Of a DNA stretch of 64,000 bases, positions 1 through 64,000 are shown one piece after another (within the stretch, counting starts at the first letter, position 1; every line of letters starts with the position of its first letter). Source of the stretch: Limimaricola sp. (GTDB lineage: Bacteria; Pseudomonadota; Alphaproteobacteria; Rhodobacterales; Rhodobacteraceae); assembly GCF_016125575.1 (NCBI RefSeq), contig NZ_WGLM01000002.1, positions 124,001 through 188,000 on the forward strand, given 5' to 3'. The notes under the pieces are model-generated. The model was given only the letters and a program-made list of their open reading frames with translations, did not search any database and had not been told where the DNA came from. The translations under genes and the position numbers were made by a program.

Positions 1-461
1 CGGTCGAGGCGGGCGAACGGCTGGGTTTCCTGCCCGGCGACATGAAGGACAAGGTCGACCCTTACATGCAGCCGCTTTACGACGCACTGAACGATTTCCT
101 GCCGGGGAAGATGACGGCCAAGCTGATCGAGGAAAAGAAGATCGAGATCGCGCCGCTGGCCTTCATGCGCGGCCGGACCCTGTCCAATGCCTTCGTGGTA
201 CTGGACGAGGCGCAGAACGCGACAAGTATGCAGATGAAGATGTTCCTGACGCGACTGGGCGAAGGCAGCCGCATGGTGATCACCGGCGACCGCACCCAGG
301 TCGATCTGCCGCGCGGTATGCCATCGGGGCTGGCCGATGCCGAGCGCATCCTCAAGGGCATCGACAAGATCAGCTTTAACTATTTCACCGCCAAGGACGT
401 CGTGCGTCATCCTCTGGTTGCCGCGATCATTGGGGCCTACGAGGCCGAGGGCGGCGTCTGA
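1..461 (+). CDS. phoH: PhoH-family ATPase, 3' part (5' end outside window)
   Basis: This is the C-terminal part of a PhoH-like P-loop ATPase. The reading frame is open from the first bases (first full codon at position 3), so the gene starts upstream of the window. Visible are the LGFLPGD.K.K.DPY..P segment, the FMRGRTL..AF..LDEAQN Walker-B-type motif and the TGD.TQ.DLP stretch, all typical of the family. The Walker A motif is not in view. Family members are cytoplasmic nucleotide hydrolases linked to RNA metabolism. The stop lies 5 nt before ybeY, the usual bacterial neighbour, so the two are probably co-transcribed. Confidence 0.93.
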
Positions 462-466
462 GCGCG

Positions 467-970
467 ATGACCGTCGATTGTATGGTGGAAGACCCGCGCT
501 GGGAGGCGCTGGAAATCGAGGCGCTGGCCGAAACAGCCATATGTGCCACGCTGGAGCGGCTGGGGCTTGAACCTTCGGTTTTCGAGGTCAGCCTGATGGT
601 CTGTGACGATGCGCGCATCAGCGCGCTCAACGCCGATTTCCGTGGCAAGCCAACGCCGACAAACGTCCTGAGCTGGCCCTCCGAGGAGCGCGGTGCCGAG
701 ACGCCCGGTGAAATGCCGCATCCGCCCGCGCCCGAAGATTTTGGCCCGACCGAGCTGGGCGATATCGCGTTGGCCTATGACACTTGCGTGGCCGAGGCTG
801 CCGCGGCGGACAAGCCGCTGGCAGACCACGCAACCCATCTGCTGGTCCACGGCACGCTGCATCTGTTGGGCTTTGATCACATACGCGAGGCAGATGCGGT
901 CCTGATGGAGGGTCTGGAGACGGAAATCCTTGGCAAGCTGGGCCTTGCCGACCCATATTCGCAAGCGTAA
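467..970 (+). CDS. ybeY: Endoribonuclease YbeY (rRNA maturation factor)
   Basis: YbeY is a zinc-dependent single-strand endoribonuclease that takes part in 16S rRNA 3'-end maturation and ribosome quality control. The 167-residue protein carries the family signature HGTLHLLGFDH near residues 127-137, whose three histidines bind the metal, and the N-terminal TNVLSWP strand. It starts 5 nt after phoH, and corC follows after 36 nt, giving the classical phoH-ybeY-corC-lnt order. Length and motif are normal for the family. Confidence 0.95.
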   Translation: MTVDCMVEDPRWEALEIEALAETAICATLERLGLEPSVFEVSLMVCDDARISALNADFRGKPTPTNVLSWPSEERGAETPGEMPHPPAPEDFGPTELGDIALAYDTCVAEAAAADKPLADHATHLLVHGTLHLLGFDHIREADAVLMEGLETEILGKLGLADPYSQA

Positions 971-1006
971 TGACGCGATCCTGATCGCGATCCGAGGTAG
1001 GAGAAG

Positions 1007-1891
1007 ATGGGCGACACCCCCGAGGGGCCTTCACGACAGGCACCCGCCACAGGCGACGACCCCGCCGAGGGTCAGAGTCGCGGCTTCTTCAGCCGCATCA
1101 TCGAAGCGCTGGCTCCCACCGACAGCGGTGACGAGGGTGGGGCCGTGCGCCCCGCGAACGGCACCGTGGCTATGCCCGGCATGCTCAACCTGCGCCGGTT
1201 GCGCGTCGAAGACGTGGCAATCCCCAAGGCCGACATCGTTGCCGTGCCCGTTACCATCTCGCGTGATGACCTGTTCAAGGTATTTCGTGACAGCGGGCTG
1301 ACGCGGGTGCCAGTCTATGATGGCACGCTGGACAGCCCCGTCGGCATGGCAAACCTCAAGGATTTCGCGCTACGCCACGGTTTTGACGCGGGCGCCACGC
1401 CCTTTGACTTGCGCGCGATGCTGCGGCCGCTGCTTTACGTGCCACCGTCCATGCCGCTGGGCGTACTTCTCCAGAAGATGCAGGCCGAACGCATCCACAT
1501 GGCCTTGGTCATCGACGAATACGGCGGCACCGACGGTCTGGTGACGATCGAGGATCTGATCGAGCAGGTCGTCGGCGACATCGAGGACGAGCATGACATC
1601 GAAGAAGCGCGCACCTTCCTCAAGGAAAAGCCGGGGGTCTACATGGCGCAGGCCAAGACCCCTCTGGAAGAGTTCGAATCCGCCATCGGCATGGACCTGA
1701 CTGCGCATGACCAGATCGACGAAGAAGAGGTCGATACGTTGGGCGGGCTGGTCTTCATGCTGGCGGGCCACGTCCCCGCGCGGGGCGAGATCGTCACTCA
1801 CCCTGACGGGGTGGAGTTCGAGGTGATCGACGCCGATCCGCGCCGCATCAAGCGGCTGCGGGTGAGGCTGCCTTCGGCCGAGGCTTCGTGA
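1007..1891 (+). CDS. corC: CorC/HlyC-family CBS-domain protein
   Basis: A 294-residue cytoplasmic protein with a tandem CBS pair (about residues 70-200, including MALVIDEYGGTDGLVT.EDL, the second CBS signature) and a C-terminal CorC_HlyC transporter-associated domain (about 210-290). Family members are linked to Mg2+/Co2+ efflux or are called hemolysin-like. This copy lacks the N-terminal DUF21 membrane domain, so it is the short soluble form. The start is supported by the purine-rich site aggtaggaga just upstream. The stop overlaps the GTG start of lnt, which implies translational coupling. Confidence 0.92.
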   Translation: MGDTPEGPSRQAPATGDDPAEGQSRGFFSRIIEALAPTDSGDEGGAVRPANGTVAMPGMLNLRRLRVEDVAIPKADIVAVPVTISRDDLFKVFRDSGLTRVPVYDGTLDSPVGMANLKDFALRHGFDAGATPFDLRAMLRPLLYVPPSMPLGVLLQKMQAERIHMALVIDEYGGTDGLVTIEDLIEQVVGDIEDEHDIEEARTFLKEKPGVYMAQAKTPLEEFESAIGMDLTAHDQIDEEEVDTLGGLVFMLAGHVPARGEIVTHPDGVEFEVIDADPRRIKRLRVRLPSAEAS

Positions 1892-3417
1892 CCCAGCAGC
1901 CAGCGACGCGCGGCACCGGCCGCCGGGCGGGCGTGCTTGTCCTGCGGCTGGGCGGGCTGGTGGCGCTTGGTGCGCTTGCCGGGTTGGGGCAGGCGCCGTG
2001 GGCGCTCTGGCCGCTGACGCTGGCGGCGCTGACCGTCGCATTTTTCCTGCACGCCCGCGCCACCCGGCCCCGCGCCGCCTTCGGGATGGGCTGGGCGCTG
2101 GGCCTTGGCTATTTCCTGTTGACCCTGCACTGGATCATGCAGCCTTTCCAGGTGGATGCCGCGCGCGACGGCTGGATGGCGCCCTATGCGCTGGCGCTGA
2201 TGGCGGGGGGGCTGGCGCTTTTCTGGGGGGTGGGCTGGGCACTGGCGCAACGGTGGCGGCCCGCCGGCGCATTGGCCCTTGTCGCCGCATGGACGTTGGC
2301 CGAGGTCGCGCGCAGCGTCCTGTTCACCGGCTTTCCCTGGGCGCTGATCGGCCATGTCTGGATTGGCACGCCGCTGGCGCAACTGGCGGCCTTCGTCGGG
2401 CCGCACGGGCTGACCCTGCTGACTTTGCTGGGTGCTGCCGCATTGGCACAAGCGGGGCGGCGCAGTTTTGTGCTCGCCGCGCTGCCGGTCGTGGCCGGAG
2501 CTGTTGCCTGGCCACTGCTTGATCCCGGCCCGGCCCCCGCGCCCGATGCCACGTTGCCGCTGGTGCGCATGGTGCAGCCCAACGCGCCGCAGGACCAGAA
2601 ATGGAACCCCGACATGGCGGATGTCTTCTACAACCGCCTGCTCGACGCCACGGCAGCCAGCCCCGCGCCGGACCTTGTCGTCTGGCCGGAAACCGCGCTG
2701 CCCTACCTGCTGGAATATGCCACCCCCGCTTTCGAGACGATTTCGGACCTTTCACGCGGGGCGCCAGTGGTGCTTGGCATCAACCGGCGTGAGGGCAGCC
2801 GCTATTACAACGCGCTGGTCGTTCTGGGGCGCGGGGCGCAGGTGCTGGCCATCCATGACAAGGCGCATCTGGCCCCCTTCGGTGAATACATCCCCTTTGG
2901 CGACTGGTTTGCACGGTTCGGCATCCACGGCCTTGCCGCCTCCGAGGGTGGCGGCTTCAGCGCCGGGCGGGTCGGCGATGTGCTGGACATCCCCGGTATC
3001 GGCCCGGCGCTGGCGCTGATCTGCTACGAAGGCATCTTCGCCGAAGAGGTCGGCGCATACACCCGCCGTCCGCGCCTGATGGTGCTGATCACCAATGACG
3101 CGTGGTTCGGCACCGATGCCGGACCGCAGCAGCATCTTGCGCAGGAACGCCTGCGCGCCATCGAACAGGGCCTGCCGATGGTGCGCGTTGCCAATACCGG
3201 CATCAGCGCGATGATCGACGCCAAAGGGCGCATCACCGCGTCCCTGCCGTTGGGCGCCGAGGGTGGGCTGGACGCCCGTCTGCCACCTGCGCTGCCGCCC
3301 ACCCTCTATGCCCGCTGGGGCGACTGGACCGCGCTGGTGATGCTGATACTGGTCAGTCTCGCGGCGCTTTTCGCCCGTCCGCGCTTTTCGATTGACCCTC
3401 GCCGGGCGCGGCAGTAG
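1888..3417 (+). CDS. lnt: Apolipoprotein N-acyltransferase
   Basis: Lnt transfers a fatty acid from phospholipid to the N-terminal cysteine of apolipoproteins in the inner membrane. The 509-residue protein has several N-terminal membrane segments (about residues 15-210) and a C-terminal nitrilase-like domain. The expected Glu-Lys-Cys catalytic triad is visible as E268 in [10 protein letters not shown]325 in [12 protein letters not shown] and C379 in LICYEG. The GTG start overlaps the corC stop by four bases, so the genes are coupled. The stop is only about 20 nt before the metK riboswitch. Confidence 0.95.
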
Positions 3418-3435
3418 CCGAGAGGGATTATCATT

Positions 3436-3487
3436 TGCCGCCACAACGGCTTCCTGGCGTGGCGGTCTACACCCAATGGAGCGTTTC
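3436..3487 (+). promoter_or_regulatory. SAM/SAH riboswitch in the metK leader
   Basis: Stem P1 is CCGCCA (3438-3443) paired with TGGCGG (3460-3465). The conserved loop CAACGGCTTCCTGGCG (3444-3459) follows the 5' strand. Downstream, AATGGAGCG (3475-3483) can pair back with GGCTTCC (3448-3454) to make an H-type pseudoknot. The pattern CACAACGGCTTCCTGGCGTG plus AATGGAGC matches what I recall of the SAM/SAH class described from Rhodobacterales metK leaders. GGAG at 3478-3481 is also the metK Shine-Dalgarno, so ligand binding should hide the ribosome site and block translation. Confidence 0.93.
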
Positions 3488-3490
3488 CCC

Positions 3491-4672
3491 ATGTCTCGAC
3501 AGGACTACATCTTTACCTCGGAATCTGTGTCCGAAGGCCACCCCGACAAGGTCTGCGACCGGATTTCCGATACCATCCTCGATGCGTTTCTCGCTGCCGA
3601 ACCCGAAGCCCGGGTTGCCTGCGAGACCTTTGCCACCACCAATCGGGTCGTCGTCGGCGGCGAAGTGGGCCTGTCGGATCAGGACAAGTTGCACAGCTAC
3701 ATGGCGCATGTCCCAGACCTCGTGCGCGGGGCCATCCGCGATATCGGCTACGAGCAGGACAAGTTCCATCACGAGACGGTGGAAATCACCAACCTGCTGC
3801 ACGAGCAGTCCGCCCATATCGCGCAGGGCGTAAACGCCAGCGGCAACAAGGACGAAGGCGCGGGCGACCAAGGCATCATGTTCGGCTATGCCGTGCGCGA
3901 AACGCCAGAGTTGATGCCGGCGCCCATCCACTATGCCCATGCGATCCTGCGCCGCCTGACCGAGGCGCGCAAATCCGGCGCCGAACCCGACTTGCGTCCC
4001 GATGCGAAGTCGCAGCTGACGCTGCGCTACGTCGAGGGCAAGCCCGTCGAGGTAATGTCGCTGGTCCTCTCGACCCAGCACGCGCATGACAGCCAGACAA
4101 GCGCCGACATCCGTGCCATCGTCGAGCCCTACATCCGCGAAGTGCTGCCCGAAGGCTGGCTGACCGCGAACACCGAATGGTGGGTGAACCCGACAGGCAC
4201 CTTCGTGATCGGCGGGCCCGATGGCGATGCGGGGCTGACCGGGCGCAAGATCATCGTTGATACCTACGGCGGTGCCGCGCCCCATGGCGGCGGCGCGTTT
4301 TCGGGCAAGGACCCGACCAAGGTGGACCGTTCGGCCGCTTATGCCGCGCGGTATCTCGCCAAGAACGTGGTTGCGGCCGGCATGGCCGAGCGCTGCACGA
4401 TCCAGCTTTCCTACGCCATCGGCGTTGCCAAGCCGCTGTCGGTCTATGTTGATACCCACGGCGGGACCGAGGTGGAAACCGCCGCGATCGAGCGGGCGCT
4501 GCGCCGGGTGATGGACCTCAGCCCGCGCGGTATTCGCACGCATCTGGGCCTGAACCGGCCAATCTATGCGCGCACAGCGGCCTATGGCCATTTCGGCCGT
4601 GCGCCCGAGGCCGATGGCGGTTTCTCGTGGGAGCGGACAGACCTTGTCGATGCGCTGCTGCGCGAGGTCTGA
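3491..4672 (+). CDS. metK: S-adenosylmethionine synthetase
   Basis: MetK makes SAM from methionine and ATP. The 393-residue product begins [20 protein letters not shown] and carries [12 protein letters not shown] (ATP/methionine site), [12 protein letters not shown] and [16 protein letters not shown], all hallmarks of the enzyme. The frame is open further upstream to 3392, but the ATG at 3491 is chosen because it matches the family N-terminus and lies 9 nt after a GGAG site that belongs to the riboswitch. Predicted control is feedback by SAM/SAH at translation. queF follows after only 3 nt. Confidence 0.97.
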
Positions 4673-4675
4673 GGC

Positions 4676-5140
4676 ATGGTCGGGTCCGATCCCGGTGGCC
4701 TGACCCAGCTTGGGCGGCAGGTGGAAACGCCTGCCAGCCCCGAGGCCGCGATCTTGGAAAAGGTGCCGTCGCCCCATGCCGGCACCGATTACGTCGTGCG
4801 TTTCACCGCGCCCGAGTTCACCTCGCTTTGCCCGATGACGGGCCAGCCCGATTTCGCTCATATCGTGATCGACTACATCCCCGGCGACTGGCTGGTGGAA
4901 TCGAAATCGCTGAAACTGTTCCTGACCTCGTTCCGCAATCACGGTGCGTTCCACGAAGATTGCACGATGATGATCGCGCGTCGGTTGGTCGACCTGCTTG
5001 CGCCGCGCTGGCTCAGGATCGGGGCCTACTGGTATCCGCGCGGCGGCATCCCGATCGACGTTTTCTGGCAAACCGGCGCGCCACCGGAAGGCGCGTGGGT
5101 TCCCGACCAGGGCGTTGCGCCCTATCGCGGGCGCGGCTGA
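4676..5140 (+). CDS. queF: NADPH-dependent 7-cyano-7-deazaguanine (preQ0) reductase
   Basis: QueF reduces the nitrile of preQ0 to the amine preQ1 in queuosine biosynthesis. The 154-residue protein is the short, single-domain type. It has the nucleophile C52 in [11 protein letters not shown] with the nearby acid D59, the family motif ESKSLKLFL (75-83) and [10 protein letters not shown] (85-94), which forms part of the substrate site. It begins 3 nt after metK, so it is probably co-transcribed and sits downstream of the riboswitch. SAM is also consumed by QueA two steps later, which makes the linkage meaningful. Confidence 0.95.
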
Positions 5141-5275
5141 CTTTCGCGCGCGTGTTCTCAATTGAGCGCGCCGTGGCGCGTCCGCCGGAAGGGGGGACGG
5201 TTTGGTAAGCATCCGGCCGCGGCTTGACGCGGCGCGGGCGCTTGGGCTACCCCCGGTCCCCGACCAGAGGACCGC

Positions 5276-6040
5276 ATGACCGACACCCCCAAGACCGCCC
5301 CCGAGGGCAGTGAGACCGAAGTCTCTGGCACGGACGGCCATCCCACTGGCGCGCCATGGCGCAACTTCTATGGCCGAATCAAGGGCAAGACGATCCGCGC
5401 CGCGCAGGCCGAGTATCTGGACGAGGATCTCGGTCCGCTTTCGCCCGGACCGGTCGGCTGGGAGGAAAACCCCGAGCGTCGCCCGCTTGACCTCGCGGCG
5501 CGGTTTCCGGGCGCCGACGAGATCTGGCTGGAAATCGGCTTTGGCGGGGGCGAGCACATGGTTCATATGGCCGCGGCCTACCCGGCGATCGGGCTGATCG
5601 GCGCGGAGCCCTTTGTCAACGGTGTGGCGATGCTGCTGGGCAAGATCCGCGCGGCAGGTGTCACGAACCTTGCCGTCCATCCCGGCGATGTGCGCGACCT
5701 TTTTGACGTGCTGCCCGATGCCAGCATCGCGCGCGCCTTCCTCAACTACCCCGACCCATGGCCCAAGCGCCGCCATCACCGCCGGCGCTTCGTGACGCCG
5801 GAGCATCTGACCCCCTTGGCGCGGGTGATGCGGCCGGGTGGGCAGTTCCGTGTGGCCACCGACATTCCCGATTATGTCCGCCAGACACTGGAAGAAGTGC
5901 CGCGACAAGGTTTTATGCGCGACGAGGGGGTAACCGCGGACATTCATACGCCCTGGCCCGATTGGCTGCCCACCCGCTACGAGCGGAAGGCGCTGCGCGA
6001 GGGCCGCCGCCCGCATTACCTGACGTTCCGCCGCGCCTGA
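5276..6040 (+). CDS. trmB: tRNA (guanine-N7-)-methyltransferase
   Basis: TrmB methylates G46 of tRNA using SAM. The 254-residue protein has the SAM-binding loop EIGFGGGEH, the acidic strand GAEPFVNG, and the catalytic/tRNA-binding segment NYPDPWPK..H..RRF. The N-terminus up to about residue 35 is a variable, probably disordered extension. The gap of about 135 nt after queF holds GC-rich inverted repeats but no clear terminator. With metK and queF it forms a SAM and tRNA-modification cluster. Confidence 0.94.
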   Translation: MTDTPKTAPEGSETEVSGTDGHPTGAPWRNFYGRIKGKTIRAAQAEYLDEDLGPLSPGPVGWEENPERRPLDLAARFPGADEIWLEIGFGGGEHMVHMAAAYPAIGLIGAEPFVNGVAMLLGKIRAAGVTNLAVHPGDVRDLFDVLPDASIARAFLNYPDPWPKRRHHRRRFVTPEHLTPLARVMRPGGQFRVATDIPDYVRQTLEEVPRQGFMRDEGVTADIHTPWPDWLPTRYERKALREGRRPHYLTFRRA

Positions 6041-6042
6041 AG

Positions 6043-6098
6043 CGGGGCAGGGGGGCGCTGCCCCCCTCTGCCTGCGGCATTCACCCCCCGGGATATTT
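6043..6098 (+). repeat. REP-like palindromic intergenic element, copy A
   Basis: The stretch after trmB contains the inverted repeat GCAGGGGGGC / GCCCCCCTCTGC followed by a CACCCCCCGGGATATTT end. Its reverse complement resembles the sequence at 29437-29485: both share AAATA.(T/C)CCGGGGGG and GGGGGGCAGCGCCCCCCT. It lies between convergent-safe intergenic edges and may also work as a transcription stop for trmB. Assignment as a dispersed repeat rests on the two copies seen here. Confidence 0.6.
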
Positions 6099-6178
6099 GC
6101 AAGGCAAAGGCAGCCGGGTGATGGACCCTGTCGGGTGGCTCGGCTATGAGGCGGCGAGGTTCAATCGAGGTGTCGCCC

Positions 6179-7537
6179 ATGTCCGGCTCTGCCCATCCCG
6201 TCCCGATGACTGCCCGCCGCGCCGGCCCGCTGACGGGCGAGGCGCATGTGCCGGGCGACAAGTCGATCTCGCACCGCGCGCTGATCCTTGGCGCCCTCGC
6301 GGTGGGCGAAACGCGGGTGACGGGGCTGCTGGAAGGGCAGGACGTGCTGGATACCGCCGCCGCGATGCGCGCCTTCGGCGCCGAGGTGGTGCGTGAAGAG
6401 AGCGGCGTCTGGTCGGTGCATGGCGTGGGCGTGGGCGGGTTCGCCGAGCCGGCAAGCGTGATCGACTGCGGCAACTCGGGCACCGGCGTGCGGCTGATCA
6501 TGGGGGCGATGGCGACCTCGCCCGTCACGGCGACCTTTACCGGCGATGCCTCGCTTAACGGTCGGCCGATGGGGCGGGTGACCGACCCGCTGGCGCTGTT
6601 CGGCGCGCGCGCCTACGGGCGTGCGGGCGGGCGGCTGCCGATGACGATCGTCGGCGCGGCCGACCCGGTGCCGGTGCGCTACATGGTGCCGGTGCCCTCG
6701 GCGCAGGTGAAATCGGCGGTGCTGCTGGCGGGGCTGAACGCGCCGGGCCAGACCGTGGTGATCGAGCGCGAGGCGACGCGCGACCATTCCGAGCGGATGC
6801 TGGCGGGCTTTGGCGCAACGCTGCGCGTGGAGGACGCGCCCGAGGGCCGCGTTATCACCCTGACCGGCCAACCCGAACTGCGGCCGCAGACCATCATCGT
6901 CCCGCGCGACCCGTCCTCGGCGGCCTTCCCGGTTTGCGTGGCGCTGATCGTCGAAGGGTCCGACGTGCTGGTCCCGAATATCGGGCTGAACCCGACGCGG
7001 GCGGGCCTTTTCACCACGCTGCGCGAGATGGGCGCCGACCTGACCTACGAGAACCCGCGCGAGGAAGGGGGCGAGCCGGTGGCCGACCTGCGCGCGCGCT
7101 TCTCGTCCGCGCTCAAGGGCATCGAGGTGCCGCCCGCGCGCGCCGCCAGCATGATCGACGAATACCCGGTGTTGTCGGTCGTCGCGGCCTTTGCCGAGGG
7201 GCCCACCGTGATGCGCGGCGTCAAGGAGTTGCGGGTAAAGGAAAGCGACCGGATCGAGGCGATGGCCGAGGGCCTGCGTGCCGCGGGCGTGACGGTGGAA
7301 ACGGGCGAGGACTGGTGGATCGTGCATGGGCGCGGCGGGGCCGTGCCGGGCGGGGCCACGGTGGCCAGCCGCCTGGACCACCGCATCGCGATGTCCTTCC
7401 TGGTGATGGGGCTGGCGACCGAACGGCCGATGACGGTCGATGATGCCAGCCCGATCGTCACGTCCTTCCCGATCTTCGAAGGGTTGATGGCCGGTCTCGG
7501 CGCTACCCTGACACGCGACACCAGTGGCCGCGCCTGA
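6179..7537 (+). CDS. aroA: 3-phosphoshikimate 1-carboxyvinyltransferase (EPSP synthase, CP4-like)
   Basis: AroA makes EPSP from shikimate-3-phosphate and PEP in chorismate synthesis. From the ATG at 6179 (GAGG site just upstream) the product is 452 residues. It shows [10 protein letters not shown] (24-33), [47 protein letters not shown] and [14 protein letters not shown], a pattern very close to the class II enzyme of Agrobacterium CP4. The loop that holds Ala100 in CP4 reads NSGTG here, with Gly101 at that place. An in-frame ATG further upstream (6146) is less likely because homologues begin near MS...TARR. Confidence 0.95.
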
Positions 7538-7646
7538 GAAGCCCCGGCGCAACTGGCGCGCTATCGTGCTGACCTGCGTGCTTGCCGCGCTGGCAGCCGT
7601 GCGAGCCTTGGAATACTGGGCCGGGACCGGTGGGCGGATGCCCTAG
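7524..7646 (+). CDS. Possible small membrane protein overlapping the aroA end
   Basis: A 40-codon frame starts with GTG inside the last codons of aroA and ends at TAG 7644-7646. The translation begins [11 protein letters not shown], has one hydrophobic segment ([13 protein letters not shown]) and a short polar tail, so positive residues precede a single membrane span. There is no convincing ribosome site, and its stop touches the end of the opposite-strand VOC gene. I do not recognise it. It could be a real single-pass miniprotein coupled to aroA, or chance. Confidence 0.35.
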
Positions 7647-8077
7647 AGGGCACGTTCGCCAATCCGCTGAGCCACCATCACGAGGTAGCCGTCGGGATCC
7701 TGCAACAGGAATTCGCGCTGGCCGCCCTGACGGTCGCCCCAGTCTCGCCATTTCTCGTGCAGCGGTTCGAAAAAGGGCAGGCCAGCGTCGGTGACCCGGG
7801 CCGCCGCGGCAATGACATCGGACACGTAGACCTGGATGATTACGCCACGGCCGAAGGGCTGCTGCAGCGGGCCGGTCTCCCAGCCGCCATCGCGCTGGTA
7901 CATCATCATCTGCGCGCCGTCAGGATGGGCGAGGCAGGCGAACATTTGCGCGGGCCGGGAAAAGGCCACTGCAAAGCCGATGATCTCCGTCCAGAACGAC
8001 AACGACCGGGCATAGTCGCTGACCATGATCTCTGTCGCGTGGCTGGCCCATGTGGCGGGCGGTGCGCCTGTTCCCAT
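7643..8077 (-). CDS. VOC (glyoxalase/bleomycin-resistance) superfamily protein
   Basis: A 144-residue single VOC module on the minus strand. It begins MGTGAPPATWASHATEIMV, with the typical strand DYARSLSFWTEIIGF, a central VYVSDV segment and the closing QREFLLQDPDGYLVMVAQ, in which the acidic metal ligand of the family usually lies. The start is set by a GGGGG tract upstream on the minus strand. The frame is open further upstream to 8971, but that part runs antisense to cmk and is not credible. Substrate unknown; it could be a detoxifying lyase or a binding protein. Confidence 0.8.
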   Translation of the reverse strand: MGTGAPPATWASHATEIMVSDYARSLSFWTEIIGFAVAFSRPAQMFACLAHPDGAQMMMYQRDGGWETGPLQQPFGRGVIIQVYVSDVIAAAARVTDAGLPFFEPLHEKWRDWGDRQGGQREFLLQDPDGYLVMVAQRIGERAL

Positions 8078-8143
8078 CGGAACCCCCTTTGACTTGGGGC
8101 CGAGGTTAGGGAACAAGGCGGGACGGAACAAGGAAGCGATGCG

Positions 8144-8752
8144 ATGACGTTCACCGTGGCCATCGACGGGCCGGCGGCTGCCGGCAAGGGCACCATTGCG
8201 CGGGCGGTCGCGGCGCATTTCGGGATGGCGCATCTGGATACCGGGCTGCTTTACCGCGCCGTGGGGGCCAAGGTGCTGGCCGGGGCTGCGCCCGAGGCGG
8301 CGGCGCGCGCGCTGACGCCCGACGATCTGAAAGGCGAGGCACTGCGCACGCAAGCGGTTGCCGAGGCAGCCAGCAAGGTCGCCGCGATCCCCGAGGTGCG
8401 CGCGGCGCTGGTTGCGTTCCAGCGCACATTTGCCGCGCGGTCGGACGGCGCGGTTCTGGACGGGCGCGACATCGGCACGGTGATCTGCCCCGCGGCGCAG
8501 GTGAAGCTTTACGTCACCGCAAGCCCCGAATGCCGCGCGCAGCGACGGCTGGACGAGCTGGCCGCCAAGGGCATTGCCGGCACGTTCGAAACCATTCTGG
8601 CCGAAGTGCGCGCCCGCGACGCCCGCGACAGCGAGCGGGCCACCGCGCCGCTGAAACCCGCCGCCGACGCGGTGATGCTGGACACCTCCGACCTGAGCAT
8701 CGAGGAGGCGGTCGCGCGGGCCGTGGCCGAGGTGGCGGCGCGGCGCGGATAG
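8144..8752 (+). CDS. cmk: Cytidylate kinase
   Basis: Cmk phosphorylates CMP and dCMP with ATP. The 202-residue protein starts [17 protein letters not shown], which contains the P-loop GPAAAGKGT, followed by [11 protein letters not shown] and the conserved [10 protein letters not shown] motif. A GGAAGCG purine stretch precedes the ATG. It sits upstream of rpsA, the widespread cmk-rpsA arrangement, but here a terminator-like hairpin separates the two. Confidence 0.95.
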
Positions 8753-8840
8753 GCGCCTTTCGCCTTGCCCTTGCAGGCCGAAACGGCTATGGGACGCCCT
8801 GTCGAAGCGGGGATCACACCCGCGAGCATGAGACTGGAGC

Positions 8841-8875
8841 AGGGCCGGCGCATACCGGCCCTCTTTGTTTTCTTG
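8841..8875 (+). terminator. Rho-independent terminator between cmk and rpsA
   Basis: A perfect 8-bp stem AGGGCCGG (8841-8848) / CCGGCCCT (8855-8862) with a CGCATA loop is followed by the T-rich run CTTTGTTTTCTT. It lies about 90 nt after cmk and about 80 nt before rpsA. A second smaller hairpin GCGGG/CCCGC precedes it at about 8808-8824. It can end cmk transcripts or act as a leader attenuator for rpsA. Confidence 0.75.
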
Positions 8876-8955
8876 TTCGACCAACCGCAACCGCAAAGAC
8901 CGGCGGAGACAACCGCCTGGCCCGAATAGCAACGTCAAAGGAACCGAAAACACAT

Positions 8956-10635
8956 ATGTCCGCACGTGCATCCATGGAGGATTTCGAAGCCCTCCTGAAC
9001 GAAAGCTTCGAAATCGACACGCCCAGCGAGGGCAGCGTCGTCAAGGGCAAGGTCATCGCCATCGAGGCGGGCCAAGCCATCATCGATGTCGGCTACAAGA
9101 TGGAAGGCCGCGTCGATCTGAAAGAATTCGCGAACCCCGGCGAAGCGCCCGACATAAAGGTCGGTGACGAGGTCGAGGTGTTCCTGCGCCAGGTCGAGAA
9201 CGCCCGTGGCGAAGCGGTGATCAGCCGTGAAATGGCCCGCCGCGAAGAAGCCTGGGACCGCCTGGAAAAGGCCTATGCCGACGAAGAGCGCGTCGATGGC
9301 GCCATCTTCGGCCGCGTCAAAGGTGGTTTCACCGTGGATCTGGGCGGCGCGGTTGCGTTCCTTCCCGGTTCTCAGGTGGACGTGCGCCCGGTGCGCGATG
9401 CCGGCCCGCTGATGGGCCTCAAGCAGCCGTTCCAGATCCTCAAGATGGACCGTCGCCGTGGCAACATCGTGGTGTCGCGCCGTGCGATCCTCGAAGAAAG
9501 CCGCGCCGAGCAGCGCGCCGAGGTCATCGGCAACCTCTACGAAGGTCAGACCGTTGACGGCGTGGTCAAGAACATCACCGAATACGGGGCCTTCGTGGAC
9601 CTGGGCGGTGTCGACGGCCTGCTGCACGTGACCGACATGGCCTGGCGGCGTGTGAACCACCCGTCCGAGATCCTGTCGATCGGCGAGACGATCAAGGTGC
9701 AGGTCATCAAGATCAACAAGGAAACCCACCGCATCAGCCTGGGCATGAAGCAGCTGCAGGCCGACCCGTGGGATACCGTCGAGGCGAAGTATCCGCTGGA
9801 ATCGGTGCATACCGGCCGCGTCACCAACATCACCGACTACGGCGCCTTCGTGGAGCTGGAACCGGGGATCGAGGGGCTTGTCCACGTCTCGGAAATGTCC
9901 TGGACCAAGAAGAACGTGCACCCCGGCAAGATCGTATCGACCAGCCAGGAAGTCGAGGTCATGGTGCTCGAGATCGACAGCGCCAAGCGTCGCGTGTCGC
10001 TGGGCCTCAAGCAGACCATGCGCAACCCGTGGGAAGTCTTTGCCGAGACCCATCCCGAGGGCACCGAGGTGGAAGGCGAGGTCAAGAACATCACCGAGTT
10101 CGGCCTGTTCGTGGGCCTGCCGGGCGATATCGACGGCATGGTTCACCTCTCGGACCTGACCTGGGAAGGCCGGGGCGAGGACGCCATCCAGAACTACCGC
10201 AAGGGCGACATCGTCAAGGCGAAGGTCACCGAGGTGGATGTCGAGAAAGAGCGTATCTCGCTCTCGATCAAGGCGATGGACGGAGACCCCTTTGCCGAGG
10301 CGATCGGTGGGGTCAAGCGTGGCTCGATCATCACTGTCACCGTCACCAAGATCGAGGATGGCGGGATCGAGGTGGAATACGAGGGGATGAAATCGTTCAT
10401 CCGCCGTTCCGACCTCAGCCGTGACCGCGCTGAACAGCGCCCCGAGCGTTTCCAGGTGGGTGACCACGTGGATGTCCGCGTGACCAACGTCGACAGCAAG
10501 ACCCGCAAGCTGGGCCTGTCGATCAAGGCGCGCGAGATCGCCGAAGAGAAGGAAGCCGTGGAACAGTATGGCTCGTCCGACTCGGGTGCCTCGCTGGGCG
10601 ACATCCTTGGCGCCGCGCTGAAAGGCGAAAAGTAA
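8956..10635 (+). CDS. rpsA: 30S ribosomal protein S1
   Basis: S1 brings mRNA to the ribosome. The 559-residue protein begins MSARASMEDFEALLNESFE and contains six S1 (OB-fold) repeats, e.g. GSVVKGKVIAIEAGQAIIDVGYKMEG, then repeats marked by VVKNITEYGAFVDLGGVDGLLH, VTNITDYGAFVELEPGIEGLVH and VKNITEFGLFVGLPGDIDGMVH. Length matches alphaproteobacterial S1. The frame runs open upstream to 8530 across cmk and the terminator, but the ATG at 8956 is preceded by an AAAGGA site and gives the family N-terminus. Confidence 0.97.
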   Translation: MSARASMEDFEALLNESFEIDTPSEGSVVKGKVIAIEAGQAIIDVGYKMEGRVDLKEFANPGEAPDIKVGDEVEVFLRQVENARGEAVISREMARREEAWDRLEKAYADEERVDGAIFGRVKGGFTVDLGGAVAFLPGSQVDVRPVRDAGPLMGLKQPFQILKMDRRRGNIVVSRRAILEESRAEQRAEVIGNLYEGQTVDGVVKNITEYGAFVDLGGVDGLLHVTDMAWRRVNHPSEILSIGETIKVQVIKINKETHRISLGMKQLQADPWDTVEAKYPLESVHTGRVTNITDYGAFVELEPGIEGLVHVSEMSWTKKNVHPGKIVSTSQEVEVMVLEIDSAKRRVSLGLKQTMRNPWEVFAETHPEGTEVEGEVKNITEFGLFVGLPGDIDGMVHLSDLTWEGRGEDAIQNYRKGDIVKAKVTEVDVEKERISLSIKAMDGDPFAEAIGGVKRGSIITVTVTKIEDGGIEVEYEGMKSFIRRSDLSRDRAEQRPERFQVGDHVDVRVTNVDSKTRKLGLSIKAREIAEEKEAVEQYGSSDSGASLGDILGAALKGEK

Positions 10636-10662
10636 AAGCTTCGGCCATCGCGCCGGACAATC

Positions 10663-10697
10663 GCCCCCGCCGGTTCCACTGGCGGGGGCTTTTCTTT
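10663..10697 (+). terminator. Rho-independent terminator after rpsA
   Basis: A perfect 9-bp stem GCCCCCGCC (10663-10671) / GGCGGGGGC (10681-10689) with a 9-nt loop is followed at once by TTTTCTTT. It lies 28 nt after the rpsA stop. Confidence 0.92.
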
Positions 10698-10869
10698 GGC
10701 CCCCTTCCCGGGGGCTGATGGCGCCGCGAATCATCCTTTGAGCAAGATGCTCAGCCACATTCCCGTGACAGCCCCGTGACACCGCGCGACCGCTTCAGAA
10801 GTTCAGATTCGTCTTCTTTTGCCTCAGGTCGGGCAGCATTATGCCTACAGCGCCCGTTTCACGCTATTC

Positions 10870-10895
10870 CGCCATGCCCGTGTTGGGCCTATAGT
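10870..10895 (+). promoter_or_regulatory. Possible promoter of ihfB
   Basis: In the 318-nt gap between rpsA and ihfB I see the rpsA terminator and then a good -10-like hexamer TATAGT (10890-10895). The -35 side at 17-nt spacing (TTCCGC) is poor. No other structure is evident in this gap. Confidence 0.3.
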
Positions 10896-10953
10896 GATCT
10901 CAATGGCAGGGCGAACCTGCAGCGATTTCCGCGTTCCCGGGGGGGCCAGAACA

Positions 10954-11235
10954 ATGATCCGGTCGGAATTGATTCAGCGTATTTCAGACGAGAACCCACA
11001 CCTGTACCAAAGAGATGTTGAGCGGATCGTGAACACGATCTTCGAACAGGTCACAGAGGCGATGGCCCGTGGCGACAGGGTAGAGTTGCGCGGCTTTGGC
11101 GCTTTCTCGGTCAAACGTCGCGATTCGCGTATCGGCCGCAACCCGCGCACGGGCGAGTCGGTCGAGGTCGAGGAGAAGCACGTACCCTTCTTCAAGACCG
11201 GGAAGCTGTTGCGCGACAGGCTGAACGAGTCATAA
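10954..11235 (+). CDS. ihfB: Integration host factor subunit beta
   Basis: A 93-residue HU/IHF-family DNA-bending protein that pairs with IHF-alpha (gene not in this window). It begins [18 protein letters not shown] and contains the DNA-binding arm motif [19 protein letters not shown], ending in [13 protein letters not shown]. The frame extends 45 codons upstream, but the ATG at 10954, behind a G-rich site, gives the family N-terminus. The rpsA-ihfB order is common in proteobacteria. Confidence 0.95.
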
Positions 11236-11245
11236 CATCGTTCTC

Positions 11246-11602
11246 ATGAAAACCATTCGTTTTGCCTTCTGGGCCATAGTGGGCCTGTGCCTGATCATCG
11301 TGGGCCTGGCCAACAGGGGCATGGTGACGCTGCACGCGATGCCCGGCTCGCTGGCGCGTCTGTTCGGTATCTCGCCGGACCTGCAGGTGCCGCTCTTCGT
11401 GGTGATCTTTCTTGGCGTCGCGGCTGGCCTGCTCATCGGGTTCTTCTGGGAATGGCTGCGCGAACGCAAATTCCGGGCCGAGGGGCGCGCGCGTGGTCGC
11501 GAGGTGGCCGAGCTGAAGCGTCAGATGGACCGCCTGCGCGATGCCAATGGCGACGGCAAGGACGATGTCCTGCAACTCCTCGAAGCACCGGCGCGACGCT
11601 AG
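11246..11602 (+). CDS. LapA-domain (DUF1049) inner-membrane protein
   Basis: A 118-residue protein with two membrane segments (about residues 5-23 and 47-69) and a charged, coiled-coil-prone C-terminal tail rich in Arg, Glu and Lys. It matches the LapA/YciS type that often follows ihfB in proteobacteria. In enterobacteria the family member LapA works with LapB in LPS assembly control; whether that holds here is unknown. It starts 10 nt after ihfB and ends 4 nt before trpF, so it is probably in the same operon. Confidence 0.82.
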
Positions 11603-11606
11603 GCCG

Positions 11607-12251
11607 ATGTCCGGTACAATTCGTGTCAAGATCTGCGGCCTGCGGCTGCCAGGCGACGTTCTGGCTGCGGCAGCCTCTGGCGCCGCCTATGTCGGCTTTG
11701 TCTTCTTCCCGCGCTCGCCCCGGGCCGTGACCGCTGAAACGGCGGCCGATCTTGCGCTTTCCGCGCCACCGGGGATCGCCAAGGTTGGGCTTGTCGTTGA
11801 TGCCGACGATGCCGCGCTGGCCGATATCCTCGACCGCGTCCCCCTCGACATGCTGCAACTGCATGGCCACGAAAGCCCCGCCCGCGTGGCCGAGGTCAAG
11901 GCCCGGTTCGGCTTGCCGGTGATGAAGGCGGTGGGCGTCGCCGGGCCCGAGGATTTGCCCGCGCTGGACGAGATGGCGCGCGTCGCTGACCAGATCCTTG
12001 TCGATGCCAAGCCGCCCCGCGATGCCGTGCTGCCGGGCGGCAACGGCCTGGCCTTTGACTGGCGGCTGATTGCAGGGCGGCGCTGGCCCGGTCCATGGAT
12101 GTTGGCAGGGGGCCTGACGCCCGCGAACGTCGCCGAGGCGATCCGACTGACCGGGGCGCGGCAAGTCGATGTCTCGTCAGGCGTGGAAAGCGCGCCCGGG
12201 GTCAAGGACCCCGCGCGCATCGCGGCCTTTATCGCTGCGGCACGGGCGTGA
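11607..12251 (+). CDS. trpF: Phosphoribosylanthranilate isomerase
   Basis: TrpF converts phosphoribosylanthranilate to CdRP in tryptophan synthesis. The 214-residue TIM-barrel protein starts [12 protein letters not shown], where the catalytic cysteine lies in KICGL. The LQLHGHE segment and the closing LAGGLTP.NV and [12 protein letters not shown] motifs are present. The start at 11607 is set by the conserved N-terminus. The stop overlaps the GTG of the next gene. trpB is in the same direction about 1.1 kb on; trpA is about 14 kb away on the other strand. Confidence 0.95.
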
Positions 12252-12685
12252 TCGCGTTCCGTCCCGCGCGACCCGAAGACGTGCCGGCCATAGTGGCACT
12301 GCTGACCGAGGACAGCATGGATGCAGCGCCCGGCACGATGGACGGCTACCGCGCCGCTTTTGCCGACCTCGTCGCCGATCCGCGCAACACGCTGCTGGTG
12401 GGCGAACGGCACAGCCGCATCGTCGCGACATGCCAGTTGACCGTCATCAGCGGCCTGTCGCTGCGGGCGGCACGGCGGATGCAGGTCGAATCAGTGCGCG
12501 TGGCAGCAGATCTGCGCGGGCAGGGGATAGGTGAGGCGATGTTTGCCGAGATTGAGGCGCGGGCCCGCGCCGCGGGCTGCAGCCTGATCCAGCTGACGAT
12601 GAATGCCGCGCGCAAGGATGCCGCGCGGTTCTATGCGCGCCAGGGCTTCACGGCGTCGCATGTTGGCTTCAAGCGCGACCTTTAG
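12248..12685 (+). CDS. GNAT-family N-acetyltransferase
   Basis: A 145-residue single GNAT domain. It begins [19 protein letters not shown] and has the acetyl-CoA binding loop [14 protein letters not shown] (motif A) and the ending [20 protein letters not shown]. The GTG start overlaps the trpF stop (GTGA), so it is translated with trpF. The substrate is unknown. Its end overlaps the end of the opposite-strand cytochrome b561 gene by four bases. Confidence 0.85.
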
Positions 12686-13227
12686 CGGCGCGCGCCAAAG
12701 CCCATCCGCGCCATCACCTCGTCGCGCAAAACCATGCGGTGATAGAGCGCGCCCGCGACATGCAAGACAATGAGCAGCGCCAGCACCAGTGCGGCCCAGC
12801 CATGCGCGACGACCGTTGGCGCGTGGCGCAGATCGGGCGGTAGCGGTGCGCCGTTGCGGGCAAACACGATATCGTTGAGGTGCAGGCCAATTGCCGTCCA
12901 CATGCCGAAGACGGCCATCAGCGCGACCAGCAGGTAAAACCCGCCATGCACGGCAACCGCCACCCGGTCCAGCGGGCCGCCGGTAATCTCGGCCGGCGGT
13001 CGGGCGGTGACGGCGCGCAGGATCAGCCGGATCACCATCAGCCCAAGGATGGCCATCCCCAGCGCCATATGAATTTCAAGGACGTCGAGTTTCTGCGGCG
13101 CGTCCTCGGGCATGGGCGCGATAACGAAATAGCCCCCCAGAAGCATCAGCACGATCAGTGCTGCAATCAACCAATGCAGCACGACGATGACGGGATGATA
13201 GCGGCGGACGGGTTGGGCTATGGCCAT
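12682..13227 (-). CDS. Cytochrome b561 family protein
   Basis: A 181-residue membrane protein with four hydrophobic helices (about residues 12-32, 50-68, 90-110 and 142-162). Likely heme-ligand histidines lie in VLHW near the start, EIHMALG, VHGGFYLL and VLHVAGALYH. This matches the bacterial diheme b561/YceJ type that moves electrons between quinol and periplasmic acceptors, including superoxide. No YceI partner is next to it. It is divergent from trpB across a gap of about 140 nt. Confidence 0.88.
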   Translation of the reverse strand: MAIAQPVRRYHPVIVVLHWLIAALIVLMLLGGYFVIAPMPEDAPQKLDVLEIHMALGMAILGLMVIRLILRAVTARPPAEITGGPLDRVAVAVHGGFYLLVALMAVFGMWTAIGLHLNDIVFARNGAPLPPDLRHAPTVVAHGWAALVLALLIVLHVAGALYHRMVLRDEVMARMGFGARR

Positions 13228-13370
13228 GGCTGGATGCCTTTTGCAAGCTTTGGCATGAATGAGACGCCGGGTGCGGCCGTCCTGTCAATCGTCGTGCGAA
13301 GCGGCACCTTTACCGGGGCCTTGTCTGGCGCTAGGTCAGGGGGCATTGCAGCGAAAGGCAACTGGTTCCG

Positions 13371-14603
13371 ATGGCAAACGACCTTTTCAACAGTTTCATG
13401 ACCGGCCCGGATGAGAACGGCCGTTTCGGCATGTTCGGCGGCCGCTTCGTGTCGGAAACGCTGATGCCGCTGATCCTGGAGCTGGAAGCGGAATACAACC
13501 ACGCCAAGACCGACCCGACCTTCTGGGCCGAGATGGACGACCTGTGGAAGCATTACGTCGGCCGCCCCTCGCCGCTTTACCATGCCGCGCGCCTGACCGA
13601 GCACTTGGGCGGCGCCAAGGTTTACATGAAGCGCGACGAGCTGAACCACACCGGCGCACACAAGATCAACAACGTGCTGGGCCAGATCATCCTCGCCCGC
13701 CGCATGGGCAAGACCCGGATCATCGCCGAAACCGGCGCGGGCCAGCACGGTGTGGCCACGGCCACTGTCTGCGCCAAGTTCGGTCTGGAATGCATCGTCT
13801 ATATGGGCGCGCACGACGTCGAACGGCAGGCGCCCAACGTGTTCCGCATGCGGCTGCTGGGCGCCAAGGTGGTGCCAGTCACGTCTGGCCGCGGCACCCT
13901 GAAGGACGCGATGAACGACGCGCTGCGCGACTGGGTGACCAACGTGCGCGACACGTTCTATTGCATCGGCACGGTGGCGGGCCCGCATCCCTACCCGGCG
14001 ATGGTGCGCGACTTCCAGTCGATCATCGGCAAAGAGGTGCGCTGGCAACTGGCCGAGCAGGAGGGCGAAGGCCGCCTGCCCGACACGGTCATCGCCGCGA
14101 TCGGCGGCGGGTCGAACGCGATGGGCCTGTTCTACCCGTTCCTCGATGACCCCTCGGTGGGCATCATCGGGGTCGAGGCCGGGGGCAAGGGCGTGGACGA
14201 CCGGATGGAGCATTGCGCCAGCCTGACCGGCGGGCGGCCCGGCGTGCTGCACGGCAACCGCACCTACCTGCTGCAGGACGATGACGGTCAGATCCTGGAA
14301 GGGTTCAGCATCTCGGCCGGTCTCGACTATCCCGGCATCGGGCCGGAACATGCCTGGCTGCATGATACGGGCCGGGCGCAATACGTCTCGATCACCGATG
14401 CCGAGGCGCTGGAGGCGTTCCAGCTGTCGTGCAAACTGGAGGGAATCATCCCCGCGCTGGAGCCCAGCCACGCGCTGGCCCACGTGATGAAGATCGCCCC
14501 CACGCTGCCCAAGGACCATATCATCGTGATGAACATGTGCGGCCGGGGCGACAAGGACATCTTCACCGTGGCCAAGCACCTCGGCTTCGACATGAAGGTC
14601 TGA
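13371..14603 (+). CDS. trpB: Tryptophan synthase beta chain
   Basis: TrpB joins indole and serine using PLP. The 410-residue protein has the PLP lysine K98 in [11 protein letters not shown], the substrate loop ETGAGQHG, the phosphate-binding GGGSNA motif and the GIGPEHA segment. Length is normal. It is separated from trpF by the GNAT and antisense b561 genes. An imperfect inverted repeat GGCC.TAAAC...GTTTA..GGCC lies just after the stop (about 14607-14631) but lacks a T run. Confidence 0.97.
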
Positions 14604-14757
14604 ATTGGCCGTAAACCTGCGTTTAGTGGCCTTGTCCGGGGGTTGATCTTACCCGTCTAAACGATGCGTCAATTGTGACAGGGGAATTTCGGGTGCTGTG
14701 ATCGGCCCAGCGGCAAGCACGTCGCATCACAGTCCTGAAATTTCGAAAGGTTCCGTC

Positions 14758-15282
14758 ATGAAACGCATTCTTCTCGCTTCGGCCGCCATCATCTGCCTCA
14801 GCAGCGCAGCCGCCCACGCCGACGCATTCACTGATGCCATTGTCAGCAACCTGCAGTCGCTGAACTACACCAGCATCCATATCGTCGATGCTGGTAGCCA
14901 GGTTCGTGTCGAGGCGGTGCGCGGCACCGAGACGCTTGAAGTGCTGTATGACAAGACCACCGGCGCCATCCTCAAGCAGGAAACCGGTACGGTTCATTCC
15001 GGCACCAACACGACCCCCGGCGTTGACGTCAGCACGGTTGATTCGACCGGAAATACCGATCTTGTGCCGATGGGCACGGGCGACGACAACGGCTCGGAAA
15101 TGGGTGATGACAATGGCGGCACCGAGATCGGCGACGACAACGGTGGCAGCAATGCCAGCGCGCAAGGATCGAGCAGCAATTCAAGCAGCTCGAACGACAG
15201 TTCGAATGACAGCTCGAACGACAGCTCGGGCGAACATTCGGGCGGCGGCTCCGACGATTCGGGCAGCGACGACGGCGAGTGA
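14758..15282 (+). CDS. Secreted PepSY-like protein with Ser/Asp/Asn-rich tail
   Basis: A 174-residue predicted secreted protein. It begins MKRILLASAAIICLSSAAAHA, a clear signal peptide with an AHA cleavage site. Residues 23-75 form a small PepSY-like half-domain (IVSNLQSLNYTSIHIV, VEAVRG.ETLEVLYDKTTGAIL). The rest is low complexity: repeated GDDNGG units and then (N/S)DSS runs, acidic and probably disordered. GAAAGG precedes the ATG. The next gene is a clear paralogue in the N-terminal part. I do not recognise a named family. Confidence 0.75.
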   Translation: MKRILLASAAIICLSSAAAHADAFTDAIVSNLQSLNYTSIHIVDAGSQVRVEAVRGTETLEVLYDKTTGAILKQETGTVHSGTNTTPGVDVSTVDSTGNTDLVPMGTGDDNGSEMGDDNGGTEIGDDNGGSNASAQGSSSNSSSSNDSSNDSSNDSSGEHSGGGSDDSGSDDGE

Positions 15283-15321
15283 TCGCCGTAAGACTGTAGT
15301 AAGCGCCCCTAGATAAAAATG

Positions 15322-15345
15322 TCGCCGCCCGGCCCCGGGCGGCGA
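15322..15345 (+). other. Strong hairpin between the two secreted paralogues
   Basis: A perfect 9-bp stem TCGCCGCCC (15322-15330) / GGGCGGCGA (15337-15345) with a GGCCCC loop lies between the two genes, ending a few bases before the GGAGG ribosome site of the second. There is no T run, so it looks more like an mRNA-processing or translation-tuning hairpin than a terminator. Confidence 0.6.
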
Positions 15346-15363
15346 TCCGTTGGAGGATCCACG

Positions 15364-15834
15364 ATGTTGCGACGTTTGATCATGACGCTTGTCCTCAGCG
15401 TTGCGCCGCTTGCGGTTGCGGCGCAATCGGTGGAGGATTCGATCGTGGCGCAGTTGCGCCAGCAGGGTTTCACCGAGATCAAGATTACCCACACGCTGCT
15501 GGGCCGTGTCCGCATTGATGCGACCAGCAAGAGCCTTTACCGCGAGGTCGTGTTCAACCCGACCACCGGCGAGGTGCTGCGCGACTACTGGCGGCAGCTT
15601 TCAACCGGTGACGAGGTTGGCCCGATCCTGATCGACCCCTCGGCGGGCGGCAGTTCGGACAATAGCTCTTCCAAGAACGTGACAACGGGCAGTAATACGG
15701 CCACCCCCTCGCAGACCAGTTCCGAGGATCACTCCACTTCGGAGCCTTCCGAGCCGCCCGACCCGCCCGAACCACCGGAACCGCCAGAACAGCCTGAGCG
15801 CAGCAGCAGTTCTGACGATGGCGGAGATAACTGA
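15364..15834 (+). CDS. Secreted PepSY-like protein with Ser/Pro/Glu-rich tail (paralogue)
   Basis: A 156-residue predicted secreted protein starting MLRRLIMTLVLSVAPLAVAAQ (signal peptide, cleavage after AVAA). Residues 21-80 match the preceding protein in pattern: IVAQLRQQGFTEIKI, VRIDAT and EVVFNPTTGEVLRDYW. The tail is low complexity, with Ser/Thr/Asn runs, then a PPEPPEPPE repeat and a final acidic end. A GGAGG site sits 9 nt before the ATG. Tandem duplication with divergent tails is the simplest reading. Function unknown. Confidence 0.75.
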   Translation: MLRRLIMTLVLSVAPLAVAAQSVEDSIVAQLRQQGFTEIKITHTLLGRVRIDATSKSLYREVVFNPTTGEVLRDYWRQLSTGDEVGPILIDPSAGGSSDNSSSKNVTTGSNTATPSQTSSEDHSTSEPSEPPDPPEPPEPPEQPERSSSSDDGGDN

Positions 15835-15879
15835 GACATGCGATCACCCTTGCATGCGTCGTGCCGAAAGGGCTGCTGA

Positions 15880-16386
15880 GTGACCCGCCAGTACGTTATT
15901 ATCCTGATCCTCGCGGTGCAGGTCTTCTGCGCCGCGGTGTTCATCATGAACATCCTTTCGTCCGTCGTGGGCTTTGCGCCGATCGACTGGGAACTGCACG
16001 AATATATCGAGATCGCGGCGGCGGTCGGTCTTGTCCTGGGCATCATCCTGGGGGGCGTGGCGCTGCGGCGCACCATGGTTCACGCCGCTCGGATGGAAGA
16101 AAAGCTGCGCGCCGCCTCCAGCGCCTTTTTCGATCTTGTCGATGTCCGCTTTGGCGAATGGGGCCTGACGCCTGCCGAATGCGACGTGGCGCTTTTCGCG
16201 ATCAAGGGCTTCGGTATTGCCGAGATCGCGCAGTTGCGCGGCACCAGCGAGGGCACGATCAAGGCCCAGACCAATGCGATTTATCGCAAGGCCGGCGTCT
16301 CGGGGCGGCCGCAACTTCTCAGCCTGTTCATCGAGGATTTGATGACTGACGGGCCGATGACAGCCCGGCCGCAGGCGCGCGTTTAG
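15880..16386 (+). CDS. Membrane-anchored LuxR-type HTH regulator
   Basis: A 168-residue protein with two N-terminal membrane helices (about residues 5-31 and 43-62), a short linker, and a C-terminal LuxR-type helix-turn-helix (96-154: GLTPAECDVALFAIKGFGIAEIAQL, then SEGTIKAQTNAIYRKAGV). There is no receiver or autoinducer domain, so a signal would have to come through the membrane part. It starts with GTG 45 nt after the second secreted paralogue and is probably its co-transcribed regulator. That role is inferred from position only. Confidence 0.8.
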   Translation: MTRQYVIILILAVQVFCAAVFIMNILSSVVGFAPIDWELHEYIEIAAAVGLVLGIILGGVALRRTMVHAARMEEKLRAASSAFFDLVDVRFGEWGLTPAECDVALFAIKGFGIAEIAQLRGTSEGTIKAQTNAIYRKAGVSGRPQLLSLFIEDLMTDGPMTARPQARV

Positions 16387-16763
16387 TCCTTGGCGCGGTC
16401 GGCATAGAGGCGCAGCACTTCGAGCGGCACGATATCGAGCGCGCGCGCATGGGTCGCGGCAAGGTTGATGCGGGGGGCGCAGCCCTCGTCATGGGCCTGC
16501 ATGAACCGCGCGGCGACAAGGCACCAGCGGTCGCCCGGTTTCAGCCCCGGAAAACGCCATTCGGGCCGCGGCGTCGACAGGTCGTTGCCCACGTATTTCG
16601 AGAAGGCCAGGAATTCGGCCGTCATCACCGCGCAGACGGTATGGCTGCCGCGATCCTCGGCGCAGGTATCGCAGGTGCCGGTGCGGAAGAATCCGGTCAT
16701 CGGTGCGGTCGAGCAGGGTTCCAGCGGTTGGCCCAGCACGTTGAGCGACGGCTCCATTTCCAT
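16383..16763 (-). CDS. DUF2237 family protein
   Basis: A 126-residue protein beginning MEMEPSLNVLGQPLEPCSTAPMTGF, with the DUF2237 pattern of conserved cysteines (FRTGTCDT...DRG.HTVCAVM), FLAFSK..GNDLSTP and LKPGDRWCLVAARF.QA...G.AP. The family is widespread and uncharacterised. The ATG overlaps the stop of the serine hydrolase by one base (TGATG), which suggests coupled translation. Its end overlaps the end of the LuxR-type gene by four bases on the opposite strand. Confidence 0.85.
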   Translation of the reverse strand: MEMEPSLNVLGQPLEPCSTAPMTGFFRTGTCDTCAEDRGSHTVCAVMTAEFLAFSKYVGNDLSTPRPEWRFPGLKPGDRWCLVAARFMQAHDEGCAPRINLAATHARALDIVPLEVLRLYADRAKD

Positions 16764-17929
16764 CACGGCAATCCTTTCGCGATCATGCGGAACATGGCGA
16801 TGTCCTGCGCCTCGACACCAGCATCCTCGAACCCCCGGTCGGCGGCCGTGCGCACGATCACCACGCCGAGCGGGCGGATGATGTAGATATATTGCCCGTA
16901 GATCCCGCGCGCCATGAACTCGCCCGGCCCCGCGTCGTGGGGCACCCACCACTGGTAGCCATACCCCAACTCGTCGGGCGTGGTATTGGCGCTGGCCTTT
17001 GTCGAGGCGTCGATCCAGTCCGCCGGGACGATCTGTTGGCCCTGCCATTGCCCGCCATTGGCGATCATCTGGCCGAAGCGGGCATAATCGCGGGTGCGCA
17101 TGTTCAGCCCGCCCAGCACGAAGGCCACGCCGTGCCCGTCTGTCAGGTAGACCGGGTCGGCCTCGAGCCCCAGCGGTTTCATGATTTTGGCATCCATCAG
17201 GTCGGGAATGGACTGCCCGGTCGCGCCGCGCAGCACCATGCCCAGCACATGCGTGTCGATAGAGACGTATTGCCATGACGTGCCGGGGGTGGCGCGGCGG
17301 GTCTTGATGCCGGCGGCGAAGGCATCCATCGAGCCGCCCAGTGCCAGCACCCGGCCCATCTTGTTGATGTCGGAATTGTAGTCGAGGTAATCCTCGTTGA
17401 AGGCCACGCCCGACTCCATCTGCAACACGTTGCGGATCGTCGCGCCGTCATAGGCCGAGCCGACAAGCAGCGGCGCGTATTTCGTGACCTGGTCGTCGAG
17501 GCTGGCGATCTTGCCCTCGGTCAGCTCGATTCCGATCAGCGCGGAAAGAAAGCTTTTCGCCATCGACCACGAGATGCGCAGATCCTCGGGCGCGGTGCCT
17601 TGCAGGTAATCCTCGTAGACCACGGTGCCGTTCTTCATCACCAAAAGCGAGGTCGCGTTGCGCTGGGTCAGCCAGTCGGTGACGGTGGGCGGCAGGGTGG
17701 CGGGCACGCCGGGGGGCAGGGGGCTGACCGGGCCTGCGCCGCGCGCCATCGCGGCGTGGTAGAAGAGATCCTGCATGTGGCTGAAATTGTGAACGATCTT
17801 GCCCTCCGAGAAGAGGCTGTTCACGGCCAGCAGGCGGCGGATGTCGTCGCGCTTCCAGACCCCGACCACGACAGCGGCCAGAACCAGCAGCAGCGTGATC
17901 CGCCGTATCCATCTCACGAACTTGCGCAT
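16763..17929 (-). CDS. Beta-lactamase-fold serine hydrolase
   Basis: A 388-residue protein of the class C beta-lactamase/6-aminohexanoate-dimer-hydrolase fold. It starts MRKFVRWIRRITLLLVLAAVV, an uncleaved anchor or signal sequence after a positive stretch. The active serine lies in SWSMAKSF (S-x-x-K), and the Tyr motif is probably WQYVS. GYGYQWW and GIYGQYI.I match the C-terminal strand that forms the third catalytic motif. The start follows a GGGGAAGGTG site. The frame extends upstream, but only as overlap toward pth. Substrate unknown; not a predicted antibiotic-resistance enzyme. Confidence 0.85.
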   Translation of the reverse strand: MRKFVRWIRRITLLLVLAAVVVGVWKRDDIRRLLAVNSLFSEGKIVHNFSHMQDLFYHAAMARGAGPVSPLPPGVPATLPPTVTDWLTQRNATSLLVMKNGTVVYEDYLQGTAPEDLRISWSMAKSFLSALIGIELTEGKIASLDDQVTKYAPLLVGSAYDGATIRNVLQMESGVAFNEDYLDYNSDINKMGRVLALGGSMDAFAAGIKTRRATPGTSWQYVSIDTHVLGMVLRGATGQSIPDLMDAKIMKPLGLEADPVYLTDGHGVAFVLGGLNMRTRDYARFGQMIANGGQWQGQQIVPADWIDASTKASANTTPDELGYGYQWWVPHDAGPGEFMARGIYGQYIYIIRPLGVVIVRTAADRGFEDAGVEAQDIAMFRMIAKGLP

Positions 17930-17996
17930 TTCACCTTCCCCGTTTCGCCCCCGAGAATGACGGCCATGACGGCAAAGGCAAGGGGAGGCGGGCGCG

Positions 17997-18680
17997 TCAG
18001 GAACGGAAACGGTCGGCCAGTTTCTGCAGCGGGCTGCGGCTGTCCTGGGGCTCTGGTGCGGGGGTGGTCTTGGTTTTCGCGGCGGGCGGCGCAGTGCCAC
18101 CGCCTGAGCGTGGCGGTGCGGTGCGCGCGGCGACTGCGTTCATGAACGCCGCGCCGTCGCCGGCCGCCAGCGCCGTCGCCCCGTCGGAAATGCCGCGCAT
18201 CAGGTCGTCCAGCCAGTCGGCATCGGCCTTGGCAAAATCGTGCAGCACGTAAGCTGCCACCCGATCCTTGTGGCCGGGATGGCCGATGCCCAGCCGCACC
18301 CGGCCATAGCCCTCGCCCAGGTGCTGGTGGATCGAGCGCAGGCCGTTGTGCCCGGCATGGCCGCCGCCCTGTTTCAGCCGGCACTTGCCGGGGGCAAGGT
18401 CCAGCTCGTCATGGATGACGATAATGTCGGCAGGGGCGATCTTCAGGAAATCGGCCGCCGCGCGCACCGACTGGCCCGAGAGGTTCATGAAGGTCTCGGG
18501 TTTCAGCAGGATCACTTTCTCGCCGCCCAGCCGCCCCTCGGCCACCAGCCCCTGGAACTTCGACCGCCAGGGCGCAAAGCCGTGATCAGCGGCGATACGG
18601 TCCACCGCCATGTAGCCGATGTTGTGCCGGTTGCCCGCGTATTGCGCGCCCGGATTGCCAAGTCCGACGATCAGTTTCAT
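17997..18680 (-). CDS. pth: Peptidyl-tRNA hydrolase
   Basis: Pth releases tRNA from peptidyl-tRNA dropped by ribosomes. The 227-residue protein begins [22 protein letters not shown] with the catalytic histidine H19, then FMNLSG and [11 protein letters not shown] carrying the conserved Asn and Asp, and [13 protein letters not shown]. The C-terminal 35 residues are a Pro/Thr/Lys-rich extension seen in alphaproteobacteria. It follows the L25 gene on the same strand, the usual pairing, after a terminator hairpin. Confidence 0.95.
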
Positions 18681-18716
18681 GGGCGTTTCATAGTCGTTGC
18701 TGTGTTTAGGCGCGAG

Positions 18717-18745
18717 ACAAAAGCAAACGGGGCCCGAAGGCCCCG
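18717..18745 (-). terminator. Rho-independent terminator of the L25 gene
   Basis: Read on the minus strand, CGGGGCC TTCG GGCCCCG (18745 to 18728) forms a perfect 7-bp stem with a TTCG tetraloop, followed by TTTGCTTTTG. It lies between the L25 stop and pth. Confidence 0.85.
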
Positions 18746-18773
18746 CGCATCAAATCAGTTCTGAAGGAGGCGA

Positions 18774-19397
18774 TCAGGCCTCTTCGGCCTCTTCGGCTTC
18801 GTCTTCGGCGCCGTCATCGGACAGCATCACGGTCGGGGCCGAGATGTTGGCAATCACGAAGTCACGGTCGATCACCGGCTTGACGCCGGCCGGCAGGGCC
18901 ACGTTGGAGATGTGGATCACATCGCCAAAGTCGGTGCCATCGAGGTCGACAACGATATGCTCGGGGATCGAGTCGGCACGGACGTTGAATTCAACTTCCG
19001 AGCGCACGACAACCAGCACACCGCCGCGTTTGATTCCGCGCGATTTGTCGTGGTTCACGAACTCGACCGGCAGGAACATGTTCACGCGGGTCGAATCGGT
19101 CAGTCGCATGAAGTCGATGTGGACGGGCAGGTCCTTGACCACGTCGCGCTGAACCGAACGGCAGATGACATGGGCGTCCGGCTGGCCTTCGACCTTGAGG
19201 TTGAACAGCGTCGCCAGGAACCGGCCCTTGCGCAGCCGAGCCAACAGGTAGTCGAACGGGATGTTGATGGCGACAGGATCTTGTCCGCCGCCGTAGATGA
19301 TGCCCGGTACTTGCCCGTCGCGGCGAGCTTGACGGGCGGCCCCCTTGCCTGTCCCCGTCCGTACCGTGGCGTGAAGATCAGTGATCTTGCCAGCCAT
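18774..19397 (-). CDS. rplY: 50S ribosomal protein L25/general stress protein Ctc
   Basis: L25 binds 5S rRNA. The 207-residue product is the long (Ctc) type: an N-terminal 5S-binding domain ([35 protein letters not shown]) and a C-terminal beta domain, ending in an acidic [14 protein letters not shown] tail. The start is set by GGAGA eight bases upstream on the minus strand; the frame runs open further, to 19430. A GC-rich leader with possible hairpins precedes it. Confidence 0.95.
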
Positions 19398-19417
19398 GTG
19401 GTGTCTCCAATATGGGG

Positions 19418-19506
19418 GGCCCTCCTCCAAGGGTGTAGGGCCCGGTGAAGTCGCGCGTATAGAAGCCTTCGCGCCGAAAGAAAAGAGGGCCGTTCAGGGC
19501 CCCGTG
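19418..19506 (-). promoter_or_regulatory. Structured leader upstream of rplY
   Basis: On the minus strand, from far to near the gene: a small stem GGGCC-loop-GGCCC followed by TCTTTTCTTT (about 19502-19475), and then a long-arm hairpin GGGCCCT...AGGGCCC (about 19444-19418) ending shortly before the ribosome site. The first resembles a weak terminator, the second a possible translation-control hairpin. Neither is proven. Confidence 0.4.
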
Positions 19507-19553
19507 CATTTTCCCGCTTGCCTTGACGCGGGCGCGCTGGCACCGCTCGCGCC

Positions 19554-20702
19554 ATGTCATTGGTCGCGTCGCTCAGCCTTGCCCGTCGCCCTGCTACCGC
19601 CTTCGCGGTCGTCGGGGCGTTCTGGGGTGCCTTTGCGGCCTATGTTCCGGTGATCAAGGCGCGGCTGGGGGCGGATGACGGGCTTTTCGGCCTGCTGCTG
19701 CTGGGCTCGGCCACGGGCCTGCTGACGGCGATGTGGTTGGCGCCCGTGGTCGACCGTTGGCTGGGCGCGCGCGGCATGCAGGCGGCGGCAGTGCTGTTCG
19801 CATTGGCATGGTTCCTGCCGGGACTGGTGCATTCCGTCTGGCTGTTCCCGGTCGCGATGTTCGTGGTGGGCACCACCTCGGGCCTGCTGGATGTGATCAT
19901 GAACAGCCGCGTCAGCGATCTGGAGGCGCGGCATGGCCGGTCGCTGATGAACGGGGCGCATGGCATGTTCTCGCTGGGTTACGGGCTGTCGGCGGTGCTG
20001 TGCAGCTTTACCCGCGAGGCGGGCCTGCCGCTGGAGGCGGTGATCGCGCTGCTGGCCACGATCACGCTGGTGCTGTTGCCGATGATGAAGACCGGGGTCG
20101 ACAGGGTGGCGGCGGCCGAGGGGCACGTGGGCGGCTATCCCCTGTGGCCGATCCTGTTGTGCGGCGGCGTGACGCTGATCGCCTTCATGTCGGAGGCGAC
20201 GGTCGAGGCGTGGTCGGCCCTGCATATCGAACGCACGTTGCACGGCGGCGCGGCCGAGGGCGCGTTGGGCCCGGCGATGCTGGGCCTGACCATGGCCTTC
20301 GGGCGCTTCGGCGGGCAGGTGGTGGCCGAGCGGATGGCGGAACTGGCGGTCATCGTGCGCGCGGCGGTCCTGTCGGCGCTGGGCGCGGCGATCGCGGCCA
20401 CGGCGACAGGCCCCGCGATGGCCTATCTGGGTTTCGGGATCCTCGGGCTGGGCGTGTCGGTCATTGGTCCGATGGCGCTGGCGCTGGTGGGCAAGATGGT
20501 GGCGCCGCACCTGCGGACCGAGGCGATCAGCCGCGCGGCGGTGATGGGCTTTTCCGGCCTCTTCCTTGCCCCGGTCTTCATGGGCCTGCTCAGCCAGGCC
20601 TTCGGGCTGCGCGTGGCCTATGGCTGCGTGGCGCTGCTGTTGCTTGGCGCGCTGCCGCTGGCGCGCGCCATCGCCGCGCTGCGCCGCGCTCAGCCCGCCT
20701 GA
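19554..20702 (+). CDS. MFS transporter
   Basis: A 382-residue protein of the major facilitator superfamily with about 12 hydrophobic segments and two six-helix halves separated near residues 185-200. The strands FAVVGAFWGAFAAYVPVIKARLG and MNSRVSDLEARHGRSLMNGAHGMFSLGYG resemble the YbjJ-like subgroup. The substrate cannot be told from sequence. It is divergent from the L25 gene and convergent with the amylosucrase-like gene, whose stop it overlaps by 13 bases. Confidence 0.85.
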   Translation: MSLVASLSLARRPATAFAVVGAFWGAFAAYVPVIKARLGADDGLFGLLLLGSATGLLTAMWLAPVVDRWLGARGMQAAAVLFALAWFLPGLVHSVWLFPVAMFVVGTTSGLLDVIMNSRVSDLEARHGRSLMNGAHGMFSLGYGLSAVLCSFTREAGLPLEAVIALLATITLVLLPMMKTGVDRVAAAEGHVGGYPLWPILLCGGVTLIAFMSEATVEAWSALHIERTLHGGAAEGALGPAMLGLTMAFGRFGGQVVAERMAELAVIVRAAVLSALGAAIAATATGPAMAYLGFGILGLGVSVIGPMALALVGKMVAPHLRTEAISRAAVMGFSGLFLAPVFMGLLSQAFGLRVAYGCVALLLLGALPLARAIAALRRAQPA

Positions 20703-22615
20703 CGCAGCCAGAGCCGGCCATAGGGCGGCAGGGTGACAAGATTGTCGACCACCGCAAGCGGCGCGCCGCTGAGCAACTCGTCATAGCCCTGGCCGGGGGG
20801 CAGTTTCAGGCCCCAGGGGCTGATCTGGCGGGGCGTTTCGGTGAAGTTGAAGATGCAGCTGACCTTGCGGTCGTCGGCCAGCCTGTCAAAGGCGAAAAGG
20901 CCCCGGTCGCCCAGATCTACGATGCGCGTTGGCACCCATGAGGCCAGTTGCGGCGTGGCTTTGCGCACTGCCAGCAGACGCTGGACGGCGGCATGGATGC
21001 GCGCGGCGGGCGTGCGCTTGGTCGCCAGCCCCGCGACCACGCCCCAGTCCATCGCGGGGCGCTGCATCCAGCGGCCATCCTCGCGCAGTTCGGGGAAGTC
21101 CTCGAAGGCGTAGTCGTTGGTCAGCCCGATCTCGTCACCCATGTAGAGCAGCGGGATGCCCCCGAACGAGGCGATCAGCGCATGGCCCATCACGATGCGC
21201 GCAACAGCCAGGTCCAGTGCTTCTTCGTCATCTTCGTCCAGCGCCTTTTCAAGGCCTGCGAGGCTGGCAAAGCTGCCATTGGTGCGCCGGTCGCCGGTTT
21301 CCGGGTTGGACTGGAAATCGGCTCCGCGGGCAAAGCTGCCGGGAAAGCTGCCATTGTAGAAATCGGCAAGGAAGTTGCGGTGGCCCGGCCCGGTCATTGG
21401 TGGAACATGGGCCGCGTCCTCCTCCGTGATCGCCCAGCCGATATCGTCGTGACAGCGGATGTAGGTGGCGAAACAGGCGTGGCGCACGCTTTCGGGGAAA
21501 TGGGTGGAGAGCACATAGGTCATCAGCCGCGTGTCGCGCGCGGCCAGTGATGACCAGTACTGCACCATGAGGTTGTTATGATAGGCCAGATGGCTTTCGC
21601 GGCCCTCATGGCGGCCCTGCCCAAGGTAGGGCACCAGATCGGTCGGCCCGACAATCGCCTCGGCCTTGCAGATGACCGCCGGGGCGGCAACGCGGATCGC
21701 CTGCACCAGCGCCTGCAGGATGTCGTGCACCTCGGGCAGGTTCTGACAGCCGGTGCCCATCCGCTTCCACATGAAGGCCACGGCATCGAGTCGGAATACC
21801 TCCACGCCCTTGTTGGCGAGAAACAGGATGGTGTCGAGGATGGCGAGAAAGACCTCGGGGTTTTCCCAGTTCAGGTCCCACTGGTATTCGTTGAACGTGG
21901 TCCAGACCCATTTGTTGAGATCCGGGTAGAAAGTGAAGTTGCCCGGCGCCTGCGCCGGAAAGATCTCGACCAGCGTGCGTTCGTATTGCCGCGGCAGCGT
22001 GGCATCGTCGAACATCCGGTAGAAGGCCTGATAGGCGGCCTCGCCCGCCCGCGCGCGCATCGCCCAGTCGTGCTCCTTGGCGGTGTGGTTCAGCACCATG
22101 TCGATGCATGGGCTGATGCCCGCGGCGCGGAAGGCGGCGCAGGCGGCCGCGAACTCGTCCATCGTGCCGAGGGCGGGGTTGATCGCGCGGTAGTCCATCA
22201 CCGCGTAGCCGCCGTCCGACTGACCGGGGCGCGGCTTGAGGCAGGGCATCATGTGGGCATAGGTGATGCCGAGGTCCTGCAGGTAGGGAATGCGCGCGGG
22301 AAGATCGGCAAGCGTGCCTGCGAACTTGTCGATGTAGAAGACATAGGCCGCCATGTCCTGCGACAGGAACCAGTCGGGATCGACATCGCGGGCGAGGTCC
22401 AGCGCGCGCAGATCGGCAGTGCGCTCGGCCCAGTGCCGGGCCAGAAGCGCGCGCAGGCGTGGCAGCAGGGTGTCGAAGCCGGGCTGGTGGCCGTAGATGC
22501 GGCTCAGCGGCCCGGTCAGGTCGCGTTGGCCGCGTCGCCAACGCAGATCGAAAAGCATCGCGTCGTCGCCTGCGGGCGTGGCCGATTTCCTGCCCTTGCC
22601 GCCTGTTCGCGCCAT
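20690..22615 (-). CDS. GH13 alpha-glucan enzyme, amylosucrase type
   Basis: A 641-residue glycoside hydrolase family 13 protein. The barrel motifs are DMVLNHT (about 172-178), VFRLDAVAF with nucleophile D277, KAEAIVG with acid/base E319, and CHDDIGW with D390. The N-terminal helical part and long insertions fit amylosucrase (subfamily 4), which builds alpha-1,4-glucan from sucrose; related sucrose hydrolases cannot be excluded. It has no signal peptide, so it acts in the cytoplasm. It is followed upstream on the same strand by the FMN dehydrogenase, but no sucrose genes are near. Confidence 0.85.
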   Translation of the reverse strand: MARTGGKGRKSATPAGDDAMLFDLRWRRGQRDLTGPLSRIYGHQPGFDTLLPRLRALLARHWAERTADLRALDLARDVDPDWFLSQDMAAYVFYIDKFAGTLADLPARIPYLQDLGITYAHMMPCLKPRPGQSDGGYAVMDYRAINPALGTMDEFAAACAAFRAAGISPCIDMVLNHTAKEHDWAMRARAGEAAYQAFYRMFDDATLPRQYERTLVEIFPAQAPGNFTFYPDLNKWVWTTFNEYQWDLNWENPEVFLAILDTILFLANKGVEVFRLDAVAFMWKRMGTGCQNLPEVHDILQALVQAIRVAAPAVICKAEAIVGPTDLVPYLGQGRHEGRESHLAYHNNLMVQYWSSLAARDTRLMTYVLSTHFPESVRHACFATYIRCHDDIGWAITEEDAAHVPPMTGPGHRNFLADFYNGSFPGSFARGADFQSNPETGDRRTNGSFASLAGLEKALDEDDEEALDLAVARIVMGHALIASFGGIPLLYMGDEIGLTNDYAFEDFPELREDGRWMQRPAMDWGVVAGLATKRTPAARIHAAVQRLLAVRKATPQLASWVPTRIVDLGDRGLFAFDRLADDRKVSCIFNFTETPRQISPWGLKLPPGQGYDELLSGAPLAVVDNLVTLPPYGRLWLRQAG

Positions 22616-22678
22616 TGCTGCCCTCCGCCTGACTTGCCGCTTCGCGACTATGGCACCTGCGCGTGTCAGGGCAAGATG

Positions 22679-23842
22679 TCAGGCCCAGCGGCCCTCGAAA
22701 TCCTCGGGGACCATCACGGTGTCGCGGCTCATGTCGTGGATGTCGCGGCGGCCACAGAGCGCCATCGAGATGTCCATCTCGCGGTGCAGCACCTCCAGCG
22801 CCTTGGTCACGCCCTGCTCGCCCATCGCGCCAAGGCCATAGATGTAGGCCCGCCCGATCATCGTGCCCTTGGCCCCCAGCGCCAGCGCCTTCAGCACGTC
22901 CTGCCCCTTGCGGATGCCGCTGTCGAGCCAGACCTCGGTCTGGTCGCCCACCGCCTCGACGATGGCCGGAAGCGCGCGGATAGAACTGATCGCCCCGTCC
23001 AGCTGGCGGCCGCCGTGATTGCTGACGACAATCGCGTCGGCGCCGATCTCGACTGCCTTTTTCGCATCTTCGACGTCGAGAATCCCCTTCAGGATAACCT
23101 TGCCACCCCACTTTTCTTTCAGTCTTGCAACCATAGACCAATCCAGCCGGGGTTCGAACCCCTCGTTGGTCCAGGCCGCGAGCGAGGACATGTCGGTCGC
23201 GCTTTTCGCGTGGCCGACGATGTTGCGGAAGGTGCGCCGCTTGGTCTGCAACATGCCGAGGCCCCAGTGCCACTTCGTCGACAGGTTGATGATGTTGGCC
23301 AGCGTCGGCTTGGGCGGGGCCGAAAGGCCGTTCTTGATGTCCTTGTGCCGCTGGCCAAGGATCTGCAGGTCCAGCGTGATGACCAGCGCGGAAACGCCCG
23401 CCTTTTTCGACCGGGCGATGATGTTGTCGACGAAATCGACATCCTTCATCACATAAAGCTGGAACCAGAACGGGGCCTTGGTGTGCTCGGCCACGTCCTC
23501 GATCGAACAGATCGACATCGTGGACAAAGTGAAGGGAACGCCGAACTTCTCCGCCGCCTTCGCCGCCTTGATCTCGCCATCGGCCGATTGCATGCCGGTC
23601 ATGCCGACGGGCGCCAGCGCCACCGGCATCGCCACGTCATGGCCGATCATGGTGGACCGCGTCGTGCGGTCGGTCATGTCGACTGCGACGCGCTGGCGGA
23701 ACCTGATCTTGTCGAAATCCGAAGTATTCTCGCGGAACGTCTGTTCGGTCCAACTACCGCTTTCGCAGTAATCGTAGAACATCTTCGGCGCGCGGCGTTT
23801 GTAGATCCGCTTCAGGTCGTCAATCGTGGTAATGACGGGCAT
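22679..23842 (-). CDS. lldD: FMN-dependent alpha-hydroxy-acid (L-lactate) dehydrogenase
   Basis: A 387-residue TIM-barrel flavoenzyme that oxidises L-lactate or a similar alpha-hydroxy acid. It has the FMN and substrate signatures PVALAPVGMTGMQ, WFQLYVMKD, VITLDLQ.LGQRHKD, LKGIL.VEDAKKA and the active-site SNHGGRQLDGA holding the catalytic histidine, then DSGIRKGQDVLKALALGA. Length fits LldD. Lactate is the best guess, but glycolate and mandelate relatives share these motifs. A GGAGAAAGG site precedes the ATG. Confidence 0.88.
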   Translation of the reverse strand: MPVITTIDDLKRIYKRRAPKMFYDYCESGSWTEQTFRENTSDFDKIRFRQRVAVDMTDRTTRSTMIGHDVAMPVALAPVGMTGMQSADGEIKAAKAAEKFGVPFTLSTMSICSIEDVAEHTKAPFWFQLYVMKDVDFVDNIIARSKKAGVSALVITLDLQILGQRHKDIKNGLSAPPKPTLANIINLSTKWHWGLGMLQTKRRTFRNIVGHAKSATDMSSLAAWTNEGFEPRLDWSMVARLKEKWGGKVILKGILDVEDAKKAVEIGADAIVVSNHGGRQLDGAISSIRALPAIVEAVGDQTEVWLDSGIRKGQDVLKALALGAKGTMIGRAYIYGLGAMGEQGVTKALEVLHREMDISMALCGRRDIHDMSRDTVMVPEDFEGRWA

Positions 23843-23907
23843 GGCAAGGCCTTTCTCCTGAATTGGTCAGGTTCTGCTACCAATGACGCCGGGTTCTGAC
23901 AAGCGCC

Positions 23908-24486
23908 TCACGCGCCCGTGCTCGGCTTGGCGAAACGGCGGTCAGGCACGATCCACAGCACGGCCACCGCCACGACCAGCGCAAGCGCCCCCCAGTTAAA
24001 GACGAAGGCCAGCGGCAGCGCTGCGAGGTAGGCCAGGATCGACAGCGTATCCTTGGCGCGATTTCCAAGCGATTTGGCAAAATCCGAACCCTTGCCGTGC
24101 TGCGCGATCAGCGCGCGTTCCAGCAGGTTGTAGGCAAAGCCGCACATCAGCAGGTCCAGCGCGTAAAGCGCCATCGGGAAGTTCGCAAATTCGTTCTCGC
24201 CGACGAACGCAGTGGTGAACGGCAGCAGCGACAGCCAGAACAGCAGGTGAAGGTTTGCCCACAGCACCCAGCCGCCCACGTGATGCACGGCCTGGAACAT
24301 GTGGTGGTGGTTGTTCCAATAGATGCCGACCATGACGAAGGACAGCACATAGGACAGGAACACCGGGATCAGCGGGATCAGCGCGGCGGGCCCATCACCG
24401 TGCGGCACCTTCAACTCCAGCACCATGATGGTGATGATGATGGCCAGAACGCCATCCGAAAACGCCTCGATCCGGCCCTTGTTCAT
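23908..24486 (-). CDS. TMEM175-like (DUF1211) potassium channel family protein
   Basis: A 192-residue protein starting MNKGRIEAFSDGVLAIIITIMVLEL. The R..AFSDGV motif in the first helix is the hallmark of the bacterial TMEM175 family, which forms K+ channels. About six membrane helices are visible, and HHHMF..VHHV.GWVLWANLHLLF is typical of the middle part. The start is set by the GGGGAG site upstream on the minus strand. It is divergent from the EAL gene. Channel activity is family knowledge, not shown here. Confidence 0.87.
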   Translation of the reverse strand: MNKGRIEAFSDGVLAIIITIMVLELKVPHGDGPAALIPLIPVFLSYVLSFVMVGIYWNNHHHMFQAVHHVGGWVLWANLHLLFWLSLLPFTTAFVGENEFANFPMALYALDLLMCGFAYNLLERALIAQHGKGSDFAKSLGNRAKDTLSILAYLAALPLAFVFNWGALALVVAVAVLWIVPDRRFAKPSTGA

Positions 24487-24657
24487 GCCCGCTCCCCAGT
24501 CATATGGCCCGCAAAGACTAGGGGCCGCTGCGTGGCGCGGCAATATGGCATGCGCGCAGGGAAAGCGTTCAAATGCAAGATATCTTGCAGTGCCCGGTTA
24601 ACCTTGCATTCGCCAATCGTCGGTTTGATCGGGGCGAAGTGCGGGGTAACGGGTGTG

Positions 24658-26232
24658 ATGACGTCACAGGAAACGGACATTCAACAGGGATGGCGGCTGG
24701 TCGCGGCCTCGGTTCTTGTCCTGACCACGGCGATGGGCCTTGTTGCGCCGGAGGTCGTCAACCTTGCCGCACTGCCGGGGTGGCAGGGCCTTGTGTTGCG
24801 CTGGGCAATCTCGCTGGTCGTGGCGGCCGGCCTGCTGTTGCCGATGGTTCTGGGCTGCAGTCAGCGCAGCCTGCACGCCGTGCGCGCTCAACGCGAGCGG
24901 GCCGAGGCGCGATTGCGCTACATCGCTCGGCATGACCGGCTGACCGATCTGCGTAACCGCGACCGGCTGCTGGGGCTGATGGCCGAACGACTGGAAGCGG
25001 GCGAATGTCTGGATCTCGTGGTCGTCGACCTCGACCGGTTCAAGCCGATCAACGACCTGCATGGCCACAAGGCCGGCGACAGGCTGCTTTGCGCCGTGGC
25101 CGACCGCATTCGCGCGCTCTGTGGCCCGGCCGATCTGCCCTTTCGGCTGGATGGCGGCAAGTTTGCAATGTTGATCGCAGCCAATGGCACCCGGGCCGAG
25201 CATCTTGCAACGGCGCTGTCCGCCAGCCTTGCGCGGCCGTTCGATATGCCGAACCGGACCGCGCAATTGGGCTGCAGGATCGGCATTGCGCGCTCGGGTC
25301 CGGGGCTTGCGCCCGCCGACATTGTCCAGAATGCGGAAGATGCGATGCACAAGGCGCGCGCCACCGCTGGCGCAATTTGCGTCCGCTACGATCTGGCACT
25401 GCGCGACATGCTGCGCGAAAAGGCCAGCTTCGAGGCGGACCTGCGCGAGGCTATCGCGCATAACAGGATCGTCCCCTATTTCCAGCCGATCTATGCCATC
25501 GACGGGCGCGCCATCGTCGGGTTCGAGGTGCTTTCGCGTTGGCTGCATCCGGTGCGCGGCTTCGTGCCGCCCGACCGTTTCATCGCGCTGGCCGAGGATC
25601 TGGGCCTGCTTGACCGTCTGAGCGATCAGGTTTTGCGCCGCGCCTGTGCCGCGATGGCGCGGCTCGACCGCCGGCTGGACATGTCGTTCAACATCTCGCC
25701 CTCGCAATTCGGCAATCCGATGCTGCCGGGCCGGATAAAGGCCATTCTTGACGAGCACGGCATCGCGCCGGCGCAGTTGGAGATCGAGATCACCGAGCAT
25801 GCAGTGGTCAGCGATGTTGAACAGGCCCGCCACATCATCGCCGAGTTGATCGGGCTGGGCATCCGCATCTCGCTTGATGATTTCGGGACCGGGCAATCCA
25901 GCTTGGCGACCCTGTCGCAGTTTCCATTCCAGAAGTTGAAGATCGACCGCAGCTTTATCGCCAGCGTCGATTCCAGCCCGCAGAACGCCAAGATCGTGTC
26001 CGGCGTGCTGGCGCTTGCAGCCTCGTTGAACATGAACGTCACCGCCGAAGGCATCGAAAGCGAGGGCGAGCTGGAATTCCTGCGTGCGCATGCCTGCGGT
26101 TTGGGGCAGGGCTACCTTTTCAGCCGGCCGTTGCCCGAGGCCGAGTTCGAGTTGCTCGTCTCTATGACAGGGCAGGCCACCGCGCCGGCCGCAGTACCGG
26201 TTACCGTGCCGCTGCACCGCAAGACCGGGTAA
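24658..26232 (+). CDS. c-di-GMP phosphodiesterase (degenerate GGDEF + EAL), membrane-anchored
   Basis: A 524-residue protein with two N-terminal membrane helices (about 12-30 and 46-66), a GGDEF domain (about 85-245) and an EAL domain (about 255-510). The GGDEF signature is replaced by DGGKF (165-169), so cyclase activity is unlikely. The EAL domain keeps E290 (EVL), N345, E377/E380, DDFGTG (407-412), K428 and E464, so phosphodiesterase activity is likely. The ATG at 24658 is preferred over the long upstream extension, which runs antisense to the TMEM175-like gene. Confidence 0.88.
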   Translation: MTSQETDIQQGWRLVAASVLVLTTAMGLVAPEVVNLAALPGWQGLVLRWAISLVVAAGLLLPMVLGCSQRSLHAVRAQRERAEARLRYIARHDRLTDLRNRDRLLGLMAERLEAGECLDLVVVDLDRFKPINDLHGHKAGDRLLCAVADRIRALCGPADLPFRLDGGKFAMLIAANGTRAEHLATALSASLARPFDMPNRTAQLGCRIGIARSGPGLAPADIVQNAEDAMHKARATAGAICVRYDLALRDMLREKASFEADLREAIAHNRIVPYFQPIYAIDGRAIVGFEVLSRWLHPVRGFVPPDRFIALAEDLGLLDRLSDQVLRRACAAMARLDRRLDMSFNISPSQFGNPMLPGRIKAILDEHGIAPAQLEIEITEHAVVSDVEQARHIIAELIGLGIRISLDDFGTGQSSLATLSQFPFQKLKIDRSFIASVDSSPQNAKIVSGVLALAASLNMNVTAEGIESEGELEFLRAHACGLGQGYLFSRPLPEAEFELLVSMTGQATAPAAVPVTVPLHRKTG

Positions 26233-26245
26233 TTGCGTGGTCCGA

Positions 26246-27037
26246 TCAGGCCGCGTGTGCGCCTTCGGCCAGCGATGCGACAAAGCCCAGCACCTCTGCC
26301 GTGCTTCGGCCCTCACCGATCATCTTGACGATGGCAGAGCCAACCACGGCACCATCGGCGACGCTGGCGATATCCCGCGCCGCCTCTGGCGTAGTAATGC
26401 CGAAGCCCACGATGACCGGCAGGTCGGTCGCCGCCTTGATCCGCGCCACCTCGGGGGCCACCTCGGCGCTTTGCGCCGCCGCGGCGCCGGTGATGCCGGT
26501 GATCGAGACATAGTAGACGAAGCCGCTGGTATTCTGCATCACGCGCGGCAGCCGCCGATCGTCTGTCGTGGGCGTGGCCAGCCGGATGAAGTTCAGCCCT
26601 GCCGCCTGTGCGGGCAGGCACAGCTCGGCATCCTCCTCGGGCGGCAGGTCGACCACGATCAGTCCGTCGATGCCCGCCTCCTGCGCCTCGGCCAGAAACC
26701 GGTCGACGCCACGCGAATAGATCGGGTTGTAATAGCCCATCATCACGATCGGCGTCGTCTGATCCGTTTCGCGCAGCGCGCGCGCCATATCCAGCGTCTT
26801 GGCCAGCGTCTGGCCGCCCGCAAGCGCCCGCTGCCCGGCCAGCTGAATCGTTGGACCATCGGCCATCGGATCGGTGAAGGGCATCCCCAGCTCGATGATG
26901 TCCACGCCCGCGCCCGGCAAGCCACGCACGATCTCCAGCGAGGTAGCGTAATCGGGATCGCCCGCCATCACGTAGGCCACGAAGGCCTTGCGCCCAGCGG
27001 CCCGCAACTCGGCGAATTTCGCGTCAATCCTCGACAT
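26246..27037 (-). CDS. trpA: Tryptophan synthase alpha chain
   Basis: TrpA cleaves indole-3-glycerol phosphate to indole, which passes to TrpB. The 263-residue TIM barrel has the catalytic Glu in [16 protein letters not shown] and the catalytic Asp shortly after it, the MGYYNPI loop, [11 protein letters not shown] and the phosphate-binding GFGITTPE. It lies about 12 kb from trpB and on the opposite strand, so the alpha and beta subunits are not co-transcribed. Confidence 0.96.
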
Positions 27038-27088
27038 GGCTGTCCCCTGTTACCCTTGTCGCGTCTGTGCGCGATGGGCGGGGGAAAA

Positions 27089-27520
27089 TCAATGCCCCTG
27101 CGGCCCGTCCCCGGCGCCGGGCATGGTCGAAATGATCCATGCCGTGCCAAAGCGGTCGCGAACCATGCCGAAGCCGGGGGAAAAGAACGTCGGCCCGAAG
27201 GGATTGACGACAGCACCACCCTCGGCCAGCCGGTCGAACACTGCCTGCCCGCGCGCCACGTCCGGCGCCGTCTGCATCACGCTGAAGCCCGCCTGCGGGT
27301 CGCCCTCCACGCCTGGCGGATAATCAGAGGCCATCAACGTGCCGTCGCCCAGCGACACCTGTCCGTGCAGGATGCGCTGGCTGCCGGCCCAGTCCGCCTG
27401 CGCGTCCGGCCCCTCGCCATAGCGCATCATCTGCAGATCGGTGCCGCCGAAGACATCGGCGTAAAAGGCCAGCGCCTCGGCGCATTGGCCTCGAAAATGC
27501 AGATAGGGCATTGTCGGCAT
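27089..27520 (-). CDS. PhnB-like VOC domain protein
   Basis: A 143-residue VOC protein of the PhnB/YjdN type. It shows MPYLHFRGQCAEAL.FYADVFGG, ASDYPPG, and the ending FGPTFFSPGFGMV.DRFGT.WII. The function of this group is unknown, despite the old name 3-demethylubiquinone methyltransferase-like. It directly follows a homologous gene, with one base between them, so the pair is a tandem duplication in one operon. Confidence 0.85.
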   Translation of the reverse strand: MPTMPYLHFRGQCAEALAFYADVFGGTDLQMMRYGEGPDAQADWAGSQRILHGQVSLGDGTLMASDYPPGVEGDPQAGFSVMQTAPDVARGQAVFDRLAEGGAVVNPFGPTFFSPGFGMVRDRFGTAWIISTMPGAGDGPQGH

Positions 27521-27521
27521 C

Positions 27522-27944
27522 TCAGGTCTCCTTGGGGTCGTCAGTCAGGACCATCCAGCGGATGCCGAAACGGTCCGTCAGCGCACCCATGCCAGGGGTG
27601 AAGAACTCGGCCTTGAAGGGCATCCGCACCGTGCCCCCCTCGGCCAACCCGTCGAATACCGCACGGGCCTTGTCGACGGTCGGAAAGCTGATCGCCAGCG
27701 AACTGCCCGCCATCGCGGCCGTTTCGCCCATCACGTCGTCGGCGCCGTAGATCCAGCCCTCACCCACCTTCAGTGCTCCGTGCATGACAAGGTGCTGCAC
27801 TTCGGCAGGCATCATCGCGCCGGCGGGCGAGGCGGCCACGGTCAGGATTTCGGGTGCCTCGGCATCAAAGACATCGGCATAATGCGTCAAAGCCGCGGCG
27901 CAATCGCCGCGAAAGAAAAGGTAGGGGATCGGGGTGGGTTGCAT
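27522..27944 (-). CDS. PhnB-like VOC domain protein (tandem paralogue)
   Basis: A 140-residue VOC protein with PYLFFRGDCAAALTHYADVF at the start and FKAEFFTPGMGALTDRFGIRWMVL near the end, the same pattern as the next gene downstream. The start at 27944 is chosen because a GGAGC site lies 9-10 bases upstream and homologues begin at this point; the frame is open to 28022. The internal DDVMGE segment differs from the paralogue, hinting at a different ligand. Confidence 0.83.
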   Translation of the reverse strand: MQPTPIPYLFFRGDCAAALTHYADVFDAEAPEILTVAASPAGAMMPAEVQHLVMHGALKVGEGWIYGADDVMGETAAMAGSSLAISFPTVDKARAVFDGLAEGGTVRMPFKAEFFTPGMGALTDRFGIRWMVLTDDPKET

Positions 27945-28063
27945 GCATCGCGCTCCGTCGGTCTGGCCAGACATTGCCCGAAATCGTGCGATCGTGGCAA
28001 ATGAAACGTAGCGATACGGCACGCATGCTGTAATCTGCCTGCCAGCACTGCAATCCGAGCGCC

Positions 28064-28333
28064 ATGGCCACGATCCGTTTCACCGCCAACCTGTCGAAAC
28101 ACCGTGACACACCGGTGATCACCGCTGCGGGGACCAACGTGCGCGCGGTGATTGATGAGGGCCTTGCTGCCGATCCGTTGCTGAAGTCTTACGTGCTGGA
28201 CGAACAGGGGCGGCTGCGCAAGCACGTCAACATCTTCGTCGACGGCCAGATGATTGCCGACCGCGCGGGCCTGTCGGACCCGGTCGACCCAGAGGCCGAA
28301 CTTTACGTGATGCAGGCGCTTTCGGGAGGATAG
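28064..28333 (+). CDS. MoaD/ThiS-like ubiquitin-fold protein ending in Gly-Gly
   Basis: An 89-residue small protein with the beta-grasp pattern of the MoaD/ThiS group: an N-terminal strand IRFTANL, the AVIDEGLAADP helix region, VNIFVDGQMI and AELYVMQALSGG at the end. The C-terminal Gly-Gly is the group needed for adenylation and sulfur transfer or conjugation. No moaE, thiG or E1-like gene is nearby. The next gene starts 2 nt after the stop, and the codons for Gly-Gly form its ribosome site. Whether it is a sulfur carrier or a modifier is unknown. Confidence 0.82.
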   Translation: MATIRFTANLSKHRDTPVITAAGTNVRAVIDEGLAADPLLKSYVLDEQGRLRKHVNIFVDGQMIADRAGLSDPVDPEAELYVMQALSGG

Positions 28334-28335
28334 CC

Positions 28336-29409
28336 ATGGATCATCTGCACGTCGCAACCCGCAAGGGCCTTTTTCGGTTCGACAGGCGCGGCACGGGCTG
28401 GGTGCTGGCGGGCCAGCCCGCCTTTCTGGCAGAGCCAGTCAGCGCGATGCTGGACGATCCGCGCGACGGCACGCTTTACGCGGCGCTGCATCACGGCCAT
28501 TTCGGCTGCAAGCTGCACCGCTCGGACGACCGGGGCGCGACATGGCGCGAATTGCCGACGCCCGCCTACCCGAAATCCGACGCACCCGACGCCAAGGCGC
28601 TTTTCATGATCTGGACGCTGGTCCCCGGCGGCGCCGACCAGCCCGGCACGATCTGGGCCGGGACCATCCCCGGCGGCCTTTTCCGCAGCGACGATCGCGG
28701 CGAAAGCTGGGTCTTGAACGAAGCGCTCTGGAACCAGCCCTCGCGCCCCGGCTGGTTCGGCGGCGGCTATGACGATGCCGGCATCCATTCGATCCTGGTC
28801 GACCCGGCCGACAGCGCCACGATGCTGGTGGGCATTTCCTGCGCGGGCACGTGGCTCACGCATGACGGCGGCGCCAGCTGGCAGGTGGTGGGCAAGGGGA
28901 TGATGGCCGAATACCTGCCGCCAGAGCGTGCCGACGATCCGGTGGGCCAGGACCCGCACCTGTTGCAGGCCTGCGCGGCCGATCCCGCGCGGGTCTGGTG
29001 CCAGCACCATTGCGGCATCTATGTCAGCTCCGACCGCGGCCATACCTTCACCGAGATCAAGGAGGCCGGCCCCTCGACCTTCGGCTTTGCCGTGGCCGCC
29101 CACCCGACTCAGGCCGACACCGCCTGGTTCGCCCCGGCGGTGAAGGATGCCTCGCGTGTTCCGGTGGACGGCAAGCTGGTGGTGACCCGCACCGATGACG
29201 GCGGTCGCACCTTCCGAACGCTCTCGCGCGGGCTGCCAGAGTTGTCCTACGACCTCATCTACCGTCACGCGCTGGTCTGCGACGCGACCGGAACCGCGCT
29301 GGCGATGGGCTCGACCACCGGAAATCTCTGGACCAGCGACGACGGCGGCGAAAGCTGGACGCAGCTTCACGCCAACCTGCCCCCCATCGCACAGGTCGCC
29401 TTCGCCTGA
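28336..29409 (+). CDS. Asp-box (BNR) beta-propeller protein
   Basis: A 357-residue protein with at least six Asp-box motifs spaced along the chain: RSDDRGATW, RSDDRGESW, THDGGASW, SSDRGHTF, RTDDGGRTF and TSDDGGESW. These mark blades of a sialidase-like or YCF48-like beta-propeller. There is no signal peptide, so a cytoplasmic location is expected. It is translationally coupled to the MoaD/ThiS-like gene. Sialidase activity is not supported, since the arginine triad of sialidases is not recognisable. Confidence 0.83.
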   Translation: MDHLHVATRKGLFRFDRRGTGWVLAGQPAFLAEPVSAMLDDPRDGTLYAALHHGHFGCKLHRSDDRGATWRELPTPAYPKSDAPDAKALFMIWTLVPGGADQPGTIWAGTIPGGLFRSDDRGESWVLNEALWNQPSRPGWFGGGYDDAGIHSILVDPADSATMLVGISCAGTWLTHDGGASWQVVGKGMMAEYLPPERADDPVGQDPHLLQACAADPARVWCQHHCGIYVSSDRGHTFTEIKEAGPSTFGFAVAAHPTQADTAWFAPAVKDASRVPVDGKLVVTRTDDGGRTFRTLSRGLPELSYDLIYRHALVCDATGTALAMGSTTGNLWTSDDGGESWTQLHANLPPIAQVAFA

Positions 29410-29420
29410 GCCCCCTGGGC

Positions 29421-29485
29421 ACCTTTCTTCTGGCCTGAAATACTCCGGGGGGAGCGCAAGCGGGGGGCAGCGCCCCCCTCTGCCG
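29421..29485 (-). repeat. REP-like palindromic intergenic element, copy B
   Basis: Between the propeller gene and ychF lies GAAATACTCCGGGGGG, then a perfect inverted repeat GGGGGG-CAGCG-CCCCCC (about 29462-29478). It resembles the reverse complement of the element at 6043-6098. It could also fold as a terminator for the propeller gene. Confidence 0.6.
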
Positions 29486-29558
29486 CCCGTCCGGGGCGCT
29501 TGCCTAACCGGCCCCCGCGCCGTATCAGCGCGGCCGGAACACCCGGGAGTGACGTGCG

Positions 29559-30656
29559 ATGGGCTTCAAGATGGGAATCGTGGGGATGCCCAATGTGGGC
29601 AAATCGACGCTCTTCAATGCGCTGACGCGGACGGCGGCGGCGCAGGCGGCGAACTTTCCCTTCTGCACGATCGAGCCGAACGTGGGCGAGGTCGCGGTGC
29701 CCGATGCGCGCCTCGACAAGCTGGCCGAGATCGCCCATTCGAAACAGATTATCCCCACCCGGATGACCTTCGTCGATATCGCCGGGCTGGTGAAGGGCGC
29801 GTCCAAGGGCGAGGGGCTGGGCAACCAGTTCCTCGCCAATATCCGCGAATGCGATGCCATCGCGCATGTGCTGCGCTGCTTCGAGGATGACGACATCACC
29901 CATGTCGAGGGCCGGGTCGACCCGGTCGCCGATGCCGCGACGATCGAGACCGAGTTGATGCTGGCCGACCTCGAATCGGTCGAGCGGCGGCTGGCCAACC
30001 TCAGCCGCAAGGTGCGCGGCGGCGACAAGGAGGCGCTCGACCAGGTGCGCCTGCTCGAGGCCGCGCAGGCCGCGCTGAACGAGGGCAAGCCCGCCCGCAC
30101 CGTCACCGTGGCCGACGAGGACCGCAAGGCGTGGCGAATGCTGCAACTGCTGACGACCAAACCGGTGCTTTACGTCTGCAACGTCGAGGAATCCTCGGCC
30201 GCGACCGGCAATACCCAGTCGGCCCGCGTGGCCGAGATGGCTGCGGCCGAGGGCAACGCGGCGGTGGTGATCTCGGCCCGGATCGAAGAGGAGATCAGCC
30301 AGCTCGACGACGAGGAGGCGCAGATGTTCCTCGAGGAAATGGGGCTGCACGAGGCGGGCCTCGACCGGCTGATCCGCGCGGGATACGAGCTTTTGCACCT
30401 GCAGACCTACTTCACCGTCGGCCCGAAAGAGGCGCGCGCCTGGACGATCCCGGCGGGCACGCTGGCGCCGCAGGCCGCGGGGGTGATCCACGGCGATTTC
30501 GAGCGCGGGTTCATCCGGGCCGAAACCATCGCCTACGATGACTTCGTGAGCTTGGGTGGCGAGGTGCCGGCGAAGGAAGCGGGCAAGATGCGGGCCGAGG
30601 GGAAAAGCTACGTCGTCAAGGACGGCGACGTGATGCATTTCCTCTTCAACACCTGA
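29559..30656 (+). CDS. ychF: Redox-regulated ATPase YchF
   Basis: A 365-residue Obg-family P-loop protein. Motifs: GMPNVGKST (P-loop), PFCTIEPNVG, DIAGLVKGAS.GEGLGNQFL, and in place of the usual GTP-specific motif the YVCNV(E) segment that favours ATP in YchF/OLA1. A helical insert and the C-terminal TGS-like domain (TYFTVGPKE.RAWTI..G..APQAAGVIH.DFERGFI) are present. It binds ribosomes and is linked to stress responses. Full normal length. Confidence 0.96.
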   Translation: MGFKMGIVGMPNVGKSTLFNALTRTAAAQAANFPFCTIEPNVGEVAVPDARLDKLAEIAHSKQIIPTRMTFVDIAGLVKGASKGEGLGNQFLANIRECDAIAHVLRCFEDDDITHVEGRVDPVADAATIETELMLADLESVERRLANLSRKVRGGDKEALDQVRLLEAAQAALNEGKPARTVTVADEDRKAWRMLQLLTTKPVLYVCNVEESSAATGNTQSARVAEMAAAEGNAAVVISARIEEEISQLDDEEAQMFLEEMGLHEAGLDRLIRAGYELLHLQTYFTVGPKEARAWTIPAGTLAPQAAGVIHGDFERGFIRAETIAYDDFVSLGGEVPAKEAGKMRAEGKSYVVKDGDVMHFLFNT

Positions 30657-30669
30657 GCGGTCCGCCGCC

Positions 30670-31767
30670 CTAGGGCACCACCACGATGGACCCGACATGC
30701 GCCTTGTCCAGAAAGGCGCGCTGGGCGGCGTGCAACTCCCTCAAGGGATAAGTGGCGGCAAGCTGCGGGCGCACCTGCCCGCGTTCGACCATCCTGACGA
30801 GGCGCGCCATGTTGCCCGGCGGCACGATGGTGGCGCCCATTAGCCGCAAATCCTTGTAGATCAGGTCGCGCAGGTCGAATTGCACCACCGGCCCGCCCAG
30901 CGCGCCCGAGGCGGCATAGCGCCCGCCCTGCCGCAGCGCGCCGATCAGCCCGGCAAAGACCGCGCCGCCGATCACGTCGATGGCCGCCTCCACCGGCCCG
31001 CCCGCCGCTGCGCGGATACGCTCGGCAAGATCGGGCGCGCGGCTGTCGACCACCGCGTCGCAGCCCAGCGCGCGCAGCCGGTCGGCCTTGGCGGGTGCGG
31101 CAAGGCCGATCACCCGTGCGCCGGAGGCATGGGCCAGTTGCACCGCCAGCGTGCCCACCCCGCCAGAGGCGCCGGCGACGACCACCGTCTCGCCCGGGCG
31201 CGGCGCGGTCTTGCCGACAAGGTTGTCGGCGGTGGTCAGCCCGCAGGGCAGGGTGGCCAGTTCGGCATCCGGCAGGTCGGTCTCGATGGCATGGGCATTG
31301 GCGGCGCGGATGACCGAGTATTGGGCAAAGCCGCCGTCGCAATCGGTGCCGTAATAGGGCGCGTTTGCGGGGTTCAGCCAGTCGCCCGCACCCAAGAGCC
31401 ATGGATCGACCAGCACGCGCTCGCCCACGCGGGCGGCGTCCACGCCGGCGCCCACGGCCACGATCCGGCCCACCGTGTCGGCCCCCTGGATCAGTGGAAA
31501 GGGAATGGGTTTGCCCGTCCAGGTGCCGGTTTCCATGGCGATGTCGGCCAGTCCCGCGCTGCCCGCCGCGGCATCGACGCCCGCCGTCGCCGCGCGGGAA
31601 TACCAGCCGATGCGGGTGTTCACGTCGGTGGCGTTCAGCCCGCAGGCCCCGACGCGGATCAGCACCTCGCCCGGCCCCGGGTCGGGGCGGGGCACGTCGG
31701 TGCGCCAGACCAGCCGGCCCATGTCGCCATGCCCGGTCAGGACCATGGCCTGCATCGTCTCGCCCAT
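30670..31767 (-). CDS. Medium-chain alcohol dehydrogenase/quinone oxidoreductase family protein
   Basis: A 365-residue MDR-superfamily enzyme. It has GEVLIRVGACGLNATDVNTR, PLIQGADTVGRIVAVG and VLVDPWLL in the catalytic domain, and the NAD(P)H-binding motif VAGASGGVGTLAVQLA. It lacks the Cys cluster of structural zinc, so it is nearer to quinone oxidoreductases. An AGGAGG site precedes the start; GTG at 31770 is an alternative first codon three bases upstream. Substrate unknown. It is convergent with ychF. Confidence 0.85.
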   Translation of the reverse strand: MGETMQAMVLTGHGDMGRLVWRTDVPRPDPGPGEVLIRVGACGLNATDVNTRIGWYSRAATAGVDAAAGSAGLADIAMETGTWTGKPIPFPLIQGADTVGRIVAVGAGVDAARVGERVLVDPWLLGAGDWLNPANAPYYGTDCDGGFAQYSVIRAANAHAIETDLPDAELATLPCGLTTADNLVGKTAPRPGETVVVAGASGGVGTLAVQLAHASGARVIGLAAPAKADRLRALGCDAVVDSRAPDLAERIRAAAGGPVEAAIDVIGGAVFAGLIGALRQGGRYAASGALGGPVVQFDLRDLIYKDLRLMGATIVPPGNMARLVRMVERGQVRPQLAATYPLRELHAAQRAFLDKAHVGSIVVVP

Positions 31768-31839
31768 CACCCGTGCCCTCCTGCCGTGCCGCGTTACCCG
31801 GGGTAAGGTGCGCGGGCGGGCCGCGTCAACCGGCCCGGC

Positions 31840-33237
31840 TCAGTCCAGCGTCACGACCTCGCCCAGCGCGGGGCACTGCGTGGCATGTCCGCGTTCCGTC
31901 AGGGCCACCTGCATGCCCGCCATGCCGCGGTCAGGGTCGCCATGCACCAAGAAGGTCTTGCGCGGTTGCCCGGTATGGGCGTGCCAGTCCAGCAGTTCGG
32001 GCTGGTCGGCATGGGCGGAAAACCCGTTGATGGTGTGAACATGCGCCTTGACGGCGATGGTCTCGCCGAAAAGCCGCACCGATTTCGCACCGTCGACGAT
32101 GCGCCGGGCCAGCGTGCCGGGGGCGGCGAAGCCCACGAAGACGACGCTGCTGTCGCGCCGCCAGAGATTGTGGCGCAGGTGGTGCAGCACCCGCCCGCCG
32201 GTACACATGCCCGAGCCGGCCATGATCACCGCGCCACCGTGGATGCTGTTGATCTCCATCGAGTGGGTGCGGTCGCGGGTGAAGGCCAGCGCCGGCAGGC
32301 CGAACGGATCATGCCCCTTGCGCAGCAGGCGAGCGAATTCCGGGCGGAAGGCCTGCGGGTAATGCGCGAAGATATCGGTTGCCGAGATCGCCATAGGGCT
32401 GTCGAGAAAGACCGGCATCGTGCCGGGCAGCTTGCCCTGCTGGACCGCGCGCGCCAGCACGAAAAGCACCTCCTGCGCGCGTTCCATCGCGAAGGTCGGG
32501 ATCACCGCGTTGCCGCCGCGCTTCAGGGCGTCCTGCACCGCCGTGACCAATTCGTCGACGGAAGCGTCGAAATCGCGGTGGCGGCGGTCACCATAAGTGG
32601 TTTCGATCACCACGTAATCGGCTTCTGGCGGCGGAGTGGGATCGGGCAGCACCGGGTGACCGCGATTGCCGATGTCGCCGGAAAAGACGATGCGGCGGGA
32701 CAGGCCGCCTTCGGTCACGTCAAGGACCAGCGCGGCAGAGCCCAGGATGTGGCTGGCATCGATGAAGGTGACCTGCACGCCGGGGCCAAGGTCAAGCGGT
32801 CTGCCGTAATCGGCGCTGCGCCCAAAACGGTCGAGGGCGGCCAGCGCGTCGGCGATGCCGTAGAGCGGCGCGCGCGCCTTGCGGCCGCGGCGGCGCAGCG
32901 GGCGGGAATGCCGCTCTGCCTCTTCCTCCTGCAGATGGGCGGAATCGAGCATTACCAGCCGGGCCAGTTCGCGGGTGGCGGCGGTGGCCACGATCTCGCC
33001 CCGAAAACCGCGGCTGACCAGCAGCGGGATGCGCCCGCAATGGTCCAGATGGGCATGGGTCAGAAGCAGCACGTCGATCTCGGCTGGGTCAAAGCCGAAG
33101 GGCCCCGCATTTTCGATCTCGGCGTCGTGGCTCCCCTGGAACAGGCCGCAATCGACAAGGATGCGCAGCCCGCCCGCCTGCAGCAGGTGGCACGATCCGG
33201 TCACGCCCCGGTCGGCGCCGTGAAACGACAGCTGCAT
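31840..33237 (-). CDS. Metallo-beta-lactamase/beta-CASP ribonuclease-like protein
   Basis: A 465-residue protein with an MBL core (THAHLDHCGRIP as the HxHxDH metal site, FIDASHILGSAA, SGDIGNRG) and a beta-CASP domain (IPTFAMERAQEVLF, PVFLDSPMA, AGSGMCTGGRVLHHL), ending INGFSAHADQPELLDW, the RMMBL-type closing motif. This is the CPSF-73/archaeal-like RNase architecture, not RNase J. The start is fixed by the strong GGAGGAAGG site, which lies at the end of the LOG gene, so the two are coupled. Its RNA target is unknown. Confidence 0.87.
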   Translation of the reverse strand: MQLSFHGADRGVTGSCHLLQAGGLRILVDCGLFQGSHDAEIENAGPFGFDPAEIDVLLLTHAHLDHCGRIPLLVSRGFRGEIVATAATRELARLVMLDSAHLQEEEAERHSRPLRRRGRKARAPLYGIADALAALDRFGRSADYGRPLDLGPGVQVTFIDASHILGSAALVLDVTEGGLSRRIVFSGDIGNRGHPVLPDPTPPPEADYVVIETTYGDRRHRDFDASVDELVTAVQDALKRGGNAVIPTFAMERAQEVLFVLARAVQQGKLPGTMPVFLDSPMAISATDIFAHYPQAFRPEFARLLRKGHDPFGLPALAFTRDRTHSMEINSIHGGAVIMAGSGMCTGGRVLHHLRHNLWRRDSSVVFVGFAAPGTLARRIVDGAKSVRLFGETIAVKAHVHTINGFSAHADQPELLDWHAHTGQPRKTFLVHGDPDRGMAGMQVALTERGHATQCPALGEVVTLD

Positions 33238-33248
33238 CGGCCTTCCTC

Positions 33249-34184
33249 CTAGTCGAACAGCGGCTGGCCGCGGGCGCGGTACCAGCCTGCGATGTGGGCG
33301 AACGCCTCGCCCGCGGTGGTGGCGAAGTGGAAAAGAGCGCGATCGGCGGGCGCGATGACGCCCTCGGCGACCAGAAAGTCGAAGTTCACCGCCTGCGACC
33401 AGAATTCCGGGCCGATCAGCACCACCGGCAACGGTGGCATCTTGCGGGTCTGGATCAGCACCAGCGTCTCGAACAGCTCGTCGAAGGTGCCGTAGCCGCC
33501 GGGAAAGGCCACCAGCGCGCGGGCGCGTTGCAGGAAATGCAGCTTGCGCAGGGCGAAGTAGTGAAACTGAAAACACAGGCCCGGCGTCAGGTAAGGGTTC
33601 GGGAACTGTTCATGCGGCAGCGCGATGTTCAGGCCGACGGAGGGTGCCCCTTCCGCCCAGGCGCCGCGGTTGGCCGCCTCCATGATGCCGGGCCCGCCGC
33701 CCGTCATCACCGCGATGCGTTCGCCGTGGGGCCGGTCGCCACGCGCCGCGATCAAGGCCGCGAACTCGCGCGCGATGTCGTAGTAGTGCGCCTTGGCGGC
33801 GAGGCGGCCGGCAATGGCGCGGTCGCGCTGGCGGTCGGGATCGTCGGGTGCCTCGGCCAGCCGCGCCTCGGCCTCGGCCACAAGGCGCGCCGCCGCCTGC
33901 GGTTCGCAGATGCGGGTGCTGCCGAAGACGACGACGGTATGTCCGATGCCATGCGCGGCCAGCCCAAGTTCGGTCTTGAGGTAGTCAAGCTCCAGCCGGG
34001 GACCGCGCACCGCGTCGCTGCCGAGGAAATCGGGATCGTCCTCGGCCATCCGGTAGCTGGGGTTCTCCATCGTGCTGCGGATGCGGGCGGGCGCGTCGGG
34101 ATCGTCGCGCGGCTCTTTCGGAACCTGCCAGGGCAGGGTGCCGTCATTGGGCGGCGGGGTGGCAGGGTCGGCCTTGCGCGACAT
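33249..34184 (-). CDS. LOG-family (lysine-decarboxylase-like) phosphoribohydrolase
   Basis: A 311-residue protein with the LOG signature PGGYGTFDE and the nucleotide-binding GGGPGIMEAANRGA. LOG enzymes split nucleoside 5'-monophosphates to base and ribose-5-phosphate; some make free cytokinins. This copy is longer than the 180-200 residue plant-type LOG, with about 100 extra N-terminal residues, which places it in the long TIGR00730-like group. The ATG at 34184 is preferred; 34205 is possible. It ends 11 nt before the beta-CASP gene. Confidence 0.85.
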   Translation of the reverse strand: MSRKADPATPPPNDGTLPWQVPKEPRDDPDAPARIRSTMENPSYRMAEDDPDFLGSDAVRGPRLELDYLKTELGLAAHGIGHTVVVFGSTRICEPQAAARLVAEAEARLAEAPDDPDRQRDRAIAGRLAAKAHYYDIAREFAALIAARGDRPHGERIAVMTGGGPGIMEAANRGAWAEGAPSVGLNIALPHEQFPNPYLTPGLCFQFHYFALRKLHFLQRARALVAFPGGYGTFDELFETLVLIQTRKMPPLPVVLIGPEFWSQAVNFDFLVAEGVIAPADRALFHFATTAGEAFAHIAGWYRARGQPLFD

Positions 34185-34313
34185 GCGGTCAGGATGAACG
34201 CGCACCGCGCGCTGTCAAGAATCTGTTGCAGCCGGGGCGTAAGCGGGTGGCCAGCCGCGCAAGGCAGGGTTCGCCTGCCGGTGTCGCCCGGCCATCCTGA
34301 ATGGAGAGATGAG

Positions 34314-35414
34314 ATGAAAACGAAATACGCGCTGTTCCTGACGGCGAGCGCCGCGGCGGTCATGATCGCCTCGGGCGCCTCGGCCCAGAGCATGGACGAG
34401 CTGATTGCCGGCGCCAAGGCCGAGGGCCAGCTGACCACCATCGCCCTCCCGCATGACTGGTGCGGCTACGGTGCCGTCATCGACGGTTTCAAGGCGAAAT
34501 ATCCCTTCATCACCGTCAACGAACTGAACCCCAACGCGGGCTCGGGTGACGAGATCGAGGCGATCAAGGCCAACAAGGGCAACATGGGCCCGCAGGCGCC
34601 CGACGTGATCGACGTGGGCCTGGGCTTTGGCCCGCAGGCGGTGGCTGATGGTCTGCTCGCCCCCTACAAGGTGTCGACCTGGGACGAGATCCCCGATTCG
34701 GCCAAGGATGCAGACGGTTACTGGTACGGCGACTATTACGGCGTGCTGGCCTTCGGCGTGAACAAGGACATCGTCACCGACGAGCCCACCAGCTTTGCCG
34801 ACCTGATGGATGGCAAGTACAACGCCGCCGTCGCCATTCCGGGCGATCCGCGCACCGGCAACTCCACCATGATGACCGTCTATGCCGCGGGCCTGTCGCA
34901 GCAGCCCGGTTCGGCCGGTGCCGACGCGCTGAACGCGGGCATCTCCTACTGGAAGGCGATGAAGGAAAACGGCAACCTCGTGCCGGTCAATGGCTCGGCC
35001 CAGAACCTGGCGCAGGGCACCACGCCGATCTACTTCGACTGGGACTACAACCTGCTGGCGATGCGCGACAAGCTGGCCGGCAACCCGCCGGTCGACGTGG
35101 TCGTGCCCTCCGACGGCGTTGTCGCGGGCGTCTACATCCAGGCGATCTCGGCCTACGCGCCGCACCCGAACGCGGCCAAGCTGTGGATGGAATACCTCTA
35201 CTCGGACGAAGGTCAGTTGCTGTGGCTGGCGGGCTACTGCCACCCGATCCGGTTCAACGCCCTCGCCGCCGCGGGCAAGCTGCCCGCCGACCTGATGGCG
35301 AAACTGCCGGCGGCCGACAACTACGCCAAGGCGGTGTTCCCGTCGCTGGACGAACAGGCCGCCGCCAAGACCGCCACGGCCGACAACTGGGCCACCCAGA
35401 TGGGCGCGCAATAA
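34314..35414 (+). CDS. ABC transporter periplasmic binding protein, family 1
   Basis: A 366-residue binding protein. The signal peptide MKTKYALFLTASAAAVMIASGASAQ is followed by a mature part with LTTIALPHDWCGYGAVIDGFKAKYP, PDVIDVGLGFGPQAVADGLL and FDWDYNLLAMRDKL, the two-lobe pattern of the iron/polyamine/thiamine/phosphonate class. The substrate cannot be fixed. A GGAGAGATGAG site precedes the ATG. It heads an operon with two permeases and an ATPase, with a strong hairpin behind it. Confidence 0.87.
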   Translation: MKTKYALFLTASAAAVMIASGASAQSMDELIAGAKAEGQLTTIALPHDWCGYGAVIDGFKAKYPFITVNELNPNAGSGDEIEAIKANKGNMGPQAPDVIDVGLGFGPQAVADGLLAPYKVSTWDEIPDSAKDADGYWYGDYYGVLAFGVNKDIVTDEPTSFADLMDGKYNAAVAIPGDPRTGNSTMMTVYAAGLSQQPGSAGADALNAGISYWKAMKENGNLVPVNGSAQNLAQGTTPIYFDWDYNLLAMRDKLAGNPPVDVVVPSDGVVAGVYIQAISAYAPHPNAAKLWMEYLYSDEGQLLWLAGYCHPIRFNALAAAGKLPADLMAKLPAADNYAKAVFPSLDEQAAAKTATADNWATQMGAQ

Positions 35415-35448
35415 GCGCGGCCCCGGCCTGATCGGCCCGAAAGCCGTG

Positions 35449-35481
35449 CCGGGCGGCGGGAGCAGTCCCGCCGTCCGGTTT
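35449..35481 (+). terminator. Intercistronic hairpin after the binding-protein gene
   Basis: A 13-bp stem (one G-T pair) from CCGGGCGGCGGGA (35449-35461) and TCCCGCCGTCCGG (35466-35478) with a GCAG loop is followed by TTTCACC. The T run is short. It probably causes partial termination or protects the upstream mRNA end, giving more binding protein than permease. Confidence 0.65.
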
Positions 35482-35537
35482 CACCATTTAACAGACGCGG
35501 TCCGGGGCAGGATGGACCGCAGGGGACGACGGACAGC

Positions 35538-36458
35538 ATGACAGCCATGACAGAGGCCGGAACTGCCGCAGGATTGCGCGAAAGCGCGCCGCAGCCCCGC
35601 GCGGGCGTGCCGGCGCGCGGACGATGGGACTGGCTGGGGGCGGTGCCGTTCCTGGCCTTCGTCATCATCTTCATGTTGGCCCCCGTGAGCTACCTGATCA
35701 TCGGCGCCTTCCAGACGCCCAAGGGGGCGTTCACGCTGGGCAACATCGCCGACCTCGCCTCGCCCAACATCGCCGCCTCCTACTGGCTTTCGATCCGGCT
35801 CAGCCTCGCCTCGGCGCTGATCGGCACGGTGACGGGGCTGATGCTGGCCTGGGCGGTGGTGCTGGGCGGGCTGCCGGGCTGGGTCAGAAGTGCGGTGACC
35901 ACGTTTTCCGGCGTCGCCTCGAACTTTGCCGGCGTGCCGCTGGCCTTCGCCTTCATCGCCACGCTGGGGCGCATCGGCCTTGTGACGGTGATCCTGCGCA
36001 AGGTGTTCCACATCAACCTTTATGCGACCGGGTTCTCGCTCTTCTCGTTCTGGGGCCTGGCGCTGACCTACCTCTATTTCCAGATGCCCCTGATGCTGCT
36101 GGTGATCACGCCAGCGCTGGAGGGCCTCAAGCGCGAATGGGAAGAGGCCGCGGCCAGCCTAGGCGCCAGCCGCCTGCAATACTGGCGCTTCGTCGGCGCG
36201 CCGGTGCTGGCGCCCTCGGTGCTGGGCTGTTTCCTGCTGCTGTTCGCCAATGCCTTCGGCACTCTGGCCACGGTCATCGCGCTGACCGGGTCGAACTTCT
36301 CGGTCGTGCCGATCCTGCTGTTCCAGCAGATCCGGGGCAACGTCCTTTACAACCCGAACCTCGGCTACGCGCTGGCGGTGGGAATGATCGCGATCATGAT
36401 CGTGACCAACACCGCCTACCTCGTGCTGCGCACCCGCGCCGAAAGGTGGCAGAAATGA
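35538..36458 (+). CDS. ABC transporter permease (first of pair)
   Basis: A 306-residue inner-membrane protein with about six helices and the BPD_transp_1 coupling motif EWEEAAASLGASRLQYWRFV (about 195-214). The N-terminal 30 residues are a polar cytosolic arm. It belongs to the PotB/CysT-like class. Its stop overlaps the start of the second permease (ATGA), so the two are translated together. Confidence 0.87.
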   Translation: MTAMTEAGTAAGLRESAPQPRAGVPARGRWDWLGAVPFLAFVIIFMLAPVSYLIIGAFQTPKGAFTLGNIADLASPNIAASYWLSIRLSLASALIGTVTGLMLAWAVVLGGLPGWVRSAVTTFSGVASNFAGVPLAFAFIATLGRIGLVTVILRKVFHINLYATGFSLFSFWGLALTYLYFQMPLMLLVITPALEGLKREWEEAAASLGASRLQYWRFVGAPVLAPSVLGCFLLLFANAFGTLATVIALTGSNFSVVPILLFQQIRGNVLYNPNLGYALAVGMIAIMIVTNTAYLVLRTRAERWQK

Positions 36459-37279
36459 CCCGCCGCTTTCCCATCCTGCCCACGCTGATCGTGCTGGCCG
36501 GGGCCGCCTATTTCCTGGTGCCCCTCTACGCCGCGTTCCAGTTCTCGTTGCAGATGAAACGGGGCGAGCTGTCGTTCGAAGCCTACCGTTCGGTCTTTGA
36601 AAGCAGCACGTTTCTCAGCACGCTGACCTTTTCCACCGTGGCCTCGGCGGCGGCGATCTTTTTCGGCGCGGTGCTGGTGGTGCCCACGGCCTACTGGGTG
36701 CGGCTGAAGCTGCCGAAACTGCGCCCGGTGGTCGAGTTCCTGTCGCTGCTGCCGCTGATCATTCCGCCCGTGGTGCTGGTCTTCGGCCATATCCGCCTCT
36801 TCGGCTCCAACTCGATCCTGCCGCTGACGATGTCGAGCTGGGGTACCAACATCCTGCTGGTGATCGGCTATGTCGTGCTGTCGATGCCCTACATGTTCCG
36901 CGCGGTCGACAACGGCATGGCCTCGATCGACATCGCCACGCTGACCGAGGCCGCCGAAAGCCTTGGCGCCTCGCGGCTGCGCACGATCATCGACGTGATC
37001 TTTCCCAACGTGCGCTCGGCCATCGTGTCGGGGGCGTTCCTGACCTTCTCGATCAGCCTGGGCGAGTTCGTGCTGGCCAGCCTGCTGAACCGTCCCGCCT
37101 TCGGCCCCTACATGGTGCAGCTGGGGCAGGATTACGCCTACCAGCCCGCCGCGCTGGCGATCATGAGCTTCGCGCTGACCTGGATCCTGATGGCGCTGAT
37201 GCAGATGGCCGCGACGCGCAAGCCTGGCCAGCGCCTGTTCCGCCCCTCCCGTTCCCTTGCCGCGAGCAAGAGCCAATGA
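36455..37279 (+). CDS. ABC transporter permease (second of pair)
   Basis: A 274-residue inner-membrane protein, PotC-like, with about six helices and the coupling motif LTEAAESLGASRLRTIIDVIFP (about 167-188). The ATG overlaps the first permease stop by four bases, and its own stop overlaps the ATPase start in the same way (ATGA), so the three genes form a tight unit. A longer frame that spans this region in the same phase begins inside the first permease and is not the true start. Confidence 0.87.
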   Translation: MTRRFPILPTLIVLAGAAYFLVPLYAAFQFSLQMKRGELSFEAYRSVFESSTFLSTLTFSTVASAAAIFFGAVLVVPTAYWVRLKLPKLRPVVEFLSLLPLIIPPVVLVFGHIRLFGSNSILPLTMSSWGTNILLVIGYVVLSMPYMFRAVDNGMASIDIATLTEAAESLGASRLRTIIDVIFPNVRSAIVSGAFLTFSISLGEFVLASLLNRPAFGPYMVQLGQDYAYQPAALAIMSFALTWILMALMQMAATRKPGQRLFRPSRSLAASKSQ

Positions 37280-38334
37280 GTTTCCTGACCATCTCCGCCC
37301 TGCGCAAGAGTTTCGGCGCCAACACCGTCGTCAAGGAGTTCGATCTTGGCGTGCAAAAGGGCGAGTTCATCTCGCTGCTCGGCCCCTCGGGCTGCGGCAA
37401 GACGACGGTGTTGCGCATGGTCGCAGGGTTCGAGACGCCCAGCGCGGGGCGCATCCATATCGACGGGCAGGACGTGACGGCGCTGCGCCCCAACCAGCGC
37501 AACATCGGCATGGTGTTTCAGGCCTACGCGCTGTTCCCCAATCTCAGCGTGGCCGAGAACGTGGCCTTCGGGCTGCGCGCGGCACGGGTTCCCAAGCCGC
37601 AGATCGCCGCCCGCGTGGCCGAGATGCTGGAGCTGATCGGCCTGCCCGACCTTGGCGGGCGCTACCCGTTCCAGCTGTCGGGCGGGCAGCAGCAGCGCAT
37701 CGCGCTGGCCCGCGCGCTGGCCGTGCAGCCGCGCGTGCTGCTGCTGGACGAGCCGCTTTCGGCGCTCGACGCCAAGATCCGCGTGTCACTGCGCACCGAG
37801 ATCCGCGAGATCCAGCGGCGGCTGGGCATCACCACGATCTTCGTCACCCACGACCAGGAAGAGGCGCTGTCGATGTCCGACCGCGTGGTGGTGATGAACG
37901 GCGGCATCGCCGAGCAGGTGGGCGCGCCCTTCGAGATCTACAACCAGCCCGCGACGCGGTTCGTCGCGGGGTTCGTCGGCACGCTGAACACGCTTCAGGC
38001 CACCGTGGCCGATGCGCAGACCGGCACGCTGTCGCTGGATGGCCAGCATGTGCGGCTGGGCCGGGCGCTAAAGGTGCCGGCGGGCAGCGCGGTCAGCGTG
38101 GCGCTGCGCCCCGAGGCGGTGCGGCTGGGCCGGGCCGAGGGGCTGGACGTGGTGCTGAAGGCCCGCATCGACGAGGTGAACTTCCTCGGCTCGGTCATCC
38201 GCATCCGTGCCGACATGGGGGTGGGCAAGGTTTCGCTCGACACGTTCAACCGGGCCGACGCGCCGCCGCCGCCGGTGGGCAGCGAGGCCGAGGTGAGCTT
38301 TGCCGCGCGCGACGCGATCGTGCTGGATCACTGA
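37276..38334 (+). CDS. ABC transporter ATP-binding protein (PotA/FbpC-like)
   Basis: A 352-residue ATPase for the importer above. Walker A GPSGCGKTT, Q-loop VFQAYALFPNLSV, signature LSGGQQQRIALARAL, Walker B LLLDEPLSALDAK and H-loop VTHDQEEAL are intact. The C-terminal third is a TOBE-type regulatory domain. The class covers spermidine, iron and sulfate importers. Together with the preceding three genes it makes a complete uptake system, with no regulator gene attached. Confidence 0.9.
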   Translation: MSFLTISALRKSFGANTVVKEFDLGVQKGEFISLLGPSGCGKTTVLRMVAGFETPSAGRIHIDGQDVTALRPNQRNIGMVFQAYALFPNLSVAENVAFGLRAARVPKPQIAARVAEMLELIGLPDLGGRYPFQLSGGQQQRIALARALAVQPRVLLLDEPLSALDAKIRVSLRTEIREIQRRLGITTIFVTHDQEEALSMSDRVVVMNGGIAEQVGAPFEIYNQPATRFVAGFVGTLNTLQATVADAQTGTLSLDGQHVRLGRALKVPAGSAVSVALRPEAVRLGRAEGLDVVLKARIDEVNFLGSVIRIRADMGVGKVSLDTFNRADAPPPPVGSEAEVSFAARDAIVLDH

Positions 38335-38404
38335 CGCCGGGCCGCTTGTCCGAGCGCGGGTTTTCGGCCACCCTCAAACCCCGATGCGGCATTAGACATG
38401 CCGC

Positions 38405-38956
38405 TTGCCGGGGGTGCCGCCGTTGACCGGACTTGCCATATCACTTCCCACGCTGGAGACCGAACGGCTGGTCCTGCGCCCGCCGGCCCTGCGCGATTTC
38501 GAGGCCTATGCCGCCTTTCTTGCCTCCGACCGCGCGGCGGGCATCGGCGGACCGCGCCCGCGCGACATGGCCTTCGGGGATTTCTGCGCGCTGATCGGGC
38601 ACTGGCACCTGCGCGGCTATGGCCGTTGGGTGGTCGCCGACCGCCACACCGACGCAGCACTTGGCGTCGTCGGCCTGATGCTGCCCGAGGGCTGGCCGGA
38701 ACCCGAGATCGCATGGTCGGTCTTTGCCGGGGCCGAGGGGCGAGGCATTGCCCGCGAGGCGGCGATCCGGGCACGGCGCTATGCCTACGAAACGCTGGGC
38801 TGGACGCGCGTCGTCAGCTGCACGAAGGCCGACAACTTGCGCTCGATCGCGCTGGCGCGGCGGCTGGGGGCGGTTCACGAATATGACCACGACCATCCCC
38901 GGCATGGCCGGCTGCTGGTCTGGCGGCACCTGTCACCAGCCGAACTGGGGATGTGA
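38405..38956 (+). CDS. GNAT-family (RimJ/RimL-like) N-acetyltransferase
   Basis: A 183-residue acetyltransferase of the RimJ type: TLETERLVLRPPALRDFEAY at the start, IAWSVFAGAEGRGIAREAAIRA as the acetyl-CoA region and DNLRSIALARRLGA near the end. The start codon is uncertain: TTG at 38405, GTG at 38414 or TTG at 38423; no ATG is available before the domain. It may acetylate a protein N-terminus or a small amine. It lies about 70 nt after the ATPase and before the amiC leader. Confidence 0.8.
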   Translation: MPGVPPLTGLAISLPTLETERLVLRPPALRDFEAYAAFLASDRAAGIGGPRPRDMAFGDFCALIGHWHLRGYGRWVVADRHTDAALGVVGLMLPEGWPEPEIAWSVFAGAEGRGIAREAAIRARRYAYETLGWTRVVSCTKADNLRSIALARRLGAVHEYDHDHPRHGRLLVWRHLSPAELGM

Positions 38957-39108
38957 CGGGGGCGCGCTGTTTGGCAGCAGCGATGCCGGGGTTCCGCCCA
39001 AGAATCGGGCAGCCGCGCGTTCGCTTGGCACCTTGCCGTCACATGCCGCTTGACCTGCGCCCGAATCGCTCGCAGCATCCTCATATCTGAACATTTCTAC
39101 GGCATCCG

Positions 39109-39157
39109 CGCCCCGCTCTCCTGACGGCCCCCGGCCTTCGGGGGATGGGGCGTTTTC
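39109..39157 (+). terminator. Leader terminator upstream of amiC (possible antitermination site)
   Basis: The leader between the GNAT gene and amiC contains an outer stem CGCCCC (39109-39114) / GGGGCG (39147-39152) and an inner stem CCCCCG (39128-39133) / CGGGGG (39139-39144), followed by TTTTCG. It ends about 15 nt before amiC. A gene for an ANTAR antiterminator is in the same operon, so this is the likely target. I could not identify the two hexaloop hairpins that ANTAR proteins usually bind. Confidence 0.6.
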
Positions 39158-39171
39158 GTGTGGGGAAACGC

Positions 39172-40260
39172 ATGAAGACGCGTATCGAGATCGGCCTGCT
39201 TTACTCGCGTTCGGGCAGCTATGCGCTGATCGGCGAGGCGTGCCGCACCGGGGCGCTGGCCGCGATGGACGAGATCAACGCCGACCCCGCGCAGCCCTTT
39301 ACCCTTGTCCCGGTCGAGCGTGATCCGGGCGGCAACATCGACCTTTACGCGCCCATGTGCGAGGACATCCTGCGCGGGTCGGGCGCACGCCACGTCATCG
39401 GCTGCGTCACCTCGTGGAGCCGCAAGGAGGTGATCCCGGTCCTGGAACGGATGGGCGGCACGCTGTGGTACGCGGTGCCCTACGAGGGGTTCGAGGCGTC
39501 CGACCATGTCGCCTATACCCATGCCTGCCCCAACCAGCACCTGTTGCCGCTGCTGGACTGGGCGATGCCGGCCTACGGGCGGCGCGCCTATCTGGTCGGC
39601 TCGAATTACATCTGGGGTTGGGAGATGAACCGGCTGGCGCGCGCGCGCGTCGCGGCCGCGGGCGGCGAAGTGCTCGGCGAGCGGTACCTGCCGATCGGCG
39701 ACACGGACGTGGCGCGGATGATCGACGAGATTCGCGCGACCCGGCCCGCCTTCATCCACAACGCACTGATCGGCCCGTCGTCTTATGCCTTCATGGCGGC
39801 GATGCGCCGGCTGGCGGACGAGGATGCACGCTTTGCCCCCGACCGTTGCCCGGTCCTGTCGTGCAACATGACCGAATGCGAGCTGCCCGCGATGGGCGAC
39901 GATGCCGCGGGACTGATCGCCGCCGGGCCCTATTTCCGCGGCGCTGGCGGCTGGCCGGGGCGCGACGGCTTCGGCTCTTCGCACGAGGCGGCGGCCCATG
40001 CGGCTGTGCACCAGCTGGCGGGCCTGCTGGCCGGGGCGCCCGCGCGGGCCAGTGCACCGCTGGCCGACCTGTTGCAGGCGCCGCTGCCCGCCGGTTGCGC
40101 CATCGACCCGCAGACGCATCACACTACGCTTCCGGTCCTGATCGCGCAGGTGAAGGACGGCGCATTCCGGGTGCTTTCGCGGCAGGCGGCGGTGGCGGGC
40201 GACCCCTACCTTGCGCAGGACCGCGGCCAGCCCCGGCCGGCCTTGCGGGTGGTGTCATGA
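39172..40260 (+). CDS. amiC: AmiC-like amide sensor (family 6 binding-protein fold)
   Basis: A 362-residue protein with the fold of branched-chain amino-acid binding proteins, without a signal peptide, so it stays in the cytoplasm like Pseudomonas AmiC. It shows IGLLYSRSGSYALIGEACRTGALAAMDEIN, HVIGCVTSWSRKEVIPV, the ligand-site segment TLWYAVPYEGFE and YLVGSNYIWGWEMNRLAR. AmiC binds short amides and, without them, holds AmiR inactive. The ATG at 39172 is preferred over 39145. It overlaps amiR (ATGA), matching the stoichiometric AmiC-AmiR pair. Confidence 0.87.
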   Translation: MKTRIEIGLLYSRSGSYALIGEACRTGALAAMDEINADPAQPFTLVPVERDPGGNIDLYAPMCEDILRGSGARHVIGCVTSWSRKEVIPVLERMGGTLWYAVPYEGFEASDHVAYTHACPNQHLLPLLDWAMPAYGRRAYLVGSNYIWGWEMNRLARARVAAAGGEVLGERYLPIGDTDVARMIDEIRATRPAFIHNALIGPSSYAFMAAMRRLADEDARFAPDRCPVLSCNMTECELPAMGDDAAGLIAAGPYFRGAGGWPGRDGFGSSHEAAAHAAVHQLAGLLAGAPARASAPLADLLQAPLPAGCAIDPQTHHTTLPVLIAQVKDGAFRVLSRQAAVAGDPYLAQDRGQPRPALRVVS

Positions 40261-40865
40261 GCGGGCGGTTGCAGGTGCCCCCCTTGGGCGGCGCCCGCGC
40301 GCTGATCGTGCACCGGCCACACGTCGTGGTGCAGGCGCTGGGCCGCCAACTGACGGCGATCGGCCTGAAGGTCGATACCGCATGGCCCGAGGCGGGTGCC
40401 GCGGCGCTAAGCGCCGATTTCGTCTTCTACGATGCCGACATGGGCCATGATGGCCAGTTTCCCTGGGCGCCGGGCGCGGGCCCCGTGCCGATGATCGCGC
40501 TGATCGGGTCCGAGGCGCCGGGGCGGATCGAATGGGCGCTGCGGATGGGCGCGGATGCGCAACTTCTCAAACCAGTGGGCGATGGCGGGGCCTATTCGGC
40601 CCTGCTGATCGCGCGGGTGGCGTTCGAGGCGCGCCAGCGGCTGGCGGCCGAGGTGGCGGGGCTGAAGGCCCGTATCGACGCGCGCCAGACGGTGGTGCAC
40701 GCGGTCGTGCTGCTGATGGGGCAGGGCCGCGACGAAAGCACGGCGTTTGACCATCTGCGCCAGCTGGCGATGCGCTGGCGCGTCAGTTTCGAGGCGGCGG
40801 CGGAACGGGTCGTGGCGCAACTTGACCCGCAGGAGGCCGATCATGGCCGACGCCGCAGTCGTTGA
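40257..40865 (+). CDS. amiR: AmiR-like ANTAR-domain antiterminator
   Basis: A 202-residue protein with an N-terminal receiver-like domain that lacks a phosphorylation pattern (about 12-115), a coiled coil (about 118-140), and a C-terminal ANTAR domain (about 136-188: LKARIDARQTVVHAVVLLM, ESTAFDHLRQLAMRW). ANTAR proteins bind nascent RNA and prevent termination. It overlaps amiC at ATGA and the next permease gene by 23 bases. It is expected to open the operon when an amide is sensed. Confidence 0.85.
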   Translation: MSGRLQVPPLGGARALIVHRPHVVVQALGRQLTAIGLKVDTAWPEAGAAALSADFVFYDADMGHDGQFPWAPGAGPVPMIALIGSEAPGRIEWALRMGADAQLLKPVGDGGAYSALLIARVAFEARQRLAAEVAGLKARIDARQTVVHAVVLLMGQGRDESTAFDHLRQLAMRWRVSFEAAAERVVAQLDPQEADHGRRRSR

Positions 40866-41730
40866 TCCGCGCCGCCCGGCCGGGGCCCTGTCGCGGCTGG
40901 CCCGGCACAAGCTGGCGCTCTTCGGGCTGGCCGTGATCGTGGTGATTGCCGCTGCGGCGATCCTTGCGCCACTGGTCGCGCCCTTTGCCCCGGACGAACA
41001 GAACTTCGATGGCCTGACACTTCAGGGCTCGCCCCTGCCGCCGGGGGGCACCTACCTTCTGGGCACCGACCTGCTGGGCCGCGACCTGCTTAGCCGGATC
41101 ATCTGGGGCGCGCGCACCTCGCTGATTATCGGGATCGCCGCCAATGGCATGGCGCTTCTGATCGGGACATTCGTGGGCGTGATCGCGGGCTATTTCCGCG
41201 GCTGGGTGGGCGCGGTGCTGATGCGCTTTACCGACCTGATGATGGCCTTTCCGGCACTCCTGCTGGCGATCTGCCTTGCGGCCATCTTTCAGCCCTCGCT
41301 GTGGATCGTGGCGCTGGTGATCGCGCTGGTGAACTGGGTGCAGACGGCGCGGGTGATCTATACCGAGACCTCGTCGCTGGCCACGCGCGACTTCGTGGCG
41401 GCCGAACGCACGCTGGGCGCCAGCACGGGCCGCATCCTGTGGCGGCACATCCTGCCGCACCTCGTGCCCACGATCATCGTCTGGGGCACGCTGGGCATTT
41501 CCACCACGGTGCTGCTGGAGGCGACGCTAAGCTACCTTGGCGTCGGCGTGCAGCCGCCCACGCCCAGCTGGGGCAACATCATCTTCGAGAACCAGACCTA
41601 TTTCCAGACCGCGCCCTGGCTGGTCTTCGTGCCGGGGGCCGCGATTTTGCTGCTGGCACTGGCCTTCAACCTTGTGGGCGATGCGCTGCGCGACGTGCTG
41701 GACCCGACGCTGCGGGGGTCCGACCGATGA
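40843..41730 (+). CDS. Dpp/Opp-type ABC permease (DppC-like)
   Basis: A 295-residue inner-membrane protein with an N-terminal OppC_N segment (PRRPAGALSRLARHKLALFGL) and the transmembrane domain with coupling motif EFVAAERTLGAS-like (DFVAAERTLGASTGRILWRHI). About six helices. An AGGAGG site 7 bases before the ATG fixes the start inside the end of amiR. It pairs with the permease gene downstream. In classical dpp order the B-type permease comes first, so the C-B order is unusual. Confidence 0.88.
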   Translation: MADAAVVDPRRPAGALSRLARHKLALFGLAVIVVIAAAAILAPLVAPFAPDEQNFDGLTLQGSPLPPGGTYLLGTDLLGRDLLSRIIWGARTSLIIGIAANGMALLIGTFVGVIAGYFRGWVGAVLMRFTDLMMAFPALLLAICLAAIFQPSLWIVALVIALVNWVQTARVIYTETSSLATRDFVAAERTLGASTGRILWRHILPHLVPTIIVWGTLGISTTVLLEATLSYLGVGVQPPTPSWGNIIFENQTYFQTAPWLVFVPGAAILLLALAFNLVGDALRDVLDPTLRGSDR

Positions 41731-42647
41731 CGGCCTACCTTCTGCGACGGCTGGTGCAATCGGCGCTGATCCTGCTTGGCGTCAGCTTCATCACATTTTT
41801 CCTGCTTTACGTCCTGCCCGCCGACCCGGTGCGCCAGATCGCGGGCCGCGCGGCGACGCAGCAGACGGTCGAGAACATCCGCCACCAGCTGGGTCTCGAT
41901 CAGCCCTTCGTGGTGCAATACATCCGCTACCTTGGCGGGCTGATGCAGGGCGACATGGGCCGCAGCTACCTGCAAAAGACTGAGGTGGCGAGCCTGATCG
42001 CCGCGCGCCTGCCGCCGACGCTGCTTCTGATGGCCGCGGGCATCTTCTGCGAACTGGTGCTGGGCCTGACGATGGGCGTCATCGCCGCGCTGCGCCGGGG
42101 CCGCGCCGCCGATACCGGGCTGATGATCACCTCCTTCGTCGCGGTCTCGGCGCCGCAATTCCTAGTCTCGCTCCTGCTCCTCTACGTCTTTGCCGTGCGG
42201 CTGTCGTGGTTTCCCATCGGCGGTTACGGCACCTTCCGGCACCTCGTGCTGCCCGCCGTCACCCTCGGCATCTTGGGGTCGGGCTGGTACGCGCGGATGA
42301 TGCGGTCGAGCATGATCGAGGTGCTGCGCGCCGATTTCATCCGCACTGCGCGGGCCAAGGGCCTGACGCGCGCGCGCGTCATCCTGCGCCACGCGCTGCC
42401 CAACGCCATCCTGCCGGTGATCGCGATGATCGGCATCGACATCGGCATCTTCATGGGCGGCGTCGTGGTGGTGGAAAGCGTTTTCGGCTGGCCGGGCATC
42501 GGCCAGCTGGCATGGCAGGCGATCCAGCGCGTCGACATTCCCATCATCATGGGCGTCACGCTGGTTTCGGCCTGCGCCATCGTCGCGGGCAACCTGATTG
42601 CCGACCTGATCGCCCCGGCGATCGACCCCCGCATCCGCATTCGTTGA
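41727..42647 (+). CDS. Dpp/Opp-type ABC permease (DppB-like)
   Basis: A 306-residue inner-membrane protein with the DppB pattern: MTAYLLRRLVQSALILLGVS start, LPADPVRQIAGR, the LGLDQPFVVQYIRYL segment and the coupling motif ADFIRTARAKGLTRARVILRHALPNA. The ATG overlaps the preceding stop by four bases. A longer frame that begins in the upstream gene is not real. Confidence 0.88.
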   Translation: MTAYLLRRLVQSALILLGVSFITFFLLYVLPADPVRQIAGRAATQQTVENIRHQLGLDQPFVVQYIRYLGGLMQGDMGRSYLQKTEVASLIAARLPPTLLLMAAGIFCELVLGLTMGVIAALRRGRAADTGLMITSFVAVSAPQFLVSLLLLYVFAVRLSWFPIGGYGTFRHLVLPAVTLGILGSGWYARMMRSSMIEVLRADFIRTARAKGLTRARVILRHALPNAILPVIAMIGIDIGIFMGGVVVVESVFGWPGIGQLAWQAIQRVDIPIIMGVTLVSACAIVAGNLIADLIAPAIDPRIRIR

Positions 42648-42674
42648 AACTGTCCAACCAAACGGGAGAACGTT

Positions 42675-44297
42675 ATGAAAAGACTACTACTTTCGACCGC
42701 GCTGACACTGGGCCTCGCGCTGCCCGCCCTTGCGGCGGATTACACGCCCGACCCCAATGCCAAGCCCGGCGGCGACATCATCGTCACCTACAAGGACGAC
42801 GTCGCCACGCTTGACCCCGCGATCGGTTATGACTGGCAGAACTGGTCGATGATCAAGTCGCTCTTCGACCGGCTGATGGACTATGTCCCCGGCACGACCG
42901 AGCTGCGCCCCGGCCTTGCCGAAAGCTATGACGTGTCCGACGACGGTCTGACCTACACATTCCACCTGCGCACCGGCGTGAAGTTCCACAACGGCCGCGA
43001 GATGACGGCCGAGGACGTGAAATACTCGCTCGACCGCGTGACGAACCCGACCACGCAGTCGCCCGGCGCGGGCTTCTTCGGCTCGATCCTCGGCTATGAC
43101 AAGATGGCCGATGGCTCGGCCACCTCGCTGGAAGGCGTAAAGGTGATCGACCCGCAGACCATCTCGGTCACGCTGTCGCACCCCGATGCCACGATCCTGC
43201 AGGTGATGGCGCTGAACTTCGCCTCGGTCGTGCCGAAGGAAGAGGTCGACAAGTGGGGTACCGATTTCGGCCACCACCCGGTGGGCACCGGCGCTTACAA
43301 GATGACCGACTGGACCATCGGCCAGCAGGTCGTCTTCGAGAAGAACACCGATTACTGGCGTCCGGGCGTGCCCTACATCGACAAGATCACCTTCCAGGTC
43401 GGGCAGGAGCCCATCGTCGCGCTGCTGCGCCTGCAGAAGGGCGAGATCGACATTCCCGGCGACGGCATTCCACCCGCGAAGTTCACCGAGGTGATGTCGA
43501 ACCCCGACGAGGCCAAGCTGGTGGTCGTCGGCGACCAGTTGCAGACCGGCTACGTCACGATCAACGTCAACATGAAACCGCTGGATGACGTGCGCGTGCG
43601 GCAGGCGATCAACATGGCGATCAACAAGGACCGGATCATCCAGATCATCAACGGCCGCGCCGTGCCCGCCAACCAGCCGCTGCCGCCCGACATGCCCGGC
43701 TACAACAAGGACTACGCGGGCTATCCCTACGACGTGGAAGGCGCCAAGGCGCTGATGGCCCAAGCGGGCCTTGCCGACGGCTTCGAGACCGAGCTTTACG
43801 CGATGAACGCCGACCCCAACCCGCGCATCGCGCAGGCGATCCAGCAGGACCTGGCCCAGATCGGCATCAAGGTGACGATCAAGTCGCTCGATCAGGCCAA
43901 CGTCATCGCCGCGGGCGGCGACGGCACCGCGCCGATGATCTGGTCGGGCGGCATGGCGTGGATCGCCGACTTCCCCGATCCGTCCGACTTCTACGGGCCG
44001 ATTCTGGGCTGTGCGGGAGCCGCGCCGGGCGGCTGGAACTGGTCGAAATACTGCGTGCAGAGCTTTGACGAGATGGCGACCAAGGCCGATAGCATCGCCG
44101 ACCCCGCCAAGGCCGACGAGCGCATGGCGATGTGGTCGGACATCTTCACCAAGATCATGGCTGACGCGCCCTGGGCCCCCGTCTTCAACGAGAAGCGCTA
44201 CACGATGAAGTCGGCGCGCCTGGGCGGGGATGACAGCCTTTACGTCGATCCGGTGACGATCCCGGTGAACTACGACTACATCTACGTGAAAGAGTAG
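42675..44297 (+). CDS. Family 5 ABC substrate-binding protein
   Basis: A 540-residue periplasmic protein. The signal peptide MKRLLLSTALTLGLALPALA is followed by a family 5 (peptide/nickel/glycoside) binding domain: YVPGTTELRPGLAESYDVS, YTFHLRTGVKFHNGREMTAEDVKYSLDR and IVALLRLQKGEIDIPGDGI. The genomic neighbours suggest a small amide, acylamide or short peptide as ligand, but this is inferred. GGGAGAAC precedes the ATG. A formamidase gene follows after 4 nt. Confidence 0.88.
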   Translation: MKRLLLSTALTLGLALPALAADYTPDPNAKPGGDIIVTYKDDVATLDPAIGYDWQNWSMIKSLFDRLMDYVPGTTELRPGLAESYDVSDDGLTYTFHLRTGVKFHNGREMTAEDVKYSLDRVTNPTTQSPGAGFFGSILGYDKMADGSATSLEGVKVIDPQTISVTLSHPDATILQVMALNFASVVPKEEVDKWGTDFGHHPVGTGAYKMTDWTIGQQVVFEKNTDYWRPGVPYIDKITFQVGQEPIVALLRLQKGEIDIPGDGIPPAKFTEVMSNPDEAKLVVVGDQLQTGYVTINVNMKPLDDVRVRQAINMAINKDRIIQIINGRAVPANQPLPPDMPGYNKDYAGYPYDVEGAKALMAQAGLADGFETELYAMNADPNPRIAQAIQQDLAQIGIKVTIKSLDQANVIAAGGDGTAPMIWSGGMAWIADFPDPSDFYGPILGCAGAAPGGWNWSKYCVQSFDEMATKADSIADPAKADERMAMWSDIFTKIMADAPWAPVFNEKRYTMKSARLGGDDSLYVDPVTIPVNYDYIYVKE

Positions 44298-44301
44298 GCG
44301 C

Positions 44302-45261
44302 ATGTGCAAGGACTGCAATTACACCATTCACGGTGCGCAGCATCACTTCGGCTGGGACAATTCCATTGCCCCGGTCGAACGGGTGGAGCCGGGATCGACG
44401 ATCCTGTTTCACTGTCATGACAGTTCGGCGGGCCAGCTTGGCCCGTCGTCCACCGTCGAGGACGTCAAGACGCTGGATTTCGGCAAGATCAACCCCGTCT
44501 CCGGCCCGCTCTGGGTGGAAGGGGCCGAACCGGGCGATGCGCTGAAGATCACCATCGACAGCTTCGCGCCCCAGGCGCAGGGCGGCAAGGGATGGGGCTG
44601 GACGGCCAACATCCCCGGCTTTGGCCTGCTGGCCGACCAGTTCACCGACCCCGCGCTGCACGTCTGGACCTATGACCCTGACAGCCTGGCCCCCGCGCTT
44701 TGGGGCAAGGAAGGCCGCGTGCCGCTGAAGCCCTTCGCCGGCACCATCGGCGTGGCCCCAGCGGAAAAGGGCCTGCATTCCATCGTCCCGCCCCGGCGCG
44801 TGGGTGGTAACATGGACATCCGCGATCTGGCGGCGGGCACCACGCTCTACCTGCCGGTCGAGGTGGCGGGCGCGTTGTTCAGCGTGGGCGACACGCACGC
44901 AGCCCAAGGCGATGGCGAGGTCTGCGGCACGGCCATCGAAAGCCCGATGGACGTGGTCCTGACACTGGACCTGGTGAAAGGGGCGAACCTGAAAACCCCG
45001 CGCTTCACCACGCCGGGGCCGGTGACGCGGCATCTGGACGCCAAGGGCTACGAGGTGACGACGGGCATCGCGCCGGACCTGATGACGGCGGCGCGCGACG
45101 CGGTGGCGAACATGGTCGATTTCCTGTCGGCCACGCGCGGCATGGCGGCGGTAGATGCCTACATGCTGGTCTCGACCTGCGGTGATCTCAGGATTTCCGA
45201 GATCGTGGACATGCCGAACTGGGTGGTCAGCTTCTACTTCCCGCGGGCCGTTTTCGAGTGA
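44302..45261 (+). CDS. Acetamidase/formamidase family protein
   Basis: A 319-residue FmdA_AmdA-type hydrolase that splits simple amides to acid and ammonia. It shows the H.FGWDNSI.PV..V.PGSTI.F start, VSGPLWVEGAEPGDALKI, PFAGTIGVAP, P.R.GGNMDIRDL..GTTLYLPVEV.GALFS.GD.HAAQGDGEVCGTAIE and the ending YMLVSTCGDLRISEIVDMPN. Its place inside the amiCR operon supports an amide as the pathway substrate, with the ABC genes bringing in the amide donor. Cytoplasmic. Confidence 0.9.
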   Translation: MCKDCNYTIHGAQHHFGWDNSIAPVERVEPGSTILFHCHDSSAGQLGPSSTVEDVKTLDFGKINPVSGPLWVEGAEPGDALKITIDSFAPQAQGGKGWGWTANIPGFGLLADQFTDPALHVWTYDPDSLAPALWGKEGRVPLKPFAGTIGVAPAEKGLHSIVPPRRVGGNMDIRDLAAGTTLYLPVEVAGALFSVGDTHAAQGDGEVCGTAIESPMDVVLTLDLVKGANLKTPRFTTPGPVTRHLDAKGYEVTTGIAPDLMTAARDAVANMVDFLSATRGMAAVDAYMLVSTCGDLRISEIVDMPNWVVSFYFPRAVFE

Positions 45262-45277
45262 CGGCTGAAGCAGGGTT

Positions 45278-45362
45278 CCGCCCGGCGGCAACGCCGGGCA
45301 GCGCCCGACCCTCCCCCCCGGGGAGGGCGCTTTGCACCCACCCCGAGGGTCGGGCTCTGCCC
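45278..45362 (+). repeat. Nested palindrome between formamidase and double ATPase genes
   Basis: This gap holds a perfect 7-bp hairpin CCCGGCG-GCAA-CGCCGGG (45281-45298) and a larger 11-bp stem GCCCGACCCTC (45303-45313) / GAGGGTCGGGC (45345-45355) around a further CCTCCCC/GGGGAGG pair. It has the look of an intergenic repeat element and may weaken transcription into the ATPase gene. Homology to the elements at 6.0 and 29.4 kb is weak. Confidence 0.55.
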
Positions 45363-45400
45363 TCCTTTCTTTGTGCTACCTCACAGGACACCCCTGCCAC

Positions 45401-47143
45401 ATGACCCCGACCCAAGACGTCCTGCGTGTTGACGCCCTGACCGTTTCGGTGCGCACCGAGGACGGTCTGCAGCCGCTTGTCTCGGACATGACGTTTCGCC
45501 TTGGCAAGGGCGAGACGCTGGCCATCGCGGGCGAAAGCGGATCAGGCAAGTCGATCACCTCGCTGGCGATCATGGGCCTGTTGCCGCCGCCCGCGGTGCG
45601 GGTCACGGGCGGCGCGGTCATCCTCAATAGCCGCGAACTGACCCAGCTGCCCGAGGCCGAGATGCGCGCCGTGCGCGGCGACCGCATCGCGATGATCTTT
45701 CAAGAGCCGATGACATCGCTCAACCCGGTGATGACAGTGGGCACGCAGCTGGTCGAGGCGATCCGCGCGCACCAGCCGGTCAGCCGCGCCGCCGCCCGCG
45801 CGCAGGCGCTGGAGGCGTTGAAGGCCGTTCGCCTGTCGCAACCCGAGCGGCGGCTGACACAATATCCGCACGAATTGTCGGGCGGCATGCGCCAGCGGGT
45901 CATGATCGCCATGGCGCTGGCGCTGAAACCCGAGGTGCTGATCGCGGACGAGCCGACCACGGCGCTGGACGTCACCGTGCAGCGCGAGGTGCTGGACCTG
46001 CTGCGCGATCTTCAGCGCGAGACGGGGATGGCGATCCTGCTGATCACCCATGACATGGGCGTGGTGGCCGAGATGGCCGACCGCGTCATCGTGATGCGCA
46101 ACGGCCGGATCGAGGAAGAGGGCGACGTGCGGCAGATCTTTGCCGCGCCCGCCGCGCCCTATACCCGCGACCTGCTGGCCGCGGTGCCGCGGATGGGGCA
46201 GGGCCGCCGCGCGCCGCCCCCGCCCGCCGCCGCGCCGGTGGCCCGTTTGCAGGACGTGCAGGTGCGGTTCGACCTGAAGGGCGGCGTGCTGGGCCGCGTC
46301 ACGCACCGGGTGCATGCGGTCGAGCATGTCAGCTTCGACATCGGCGCGGGCGAAACCTTTGCGTTGGTGGGCGAATCGGGTTGCGGCAAGTCCACGCTGG
46401 CGCGCGCTCTGGTGGGGCTGGTGCCGCACGAGGGCCGGATCGAGGTGGACGGGCAGGTGCTGGGCGCCCTCGATACCGCCGGGCGCAAGGCGCTGAGCCG
46501 CGCGGTGCAGATCATCTTCCAGGACCCGATGGCCGCGCTCGACCCGCGGATGAAGGTGGGCGATCTGGTGGGAGAGCCACTGCTGATTCACGGGCAGGGC
46601 GACGGGCCGGCGCGGGCCGCGCAGGTCGCCGACCTGTTGCAGCGCGTGGGGCTGGAAGCCGCGCACATGGACCGCTACCCGCACGAGTTTTCCGGCGGCC
46701 AGCGGCAGCGCATCTGCATCGCCCGCGCGCTGGCGCTGCGGCCGAAGCTGCTGATCGCCGATGAAAGCGTCTCGGCGCTGGATGTCTCGGTGCAGGCCCG
46801 CGTGCTGGACCTGCTGGCGGCGCTGAAGCGCGAATTCGGCATCGCCACGCTGTTCATCAGCCATGACATGGCCGTGGTCGAGAACGTGGCCGACCGGGTG
46901 GCCGTGATGTACCTGGGCCAGGTCGTCGAGATGGGGACGCGCGCGCAGGTCTTCGGCGCGCCGCGCCACCCTTACACGCAGCGCCTGATCGCCGCCGTGC
47001 CGGTGCCCGACCCCACCCATGTCCGCCCGCCCGCACCGCGGCTGGCCGGCGACGTGCCCAGCCCGGTGCATCCGCTGGGGCAGGGCCCCGCGCGGCTGCT
47101 GTTGGCGGATGCGGGCGATGGCCACATGGTGGCGGCCGAGTAA
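45401..47143 (+). CDS. Double ABC ATPase (DppD-DppF fused)
   Basis: A 580-residue protein with two ATPase modules. The first (about 5-275) has [17 protein letters not shown] and [12 protein letters not shown]; the second (about 285-545) has [18 protein letters not shown] and [13 protein letters not shown], where Walker B ends in ES instead of EP. This is the GsiA-like fused form of DppD and DppF. It should drive the amide-linked permeases upstream. The ATG at 45401 is chosen from the conserved [13 protein letters not shown] start; the frame is open further up through the repeat. Confidence 0.9.
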
Positions 47144-47215
47144 TCACCAATCGCGACGACACGGAACGGGGCCGAGGGGCGGGGCGGGCTGGGGTGGATT
47201 TTTCGTTGGGGCTTG

Positions 47216-47241
47216 CTAATAACTGACTGGTCAGTTATTAG
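47216..47241 (+). promoter_or_regulatory. Perfect palindrome, likely TetR-type operator
   Basis: CTAATAACTGAC (47216-47227), a TG centre, and GTCAGTTATTAG (47230-47241) form a 12+12 perfect inverted repeat, 27 nt before the TetR-family gene. AT-rich half-sites stand out in a GC-rich background. It is the probable binding site for the repressor and would control the whole exporter operon. Confidence 0.8.
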
Positions 47242-47268
47242 TGTGAGCGTTCCCTTCCGAGGCCTCCC

Positions 47269-47913
47269 ATGCCCGATCAAGCTGCCACGCCGAAATTCCG
47301 CCGCCGGGCCGAGGCGCGCCCGGACGAGGTGCTTGACGCCGCGCTGCGGCTTTTCACCGAGAAAGGCTATGCCCGCACGACGATGGAGCAGGTCGCGCGC
47401 GAGGCCGGCATCTCGAAAGGGGCGGTATATCTCTACTTTCCGTCCAAGGCGGCGCTGCTGGAAGGGCTGGTGCAACGCGCGATCAGCCCCTTCGCCGCGG
47501 CGGCCGTGCAGGGGCTGGAGGGCTATCGCGGCGATCCGCGGCCGGTGATCCGCCGGGTTCTGACGATGATCGTGGCGCAGGCCACAGCGCCGCAGGCGCT
47601 CGCCGTGCCGCAGATGGTGATCCGCGAGGCGGTGCATGTGCCCGAGATCGCGCAGATGTATCGCGACAACGTTCTCGACCGGGTGATCCCGGCGCTGACG
47701 CGCCTGATCGCGCAGGGCGTCGAGGGCGGGCATATCCGCGACGTCGATCCCGAGCTGACGGTGCGCAGCGTCGTTGGGCCGATCATGGTGCATGTCGCGC
47801 TGGCCGAGGTCTTTGGCATCCAGCCCGCCGGCGGACTGGCGATGGACCGGCTGGTCGAGAACCACCTGACAATTCTCTTTGCCGGGCTGGAACCGGAGAA
47901 AGGCCGAGCATGA
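47269..47913 (+). CDS. TetR-family transcriptional regulator
   Basis: A 214-residue repressor. The N-terminal HTH (about 18-64) reads RPDEVLDAALRLFTEKGYARTTMEQVAREAGISKGAVYLYFPSK, a very typical TetR domain. The C-terminal ligand part (about 75-205) is helical and unassigned. It is first in an operon with a membrane-fusion protein, an ATPase and a permease, with which it overlaps at ATGA, so it likely represses its own efflux system until a ligand binds. Confidence 0.93.
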   Translation: MPDQAATPKFRRRAEARPDEVLDAALRLFTEKGYARTTMEQVAREAGISKGAVYLYFPSKAALLEGLVQRAISPFAAAAVQGLEGYRGDPRPVIRRVLTMIVAQATAPQALAVPQMVIREAVHVPEIAQMYRDNVLDRVIPALTRLIAQGVEGGHIRDVDPELTVRSVVGPIMVHVALAEVFGIQPAGGLAMDRLVENHLTILFAGLEPEKGRA

Positions 47914-48872
47914 GCGCGCTTTGGTCCACCATCCTTGGCTATCTTGCCGTGATCATTCCCGCATTGGGCGGTCCGGGGGTGCCTGAATATAACGGCTACA
48001 TCGAGGCCGATTACACCTATGTCGCCGCCACCAGCCCGGGCCGGATCACCGCGCTCAGTACGACCGAAGGCGCGATGGTGAAGGCGGGCGACCTGCTGTT
48101 GACGCTTGACGACACCGCCCAGCAGGCCGCGCTGAAGGGTGCACAGGCGGCGGTGGCGCAGGCGCAGGCCAACCTCGATAACCTGATGACCGGCAGCAGG
48201 CCCGAAGAGCTGGACGCATTGCGCGCCGCGCTGCATCAGGCGCAGGCGCAGCAGGTGCTGGCGCAAAGCAATTTCGAACGCTCCAGCGAGCTGTTGTCGC
48301 GCGGTATGGTGCCTTCGGCCAAGGTCGACAGTGACAAGGCTGCGTTGGACAGTGCCAATGCGCAGGTCGAACAGTTGACGGCGCAATTGCGCGTGGCCGA
48401 ACTGCCGGCGCGCAATGCCCAGCGGCTGGCGGCAGAGGCGGCGCTGGACGTGGCGCGTGCACAGGCCGATCAGGCGCAGTCGGCGCTGGACGATCGCAGT
48501 GCCACCGCGCCCATCGACGGCAAGGTCGAGCATGTCTTTTACGACGTGGGCGAGGTGGCGGCGACGGGTGCGCCCATCATCTCGATCTTCCAGCCCGATG
48601 CGCTGAAGGTGATCTTCTTCATCCCCGAGCCCGAGCGCGCCGCATTTGCCATCGGCGACGCGATGTCTGTCAGTTGTGATGGCTGCGGGCCGGGCCTTGG
48701 GGCGCATGTCACGCTGCTGGGGTCGGCCCCGCAGTATACCCCGCCGATCATCTACAGCCGATCCGAGCGTCAGCGACTGGTGTTCCGCGCCGAGGCACGG
48801 CTGGACCCGGGCAGCCACCTCTTGCCGGGCCAGCCTGTCAGCCTGACCCGCGCGGACGCGGTGACGCAATGA
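47910..48872 (+). CDS. HlyD/YbhG-like membrane fusion protein
   Basis: A 320-residue periplasmic adaptor. It starts MSALWSTILGYLAVIIPALGG, a membrane anchor, followed by the biotinyl-lipoyl half-motifs (YIEADYTYVAATSPGRITAL...EGAMVKAGDLLLTLDD), a long coiled coil (about 75-190) and the second lipoyl strand (APIDGKVEHVFYDVGEVA). It links an inner-membrane ABC pump to the outer membrane. Overlaps with neighbours at ATGA on both sides. Confidence 0.9.
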   Translation: MSALWSTILGYLAVIIPALGGPGVPEYNGYIEADYTYVAATSPGRITALSTTEGAMVKAGDLLLTLDDTAQQAALKGAQAAVAQAQANLDNLMTGSRPEELDALRAALHQAQAQQVLAQSNFERSSELLSRGMVPSAKVDSDKAALDSANAQVEQLTAQLRVAELPARNAQRLAAEAALDVARAQADQAQSALDDRSATAPIDGKVEHVFYDVGEVAATGAPIISIFQPDALKVIFFIPEPERAAFAIGDAMSVSCDGCGPGLGAHVTLLGSAPQYTPPIIYSRSERQRLVFRAEARLDPGSHLLPGQPVSLTRADAVTQ

Positions 48873-49846
48873 TCGAGGAGGCCGAAAATGCCATCTCTGT
48901 CCGGGGGCTGACCAAGATCTTCGGCGACCGCAAGGTTGTCGACAACTTCGACATGGATGTGCCGAAGGGCTCGATCTACGGATTTCTCGGCCCCAACGGC
49001 AGCGGCAAGACCACCACGATCCGGATGATGTGCGGGCTTCTGACGCCCAATGGCGGCGAGGGCCAGTGCCTTGGCTACGACATTCGAACCGAACCTGACC
49101 GGATCAAGGCCAACGTGGGCTATATGACCCAGCGCTTTTCGCTCTACGAGGACCTGACGATCCGCGAGAACCTCGATTTCATCGCGCGGATGTTCGGCAT
49201 GAAGGGTCGGCGCAAGGTGGTCAAGGACGCGCTGGCCGATCTCGGCCTGTCGGACCGCGCCAACCAGTTGGCCGGCACGCTGTCGGGCGGGTGGAAGCAG
49301 CGGCTGGCGCTGGCGGCCTGCCTGCTGCACAAGCCGCGCCTGCTGCTTCTGGACGAGCCGACGGCGGGGGTGGACCCCAAGGCGCGGCGCGATTTCTGGG
49401 ACGAGATCCGCGCGTTGTCGGCGCAAGGCGTGACGGTGCTGGTCTCGACCCACTACATGGACGAGGCGGTGCAGTGCGATTTCATCGCTTACATCGCCTA
49501 TGGCAAGAAGCTGATCGCGGGGCCGGCGGCCGAGATCCCCGACATGATCGGATTGCAGACATGGCGGGTCGAGGGGCCGAACCTGACCGCGCTGGAGGCC
49601 GAACTGCGCGCGACCGAAGGGGTCGCGCAGGTGGCGCGTTTCGGCGCGGTGCTGCACGTTTCGGGCATTGATGCGGCCGCGCTGGACAAGGTGGCGCAGG
49701 CGCAGATCGCCAAGGGCACGCATAGCTGGACCAAGCAGAAGGGCGGGCTGGAAGAGGCGTTTATCTACCTCATGACCGGCGTGCGCGACAATTTCGCGAT
49801 CAACGGACCCGCCAACGGACCTGCGGCGGCAGAAGGACAGGCGTGA
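48869..49846 (+). CDS. ABC exporter ATP-binding protein (YbhF/CcmA type)
   Basis: A 325-residue ATPase with Walker A GPNGSGKTT, signature LSGGWKQRLALA, Walker B LLLDEPTAGVDPKARRDFWDE and H-loop STHYMDEA, as in ABC-2 drug or lipid exporters. It is a single ATPase module, unlike the double YbhF of E. coli. The C-terminal part is the family's regulatory tail. Translationally coupled with its neighbours. Confidence 0.92.
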   Translation: MIEEAENAISVRGLTKIFGDRKVVDNFDMDVPKGSIYGFLGPNGSGKTTTIRMMCGLLTPNGGEGQCLGYDIRTEPDRIKANVGYMTQRFSLYEDLTIRENLDFIARMFGMKGRRKVVKDALADLGLSDRANQLAGTLSGGWKQRLALAACLLHKPRLLLLDEPTAGVDPKARRDFWDEIRALSAQGVTVLVSTHYMDEAVQCDFIAYIAYGKKLIAGPAAEIPDMIGLQTWRVEGPNLTALEAELRATEGVAQVARFGAVLHVSGIDAAALDKVAQAQIAKGTHSWTKQKGGLEEAFIYLMTGVRDNFAINGPANGPAAAEGQA

Positions 49847-50973
49847 TGTTCTCGCTCTCGCGCTTTCTTGCGGTGATGGTGAAGGAATTCGTGCAGATGC
49901 GGCGCGACCGGGTCACCTTCGCGATGATGGTTGGCGTGCCGATCATGCAGCTGTTCCTGTTCGGCTTTGCCATCAACTCGGACCCGAAACACCTGCCCAC
50001 GCTGATCGAGATGGCTGACGAGGGGCCGATCACCCGCGCGATCCTGATGGGGATGAAGGCATCGGATTATTTCGATTTCGTGGGAACCGTCACGGGCCAG
50101 GCCGAAGGCGACCGCGCGCTGCGCGACGGCACCGCCGATTTCGTCGTGGTCATCCCGCCCCGGTTCGAGCGGGACGTGGTGCGCGGGCTGAACCCGCAGA
50201 TCCTGCTGGCCGCCGATGCCTCGGACCCGGCGGCGGCGGGTGGGGCCGTGGCGGCGATCTCGGGCATCGTGACGCAGGCGATGGCCGACACGCTGACCGG
50301 GCCGCTGAAATTCGCCGCCGCCCGGCCGCCGCCCTTCTCGGTAGCCGTGCACAAGCAGTTCAACGCCGAGGGCCGCACTTCGACCAACATCGTGCCGGGG
50401 CTGCTGGGCATCATCCTGTCGATGACGATGGTGCTGATTACCTCTGTCGCCATCGTGCGCGAAAGCGAGAAGGGCACGATGGAGACGCTGATCGCCACGC
50501 CTGCCCGCCCCGCCGAGGTGATGCTGGGCAAGATCCTGCCTTACGTGCTGATGGGCTACATCCAGACGATCGTGTTCCTGATCGCGGCGCGGCTGGTCTT
50601 TGACGTGCCATTCGTGGGCAGTCCGCTGGCCTTCTTCGTGGGCTTCAACCTGTTCATCGTGGTGAACCTGGCGCTGGGCTTTCTCGTCTCGACGGTGGCG
50701 CGGAACCAGATGCAGGCGATGCAGGTGTCGTTCTTCCTGATTCTGCCGTCGATCCTGCTGTCGGGGTTCATGTTCCCCTTTGCGGGCATGCCGGGCTGGG
50801 CGCAGGTGCTGGGCAGCATCCTGCCCACCACGCATTTCCTGCGGCTGACGCGCAAGGTGATGCTGAAGGGTGCCACGCTGACGGACATCCGTCCCGAGAT
50901 GCTGGCGATCGGCCTGATCATGCTGGTTATCGTCACAATCGCGTTACGTCGGTACCGTCAGACGCTGGACTGA
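49846..50973 (+). CDS. ABC-2 type exporter permease (YbhS/YbhR-like)
   Basis: A 375-residue inner-membrane protein. It has an N-terminal helix (VMVKEFVQMRRDRVTFAMM), a large periplasmic domain (about 45-190) and five C-terminal helices with the ABC2_membrane motif EKGTMETLIATPARPAEVMLGKILPY. The start is either ATG at 49846 or GTG at 49843; both overlap the ATPase stop. Only one permease is present, so a homodimer is likely. Substrate unknown, perhaps a drug or toxic amphiphile. Confidence 0.88.
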   Translation: MFSLSRFLAVMVKEFVQMRRDRVTFAMMVGVPIMQLFLFGFAINSDPKHLPTLIEMADEGPITRAILMGMKASDYFDFVGTVTGQAEGDRALRDGTADFVVVIPPRFERDVVRGLNPQILLAADASDPAAAGGAVAAISGIVTQAMADTLTGPLKFAAARPPPFSVAVHKQFNAEGRTSTNIVPGLLGIILSMTMVLITSVAIVRESEKGTMETLIATPARPAEVMLGKILPYVLMGYIQTIVFLIAARLVFDVPFVGSPLAFFVGFNLFIVVNLALGFLVSTVARNQMQAMQVSFFLILPSILLSGFMFPFAGMPGWAQVLGSILPTTHFLRLTRKVMLKGATLTDIRPEMLAIGLIMLVIVTIALRRYRQTLD

Positions 50974-51152
50974 TTGCGGCGCACTGCATCGTGTTCGCGC
51001 AATGTTTCCGGTCAATTTCGCTGTTCCGTAGGGTCAGATGCAACCGGTGCTTGCCATTTCGAATGTGTCGCTAAACTATCCCGTCATTCCCGCGCCCAGA
51101 GCTGCGGGATCCGGAGTGATGGCCGAACAGCGGCCGCAACAGGGAGACTTCA

Positions 51153-52790
51153 ATGTTCATCAAACCAACCATGATGGCCTCGGCCGCAGCTTTGCTGCTC
51201 GCGCTTGGACCGACCTTCGCTGTGGCTGAAAGCAGCCACGTTGCAGCGGGCGACGTGCTTGCCCCCGCCGACCAGCAGACCTTTGTCTCGCGCGAGCTGG
51301 ACGAATTCCCGTCGATCGACCCCAACCTGATCCAGGACGTGTCGGGCAACGACGTGGCCCGTCAGCTGTTCGAAGGCCTGATGAACCAGGACGACAAGGG
51401 CAACCTCGTGCCCGGCGTCGCCACCGGCTTTGATGTCAGCGCCGACAAGATGACCTACACCTTCCACCTGCGCGACGACGCCAAGTGGTCGGACGGCTCG
51501 CCGGTCACCGCCAAGGACTTCGTCTATTCCTGGCAGCGGGCGGCCGACCCGGCCACCGCCTCGGAATACGCCTGGTACATGTCGCTGATGGGCATCGCCA
51601 ATGTCGATGACGTCATCGACGGCAAGCAGCCGCCCAGCGCCCTGGCCGTCGCCGCGCCCGACGATCACACCTTTGTCGTGACGCTGTCGCAGCCGCTGCC
51701 CTACTTCCCGCAGATGGTGGTCAACGCCGTGACCTTCCCGGTCCCGCAGAAGGCGATCGAGCAGTATGGCGCCGACTGGACCAAGCCGGGCAACATGATC
51801 TCGAACGGCGCCTACATGCTGACCGAGCGCGTGCCGCAAGAGAAACTGGTGATGGAGCGCAACCCCAACTACTGGGATAACGCCAACACCGTCATCAACA
51901 AGGTCACCTACCTGATCATCAACGACGAGAACCAGGCGCTGACCCGCTACCTCGCCGGCGAGCTGGACAAGACCGAAATCCCGACCGGTCAGTATCCCCG
52001 CCTGAAGGAAGAGTATCCGACGCAGGCGCAAAGCTTCCCGCTGCTCTGCACCTACTACTACAACTTCAACCTGTCGGATTCGGGCCCCGAGGCGCTCAAG
52101 GACGTCCGCGTGCGCGAGGCGCTCAGCCTTGCTGTCAACCGCGACGTCATCGTCAACAACATCCTGCAGGGCGGCCAGAAGCCGGCCTATACCTTCACCC
52201 ACTGGGCGACCGCCGGGTTCGAAGCGCCCGACCTGCCGATCATGGACATGACGCAGGACGAGCGTAACGCCAAGGCGCAGGAACTGATGAAAGAGGCAGG
52301 CTACGGCACCGGCGGCAAGCCGCTGTCGCTGGAAATCCTCTACAACACGTCTGACGCCCACAAGGCGCTGGCGGTGGCCATCGGGCAGATGTGGAAGCAG
52401 ACGCTGGGTATCGACACCTCGCTGAAAAACGAGGAGTGGAAGACCTTCCTCGACGATCGCGGCAAGCAGAACTACGAGATTGCGCGCGGCGGCTGGTGCG
52501 GCGACTACAACGAGCCGTCGACCTTCCTCGACCTGATGACCTCGACCTCGGGCTACAACGACGCCAAGTACGAGAACCCGAAAGTCGACGCCCTGATGAA
52601 GGACGCGCGGCTGGCCGACAATCCGGAAGCGGACTACACGCAGGTCGAACAGATCATCGCGCAGGACGTGCCGGTGTTCCCGGTCTACGCCTATGCCAGC
52701 GTCAAGATGCTGAACGACAAGATCCACAACTGGCCCGTGGATAACGTGCAGCAGAACTACTACGTCAAGGACATCTACAAGGTTCAGTAA
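51153..52790 (+). CDS. oppA: Oligopeptide-binding protein OppA
   Basis: A 545-residue periplasmic oligopeptide-binding protein. It has a signal peptide (MFIKPTMMASAAALLLALGPTFAVA) and the OppA pattern: SRELDEFPSIDPNLIQDVSGNDVARQLFEGLMN, FHLRDDAKWSDGSPVTAKDFVYSWQRAADP, MISNGAYMLTE and ARGGWCGDYNEPSTFLDLMTS. These are close to enterobacterial OppA/MppA. CAGGGAGAC precedes the ATG. It heads a complete oppABCDF operon, with an intercistronic hairpin after it. The 180 nt upstream show a small TCCCGC/GCGGGA hairpin but no firm promoter. Confidence 0.93.
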   Translation: MFIKPTMMASAAALLLALGPTFAVAESSHVAAGDVLAPADQQTFVSRELDEFPSIDPNLIQDVSGNDVARQLFEGLMNQDDKGNLVPGVATGFDVSADKMTYTFHLRDDAKWSDGSPVTAKDFVYSWQRAADPATASEYAWYMSLMGIANVDDVIDGKQPPSALAVAAPDDHTFVVTLSQPLPYFPQMVVNAVTFPVPQKAIEQYGADWTKPGNMISNGAYMLTERVPQEKLVMERNPNYWDNANTVINKVTYLIINDENQALTRYLAGELDKTEIPTGQYPRLKEEYPTQAQSFPLLCTYYYNFNLSDSGPEALKDVRVREALSLAVNRDVIVNNILQGGQKPAYTFTHWATAGFEAPDLPIMDMTQDERNAKAQELMKEAGYGTGGKPLSLEILYNTSDAHKALAVAIGQMWKQTLGIDTSLKNEEWKTFLDDRGKQNYEIARGGWCGDYNEPSTFLDLMTSTSGYNDAKYENPKVDALMKDARLADNPEADYTQVEQIIAQDVPVFPVYAYASVKMLNDKIHNWPVDNVQQNYYVKDIYKVQ

Positions 52791-52806
52791 CCTTGTCCTG
52801 ATGCGC

Positions 52807-52847
52807 GCCGCGTCCCCGTTTCCCGGGGGCGCGGCCCATTTCCTTTT
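52807..52847 (+). terminator. Intercistronic hairpin/terminator after oppA
   Basis: A 12-bp stem (one G-T pair) GCCGCGTCCCCG (52807-52818) / CGGGGGCGCGGC (52824-52835) with a TTTCC loop is followed by CCATTTCCTTTTG. It sits between oppA and oppB, where partial termination or mRNA protection would give more binding protein than membrane parts. Confidence 0.7.
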
Positions 52848-52865
52848 GCGGCGCGGAAAATCCCC

Positions 52866-53789
52866 ATGTTCAGTTACATCGTCAGGCGCATCGCCGTCGC
52901 GATTCCGACCCTTCTTATCCTGGTCGTGATCTCGTTCATCCTGATGTTCGCGGCCCCCGGCGGACCCTTCACGTCCGAACGTCCATTGCCGCCCGACCTG
53001 CTGGCCAACATCAATGCCAAGTATGGCCTCGACAAACCCTACTGGTACCAGATCATCCATTACATCTGGAACGTGGTTGCGCATTTCGATTTCGGTGCGT
53101 CCTTCAAGTACAAGGACCAGACCGTCGCCGACATCATCAAGCAGGGCTTCCCGGTGACGCTGACCTACGGATTCTGGTCCTTCGTCGTCGCCGTGCTGGT
53201 CGGTGTCAGCCTCGGCGTGGTGGCCGCGATCCGGCAGAATACCTGGCTTGACTACCTGGCCGTCGGCATCTCGGTCGGGGCGCAGGCGCTGCCCAACTTC
53301 GTGCTGGCGCCGATGCTGGTGCTGGTCTTCACGCTGTGGCTGGGCTGGTTGCCCGGTGGCGGATGGAACGGGGGGCAGTGGCCTTACCTCATCATGCCGG
53401 TGATCGCGCTGTCGACCTCCTACATGGCCTCGATCGCGCGGATCACACGCTCGTCGATGCTGGAAGTGCTGAATGCCGGTTTCATTCGCACGGCCAAGGC
53501 CAAGGGCCTGCCGATGCGCCGGATCATCTGGCGCCACGCGATGAAGCCCACGATGCTGCCGGTGCTGTCCTACCTTGGCCCCGCCTTCGTGGGGATGATC
53601 ACCGGTTCGGTCGTTGTCGATGTCTATTTCTCGACCGGCGGCATCGGGTTGTTCTTCGTGAACTCGGCCTTCAACCGCGACTATTCGACGATGATGGGCA
53701 TCACCATTCTGGTGGGCGCGTTGACGATCCTGTTCAGCCTTGTGGTCGATGTGCTTTACGCATGGATCGACCCCAAGATCCGTTATTGA
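52866..53789 (+). CDS. oppB: Oligopeptide ABC permease OppB
   Basis: A 307-residue inner-membrane permease with the OppB pattern: MFSYIVRRIAVAIPTLLILVVISF, APGGPFTSERPLPP, INAKYGLDKPYWYQIIHY and coupling motif FIRTAKAKGLPMRRIIWRHAMKP. About six helices. It follows oppA by about 75 nt across the hairpin and is followed by oppC after 13 nt. Confidence 0.93.
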   Translation: MFSYIVRRIAVAIPTLLILVVISFILMFAAPGGPFTSERPLPPDLLANINAKYGLDKPYWYQIIHYIWNVVAHFDFGASFKYKDQTVADIIKQGFPVTLTYGFWSFVVAVLVGVSLGVVAAIRQNTWLDYLAVGISVGAQALPNFVLAPMLVLVFTLWLGWLPGGGWNGGQWPYLIMPVIALSTSYMASIARITRSSMLEVLNAGFIRTAKAKGLPMRRIIWRHAMKPTMLPVLSYLGPAFVGMITGSVVVDVYFSTGGIGLFFVNSAFNRDYSTMMGITILVGALTILFSLVVDVLYAWIDPKIRY

Positions 53790-53802
53790 GGGGGAGGGAC
53801 CG

Positions 53803-54732
53803 ATGGTATTTCCCGACAAGGCGACCGCGGACGGCCTGATCGAGGCCGCCGCGCTGTCCGAGGCCAAGGGCCGCTCGCTCTGGTCCGACGCGGTGGGCCG
53901 TTTCCGCCAGAACAAGGCTGCGGTCTTTGCCCTCTACGTGCTGATCGCGATCACGCTTTTCGCCTTCCTTGGCCAGTTCCTCGCCGCCTATTCCAACGAA
54001 GAGATCGACTGGAGCCGCTTGGGCAACATCGCCCAGACCGGGGCGCCCTCGTTCTCCAACGGGCATTACTTCGGTCTCGATGACCTCGGGCGTGACCTTT
54101 ACGCACGTACCGTGCAGGGGACGCGGATTTCCATCCTCGTGGGTCTTGTCGGGTCGCTGATCGCGGTGGTGGTGGGCACGCTTTACGGCGCCATCGCAGG
54201 CTATGCCGGGCACCGGACCGACAACGTCATGATGCGGATCGTCGACATCCTTATGTCGATCCCCTTCATGTTCGTGCTGATCCTGCTCTTGGTGATGTTC
54301 GGCCGGTCGATCGGGATGCTCTTCGTCGGTATCGGCCTGATTTCCTGGCTCGACATGGCGCGGATCGCGCGGGGCCAGACGCTGACGATCAAGAACAAGG
54401 AATTCGTCGAGGCGGCAGTCGCCACCGGTGTGCGGCCCTTTACCATCATCCTGCGGCATATCGTGCCGAACCTGCTGGGCATCGTCGTGGTCTATGCGAC
54501 CCTGCTGATCCCCGGCCTGATCATCACCGAAAGCTTCATCAGCTTCCTCGGTCTGGGCGTGCAGGAACCCTCGACCTCGCTGGGCGCGCTGATCTCCAAG
54601 GGGGCCAGCCAGATGCAGTATGGCGTGATCTGGCAGCTTCTTTTCCCGCTCTTTTTCTTCCTCGCCACGCTGTTTGCGTTCTTCTTCGTGGGCGATGGCC
54701 TGCGCGATGCGCTCGACCCGAAGGACCGCTGA
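53803..54732 (+). CDS. oppC: Oligopeptide ABC permease OppC
   Basis: A 309-residue inner-membrane permease. It has an N-terminal OppC_N segment (SLWSDAVGRFRQNKAAVFALYVLIAI), FGLDDLGRDLYARTVQGTRIS, and the coupling motif EFVEAAVATGVRPFTIILRHIVPN. GGGGGAGGG before the ATG is a strong ribosome site, which fixes the start; the frame is open upstream. oppD follows after 1 nt. Confidence 0.93.
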   Translation: MVFPDKATADGLIEAAALSEAKGRSLWSDAVGRFRQNKAAVFALYVLIAITLFAFLGQFLAAYSNEEIDWSRLGNIAQTGAPSFSNGHYFGLDDLGRDLYARTVQGTRISILVGLVGSLIAVVVGTLYGAIAGYAGHRTDNVMMRIVDILMSIPFMFVLILLLVMFGRSIGMLFVGIGLISWLDMARIARGQTLTIKNKEFVEAAVATGVRPFTIILRHIVPNLLGIVVVYATLLIPGLIITESFISFLGLGVQEPSTSLGALISKGASQMQYGVIWQLLFPLFFFLATLFAFFFVGDGLRDALDPKDR

Positions 54733-54733
54733 C

Positions 54734-55702
54734 ATGGCCTTGCTTGAAGTTCAGGACCTGCGGGTCACGTTCCGCACCAATGACGGCCCGGTCAACGCGG
54801 TCAACGGCGTCAGCCTGCAGATCGACGCGGGCGAAACTCTGGCCATCGTCGGCGAAAGCGGGTCCGGCAAAAGCCAGACCGCTTTTGCCGCGATGGGCCT
54901 TCTGGCACGAAATGGCGAGGCCACGGGCGAGGCGCGGTTTGACGGCAAGGACCTGCTGAAGATGTCGCAGCGCGACCTCAACAAGGTGCGCAGCCAAGAG
55001 ATTGCGATGATCTTCCAGGACCCGATGACCTCGCTCAACCCCTACATGCGGATCTCGGACCAGATGGCCGAGGTGCTGCAACTGCACAAGGGTATGTCCA
55101 AGCGCGCGGCGGTGGCCGAGGCAGTGCAGATGCTGGACGCCGTGCGTATCCCCAACGCATCCAGCCGGATCACGATGTTCCCGCATGAGTTTTCGGGCGG
55201 GATGCGACAGCGCGTGATGATCGCGATGGCGCTGCTGTGCCGGCCGCGCCTGCTGATCGCGGATGAACCCACCACCGCGCTCGACGTGACGGTGCAGGCC
55301 CAGATCATGGACCTGCTGGGCGATATCCGGCGCGATTTCGGCACTGCCGTGATCCTGATTACCCATGACCTTGGCGTCGTCGCGGGGTTCTGCGACCGGA
55401 CGCTGGTGATGTATGGCGGGCAAGTGATGGAAGAGGGGCCGACGATGGAGCTGTTCGAAAGCCCGTCGCACCCCTACACGCTGGGCCTGCTGAAGGCCGT
55501 GCCGCGCGTCGATCGCGATGACGAGATGTTGCAGACCATCGCCGGAGAGCCGCCAGACATGTCACGCCTGCCCGCCGGGTGCCCGTTCAGCCCGCGCTGC
55601 GAGATGGTCGAGCCGATCTGCGCCGGGACCAAGGCCGCGCTGGTGAATTTTGAGACGGGACGGCGCCGGGCCTGTCACCGCGCTGTCGAGGAGGTCGCAT
55701 GA
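54734..55702 (+). CDS. oppD: Oligopeptide ABC ATPase OppD
   Basis: A 322-residue ATPase with Walker [10 protein letters not shown], signature [15 protein letters not shown], Walker [17 protein letters not shown] and the C-terminal oligopeptide-transporter motif with cysteines CPFSPRCEMVEPIC that is typical of OppD/OppF and often binds an iron-sulfur cluster. The ATG starts 1 nt after oppC. It overlaps oppF at ATGA. Confidence 0.94.
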   Translation: MALLEVQDLRVTFRTNDGPVNAVNGVSLQIDAGETLAIVGESGSGKSQTAFAAMGLLARNGEATGEARFDGKDLLKMSQRDLNKVRSQEIAMIFQDPMTSLNPYMRISDQMAEVLQLHKGMSKRAAVAEAVQMLDAVRIPNASSRITMFPHEFSGGMRQRVMIAMALLCRPRLLIADEPTTALDVTVQAQIMDLLGDIRRDFGTAVILITHDLGVVAGFCDRTLVMYGGQVMEEGPTMELFESPSHPYTLGLLKAVPRVDRDDEMLQTIAGEPPDMSRLPAGCPFSPRCEMVEPICAGTKAALVNFETGRRRACHRAVEEVA

Positions 55703-56709
55703 TGCAACCCATCCTGTCACTGCAAGATGTCTCGGTCACGTTCGACGTGCGCCGTTCGGGATCGTGGCCGTGGACGCCGCCGATGAAGTTGCAGGCGGTC
55801 AGCAAGGTCAGTTTTGATCTTGCGCCGGGTGAATGCGTCGGGGTGGTGGGCGAAAGCGGATCGGGCAAATCGACACTGGCGCGCGCGGTGATCGGCACGG
55901 TGCCGTCGTCGGGTGGCAAGGTGCTTTTCGAGGGCAAGGATCTTGCCTCGATGGATGCGCTGACCCGGCGCCGTCACCGCCGCGATGTGCAGATGATCTT
56001 TCAGGACCCGCTTGCGGCGCTGAACCCACGCATGACAGTGGGCGAGATCATTGCCGAGCCATTGATCACGCACGAACCCAAGACGCCCCGAAGTGAAGTG
56101 CGCCACCGCGTGCAGGAACTGATGGAGCGGGTGGGCCTGCTGCCCAACCTGATCAACCGCTATCCGCACGAGTTTTCCGGCGGGCAATGCCAGCGCATCG
56201 GAATTGCCCGTGCGCTGATCGTCAAGCCCAAGCTGCTGATCTGCGACGAGCCCGTCTCGGCGCTGGACGTGTCGGTGCAGGCGCAGGTCGTCAACCTGTT
56301 GTGGGAATTGCAGCGCGACATGGGCCTGTCGATGATCTTCATCGCGCACGACCTGTCGGTGGTTAAACATATCAGCGACCGGATCGTGGTGATGTACCTG
56401 GGCCGGCTGATGGAAACCGCCTCGTCCGAGGTGTTGATGACGCGGCCCAGCCACCCTTATACGCAGGCGCTGATCGCCTCGGTGCCGATTCCAGACCCGC
56501 GCAAGGAAAAGGCGCGCAAGCGTCCCATTCTGGAGGGCGAACTGCCCTCGCCACTGGCGCCGCCCTCGGGCTGCGTGTTCCGCACCCGCTGCCCCAAGGC
56601 GCAGGCGGCCTGTGCTGGCGACCGGCCACCGATGCTGGAGGTAGGCAAGGGCCATGCCGTGGCTTGCCCCTTTGCCGAGGCCGAGGATGTGCTGGCTGTG
56701 GCGGGTTAG
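55699..56709 (+). CDS. oppF: Oligopeptide ABC ATPase OppF
   Basis: A 336-residue ATPase, last gene of the opp operon. Walker [10 protein letters not shown], signature FSGGQCQRIGIARAL, Walker [17 protein letters not shown] and the C-terminal CVFRTRCPKAQAAC motif are all present. It overlaps oppD at ATGA and is convergent with tamB, whose stop lies 48 nt beyond. Confidence 0.94.
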   Translation: MMQPILSLQDVSVTFDVRRSGSWPWTPPMKLQAVSKVSFDLAPGECVGVVGESGSGKSTLARAVIGTVPSSGGKVLFEGKDLASMDALTRRRHRRDVQMIFQDPLAALNPRMTVGEIIAEPLITHEPKTPRSEVRHRVQELMERVGLLPNLINRYPHEFSGGQCQRIGIARALIVKPKLLICDEPVSALDVSVQAQVVNLLWELQRDMGLSMIFIAHDLSVVKHISDRIVVMYLGRLMETASSEVLMTRPSHPYTQALIASVPIPDPRKEKARKRPILEGELPSPLAPPSGCVFRTRCPKAQAACAGDRPPMLEVGKGHAVACPFAEAEDVLAVAG

Positions 56710-56757
56710 GTCCGGCAAGCGCGATTTACCGAGATGGCTTGGGCACTTGGCCCGCGC

Positions 56758-59700
56758 CTAGTAGTCCTTCTGGTAGAAAATCCCCAGCCCTGTTGTGCCG
56801 TCGGATGCCGCACTTCCCGTCGCGGTGATCGTGGGTGTCACGTCAAGGTTGAGGTTGATGGTGCTGGTCCCGTCGCTGCCGATGGTCACATCGGTATAGA
56901 CCTTGTCGGTCAGGTATTTGCCCACACGCACGGCAGCGTTGCCACTGGCATCCGATGTCAGGTCGATATCGTCGACGCCGATACCCTTGCGCAGGTTGTC
57001 GATGATGCCGCTGCCACCGCGCCCGGCCAACGTCGCCACCGCAGAGGCCAGTTGCACGGCCTGCAACGGGCTGATCGATTTCAGATCGCGCCCGAAGAGA
57101 AGCTGAGACAGAACCTCGTCTTGCGGCAGTTCAGGCGAGGAGGAGAAGGTTACGGTGGGCTCGGTCGCGGGGCCCGACACGGTGATCTTCACCGCCGTGC
57201 CCGACCTCGCGGTGGTAGAGGCGACAAGCCGCAGCGTTGGCACGAAATTGCCCGCCAGCGTGATCGCCCCCTCGTCGAGGTCAAAGCGCTGCTGCAGGAT
57301 GTCGATCCGGCCGCGGATCAACGAGAAATCACCCGCGGGCACGACATTGGCCGAGGTGCCGGTAATTCGCAGCGTGCCGCCCAGCTCGGCATCCAGGCCA
57401 CGGCCGCGCACGAAGATGCGCTGTGGCGCGCGAATGGTGATATCGAGCGGGTAGGGCCGGCTGCGCGCCAGCGCGGCGCTGGTCGCGGGTGCGGCCGAGG
57501 CGCCGGCCCGGGCCAAGGTCCTGCGCACTGGCGCGGAGGCGCCGAGATGGGTGACGTCCGGCAGGTCACCCAGCGCGCCGATGGGGGAAGAGGGCACCTG
57601 AACCTCGGTTTGACCCACATCGATGTTGCCGGCGATGCGCGCGCCGCCCGTCAGCGGCCCCTTGACCGTCAGTGCGCCTGAAACGGTTGTTTGATAAAGC
57701 GTCGGATCCTTCAGGACGAGGCCAGAAAGCGTGACGTTCAGATCAGCGGAATAGGGCGCGGCAAGGCCGACCGGACCCCGAACGCCCAGCTGTCCGCCGC
57801 TTCGCGAGGCCCCGCTGGCCACCAACCGGGCGCTGCCGCCGGAAAGGGTGACTGTGGCGTCAATCCCCTCGATCGACTGGCCCAGCGTCGGCGCGGAAAG
57901 CTGCGCACCGCTGGCACGGATGGTGCCGGTCATCGACGACAGCGCCGGCGGGCCCTTCAGGGCAAGATCGAACCGCGCGACACCCGCCAAGCGCCGTGGC
58001 GACAGCACACCGTTCAGCAGGCCCAAGGGCGCCTGCCCCGCAAGCGTAAGGTCAAGGGCCATGTCGGGATGGATTCGCCCATTCAGCGTCGCGTTGGTGC
58101 CGCCGGGGCCGGTGGCATCGGTGCTGAGGCTCCAGTCGCCATTGGCCTCCAGCTTGGCAGTGCCATTTGCCGTGGCGGGGCCGCGGAAATCGGGTGCGAT
58201 CAGGCCCAGATCGGCCAGCCTTGCGCTGTAGTGGGCGGTTCCCCCCGTGCCCTCGCCGCTGATCCCGCCCGAGACGGTCAGCGCAGGCGTCGACAGCGCA
58301 ATATCCTCGACCCGCAGGCCGCCGGGCCGGTCGCGCAGCACATGGGCATTGATCTGGCCCGCGCCGCGCAGCACCGCATCGGCCTGGGGCTGACCAAGGG
58401 CAAGGTCCTGGCTGGTGCCGGTCACTGTCAGGTCGAATTTGCGCATGTCGGTCGCGATGCTGCCGGTCACTTGGGCGTTCAGCGCCCCTTTCAGCGCCCG
58501 GCCCGTCACCGCGGCAAAGCGGCCCAGATCCACCGCGTTCAGGGCCGCCTTGCCCGCAACATCGCCACCGGCGGGTTGGGTCAGGTCCGCGCGCAGTGTT
58601 GCGCCCATTGCCGTTGCATCTGCCGTCAGGGTTGTGGCGCCGGTTGCGTCGCGGCTGGCCTTGGCGGAGATCCTGCCCGCGCCGGCAAGCTGCGGCAACA
58701 CGCGGGCCAGATCGGGCAGGTCTGCGGTCAGGTCCAGCCCGGCAGCAGGCCCGTCCTCTGCCATGTTGGCGTTGCCGGTCAAATGAATGGCGGGTGTGGC
58801 GAGCGTGACGTTGCTGACGCTGTCGGTGCCATCCTTGCGCCGGGCATCGAGCGTCAGCGTGCCCTGTCCGCGCAAGAGGCCGTCCAGCGCGGCAATGCCG
58901 GTGCCGATGTCGCGCATCGTCGCGTCAATGTGCAGGTCCGCGGTGCTGGCGTCGGGCATCGCGGCGCCGGTTATGGTGGCCGCCAGCGACCCCGCCAGTG
59001 GCCTTCCGGCAAGCAGGGCAAAGCGCGCAAGATCGGGCGCTGTGGTGGTCAGCCGCAGATCGAGCGGGCTGGTGCCATCGGGGCTGGTGCCGTCGAACTT
59101 TGCCGTTGCAGCGCCGACGCTGGCATCGGCGCTCAGGGTGAGGCCGCCATTGGCCGCCCGCCCCGCGTCGACGTTCAGGGTAGCGGGGCCGGTCAGGCCG
59201 GGATAGGCGAGGCCCGCATCGGTTATCGCAAGGCTGGCCTGCGCGTGGCTGGCGGCACTGGTGATGCTGGCCTGTCCGGTTAGTTTCAGCGCGGGCGTCT
59301 GCAGGCTCAGCCCCTCGATCCGCGTGCCGGAAGTGTCGCGCACCAGCCGCACGGCCAGTTGCCCAGTCCCGCGCATCACCCCGTCCAGCGGCGGCAAGCC
59401 GACCGACAGATCGGTGCTGGTGCCGCTGATGCGCGCATCAATGCCGCCGTCAAGCGGCGTGGCAGTCGCACTCAGCGTCAGGTCCGCGCCGCCGCCAAGG
59501 GAACGGCCGACCAGCGTGCTGAACTGGGCAAGGTCCGTGGCCGAGGCGCGCAGGCTGGTGCTGACCTGCGGCCCGCCATCGGGCAGGCTGATGCTGGCCT
59601 GCCCGTCAAGGGCCAGTCCGGCACCCTTCAGCGTCAGCGCGTCAATCACCACTGGCCCGGCGCCATCGCGGTGCAGGCGGAAGCGGCCCGACAGACTGTC

Positions 59701-61017
59701 CCCCAGCGCCTGAGTCACGCCGGCACTGTCGAATTTCAGTCCGGTCGCACCGTAGTCCAGCGCGGCGGTCAGTTGCGCGGGCGTGGCGCCATCGGGCCGG
59801 CGGATGACACCGCCGCCGGACATGGTGACCGAGGGGATGTTGAGGCCCGGTCGGGCAAGATCGCGCAGATCCAGCGTCGCGCTCCAATGCGGCCCCTTGG
59901 CGGCGTCGAAGGCGACCTGCAGGTCGGCCCCCTGCACCGTGGTGCGCGGCCCGGCCATCGGCAGCAGCACCGGCGCGCCCGAGGCATCACCCATCTGCCC
60001 GGTCAGTGTGAAGGCCGCGGGCCAGCCATCCGCGGCGATGCGCGCGTTGCCCGACAGGCGCAATGCGGCAGTGCTCAGCTGCAATCCTTGCAGGTCGATC
60101 CCTCCATCGGCGGTCTGCGCGGCATCGGCCACAAGGCTGACCGACGTGCCGAAAAAGGCGCGGTATTCGGGCAGGAACAGCGTGGTGACATCGCCGGCCA
60201 CGTCGAGGTGCAGACGTTGCGCCGCGCCGCCCGTCCCGTCAGAGGTCAGCGCGAAATTGCCGGTCAGCCGTTCGACCCCGTCAGTCGCAAGGCTCATCTT
60301 CGCGGCGTAGGCACTCAGCGGCGCGGTGCCTTCGATCGCAAGGCGCAGCGCGGGCGCGCCGGGCAGGCCGATCAGCGTGGTGGCAAGGCCACCCGAGGCC
60401 TCGTCCAGCGCCAGCTTCAGGCCCAGCACGCCGGTCACGTTGGAATAGCTGCTGATGACGTTGAAACTGCCCGCGGGGCCGTTTTGCCGCGTCGCGGTCA
60501 ACCGGGCCACGCCCTTGCCGCCTTCGAGGCTGAGATCGCCTTGCAGGGCAAGCTCCACCGGTTCGCCAATGATCGAGGCGCCCAGCGCGATGGTACCGAC
60601 CTCCAGCTTGCCGATATTGATGGCCACAGGCAGTTCGGGCAGCTTGAAGGGTGCGGCCTCGGGCGATGGCGCTGACGGCGGGCTGTGCGGCATGCGCGCC
60701 ACGGTGATGCGTTTGGCCGACAGGTCCTGCACCTCGATGCGGCCGGTCAGCAATGCGCCGCGGTCCCATGTCAGCGTCAGCCCCTCCAGCGTCAGCCACA
60801 CGCCCTGATCATCAGCGACGGTCAGCTTGTCGATCGTGGCTTGAGAACTGAGCGCGCCGGCAAAGCCATAGATCAGCACCTCGCGGCCATTGCCCGACAG
60901 CGCACCGGTGATCATGTCGGTGATAAAGCCGCGATCGGCCTGTTGTTGGGCACTGTCCTGCGCCAGTGCAGGCAGGGATGACCAGACCAGCAGAAGTAGG
61001 GCGGCGAGCAGTCTCAA
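56758..61017 (-). CDS. tamB: Translocation and assembly module TamB (inner-membrane-anchored)
   Basis: A very long (1419-residue) protein. It starts MRLLAALLLLVWSSLPALAQ, an anchor or signal, followed by long stretches of beta-strand repeats, the hydrophobic-groove architecture of the AsmA/TamB group, and the C-terminal DUF490 domain (SGTAVKITVSGPATEPTVTFSSSPELPQDEVLSQLLFGR). It works with TamA in outer-membrane protein or lipid transport. The start codon is TTG, overlapping the tamA stop (TTGA); this rare start may lower its expression. Confidence 0.93.
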   Translation of the reverse strand: MRLLAALLLLVWSSLPALAQDSAQQQADRGFITDMITGALSGNGREVLIYGFAGALSSQATIDKLTVADDQGVWLTLEGLTLTWDRGALLTGRIEVQDLSAKRITVARMPHSPPSAPSPEAAPFKLPELPVAINIGKLEVGTIALGASIIGEPVELALQGDLSLEGGKGVARLTATRQNGPAGSFNVISSYSNVTGVLGLKLALDEASGGLATTLIGLPGAPALRLAIEGTAPLSAYAAKMSLATDGVERLTGNFALTSDGTGGAAQRLHLDVAGDVTTLFLPEYRAFFGTSVSLVADAAQTADGGIDLQGLQLSTAALRLSGNARIAADGWPAAFTLTGQMGDASGAPVLLPMAGPRTTVQGADLQVAFDAAKGPHWSATLDLRDLARPGLNIPSVTMSGGGVIRRPDGATPAQLTAALDYGATGLKFDSAGVTQALGDSLSGRFRLHRDGAGPVVIDALTLKGAGLALDGQASISLPDGGPQVSTSLRASATDLAQFSTLVGRSLGGGADLTLSATATPLDGGIDARISGTSTDLSVGLPPLDGVMRGTGQLAVRLVRDTSGTRIEGLSLQTPALKLTGQASITSAASHAQASLAITDAGLAYPGLTGPATLNVDAGRAANGGLTLSADASVGAATAKFDGTSPDGTSPLDLRLTTTAPDLARFALLAGRPLAGSLAATITGAAMPDASTADLHIDATMRDIGTGIAALDGLLRGQGTLTLDARRKDGTDSVSNVTLATPAIHLTGNANMAEDGPAAGLDLTADLPDLARVLPQLAGAGRISAKASRDATGATTLTADATAMGATLRADLTQPAGGDVAGKAALNAVDLGRFAAVTGRALKGALNAQVTGSIATDMRKFDLTVTGTSQDLALGQPQADAVLRGAGQINAHVLRDRPGGLRVEDIALSTPALTVSGGISGEGTGGTAHYSARLADLGLIAPDFRGPATANGTAKLEANGDWSLSTDATGPGGTNATLNGRIHPDMALDLTLAGQAPLGLLNGVLSPRRLAGVARFDLALKGPPALSSMTGTIRASGAQLSAPTLGQSIEGIDATVTLSGGSARLVASGASRSGGQLGVRGPVGLAAPYSADLNVTLSGLVLKDPTLYQTTVSGALTVKGPLTGGARIAGNIDVGQTEVQVPSSPIGALGDLPDVTHLGASAPVRRTLARAGASAAPATSAALARSRPYPLDITIRAPQRIFVRGRGLDAELGGTLRITGTSANVVPAGDFSLIRGRIDILQQRFDLDEGAITLAGNFVPTLRLVASTTARSGTAVKITVSGPATEPTVTFSSSPELPQDEVLSQLLFGRDLKSISPLQAVQLASAVATLAGRGGSGIIDNLRKGIGVDDIDLTSDASGNAAVRVGKYLTDKVYTDVTIGSDGTSTINLNLDVTPTITATGSAASDGTTGLGIFYQKDY

Positions 61018-62867
61018 AACGCTTGTCCTATGCCAAGATAGACCTGCAGGTTATGGCCCGCGCCATCGCCGCTGACGGGCACGGCAAGGTCCAGCCGGAT
61101 CGGCCCGATGCCGGTGTCGTAGCGCACGCCAAGGCCCGCACCCGCCTGCCAGCTGCCATCGGTCAGGGGCGTGGAGGAGGCGCCGACATAGCCCACGTCG
61201 TAGAAGCCCACCAGGCCGATCGCACCGGTGATACCCACCCGAGCCTCGGCCTGCACCCCGGCATAGGACATCCCGCCCAGATCGAGGCTGACTGGCCCCA
61301 TCCCAAGATCGCGCGTCACCGTCACGCCAAGGCCCTGATAGGGCTGGCCGCGCACCGTCTGGGTGCCGCCCGAGTAGAACAGCATGTCGGTCGGTGTCTC
61401 GGTGACGTCGGGGCCCAGAACCGACCCGACCTGCCCGCGCAATGCAAAGGTGACGGGGTGGGATTGTCCGAAGCTGTGATAGATCCGCCCATCGGCGTAA
61501 AGGCGCCCGCCCGACCCGATGCTGCCGGTGCCCACGAATGGTGTGATTTCGAGGTCGAGATAGGTGCCGTTCTTCGGGTTAAGCTTGTCGTCGCGCTTGT
61601 CGCGGGTGCCGGTGATGGGCAGGCTGAACACCGAATAGCTGCGCGCGCCCAGCGCATCATCGACCTTGGCCGTGGTCAGTGCAGCGCCGCCGCTGAGGGT
61701 CAGGTCATTGCCGATCAGCCGCGTCAGGCCGACGCTGATGCTGGCCTGGTCGAGAAGGTAATCGGTCTCGTCTTTCCGCATGATCGAGGCCGTCGCGTAA
61801 AGATCGGTATCGACGTGGAACGTGCGGGGGCGGTTAAAGGCGGCCGAAAGGCTGTAATCGGTGCCACCGCTTGTGCCGCCGATATTCGAGACTTTGCCAT
61901 CGATCCGAAGGCTTTCGGCACCGCCCAGCAGGTTACGGTTGAGCCAGAAGGTGGACAGCGCCAGTCCGTCGACGGAAGAAAGTTCTATGCCGAAGCCCAG
62001 ACGGTGGCGCTTTTCCTCGATGACCTGCGCAGTGACGGGCAGCGTATCGCCCGGTCCGGCGGCATCGGCAGGTACCACGGCGACGGAACGGAAGGCGCCG
62101 GTGCGGCGCAGGCGCTGGGCCGCGCGGTCGATATCGGCAGGGTCGTAGATCTGCCCGTCGGGCAGGCCGGCGATCTCGGCAATTCGGGCGGCACTGACGG
62201 CCTGATTTCCGGTGACGGCCAGCTTGCCAAAGGTCAGGACGGGCCCGGGCGCCAGCGTGACCGCAACATCAAGCGTGTCTGTCTTGTGGTCGGCGGTTAT
62301 CTTCTGCGCGCCGGTCTTGGCCAGCGCGTGGCCCGCTGCGCGCCATGCGTCCAGCCCGTCCGAGACTGCGGTGCGGATGGTTTCGGACCGGGCCGTCTGG
62401 CCGGTGGCGAAGTCGGCCGGCAGGGTGGTGTCGGCCGGCAGAGGCGAAATCGCCACCTGCCCAAAGCTGAAGCGTGGGCCGGGGGTGACGGTGATCTGAA
62501 CCGTGCCGATATGCGCGGGTGCATCAAGCGGCGCGATCGTCGCGGCCTCGCGCCCGTCCACGGTGATCGAGATGGTGCCGCCATAATAGCCCTCGGCGTA
62601 AAGCCCGGTCAGCAGGCGGCGATAATCGGCGCGGGCGGCGGCGACGTAATCCATCGGGGCGGGATTGGCGCTGTCAGGCACGGTTGCCGTCAGCGAGGCA
62701 GATTTCAGCACCCGTTCCAGCTGGGCATCGCCACCGGTCACGTCAATCTGCACGCTTTGAGCCGCCGCAACCCCGGCCCAAAGGCAGGCAGCGAGGGCCA
62801 AAATGGTGTGACGGGCCGGTTTCCCCGGGAGATTCGGCAGTGGCATCTGTCTGTCGGTCGGGGACAT
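61014..62867 (-). CDS. tamA: Outer-membrane assembly protein TamA (BamA/Omp85 family)
   Basis: A 617-residue Omp85-family protein. The N-terminal part (signal ILALAACLWAGVAAAQ, about residues 22-37, after an extended start) is followed by POTRA domains (about 40-260) and a C-terminal 16-strand barrel ending in YDTGIGPIRLDLAVP and VYLGIGQAF, with a final Phe that fits the BamA recognition signal. Start at 62867 or at 62846. It directly precedes tamB, with overlapping codons. Confidence 0.92.
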   Translation of the reverse strand: MSPTDRQMPLPNLPGKPARHTILALAACLWAGVAAAQSVQIDVTGGDAQLERVLKSASLTATVPDSANPAPMDYVAAARADYRRLLTGLYAEGYYGGTISITVDGREAATIAPLDAPAHIGTVQITVTPGPRFSFGQVAISPLPADTTLPADFATGQTARSETIRTAVSDGLDAWRAAGHALAKTGAQKITADHKTDTLDVAVTLAPGPVLTFGKLAVTGNQAVSAARIAEIAGLPDGQIYDPADIDRAAQRLRRTGAFRSVAVVPADAAGPGDTLPVTAQVIEEKRHRLGFGIELSSVDGLALSTFWLNRNLLGGAESLRIDGKVSNIGGTSGGTDYSLSAAFNRPRTFHVDTDLYATASIMRKDETDYLLDQASISVGLTRLIGNDLTLSGGAALTTAKVDDALGARSYSVFSLPITGTRDKRDDKLNPKNGTYLDLEITPFVGTGSIGSGGRLYADGRIYHSFGQSHPVTFALRGQVGSVLGPDVTETPTDMLFYSGGTQTVRGQPYQGLGVTVTRDLGMGPVSLDLGGMSYAGVQAEARVGITGAIGLVGFYDVGYVGASSTPLTDGSWQAGAGLGVRYDTGIGPIRLDLAVPVSGDGAGHNLQVYLGIGQAF

Positions 62868-62939
62868 GGTTCAGAGCATAGCCCAGCCACCCCACAAGGA
62901 AAATGCCCGACGGGGTTTCGGCGGCACTTCGCGCAAGAT

Positions 62940-63707
62940 TCAGGCGAATGGATCGGGGCTGTAACCTACGGCGGCAAGGTACAGGCCCTGAGGCGGGCAG
63001 ACCGGGCCGCAAGCGGCGCGATCGCGGGCCTCCAGCGCGCGGGCGACGTCGTCCGGCGTCCAGCCGCCGGCACCCACCCTCTCGAGTGTGCCGACGATGC
63101 TGCGCACCTGGTTATGCAGGAAAGACCGGGCCCGGACGTGAAAGCGATACTCCGCCCCGTCGGGGCGGTCCACGGTTTCGATCCGCAACTCGTCCAGCGT
63201 TTTGACCGGGCTTTTCGCCTGACAGAGCGTCGAGCGGAAGGTGGTGAAGTCATGCCGTCCGATCAGGTGCGCCGCACCTTCGCGCATCGCCTCCACCTCC
63301 AGCCGGTGACCCACCCGCCAGGCCAGCCCCGCCTCGTGCGTCAGCGGCGCGCGGCGGCAGATCAGCCGAAAGAGATAGCGCCGCTCGATCGCCGAGAACC
63401 GCGCGTGCCAGTCGTCCGCCACCCGCGCGCAGGCGGTGATGGCCACGGGGGCGGGCTTCAGATGCCAGTTCAGCGCCTCAGACAGGCGGAACGGGTCCCA
63501 GTCGCGGGCCAGGTCGCAATGGGCGACCTGGGCCAGCGCATGGACCCCGGCATCGGTGCGCCCGGCGGCGGCGATGGTGTGTGGCCCCGCCTCCAGCCGC
63601 GCCAGCGCGGCCTCGACCGCGCCCTGCACCGAGGGCTGGTCGGCCTGCCGCTGCCAGCCGGCAAATGGCGCGCCGTGGTATTCGATCCTGAGGGCGAAAC
63701 GGGGCAT
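62940..63707 (-). CDS. truA: tRNA pseudouridine(38-40) synthase TruA
   Basis: TruA makes pseudouridine at positions 38-40 of tRNA. The 255-residue protein has the start [21 protein letters not shown], the catalytic Asp in [18 protein letters not shown], the conserved Tyr in ERRYLFRL and the closing motif [17 protein letters not shown]. Length is normal for the family. It is upstream of tamA on the same strand, across a gap of about 72 nt. Confidence 0.96.
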
Positions 63708-63804
63708 GGTCCGGGGCCTTAGGCGCAGGCCTGCGCGAAATCAATCCCTACACAGCGGACGCGGGGCTGCCTATCTTGGTCGGGAACGACAGAAAGGGCG
63801 GCGC

Positions 63805-64000
63805 GTGGTCATTTCCACCGTGGCGGACGGGATCACGCGGGGCGTGGAGGCGGTGGGCGACGCACTGGGTGCGCCGTTTGGCGCGTCGACGTTGCGGCTG
63901 GGCGTCACCGGCCTCAGCCGTGCCGGCAAGACGGTGTTCATCACCTCGCTTGTCGCCAACCTGATGAACCGCGGCCGGATGCCGGGCCTTGCGGCCGCCG
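63805..64000 (+). CDS. YcjX-family P-loop protein, 5' part (runs off window)
   Basis: The first 65 codons of a YcjX/DUF463-like protein, cut by the window end. After a GTG start (GAAAGGGCGGC nearby) the product reads VISTVADGITRGVEAVGDAL, then RLGVTGLSRAGKTVFITSLVANLM, in which GLSRAGKT is the P-loop typical of the family. YcjX proteins are predicted GTPases often linked to envelope stress and usually paired with YcjF. It is divergent from truA. Confidence 0.85.
   Translation, partial: MVISTVADGITRGVEAVGDALGAPFGASTLRLGVTGLSRAGKTVFITSLVANLMNRGRMPGLAAA

Follow-up and report, generated by a model that had tools for sequence, protein, structure and literature searches.

The question raised by this locus is how the expression of metK is set. 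A putative SAM/SAH riboswitch lies in the short space between lnt and metK, and it has to be decided which message carries the switch and which genes the switch reaches. In the window, by which we mean the whole 64 kb stretch of DNA that was analyzed, the plus-strand order is hlyC-lnt-metK-queF-trmB-aroA (Table 1), where hlyC is the name used for the CorC-like gene, its NCBIfam matches falling below their cut-offs. Our main reading, to which we give a probability of about 0.88, is that the riboswitch would control translation of metK and that the metK RNA would be made from a sigma-70-type promoter at the end of lnt.

Table 1 Coordinates of genes, RNA parts and promoter-like hexamers around metK in the window.
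Feature	Position	Strand	Basis or remark
lnt, apolipoprotein N-acyltransferase	1888..3417	+	TIGR00546, 297.5 bits; stop TAG 3415-3417
-35-like hexamer TTGACC, in the last codons of lnt	3392..3397	+	conservation of TTGAC-N18-TA
-10-like hexamer TAGCCG, overlapping the lnt stop codon	3415..3420	+	TA at fixed offset
Predicted metK transcription start (+/- 2 nt)	3427	+	placed 7 nt after the -10 hexamer
SAM/SAH riboswitch aptamer (RF01727)	3435..3483	+	cmscan, full length
P1 stem, 5' strand, CCGCCAC	3438..3444	+	covariance-model structure; covariation, 93 distinct sequences
Pseudoknot loop strand GCUUCC, U3452 expected to be flipped out	3449..3454	+	mapped by hand from PMC7367207
P1 stem, 3' strand, GTGGCGG	3459..3465	+	covariance-model structure; covariation, 93 distinct sequences
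GGAGC, pseudoknot 3' strand, holding the metK Shine-Dalgarno GGAG	3478..3482	+	sequence
metK, methionine adenosyltransferase, regulated gene	3491..4672	+	TIGR01034, 486.4 bits; stop 4670-4672
queF, type II preQ1 synthase, possible co-regulated gene	4676..5140	+	TIGR03139, 149.6 bits
trmB, possibly with its own promoter (TTGAC at 5224)	5276..6040	+	TIGR00091, 106.6 bits, just under the cut-off of 112.65

The aptamer and its relatives

The aptamer belongs to a known riboswitch class, within which it is ordinary and well supported. In a covariance-model search with cmscan, the SAM-SAH family (RF01727) matched over the full length of the model (positions 1-49 of 49). The score was 58.6 bits, where the curated cut-off is 40, and the E-value for the whole window was 3.7e-10. 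This bears out the original prediction of a SAM/SAH riboswitch between lnt and metK, which had its coordinates, stem, and loop right. No second Rfam match at gathering level was found in the window, and no further SAM-SAH match was found across the genome beyond 3435-3483. On the same contig, outside the window, there is one SAM_alpha (SAM-II) riboswitch (L241, 60.2 bits).

The aptamer ends directly upstream of the metK ATG. Six of the seven P1 pairs had been named beforehand (CCGCCA/TGGCGG), and the full stem is CCGCCAC/GTGGCGG. The loop, CAACGGCTTCCTGGCG (3444-3459), equals the consensus except for one A to G, a change common in relatives. A 3' segment had also been proposed to pair back to GGCTTCC; the two pseudoknot strands stand, but their register is refined here to GCUUCC with GGAGC, leaving U3452 out. 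This register was placed by hand from the solved structure, following PMC7367207 (G3449-C3482, C3450-G3481, U3451-A3480, C3453-G3479, and C3454-G3478). The GGAG inside GGAGC ends 9 nt before the ATG, so that the predicted overlap of the switch with the metK Shine-Dalgarno is present.

In order to follow the element in relatives, we assembled 80 metK loci, in most cases a single one for each genus, together with the 30 best-scoring aptamer loci and the window (111 in all). Removal of 12 loci without an exact aptamer core and of three duplicates left 96, with 93 distinct sequences for covariation. These loci are related and 30 of the 111 were picked as best-scoring aptamer matches, and counts given below are accordingly not counts of independent events. 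Five pairs of P1 scored higher than any of 1000 shuffles. Of the 93 sequences, 91 have a standard pair at 5:30 (CG, TG, TA, GC, and GT all occur), all 93 have one at 7:28 (CG, TA, TG) and at 9:26 (AT, CG, TA, GT), and 75 and 84 are paired at 4:31 and 6:29, respectively. Pairs 8:27 and 10:25 show little or zero variation, and no pairing is seen between positions 1-3 and 32-34. The pseudoknot strands are both present and complementary in the window and are invariant in the locus set, but a match to the loop was itself required for selection, so the pseudoknot gives no covariation support. GGAGC follows the aptamer core in 96/96 loci. Plain minimum free energy folding of the leader was mildly better than that of shuffled sequences (z -1.40), with 16 of 200 shuffles equally good.

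The SAM-SAH match is confined to a narrow range of bacteria. It was found in 357 of 390 genomes drawn from the window's own order, 353 of them above the cut-off, and in a class-wide draw in 3 of 240 genomes, all three from its own family. Named relatives that share the gene order (Tabrizicola, Defluviimonas, Gemmobacter, and others) suggest that this order is Rhodobacterales, the host order expected for the riboswitch class. Within one genus (g7), the 5 examined genomes with a match carry an lnt-linked metK that is 76-78% identical to that of the window, and the 14 examined genomes without one (L045-L058) carry a metK that is 54-58% identical and located directly behind ahcY in all 14. This is an apparent gene replacement of metK with loss of riboswitch control.

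The ligand response and the translational control of metK are assigned here by analogy with studied relatives, whose pseudoknot mechanism is described in PMC7367207 and PMC10516623; family membership thus supports the translational control originally predicted. That the aptamer is a relic and no longer responsive is very improbable. The covariance-model match covers the whole model, P1 is paired throughout, and the loop departs from the consensus only by the one change that many relatives share. We also considered an upstream, in-frame start for metK, as the window has an AUG within AAUGGAGC (3476-3478) that shares the metK frame. Of the 96 loci, 62 have an AUG at this site, and 15 of these have it in frame. 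Being in frame in less than a third of its carriers, it does not behave like a selected start codon, and we rejected it.

A promoter-like element across the end of lnt

Upstream of the aptamer, 85 of the 96 loci contain the motif TTGAC-N18-TA, which fixes the hexamer spacing at 17 nt and starts 39-62 nt upstream of the aptamer core. In the window it lies at 3392-3416 and occurs once in 64 kb, both strands counted. Elsewhere in the same loci the motif was found four times in 1,023,868 start positions, which gives an expectation of 0.009 against the 85 observed, and in the subset picked by metK only it is present in 59 of 69 loci. The gap is strict: N14-N17, N20, and N21 gave no cases and N19 and N22 one each, and among the 87 loci with TTGAC, 85 have the TA at offset 23, and no other offset between 18 and 30 has it in more than one locus. 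Eight of the 11 loci without the full motif keep the TA with one (5 loci) or two (3 loci) changes in TTGAC. In two others TTGAC is intact but TA is missing from its usual offset, in one of them by a shift of a single base. The last, L099, is the sole case with neither part.

In the window this motif encodes Ile-Asp-Pro near the end of Lnt, with the stop eight codons past the Ile codon, and it might be thought that TTGAC...TA merely reflects coding of a conserved Lnt tail. We give this explanation next to no probability, since the reading frame does not follow the motif. The 93 loci that have lnt upstream fall into three classes by the placement of its stop codon: 44 use the TGA contained in TTGAC, 19 use a TAA or TAG at the -10 place, and the remaining 30 have the stop at other sites. 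A complete motif is present in 40/44, 17/19, and 26/30 of these classes, respectively. The -10 place reads TAC or TAT in 22 of 87 loci. Furthermore, TTGAC-N18-TA is found in none of 18 lnt genes without metK in the surrounding stretch, near the stop or up to 400 nt downstream, three of these control matches carrying an internal stop. The three aptamer loci without an lnt match upstream include two of one genus (L015 and L016) that keep the element and L099, which is without it. Judged from the loci compared, the constraint on the motif is at the level of DNA, not of protein. A codon-pair comparison was also made: the last 22 codons of the lnt genes contain 18 Ile/Val-Asp pairs, 18/18 written as TTGAC, against 29/512 in the gene body. 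This test is weakened by TGA being the stop in many loci and is superseded by the frame test.

The conserved parts resemble an alphaproteobacterial sigma-70 promoter, with a TTG-containing -35, a 17-nt spacer, and a -10 that starts with TA and ends in a base other than T (position -7), in 85 of 96 loci. T is found at -7 in 0 of the 85, while it makes up about 0.2 of upstream bases. In the window, TAGCCG matches TATAAT at 2 of 6 positions, only the TA fitting the E. coli consensus. A consensus promoter scan of 3200-6200 on both strands found no site; such a scan requires that the -10 end in T and that each hexamer match at four or more of its six positions, and TAGCCG does neither. According to PMC8407463, more than 60% of alphaproteobacterial sigma-70 promoters are without -7T, and this absence is connected to the activator CarD. 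Because the -10 element lacks -7T, dependence on a CarD-type activator is conceivable, and metK is possibly CarD dependent, a suggestion that is our own.

From this element we infer both promoter activity and a start site. The metK RNA probably begins near 3427, 11 nt before P1, which would give a leader of approximately 64 nt in the window. Across the 85 loci the predicted start falls 2-16 nt before P1, with 4 or 5 nt in 46 of them, and the leader would be 54-60 nt long in 69/85.

The element could be bound by another factor, such as a repressor or an alternative sigma factor, instead of the main sigma factor. Its strong conservation is limited to TTGAC and TA, and the -10 is otherwise G+C-rich with no last-position T in 85/85, which would suit such a factor. 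Against it stands the spacing of 17 nt, the optimum for sigma-70 promoters. The hexamers and the missing -7T likewise fit the sigma-70 promoters of Rhodobacter sphaeroides and other Alphaproteobacteria, as given in PMC8407463, and we regard a different binding factor as quite unlikely.

The original prediction raised another source for the message, in which metK may be read from a phoH-lnt transcript and the switch would work inside a polycistronic RNA; this would leave metK without its own promoter. The hlyC-lnt-metK order is widely conserved among relatives, the lnt stop is only 20 nt before P1, and no terminator-like site was found on the plus strand in 3200-6200, all of which are in keeping with this proposal. 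However, the promoter-like element is conserved in 85 of 96 loci, and the short gap between lnt and the aptamer looks like part of a promoter and not like a sign of read-through. In G020, the genome of one of the two loci that keep the element without lnt upstream, lnt is found on the opposite strand at a distance of 11 kb and a divergent RND adaptor gene is found upstream of metK, yet both element and switch are kept; read-through from lnt is thus impossible there. Another genome (G132) has a second switch and metK copy behind ahcY (L099, G132:C1:581762-588262) and has also kept the copy behind lnt. As the copy behind ahcY is without the TTGAC element, read-through is the simpler explanation for it, and no other locus speaks as well for a polycistronic message. 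Taken over the locus set, we consider read-through unlikely as the main route, and the claim gives way to a start at the conserved promoter-like element. Because no terminator-like site was found on the plus strand, read-through from lnt may still add to the metK message.

Two genera (g57 and g68) have metK behind or near lnt with TTGAC upstream and no aptamer. The full TTGAC-N18-TA is kept in 3/3 loci of g68 (L134, L245, and L246), and in the two loci tested of g57 (L122 and L138) the TA is not kept. These leaders suggest that the promoter-like element can outlive the aptamer. Rfam searches of L122, L134, and L138 with E up to 1 gave no match above chance, and the two switch-less genera that were inspected showed no clear leader structure. 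A replacement RNA element was sought in the switch-less genera at five loci, again with E up to 1, and was rejected, as the searches returned a tRNA and two matches below the gathering score.

Genes downstream of metK

The queF ATG is 3 nt after the metK stop, a junction that had been read correctly. It had been proposed on this basis that queF shares the output of the switch. Among the 81 metK loci in the fetched stretches, window included, queF is downstream of metK in 5, and the junction is tight in three (the window, L081, and L115). Approached from the other side, the best 80 named queF loci, of 587 confirmed, include 8 that lie close to metK or trmB. These 8 all come from Rhodobacteraceae or Rhodobacterales (e.g., Tabrizicola, Defluviimonas, and Gemmobacter), and 7 of them have the aptamer core. 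As queF is found beside metK in few, related lineages, its coupling to the switch is plausible but appears to be lineage-specific.

Among these best 80 named queF relatives, most are from Rhizobiaceae, with up to 83% identity, and a relative from its own family (L081) is 85% identical. Horizontal transfer of the gene (4676-5140) is possible.

Inclusion of trmB under the switch had also been suggested. Here a TTGAC-N19-TA at 5224-5249, 52 nt upstream of trmB, weakens the suggestion, and trmB is probably outside switch control. A trmB promoter common to relatives was looked for and rejected: TTGAC-N17..19-TA is present in just 5 of 59 loci, the window among them, compared to 2 of 405 control windows inside metK, a weak signal.

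Proposed mechanism and comparison with known systems

In the mechanism that we favor, TTGACC and TAGCCG with their 17-nt spacer would act as a sigma-70-type promoter, from which metK RNA would start near 3427, placing the aptamer very close to the 5' terminus of the message. At low levels of SAM (or SAH), the pseudoknot would be unstable, leaving GGAG free, and MetK would be made. When SAM is plentiful, it would bind between P1 and the pseudoknot and lock GGAGC on GCUUCC, and initiation would stop, giving feedback on SAM synthesis. With 3 nt and no TTGAC between them, metK and queF would probably have a common message and, in part, a common translational output.

A wider view, held tentatively and at slightly under even odds, is that of a compact module in which a sigma-70 promoter without -7T in the lnt stop region and an aptamer approximately 2-16 nt from the RNA 5' end would set both transcription and translation of metK from about 100 bp of DNA, possibly with dependence on a CarD-type activator. 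In some lineages, including that of the window, queF would have come under this control as well, linking the supply of queuosine precursor to SAM, and the ahcY-linked copy in G132 would be a natural polycistronic case.

The riboswitch itself is established, and the window copy adds one data point. The useful correction concerns the metK message, whose start is probably a short distance upstream of the aptamer, at a promoter overlapping the end of lnt. The predicted start suggests which transcript to use in folding and reporter studies, here with a leader of about 64 nt, and, with the element read as a promoter, its need for an activator can be put to the test. The metK-queF junction would likewise make it simple to ask whether a queuosine gene, too, is set by a SAM switch.

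Compared with the SAM/SAH riboswitches of RF01727 (Weinberg 2010, PMC2864571; crystal structures in PMC7367207), the window has the same sequence, P1, loop, and GGAGC over the Shine-Dalgarno, the same position before metK, and the same narrow distribution, and the aptamer itself shows no difference. What is specific to the window is the context, namely queF 3 nt after metK and the promoter-like element over the lnt stop; in the available literature on the switch we found no description of these features or of queF as a target. SAM_alpha (SAM-II, RF00521) is likewise SAM-responsive and from Alphaproteobacteria, as stated in PMC4239095, but is of another family and structure, and there is no SAM-II match in the window. 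The candidate promoter has the TTG-type -35 and the -10 without -7T of the alphaproteobacterial sigma-70 promoters described in PMC8407463, and differs from them in overlapping the end of a coding gene and abutting a riboswitch.
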